Part shown: positions 1-7,729 of the stretch, piece after piece
Numbering within the stretch: the first letter of the stretch is position 1
Layout of the letters: each line of letters begins with the position of its first letter
Source of the DNA: a candidate division TA06 bacterium SM23_40
Lineage (GTDB): Bacteria; LJUI01; SM1-40
Length of the DNA stretch: 7,729 nt
Direction of reading: 5' to 3'
Assembly: GCA_001303705.1 (NCBI GenBank)
Contig: LJUI01000121.1
Location: 1 to 7,729, forward strand
The notes under the pieces: model-generated
Seen by the model: the letters and a program-made list of their open reading frames with translations, nothing else
Databases searched by the model: none
Told to the model about the DNA's origin: nothing
Made by a program: the position numbers and the translations under genes

Positions 1-679
1 CGACCGGCCCCATAAGGGGGTTTATAGGCACGGGCGTATGGTCGGGGAAGATACCGTCCAACAATGCGTGGAACGTATGGGCCTGCGTCCCCCAGTTCTT
101 CAACGTCACGTCGAACTCCAACCCCCCTCCGGGAACGACGATCGGAGACTCGTCGGGCAATACTACAGAAATGTCAGACAGGTGAGCCTCAATGGCGTTA
201 ATGATCGCTGTCTGATTGTACCCTATGGCATCATAGATGACGACGAAGTTCCGGTCCGTGAGGGTGTTCTGAGGGATGTAGCCGTGGCTATACATCCAGT
301 AGTACGTCGAAGGAGGCGGATCATGCACGACCGGATGTGTGAGATGGTGGGTTTGTGCCCAATACTGGGCGGCCTGGTAGGATTGCCGGGTCATGGCGAA
401 GGCCCACACCCCGCGATCCCTGTACGCCTCCCAGATGTTAGCCTCTAGCAGAGGAGCCTCCTCTGCACATCCCGGTCAGGTCGTGCTGAACAGATTGACG
501 AGAACGATCTTTCCTTGATAGTCATACAGGTTGTACGAGATCGTCTGCGACCCATCAAGCATGGTCCAGTTGACGGTCGTATCGCCGATGTTGTAGGCCA
601 ACGCTGGCGCAGGCCAGGTTCCGACGAGGGCAGCGACCATCAGGGCGGTCGCCGCCGCAATACAGTAACAGGTTCTCAT
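1..679 (-). CDS. Exported thioredoxin-fold (AhpC/TSA-TlpA-like) selenoprotein, UxxC active site, 3' end outside window
   Basis: Reading through TGA 476-478 as selenocysteine gives at least 226 codons, open to the window edge. Residues 1-28 form a signal peptide (basic start, hydrophobic core, cleavage after 'PAPALA'). Residues 29-67 match the start of an AhpC/TSA-TlpA thioredoxin fold: 'IGDTTVNWTMLDG', then 'YQGKIVLVNLFSTT', where family members have a 'GKxVLVNFWATWC' type strand and active site. The next residues are U68-P69-G70-C71 followed by 'AEEAPLLEANIWEAYRDRGV', so Sec replaces the nucleophilic cysteine of CxxC. 'GYIPQNTLTDRNFVVIYD' at about residues 131-148 resembles the cis-proline loop and following strand. 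From about residue 175 ('VPGGGLEFDVTLKNWG') an Ig-like beta-sandwich extension begins. Likely role: thiol-disulfide or peroxide chemistry outside the cytoplasm; substrate unknown. The ATG at 677-679 has an AGGAGG site 6 nt upstream. The alternative is a nonsense-mutated pseudogene or a sequencing error, which the intact downstream frame and the hairpin argue against. Confidence 0.85.
448..466 (-). promoter_or_regulatory. Predicted bacterial SECIS hairpin of the selenoprotein mRNA
   Basis: On the minus strand the arms GCAGAGGA and UCCUCUGC form a perfect 8-bp stem closing a GGC loop (loop at 456-458). The stem begins 9 nt after the UGA and the loop 17 nt after it. Known bacterial SECIS elements, bound by the elongation factor SelB, lie just downstream of the UGA inside the coding region, with an apical loop roughly 16-37 nt away and a G among the first loop bases. 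This hairpin fits. It encodes A-E-E-A-P-L-L, so it is also part of the protein. Folding was done by eye. Confidence 0.75.
476..478 (-). other. In-frame TGA read as selenocysteine (Sec68)
   Basis: On the minus strand this TGA directly follows 'FSTT' and precedes 'PGC', so it occupies the first cysteine position of a thioredoxin-type CxxC motif. The frame downstream contains no further stop for 158 codons. The three other genes in the window contain no in-frame TGA despite many tryptophans and glycines and all end in TAG, so general recoding of TGA to Trp or Gly is not indicated. Confidence 0.85.
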
Positions 680-685
680 CTGACT

Positions 686-691
686 CCTCCT
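686..691 (-). promoter_or_regulatory. Shine-Dalgarno site of the selenoprotein gene
   Basis: AGGAGG, within AAAGGAGGAG, lies 6 nt before the ATG at 677-679. It fixes the start and puts a complete signal peptide at the N-terminus. A strong ribosome binding site argues that the short reading frame ahead of the TGA is a real gene start. Confidence 0.85.
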
Positions 692-747
692 TTCGGGTTC
701 CTGCGGGAACTACCGACCCTCCGACTCGCCGGGAGCCGGACATATCT

Positions 748-776
748 CTTGTACCATAAGAATCCCGATTTGTCAA
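748..776 (-). promoter_or_regulatory. Sigma-70-type promoter of the selenoprotein gene
   Basis: On the minus strand a perfect -35 box TTGACA (771-776) is followed by a 17-nt spacer and the -10 box TACAAG (748-753, 4 of 6 matches to TATAAT). A TGG immediately before it gives an extended -10 element. Transcription would start near 741, leaving a leader of about 60 nt. The promoter lies in the 229-nt gap after the membrane-protein gene, so the selenoprotein gene can be transcribed alone. The rest of that gap (777-908) shows no clear terminator hairpin or gene. Confidence 0.7.
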
Positions 777-908
777 GCGCAAAATGCCGCTGCACCTGGA
801 TCTTGCCGCCGACAGCTGCTGACAGCGCATCGCCAGACCCTGAAGCCCCCCTGAACCCGATGTCAGCCCTTCCGGGCCCTGCACGCCTCCTGCTCTGCCG
901 CGACCGCC

Positions 909-1454
909 CTATTCGCCGGAGCGGCCCACGTCCCCCCTGTCACGCGTTGGCTCCTCGACCCCCTCTTCTCCCTCACATGTCTCCTCTTGCGGGTAGATCC
1001 CCTCGAGATATGCGAGCACCTCCCTGCGGTTATCTCCAAACCGGAGATATATGCCGCGGAAGTTCTCCAGCCGAGACGGCGTAGAGAAGGGGCTGAGGAG
1101 AACTCCGTTGGGATCGGGATAGAAATTCCGGTACACCGACCATTCTTTCTTGATCGTGTAGAAGGGGCGTTTGACCGTCACCCCCTCGTGATCGAACCGA
1201 TACCTCGTCACCGTAAGGAGAGGGAAGAAGACCGATCCGCCGAGGAGGAGTACGGCAAAGATCACCCACCACGGCTCACGGTACACGAAGTACAACCCTA
1301 CCCAGATCGCGATGATGAACAGAGTCATCCCCGCGGCACGGAGCGGTCGCTTCGTGACGAGCCGCACACTCCACTCGAGCACCGATCCATCGGAATCTTC
1401 GTCGGTCGTGCCGGCTTCACGCGACTCGTCGCGGGTGACCTCTCGGGCGTCCAC
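909..1454 (-). CDS. Small membrane protein, two transmembrane helices and probable bacterial PH-like domain
   Basis: 181 residues. An acidic, polar N-terminus (1-35) is followed by two hydrophobic helices at about 41-58 and 61-80 joined by a short 'YREPWW' turn, so both ends should face the cytoplasm. Residues 84-155 ('YRFDHEGVTVKRPFYTIKKE' through 'YLRFGDNRREVLAYL') resemble the strand-rich PH-like domain found behind paired helices in many uncharacterised membrane proteins; this is recognition by pattern only. The tail 156-181 is acidic and probably disordered. The start is GTG, the first possible start after an in-frame TGA at 1473-1475. A GGGGAGG site sits 11 nt upstream, slightly far, and GAAGGA abuts the start codon. 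The gene ends in TAG. No clear promoter is seen in the 235-nt gap 1455-1689. Function unknown. Confidence 0.75.
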   Translation of the reverse strand: MDAREVTRDESREAGTTDEDSDGSVLEWSVRLVTKRPLRAAGMTLFIIAIWVGLYFVYREPWWVIFAVLLLGGSVFFPLLTVTRYRFDHEGVTVKRPFYTIKKEWSVYRNFYPDPNGVLLSPFSTPSRLENFRGIYLRFGDNRREVLAYLEGIYPQEETCEGEEGVEEPTRDRGDVGRSGE

Positions 1455-1689
1455 TCCTTCTATCGCCTCCCCTCATTCTATCGTCTCGTAACCTTCCTCC
1501 CTCCCTTGTGTTCCCCGTCGGCCGGCAGTCAGCCCGCCGCGTGCATTCCTATCGTATGTTCGTATCATTTGACCCCATGAGAGATATCTCGTACGCTAGC
1601 TCACTGCCGGAACTGGACCCTCGCTGATGGAAGTCATGATGAAACTGCCGGAAAAGCCTGGAGCTGCTGCCTCACAGGGTCATATGATA

Positions 1690-3765
1690 CTATCGCAGAA
1701 TGACCATACGCCTCGTTTCTATGAACTCGCCTGCCTCCAGCCGGCAGAAATAGACGCCACTCCCCACTCTCTGCCCTCGCCCGTCTCGACCATTCCACAC
1801 CAACCTATGGCGCCCCGCAGAGAGCGTCCCACTCACCAGTTCACGCACCAGCGCCCCACGCACGTCATAGATGGCGATGCTCACAGGCGCGTTCCCCACC
1901 AATGAGTACGCGATCATCGTCGTAGAACGGAATGGATTCGGGTAGTTCTGCGCGAGGTATTGTGACAGAGGGCGGAGCACGTCCTCATCTCCTTCCTCTA
2001 CGCCCACAACATCGGTAACGGTAATGTCTGTCTGCTCGGTATCAGCCTGCGCCGGGAAGACGTGATCCATGGCGATGAACGTCACCGTGTACAGGCCCGC
2101 CTGCTCATACGTCGGCGTCCATTCGAACACACCGGTCACCGGGTCCAGAGTGGCGCCGTCCGGCAGGTCAGGCGATGAGAACGAAATGCTATCACCGTCC
2201 GGATCGCTCGCTTCCAGGGTGAATGTCAGATACTCGTCCTCCGCTATCGTCGTATCGGGTTGGTCCGCCAGATCCGGCGCGCGATTCAGGTTCCCGACGG
2301 TGATATGAGTCCGTTCAGTGTCAGTCAGGGCAGGAACGGCCCAGTCAGTGGCGATGAAGGTGACGGTGTAGAGACCCGACTGGACGAATGTCGGAGTCCA
2401 CTCAAATACCCCTGTCGTCGCGTCCAGCGTGGCTCCTGCCGGCAGCTCGGGCGACGAGTACGAGATATCGTCACCATCCGGGTCGCTCGCCACGAGAGTG
2501 AAGGTCAGATACTGATTCTCGACAACCATGGTGTCAGTCTGATCGACGAGATCTGGTGCGTGGTTCACCGGGTAGTGATACCCCATGTCCGTGGGCCACG
2601 TATCAACGAGCCGATCGGTCCTCGTGGTGCCGTCGCGCGGGGCCGAAACCGGATCGCCGGCATTGACGCAGGGGCTCTGCTCGGGTTGACCGGCAAGGAG
2701 CTGACTCAGGCAGTAGTCCCCGGGCGGACCGGGGACGAAGAGCGGATCCGCATCTCTATTTCCCTGGCCTGGCCACCCGCCCTCGACATCTGAGTAGGTC
2801 ACAGTGAGGACAGAATCGGGGAACAGATATATCTCCGGGTGGATATCAGCGCTGTCGCCCCAGAGGATCGAGTTTGTGACCGTCGCCCAGGAATCCTGAG
2901 TGCTTATCCCGCCACCGGCAAGGGCCGTATTGCCCGTTAGAGTATTGCCGTCGATCAGCGGCCCCGAGTGCGTCAGATAGATGCCGCCGCCGGTGCCACC
3001 ACTGTTCATGGCGATGAGATTGCCCAGAATGTACGGAAGAATCGATGCGTTGCAGCAGATGCCGCCCCCTCCGCCATACCCGGCGATGTTCGCTGTGATC
3101 TCGTTACCTTCGATCGTCGGAGACGCCCCCTTGGTGCAGATTCCGGCACCTGAGTAGGCTCTGTTCCCGGAGATCTCATTCCACGCGATCGTCGACCGTG
3201 AGTGGAAATAGCAGTAGATCCCCCCACCGTCCCACTCGGCCTCATTACCGGTGATGGTGTTGCGCGAGATCGTCGCGAGAGAATAGTCGCCGCAGTAGAT
3301 CCCCCCGCCCCAGGTGGCCACATTGCCCCTTATCACGTTATCGACGATCATGGGAGACGAGAGCTCGCACAGAATCCCGCCTCCCTCTTCTGCGTACCCG
3401 CCCTGGATCGTGAACCCCCGGACGACCGAGGCGGAATCCTCGCCGCTCTGGAAGTGGAACCCCCGGTGAGGATCCAGCTCGCTCCCCTCGCAGTCGATGA
3501 TCGTCGCCCGCGGCCCGGTCTCGGACATCACCACGACCGCCTTGCCGCCGAAATCGATATCTCGGTTTCCACGGCCGGTGTACATGCCATCTGACACCAG
3601 CACCGTATCGCCGCCCGCGGCCGCGTCGATCGCTGCCTGAATCCTTCGGTACTGCGTGGGGACGTACCAGGTCGTCGCCGCTGCGCTCATCGCAAGCGCA
3701 AACGCCAAAGCGGCGCACAACCCCGCCGCCCTCGCTCTCGTGGTATGCAATACTGCCTGTCTCAT
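1690..3765 (-). CDS. Secreted parallel beta-helix protein with two Ig-like repeats and FlgD-Ig/T9SS-like C-terminus
   Basis: 691 residues from the ATG at 3763-3765. I chose this start because it opens directly into a signal peptide (residues 1-30, cleavage near 'AMSAAA'). The ATG at 3802-3804 would prepend 13 residues encoded by repeat DNA. Residues 31-400 form a right-handed parallel beta-helix: a 'VPTQYRRIQAAIDAA' cap, then rungs of about 25-27 residues with 'GNxAxxGGGIYC'-type turns. Residues 401-493 and 494-586 are two 93-residue Ig-like repeats of the He_PIG/cadherin-like type ('DPDGD..SSP.LP.GATLD..TGVFEWTP'). Residues 587-691 hold the 'LAQNYPNPF' motif and a FlgD-Ig-like fold ending 'RRMVILR', the kind of tail associated with type IX secretion or surface sorting. 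It is a paralogue of the 1036-residue protein at 4304-7414. Ligand or enzymatic activity cannot be read from the sequence. No convincing terminator follows the TAG stop. Confidence 0.92.
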   Translation of the reverse strand: MRQAVLHTTRARAAGLCAALAFALAMSAAATTWYVPTQYRRIQAAIDAAAGGDTVLVSDGMYTGRGNRDIDFGGKAVVVMSETGPRATIIDCEGSELDPHRGFHFQSGEDSASVVRGFTIQGGYAEEGGGILCELSSPMIVDNVIRGNVATWGGGIYCGDYSLATISRNTITGNEAEWDGGGIYCYFHSRSTIAWNEISGNRAYSGAGICTKGASPTIEGNEITANIAGYGGGGGICCNASILPYILGNLIAMNSGGTGGGIYLTHSGPLIDGNTLTGNTALAGGGISTQDSWATVTNSILWGDSADIHPEIYLFPDSVLTVTYSDVEGGWPGQGNRDADPLFVPGPPGDYCLSQLLAGQPEQSPCVNAGDPVSAPRDGTTRTDRLVDTWPTDMGYHYPVNHAPDLVDQTDTMVVENQYLTFTLVASDPDGDDISYSSPELPAGATLDATTGVFEWTPTFVQSGLYTVTFIATDWAVPALTDTERTHITVGNLNRAPDLADQPDTTIAEDEYLTFTLEASDPDGDSISFSSPDLPDGATLDPVTGVFEWTPTYEQAGLYTVTFIAMDHVFPAQADTEQTDITVTDVVGVEEGDEDVLRPLSQYLAQNYPNPFRSTTMIAYSLVGNAPVSIAIYDVRGALVRELVSGTLSAGRHRLVWNGRDGRGQRVGSGVYFCRLEAGEFIETRRMVILR
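2008..2565 (-). repeat. Two 279-bp coding repeats (93-residue Ig-like domains)
   Basis: Copies lie at 2287-2565 and 2008-2286, each exactly 93 codons. Both share 'ENQYLTFTL'- or 'EDEYLTFTL'-like, 'SDPDGD' and 'TGVFEWTPT' signatures. They are homologous to the six repeats in the neighbouring gene but keep 'APDL' where the neighbour has 'PPDL', suggesting separate divergence. Confidence 0.9.
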
Positions 3766-3770
3766 TTCTC

Positions 3771-4053
3771 TCTCGGACGGTACTCCGGCTCTCTCAGACG
3801 GCATCTCCGTCCCTTGGCTGGTATCTCCGTTCCCCGGATCGCGTCCAGTCCCCTGGCTGGTATCTCCGTCCCTCGGATCGTGTCCGGTCCCCTGGATGGT
3901 ATCTCCGTCCCCCGGATCGTGTCCGGTCCCTTGAATGGTGTCCCCGTCCCCGGATCGTGTCCCCGTCCCTTGGACGGCCTCTCCGAACCTTGGATCGTGT
4001 CCCCGTCCCTTGGACGGCCTCTGCGTTCCTTAGACGGTGTCTAGGTTCCCTCC
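3771..4053 (-). repeat. Degenerate tandem array of ~20-bp units between the two beta-helix genes
   Basis: About 14 imperfect units of 18-21 bp. On the minus strand the core is roughly GATCC-RRGGGACGG-RGATACC. Neighbouring units alternate between two variants, so the middle of the array has a clean 39-bp higher-order period (3820-3858, 3859-3897, 3898-3936, 3937-3975), then a 40-bp copy (3976-4015). The last units (GTCTGAGAGAG.., then GTCCGAGAGAG..) run into the ribosome binding region of the downstream gene. It is not a CRISPR array: there are no unique spacers. Role unknown. Confidence 0.85.
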
Positions 4054-4196
4054 TCTCACGTCCTTCACCTCTCGGGCCGTCCCCAGGGCGTTGTCCGCAA
4101 GGCACACCCCCGAAGTCCCTCTGTCTCGACAGCCTGATCCTTAGCCCACAGAGGGCCGGCCCCATAGCCTCGAGACGATCCATACATGGCCCCCGT

Positions 4197-4251
4197 GGAC
4201 AGCCTGGCGACAGCCTCGTCGGCAGCCTGCTTGGCACCCTGCTGGGCAGGC
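4197..4251 (-). repeat. Short degenerate 11-12 bp tandem repeat
   Basis: On the minus strand AGGCTGYC-type units (AGGCTGCCGACG, AGGCTGTCGCC, AGGCTGTCC) follow related CAGGGTGCC and CAGCAGG stretches. It lies in the leader between the promoter at 4272-4300 and the larger array. The rest of 4054-4271 shows no gene that I can support. Confidence 0.5.
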
Positions 4252-4271
4252 CGCGGGTCATATTTTGATCA

Positions 4272-4300
4272 ATTATACCACAACTCTGCCCGGATGATAA
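4272..4300 (-). promoter_or_regulatory. Sigma-70-type promoter for the 691-residue beta-helix gene
   Basis: On the minus strand: -35 TTATCA (4295-4300), a 17-nt spacer, and a perfect -10 TATAAT (4272-4277) preceded by TGG (extended -10). It lies 3 nt beyond the TAG stop of the upstream gene. The start point would be near 4265, about 500 nt before the ATG at 3765, so the predicted leader contains the whole repeat array. Confidence 0.65.
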
Positions 4301-4303
4301 CCA

Positions 4304-7300
4304 CTATTTGAGAACGATCATCCGCCTCGTCTGTCTGAACTCACCGGCCTGGAGCCGGCAGAAGTAGATGCCGCTCCCCACCCTGCGCCCGCGGTCATCC
4401 CGTCCGTCCCAGGCGGCCCGATGATGGCCCGCAGGTATGTTCTCGTCCACCAACCTCCGCACCAGGGCCCCGCGGACGTCGTAGATGTCCACCCGGACGT
4501 GTGCCGGGGCCAAGAGCCCATACCGAATTGTCGTCCCCGCCCCGAACGGGTTCGGGAAGTTCTGCGCGAGATACCGGGACAGCGGCAGAGCCGGTTCCTC
4601 GTACTCCCCGGTGACGCCGACCACATCGGTCACCGAGATGTCGGTCTGCTCCGTATCGGCGAGCGCGGGTGATCCATTGTCGGTCGCAATGAACGTCACC
4701 GTGTACACTCCGGCCTGCGCGTAGGTGGGTGTCCATTCGAAGAGCCCGGTGACCGCATCGAGCACCGCCCCCTCGGGCAAATCCCGAGAAGAGAACGAGA
4801 TGGTGTCCTCATCCGGATCATCCGCCACGAGCGTGAACGCCAGATGCTGATTCTCCGCCGTCGTCGTGTCGGCCTGATCGACAAGATCTGGCGGGCGGTT
4901 CACATCCCCTACGATGATGCGGGTCCACTCCGTATCGGCCAGCGCGGGACTGCCGTTGTCCGTAGCTATGAAGACAGCTATGTGGTTGCCCGACTGACCG
5001 TAGTTGGGAGTCCATTCGAAGACGCCCGTTTCCCCATCGAGTGTCGCACCCTGCGGCAGATGGGGAGATGAGAAGATGATGCTATCTCCGTCCGGGTCCT
5101 CCGCCTCCAACGTGAACGTCAGATACTGGTTCTCAACGATAGTCGTATCTGGTTGATCGAACAGGTCAGGAGGCCGATTCACATCCCCCACTGTGATGAG
5201 CGTCTGCTCGGTGTCCGCCAGCGCAGGACTCCCGTTGTCTGTGGCAATGAACATGGTCAGGTAGTTGCCCGACTGACCCCAGTCGGGAGTCCACTGGAAC
5301 ACGCCCGACACCGGGTTGAGCGTGGCCCCCGGAGGAAGATTCGGAGACGAGAAGACGATGCTATCTCCATCCGGGTCCTCCGCCTCCAACGTGAACGTGA
5401 GATACTGGTTCTCGGCGACGACCGTGTCCGGTTGGTCGAACAGATCAGGAGGCCGGTTCACATCGAGAACTGTGATATACGTGACCTCCGTGTCCGCCAA
5501 CGCCGGACTCCCGTTGTCGGTCGCGATGAAGCCCACCATGTGGATGCCCGACTGTTCATACCCGGGTGTCCATTGGAACACACCCGTCACCGAGTTGAGC
5601 GTGGCCCCGGGAGGGAGATTCGGAGACGAGTAGGAGATGAGATCCGTATCAGGATCGGTCGCGACCAGCGTGAACGTGAGATACTGGTTCTCCACAACCG
5701 TCGTATCTGCCTGATCCAGGAGGTCGGGAGGCCGGTTCACATCGAGGACCGTGATGTTCGTCTGCTCGGTATCCGCCAGCGCCGGACTCCCGTTGTCCGT
5801 GCCGATGAACGTGACCGTGTGGATGCCTGCCTGCGCGTAGGAAGGTGTCCACTGGAACACTCCCGTCACCGAGTTGAGGGTCGCCCCTGCAGGGAGATTC
5901 GGAGATGAGAACGTGACAACGTCAGTATCGGGATCGGTAGCCTCGAGTGTGAAGGTCAGATACTGCGTCTCGGTGACGGTCGTGTCCGCCTGATCTATCA
6001 GATTCGGCGGGCGATTCAGGTCCAGTACGGTGATGACCGTCAGCTCCGTGTCAGCCTGCGCATACGGGGAGTTATCGGTAGCGATGAACGCGGTCTGATA
6101 GACTCCTGCCTGGGCATAGGTCGGGGTCCACTGGAAGACTCCTGTCACCGGGTTGAGCGTAGCCCCGTTCGGAAGATTCGGGGACGAGAAGGTAATGTCG
6201 TCGCCATCCGGATCGGTGGCCGTCAGCGTGAACGTAAGGTATTGCGTCTCGGTGATCGTCGTGTCCGGTTGATCCACGAGGTCTGGCGGACGGTCCCACG
6301 CGTAGTGATAGCCCATGTCAACCGGCCACTCGTCTGGGTGTCCGTCTGTTCGCGTTGTGGCTTCGGGCACGAGCGAGGCAGGATCGCCTGCGTCGACGCA
6401 TGGACTCTGCTGGCGGAACAACGTCGTGGTCTGCTCCAGATAGTGGTCCCCTAACGGACCACCCACGAAAAGCGGATTCTGATTGATGTTCCCTGTCCCC
6501 CACCAACCTCCCTCGACATCGCAGTAGGTGACGTGGAGCGAATCGGAGCCTCCGATGAATATCTGGGGACCGAAGGCAGCGCTGTTGTCCCAGAGGATGG
6601 AATTCTTGACGGTTCCCCAGGAGTTGTACCCGACGATACCGCCACCATACCAGTCCGCCGAGTTACCCGTGATCGTGTTGCCTACGATGCCCGGCGCCTC
6701 CTCGTAGCAGTATATCCCCCCGCCCTCTCCGTTGCACCAATTACCCATAATCAGATTGCCTTCGATAATCGACGAAGACCACTCGCAATATATGCCGCCC
6801 CCCTGGCCCAGATCGCTGTAGGCCTCGTTCTCCGTGATCGTGTTGCCTCTGATCGTTGCGTCACTCCCATCGATGCAGGCGATCCCCCCACCGACCCAGG
6901 CGGTATTCCCCCTGATCGCGTTGCCCTCGATTGTGGCCCAATAGGATTCGGCACAACAGATCGCGCCGCCATAATTGGCGAAGTTGCCAGTGAGACGGTT
7001 GCCCCGTATCGTCGGGGAGGCGGCTACACAGAATATGGCACCCCCGTAGGAGCCTGGAGAGCCCATGTATCCGTTCTTGATCGTGAAACCCTGAAGCACC
7101 GAGGTGGAATCCTCGCTCGAGTCGAACAGGAACCCACGGTGATGTACCTGCGGGGTCCCCTGACAGTCGATGGTAGTCGCCTGCGGGCCGTTCTCCGACG
7201 TCACCAGAATCTTCTTTCCATAGAAATGGATGTCCCGGTTCCCGGTCCCGGTGTAGGTGCCGTCCGCCACCAACACCGTATCTCCGTTGACAGCGGCATT

Positions 7301-7414
7301 GATCCCGGCCTGGATCGTCGAATACTGGCTCGGCACGCGCCGAACCGTCGCCCAGGCGCTCCCGCAGATGCCGATCACCAATACAACACACAGACAGATG
7401 AATACCGTCCTCAT
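4304..7414 (-). CDS. Secreted parallel beta-helix protein with six Ig-like repeats and FlgD-Ig/T9SS-like C-terminus
   Basis: 1036 residues. Residues 1-22 are a signal peptide ending 'SAWA'. Residues 23-373 form a right-handed parallel beta-helix: a 'VPSQYSTIQAGINAAVNGDT' cap, then rungs with repeated 'GNxIxGNxA..GGGIYC' motifs, closing with 'CVDAGDPAS' and 'VDMGYHYAW'. Residues 374-931 are six consecutive Ig-like domains of exactly 93 residues (374-466, 467-559, 560-652, 653-745, 746-838, 839-931). Residues 932-1036 contain 'LAQNFPNPF' and a FlgD-Ig-like tail ending 'RRMIVLK', typical of proteins sorted through type IX-like secretion. A surface protein is likely; the beta-helix may bind carbohydrate, but no catalytic residues are evident. 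The ATG at 7412-7414 has GAGGAGGG 4 nt upstream and opens into the signal peptide. Long open frames on the opposite strand here are by-products of the repeats. Confidence 0.94.
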   Translation of the reverse strand: MRTVFICLCVVLVIGICGSAWATVRRVPSQYSTIQAGINAAVNGDTVLVADGTYTGTGNRDIHFYGKKILVTSENGPQATTIDCQGTPQVHHRGFLFDSSEDSTSVLQGFTIKNGYMGSPGSYGGAIFCVAASPTIRGNRLTGNFANYGGAICCAESYWATIEGNAIRGNTAWVGGGIACIDGSDATIRGNTITENEAYSDLGQGGGIYCEWSSSIIEGNLIMGNWCNGEGGGIYCYEEAPGIVGNTITGNSADWYGGGIVGYNSWGTVKNSILWDNSAAFGPQIFIGGSDSLHVTYCDVEGGWWGTGNINQNPLFVGGPLGDHYLEQTTTLFRQQSPCVDAGDPASLVPEATTRTDGHPDEWPVDMGYHYAWDRPPDLVDQPDTTITETQYLTFTLTATDPDGDDITFSSPNLPNGATLNPVTGVFQWTPTYAQAGVYQTAFIATDNSPYAQADTELTVITVLDLNRPPNLIDQADTTVTETQYLTFTLEATDPDTDVVTFSSPNLPAGATLNSVTGVFQWTPSYAQAGIHTVTFIGTDNGSPALADTEQTNITVLDVNRPPDLLDQADTTVVENQYLTFTLVATDPDTDLISYSSPNLPPGATLNSVTGVFQWTPGYEQSGIHMVGFIATDNGSPALADTEVTYITVLDVNRPPDLFDQPDTVVAENQYLTFTLEAEDPDGDSIVFSSPNLPPGATLNPVSGVFQWTPDWGQSGNYLTMFIATDNGSPALADTEQTLITVGDVNRPPDLFDQPDTTIVENQYLTFTLEAEDPDGDSIIFSSPHLPQGATLDGETGVFEWTPNYGQSGNHIAVFIATDNGSPALADTEWTRIIVGDVNRPPDLVDQADTTTAENQHLAFTLVADDPDEDTISFSSRDLPEGAVLDAVTGLFEWTPTYAQAGVYTVTFIATDNGSPALADTEQTDISVTDVVGVTGEYEEPALPLSRYLAQNFPNPFGAGTTIRYGLLAPAHVRVDIYDVRGALVRRLVDENIPAGHHRAAWDGRDDRGRRVGSGIYFCRLQAGEFRQTRRMIVLK
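4622..6295 (-). repeat. Six tandem 279-bp coding repeats (93-residue Ig-like domains)
   Basis: Copies, in order of translation: 6017-6295, 5738-6016, 5459-5737, 5180-5458, 4901-5179, 4622-4900. No insertion or deletion breaks the 93-codon register. Each begins '[DN]RPP[DN]L', has 'TDP' or 'DDP' acidic turns, 'TGVF[QE]WTP' and 'ATDNGSPALADTE' (first copy 'ATDNSPYAQADTE'), and ends in a 'V[LGT]D[VL]' linker. The fourth and fifth copies are especially alike. Confidence 0.93.
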
Positions 7415-7418
7415 GTTA

Positions 7419-7426
7419 CCCTCCTC
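7419..7426 (-). promoter_or_regulatory. Shine-Dalgarno site of the 1036-residue beta-helix gene
   Basis: GAGGAGGG on the minus strand, 4 nt before the ATG, supports this start over internal ones. Confidence 0.8.
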
Positions 7427-7483
7427 ACGTCGATATCCCGATGCCCCAGTAAAACCCGGAGTATCGAACCTCCTCCCATTCCG

Positions 7484-7563
7484 CCGGGGACGTACCCTGG
7501 AAATGAAGGTTATTCGGTCGCCCCCGGGGACGTACCTTAGAAATGAAGGTTATTCCGTTCGGC
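7484..7563. repeat. Direct repeat, two copies of a 40-bp unit
   Basis: Copies at 7484-7523 and 7524-7563 share CCGGGGACGTACC, then a short variable stretch, then GAAATGAAGGTTATTC. Within each, ACCTT (ACCCT in the first copy) and AAGGT are inverted around an AT-rich centre. GGGGACGT-ended palindromes of this style are known as dispersed REP-like elements mobilised by Y1 (RAYT-type) transposases. Assignment to that class is inference, since the outer arms are not complementary here. Confidence 0.7.
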
Positions 7564-7630
7564 TGACGGGCGGCCTTGAAGCTTACGGCCCACATCTTCT
7601 CCCCGGACGTTCGTAGCTTCTATAGGCTAG

Positions 7631-7686
7631 GAGCGAAATCCTCGCGGGGAGATTGGCAGGTTCTGTCGGTTGCGAGCGAAATCCTC
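7631..7686. repeat. Two copies of a 13-bp direct repeat
   Basis: GAGCGAAATCCTC occurs at 7631-7643 and 7674-7686, 43 bp apart, roughly four helical turns. The first copy contains a small inverted repeat (AGGA..TCCT). It could be a paired protein-binding site upstream of the beta-helix gene, or chance. Confidence 0.4.
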
Positions 7687-7729
7687 ACGCGAAGGTCGAT
7701 AACACCGTAGGTTGCGTCCTGACGTCCTC

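Follow-up and report, generated by a model that had tools for sequence, protein, structure and literature searches.

The window, meaning the whole 7,729-nucleotide stretch of DNA that was analysed, is the complete contig C80 (7729 bp) of genome G000, a draft MAG of 2.88 Mb in 189 contigs that is 89.8% complete. On its minus strand (679..1) lies a frame of 226 codons that, with TGA translated as U, contains a single TGA, at 476-478 (codon 68): GKIVLVNLFSTT precedes this codon and PGCAEEAPLLEANIW follows it. The frame is still open when it reaches the contig end and, because the gene is cut there, the C-terminus of the protein is missing. A strong Shine-Dalgarno sequence (AAAGGAGGAG) stands immediately 5' of the ATG. 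The features at the locus are as follows.

686..691, minus strand: Shine-Dalgarno AGGAGG ahead of the ATG at 677-679 (from the sequence).
1..679, minus strand: partial selenoprotein coding sequence of 226 codons, with TGA68 as Sec and without its 3' end (from translation; the window is the whole of contig C80).
596..679, minus strand: putative signal peptide spanning codons 1-28, MRTCYCIAAATALMVAALVGTWPAPALA, with a likely cleavage at ALA|YN (read from the sequence; the model has a hydrophobic helix at 3-20).
317..589, minus strand: AhpC/TSA-Redoxin domain match, thioredoxin-fold, ResA/TlpA-like, residues 31-121 (Pfam PF00578 and PF08534; Foldseek 4nmu).
476..478, minus strand: TGA, selenocysteine codon 68, the N-terminal residue of UPGC (translation and homologue alignment).
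467..469, minus strand: TGT, Cys71, the resolving Cys in UxxC (no variation in the alignments).
448..466, minus strand: SECIS hairpin GCAGAGGA-GGC-UCCUCUGC, 8 bp with a 3-nt loop, 17 nt past the UGA (stem scoring, covariation and bSECIS criteria).
2..178, minus strand: start of a C-terminal module, residues 168-226 (further apparently exported proteins of this genome end in it too).

In GC content the contig (60.5%) matches 80 further stretches of this genome (60.5%, sd 1.4), and its tetranucleotide correlation, 0.879, ranks low within the range (5th percentile 0.881). The C-terminal module, of about 100 aa, is also found on five other contigs (C126, C174, C43, C76 and C173), evidence that the contig belongs to this genome. 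The genes next to the selenoprotein encode two FlgD-tailed proteins with beta-helix and Ig-repeat regions, whose function has no evident connection with it; in the interval that separates these two genes (window 3800-4060), tandem repeats of CCCTTGGCTGGTATCTCCGTC-like units, imperfect in sequence, can be seen by eye. Rfam returned no match within the window.

A sequence-only reading of this DNA had proposed that a TGA interrupts a frame otherwise open for at least 226 codons, that it sits at the first Cys of a redox CxxC, and that automatic annotation would yield a 67-residue protein. The frame is indeed of 226 codons with one TGA, the motif is UPGC with Cys or Sec in homologues at exactly this position, and translation under the standard code ends after 67 aa. 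A 67-aa product from standard gene calling, on a contig from a draft assembly, is also what would be found if the TGA were a true stop – as a pseudogene, by point mutation, or because TGC or TGT was misread in sequencing – and the downstream frame a relic. However, the frame beyond the TGA is both open and coding-like (codon usage is coding-like on each side, 0.22 upstream and 0.11 downstream), and the sequence after the TGA aligns with homologues as far as residues 160-223. The same codon is TGA in 30 other homologous stretches, a covarying hairpin constrained beyond the coding sequence lies at a fixed distance past it, and the genome contains Sec machinery. We consider a true stop very improbable.

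The homologues bear directly on selenocysteine at codon 68. A single-protein query against genome contigs gave no match in an initial scan, and a 14-row alignment was too diverse to be used as a search query; matches are present in 111 of the 386 genomes searched, and the top matches outside G000 (E 2.8e-27 and 1e-25) likewise contain TGA. Among hosts that carry names are candidate division CSSED10-310 and Krumholzibacteriota. The sequence-only reading had held that homologues with Cys or Sec at position 68 would support its case: in 59 distinct aligned homologous stretches the position is Sec (TGA) in 31, Cys in 28 and a third residue in none. No further stop occurs inside the aligned stretch of the 31 TGA members, and both Cys71 and Pro136 are invariant in two protein alignments. 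Six Sec/Cys changes are required by the tree (at least three forced by supported branches), and a Sec paralogue and a Cys paralogue of one genome (G117) group together in it. The relatives differ in their tails, which include dockerin (L093), T9SS (L065) and FlgD (L096) types. At four loci from Krumholzibacteriota and other MAGs (L091, L095, L096 and L098) a UPVC selenoprotein gene with an FlgD-type tail has a CPGC or CVGC paralogue close behind it.

Sec and Cys versions of one domain provide a clean natural comparison: a SECIS is found in the Sec versions and is mostly absent from the Cys versions. Taking the U of UGA as nt 1, the hairpin of TGA members is centred on nt 22, where the mean stem score is 14.2 for the TGA set and 3.7 for the Cys set; other centres score at most about 7. 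Compared with synonymous-codon shuffles the hairpin is significant (p<0.05) in 27 of 31 TGA members and in 1 of 28 Cys members. For the window hairpin p=0.003, which is the floor, while in the four TGA members that make up the remainder (L037, L069, L105 and L080) the hairpin is no better than the shuffles. Within the TGA set all seven stem pairs tested show changes on both sides, and the covariation score of the hairpin is 0.505, as against 0.18 when shuffled and at most 0.20 when slid. Published bSECIS criteria specify a loop of 3-9 nt with G within the first two loop positions, a stem of 4-16 bp, a spacing of 16-37 nt and an MFE of -7.5 kcal/mol or lower (PMC13188914). The window hairpin, with 8 bp, loop GGC, 17 nt spacing and -22.3 kcal/mol (55 nt folded), lies inside these limits, as do those of 28/31 TGA members compared with 5/28 Cys members (Fisher p=1e-8). 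The hairpin falls within the codons of a conserved E-[AFL]-P segment, and TGA members having E-A-P spell it GAGGCTCC. RNAalifold predicted no pairs on the SECIS alignment, probably because the stems are too variable in sequence. MFE z-scores for whole stretches separated Sec from Cys members weakly (p=0.066); the separation emerged once the hairpin was scored at a fixed position.

All four genes of the selenocysteine machinery – selA, selB, selC and selD, the set whose presence in the same genome the sequence-only reading had made a check on its proposal – were found in G000. The tRNA-Sec scores 77.7 bits and is called tRNA-SeC (tca) by ARAGORN; SelB (392 bits) and SelA (478 bits) adjoin each other on contig C5; SelD (374 bits), which has its own in-frame TGA, adjoins selC on contig C58. 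Since control genomes without Sec usage also give weak tRNA-Sec matches, the stricter threshold of E<=1e-11 was applied in comparing TGA genomes with controls. It was reached by 9 of 14 tested genomes with TGA at codon 68 and by 2 of 14 controls, namely E. coli and M. jannaschii, each of which uses Sec. Of the remaining TGA genomes three have an ARAGORN tRNA-SeC, one has only a 52.8-bit Rfam match, and in one, G198 (83% complete), the search found no tRNA-Sec. The tRNA-Sec of four genomes (L081-L084, from G325, G051, G193 and G081) scores 52.8-59.3 bits in Rfam compared with about 66-77 elsewhere, which suggests divergent forms.

If TGA had been reassigned genome-wide to a sense amino acid such as Trp or Gly, then position 68 would not be selenocysteine, and at a single site an in-frame TGA within an open frame would look alike. 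In the part of the genome that was read (1.17 Mb, about 40%), however, TGA is the commonest ordinary stop, closing 229 of 475 long frames, from which it follows that it is not reassigned genome-wide; moreover, the residue that homologues have at position 68 is Cys, never Trp or Gly. Reassignment is less probable even than a true stop, and the stop-codon counts rule it out. Together the machinery, the pattern at position 68 and the bacterial SECIS after the TGA uphold the proposal that the gene encodes a selenoprotein.

The match to Pfam AhpC-TSA (PF00578; 42.9 bits, cut-off 26) spans the TGA, and Redoxin (PF08534) is matched at 36 bits (cut-off 26.6). A thioredoxin-fold active site had been proposed; the predicted fold is thioredoxin-like, with UxxC and the conserved Pro present (Pro136), and the nearest solved structures, whether ranked by profile or by fold, are ResA and close relatives of it (Foldseek match to 4nmu ResA, E 3.9e-11). 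The AlphaFold model is good for the greater part of residues 30-170 and of poor quality from residue 187 onward, as expected because the domain is cut; in it U68 follows a core strand (58-64) and precedes the active-site helix (74-89), the usual place of CxxC. By sequence and model, then, the domain is nearest ResA. The NCBIfam ResA model (NF002854) gives 49.6 bits, far under its cut-off of 170, and the protein is for this reason named ResA-like rather than ResA. No NCBIfam model names it, all scores to named models being far under cut-off. We put the probability that this is a real Sec-containing, ResA/TlpA-like protein at roughly 94%.

What the protein does is predicted from family chemistry. 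In known Sec peroxiredoxins peroxide reduction is faster because of Sec, and this counts for a peroxiredoxin-like peroxidase rather than a thiol-disulfide oxidoreductase, as do AhpC-TSA being the best Pfam family and the presence of Bcp and AhpE structures lower in the fold list. On the other hand, ResA structures come first in both the profile and the fold rankings, the UxxC occupies the ResA/TlpA site, whereas the Sec peroxiredoxin encoded in this genome has its Sec in a TxxU site (TFVUPTE), and the putative signal peptide favours an extracytoplasmic role. A peroxidase is therefore rather unlikely, and disulfide-reductase activity is probable, carried out by a putatively exported protein whose nucleophile would be a selenolate.

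At codon 68, the hairpin 17 nt past the UGA would recruit SelB with Sec-tRNA-Sec, and this UGA would thereby be read as Sec rather than stop; the machinery and hairpin are observed, and recoding is what they predict. The signal peptide would then direct export. Sec68, as the nucleophilic first position of the CxxC in an exported ResA/TlpA-type thiol-disulfide oxidoreductase, may attack disulfides, possibly peroxides, outside the cytoplasm through its selenolate; Cys71 would resolve the selenenylsulfide, and Pro136 would be the cis-proline of the fold. The most likely activity would be disulfide reduction in exported proteins.

Export, also part of the original proposal, is predicted from the sequence: a putative signal peptide is clear by eye (MRTCYC...APALA|Y), and the C-terminal module is common to other apparently exported proteins, among them a subtilase-like protease, that end in the same way. 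The phylum-level search for this module covered G000 alone. It is perhaps a sorting or anchoring domain, and would probably localise the selenoprotein to the cell surface or envelope.

ResA itself has Cys at its active site, consists of a single domain and has a role in cytochrome c maturation. The window protein shares its fold (PDB 1st9, 4nmu), its exported location as predicted from the sequence and, as UxxC, its CxxC site, at an identity of about 20-24%, but has Sec and continues into the C-terminal module. The ResA-like WAxxUGC protein (NF041054) and the UGC-containing TlpA family are also TlpA/ResA-like selenoproteins, but their motif is UGC where that of the window protein is UxxC; NF041054 gave no match to the window protein and matches two homologues (L065 of G001 and L067 of G117) weakly, far under cut-off. 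As the sequence-only reading stated, UxxC selenoproteins are known in AhpC/TSA-type families: PF00578 UxxC/UxxU Prx-like thiol:disulfide oxidoreductases (e.g. WP_010940744.1) and PF08534 Redoxin UxxC proteins are catalogued (PMC13188914), so that the kind is known and the protein is a further example of it. The Pfam families and the Sec in first position of UxxC are alike; the window protein may differ in the C-terminal module that it has in common with apparently exported proteins of its genome, and its relatives in their dockerin, T9SS and FlgD tails. Searches of open-licence literature turned up no publication that deals with this protein or with selenoproteins exported by these phyla.

The 1.17 Mb of G000 encodes, besides the window protein, SelD, a Sec peroxiredoxin, an MvhD/FlpD-like protein, two UshA-like (PCGU) proteins and two apparently exported Omp28-like UxxC proteins; as far as its letters tell, the genome is selenoprotein-rich, with several apparently exported members. 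Downstream of selD (L150:1934, on C58) is a second apparently exported selenoprotein, Omp28-like, with LFTNYAUTGC and a SECIS-like hairpin, which scores far under the NCBIfam Omp28_seleno cut-off. Another Omp28-like apparently exported selenoprotein (L143:4364, on C38; UASC) has an FlgD/T9SS-type tail. The UshA-like PCGU genes (L119:4352 and L119:503, on C13) adjoin each other, the former fused to a cytochrome c554-type domain. A possible lipoprotein-like frame (L111:2408, on C4) has a TGA directly past a lipobox-like region (CRLGVUGKT) and a 9-bp SECIS-like hairpin; it belongs to no known family, its start codon is ambiguous, and it may be a novel selenoprotein or else a false positive.

The window protein adds to an already catalogued kind of selenoprotein and comes from a barely sampled bacterial lineage. 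Two things are noteworthy: in candidate phyla, multi-domain, apparently exported relatives whose tails are of the dockerin, T9SS or FlgD type; and a genome rich in selenoproteins. It is conceivable, and we offer this tentatively, that several uncultivated lineages (that of G000, CSSED10-310, Krumholzibacteriota and others) run an unrecognised extracellular or cell-surface selenium redox system, in which a large number of exported Sec oxidoreductases with more than one domain (Omp28-like UxxC proteins as well as UxxC redoxins that end in dockerin, T9SS or FlgD tails) would act on surface proteins. Since standard annotation cuts such genes at the TGA, counts of exported selenoproteins in candidate phyla are probably too low. 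The finding raises a testable question: why cells would send selenocysteine outside the cytoplasm.
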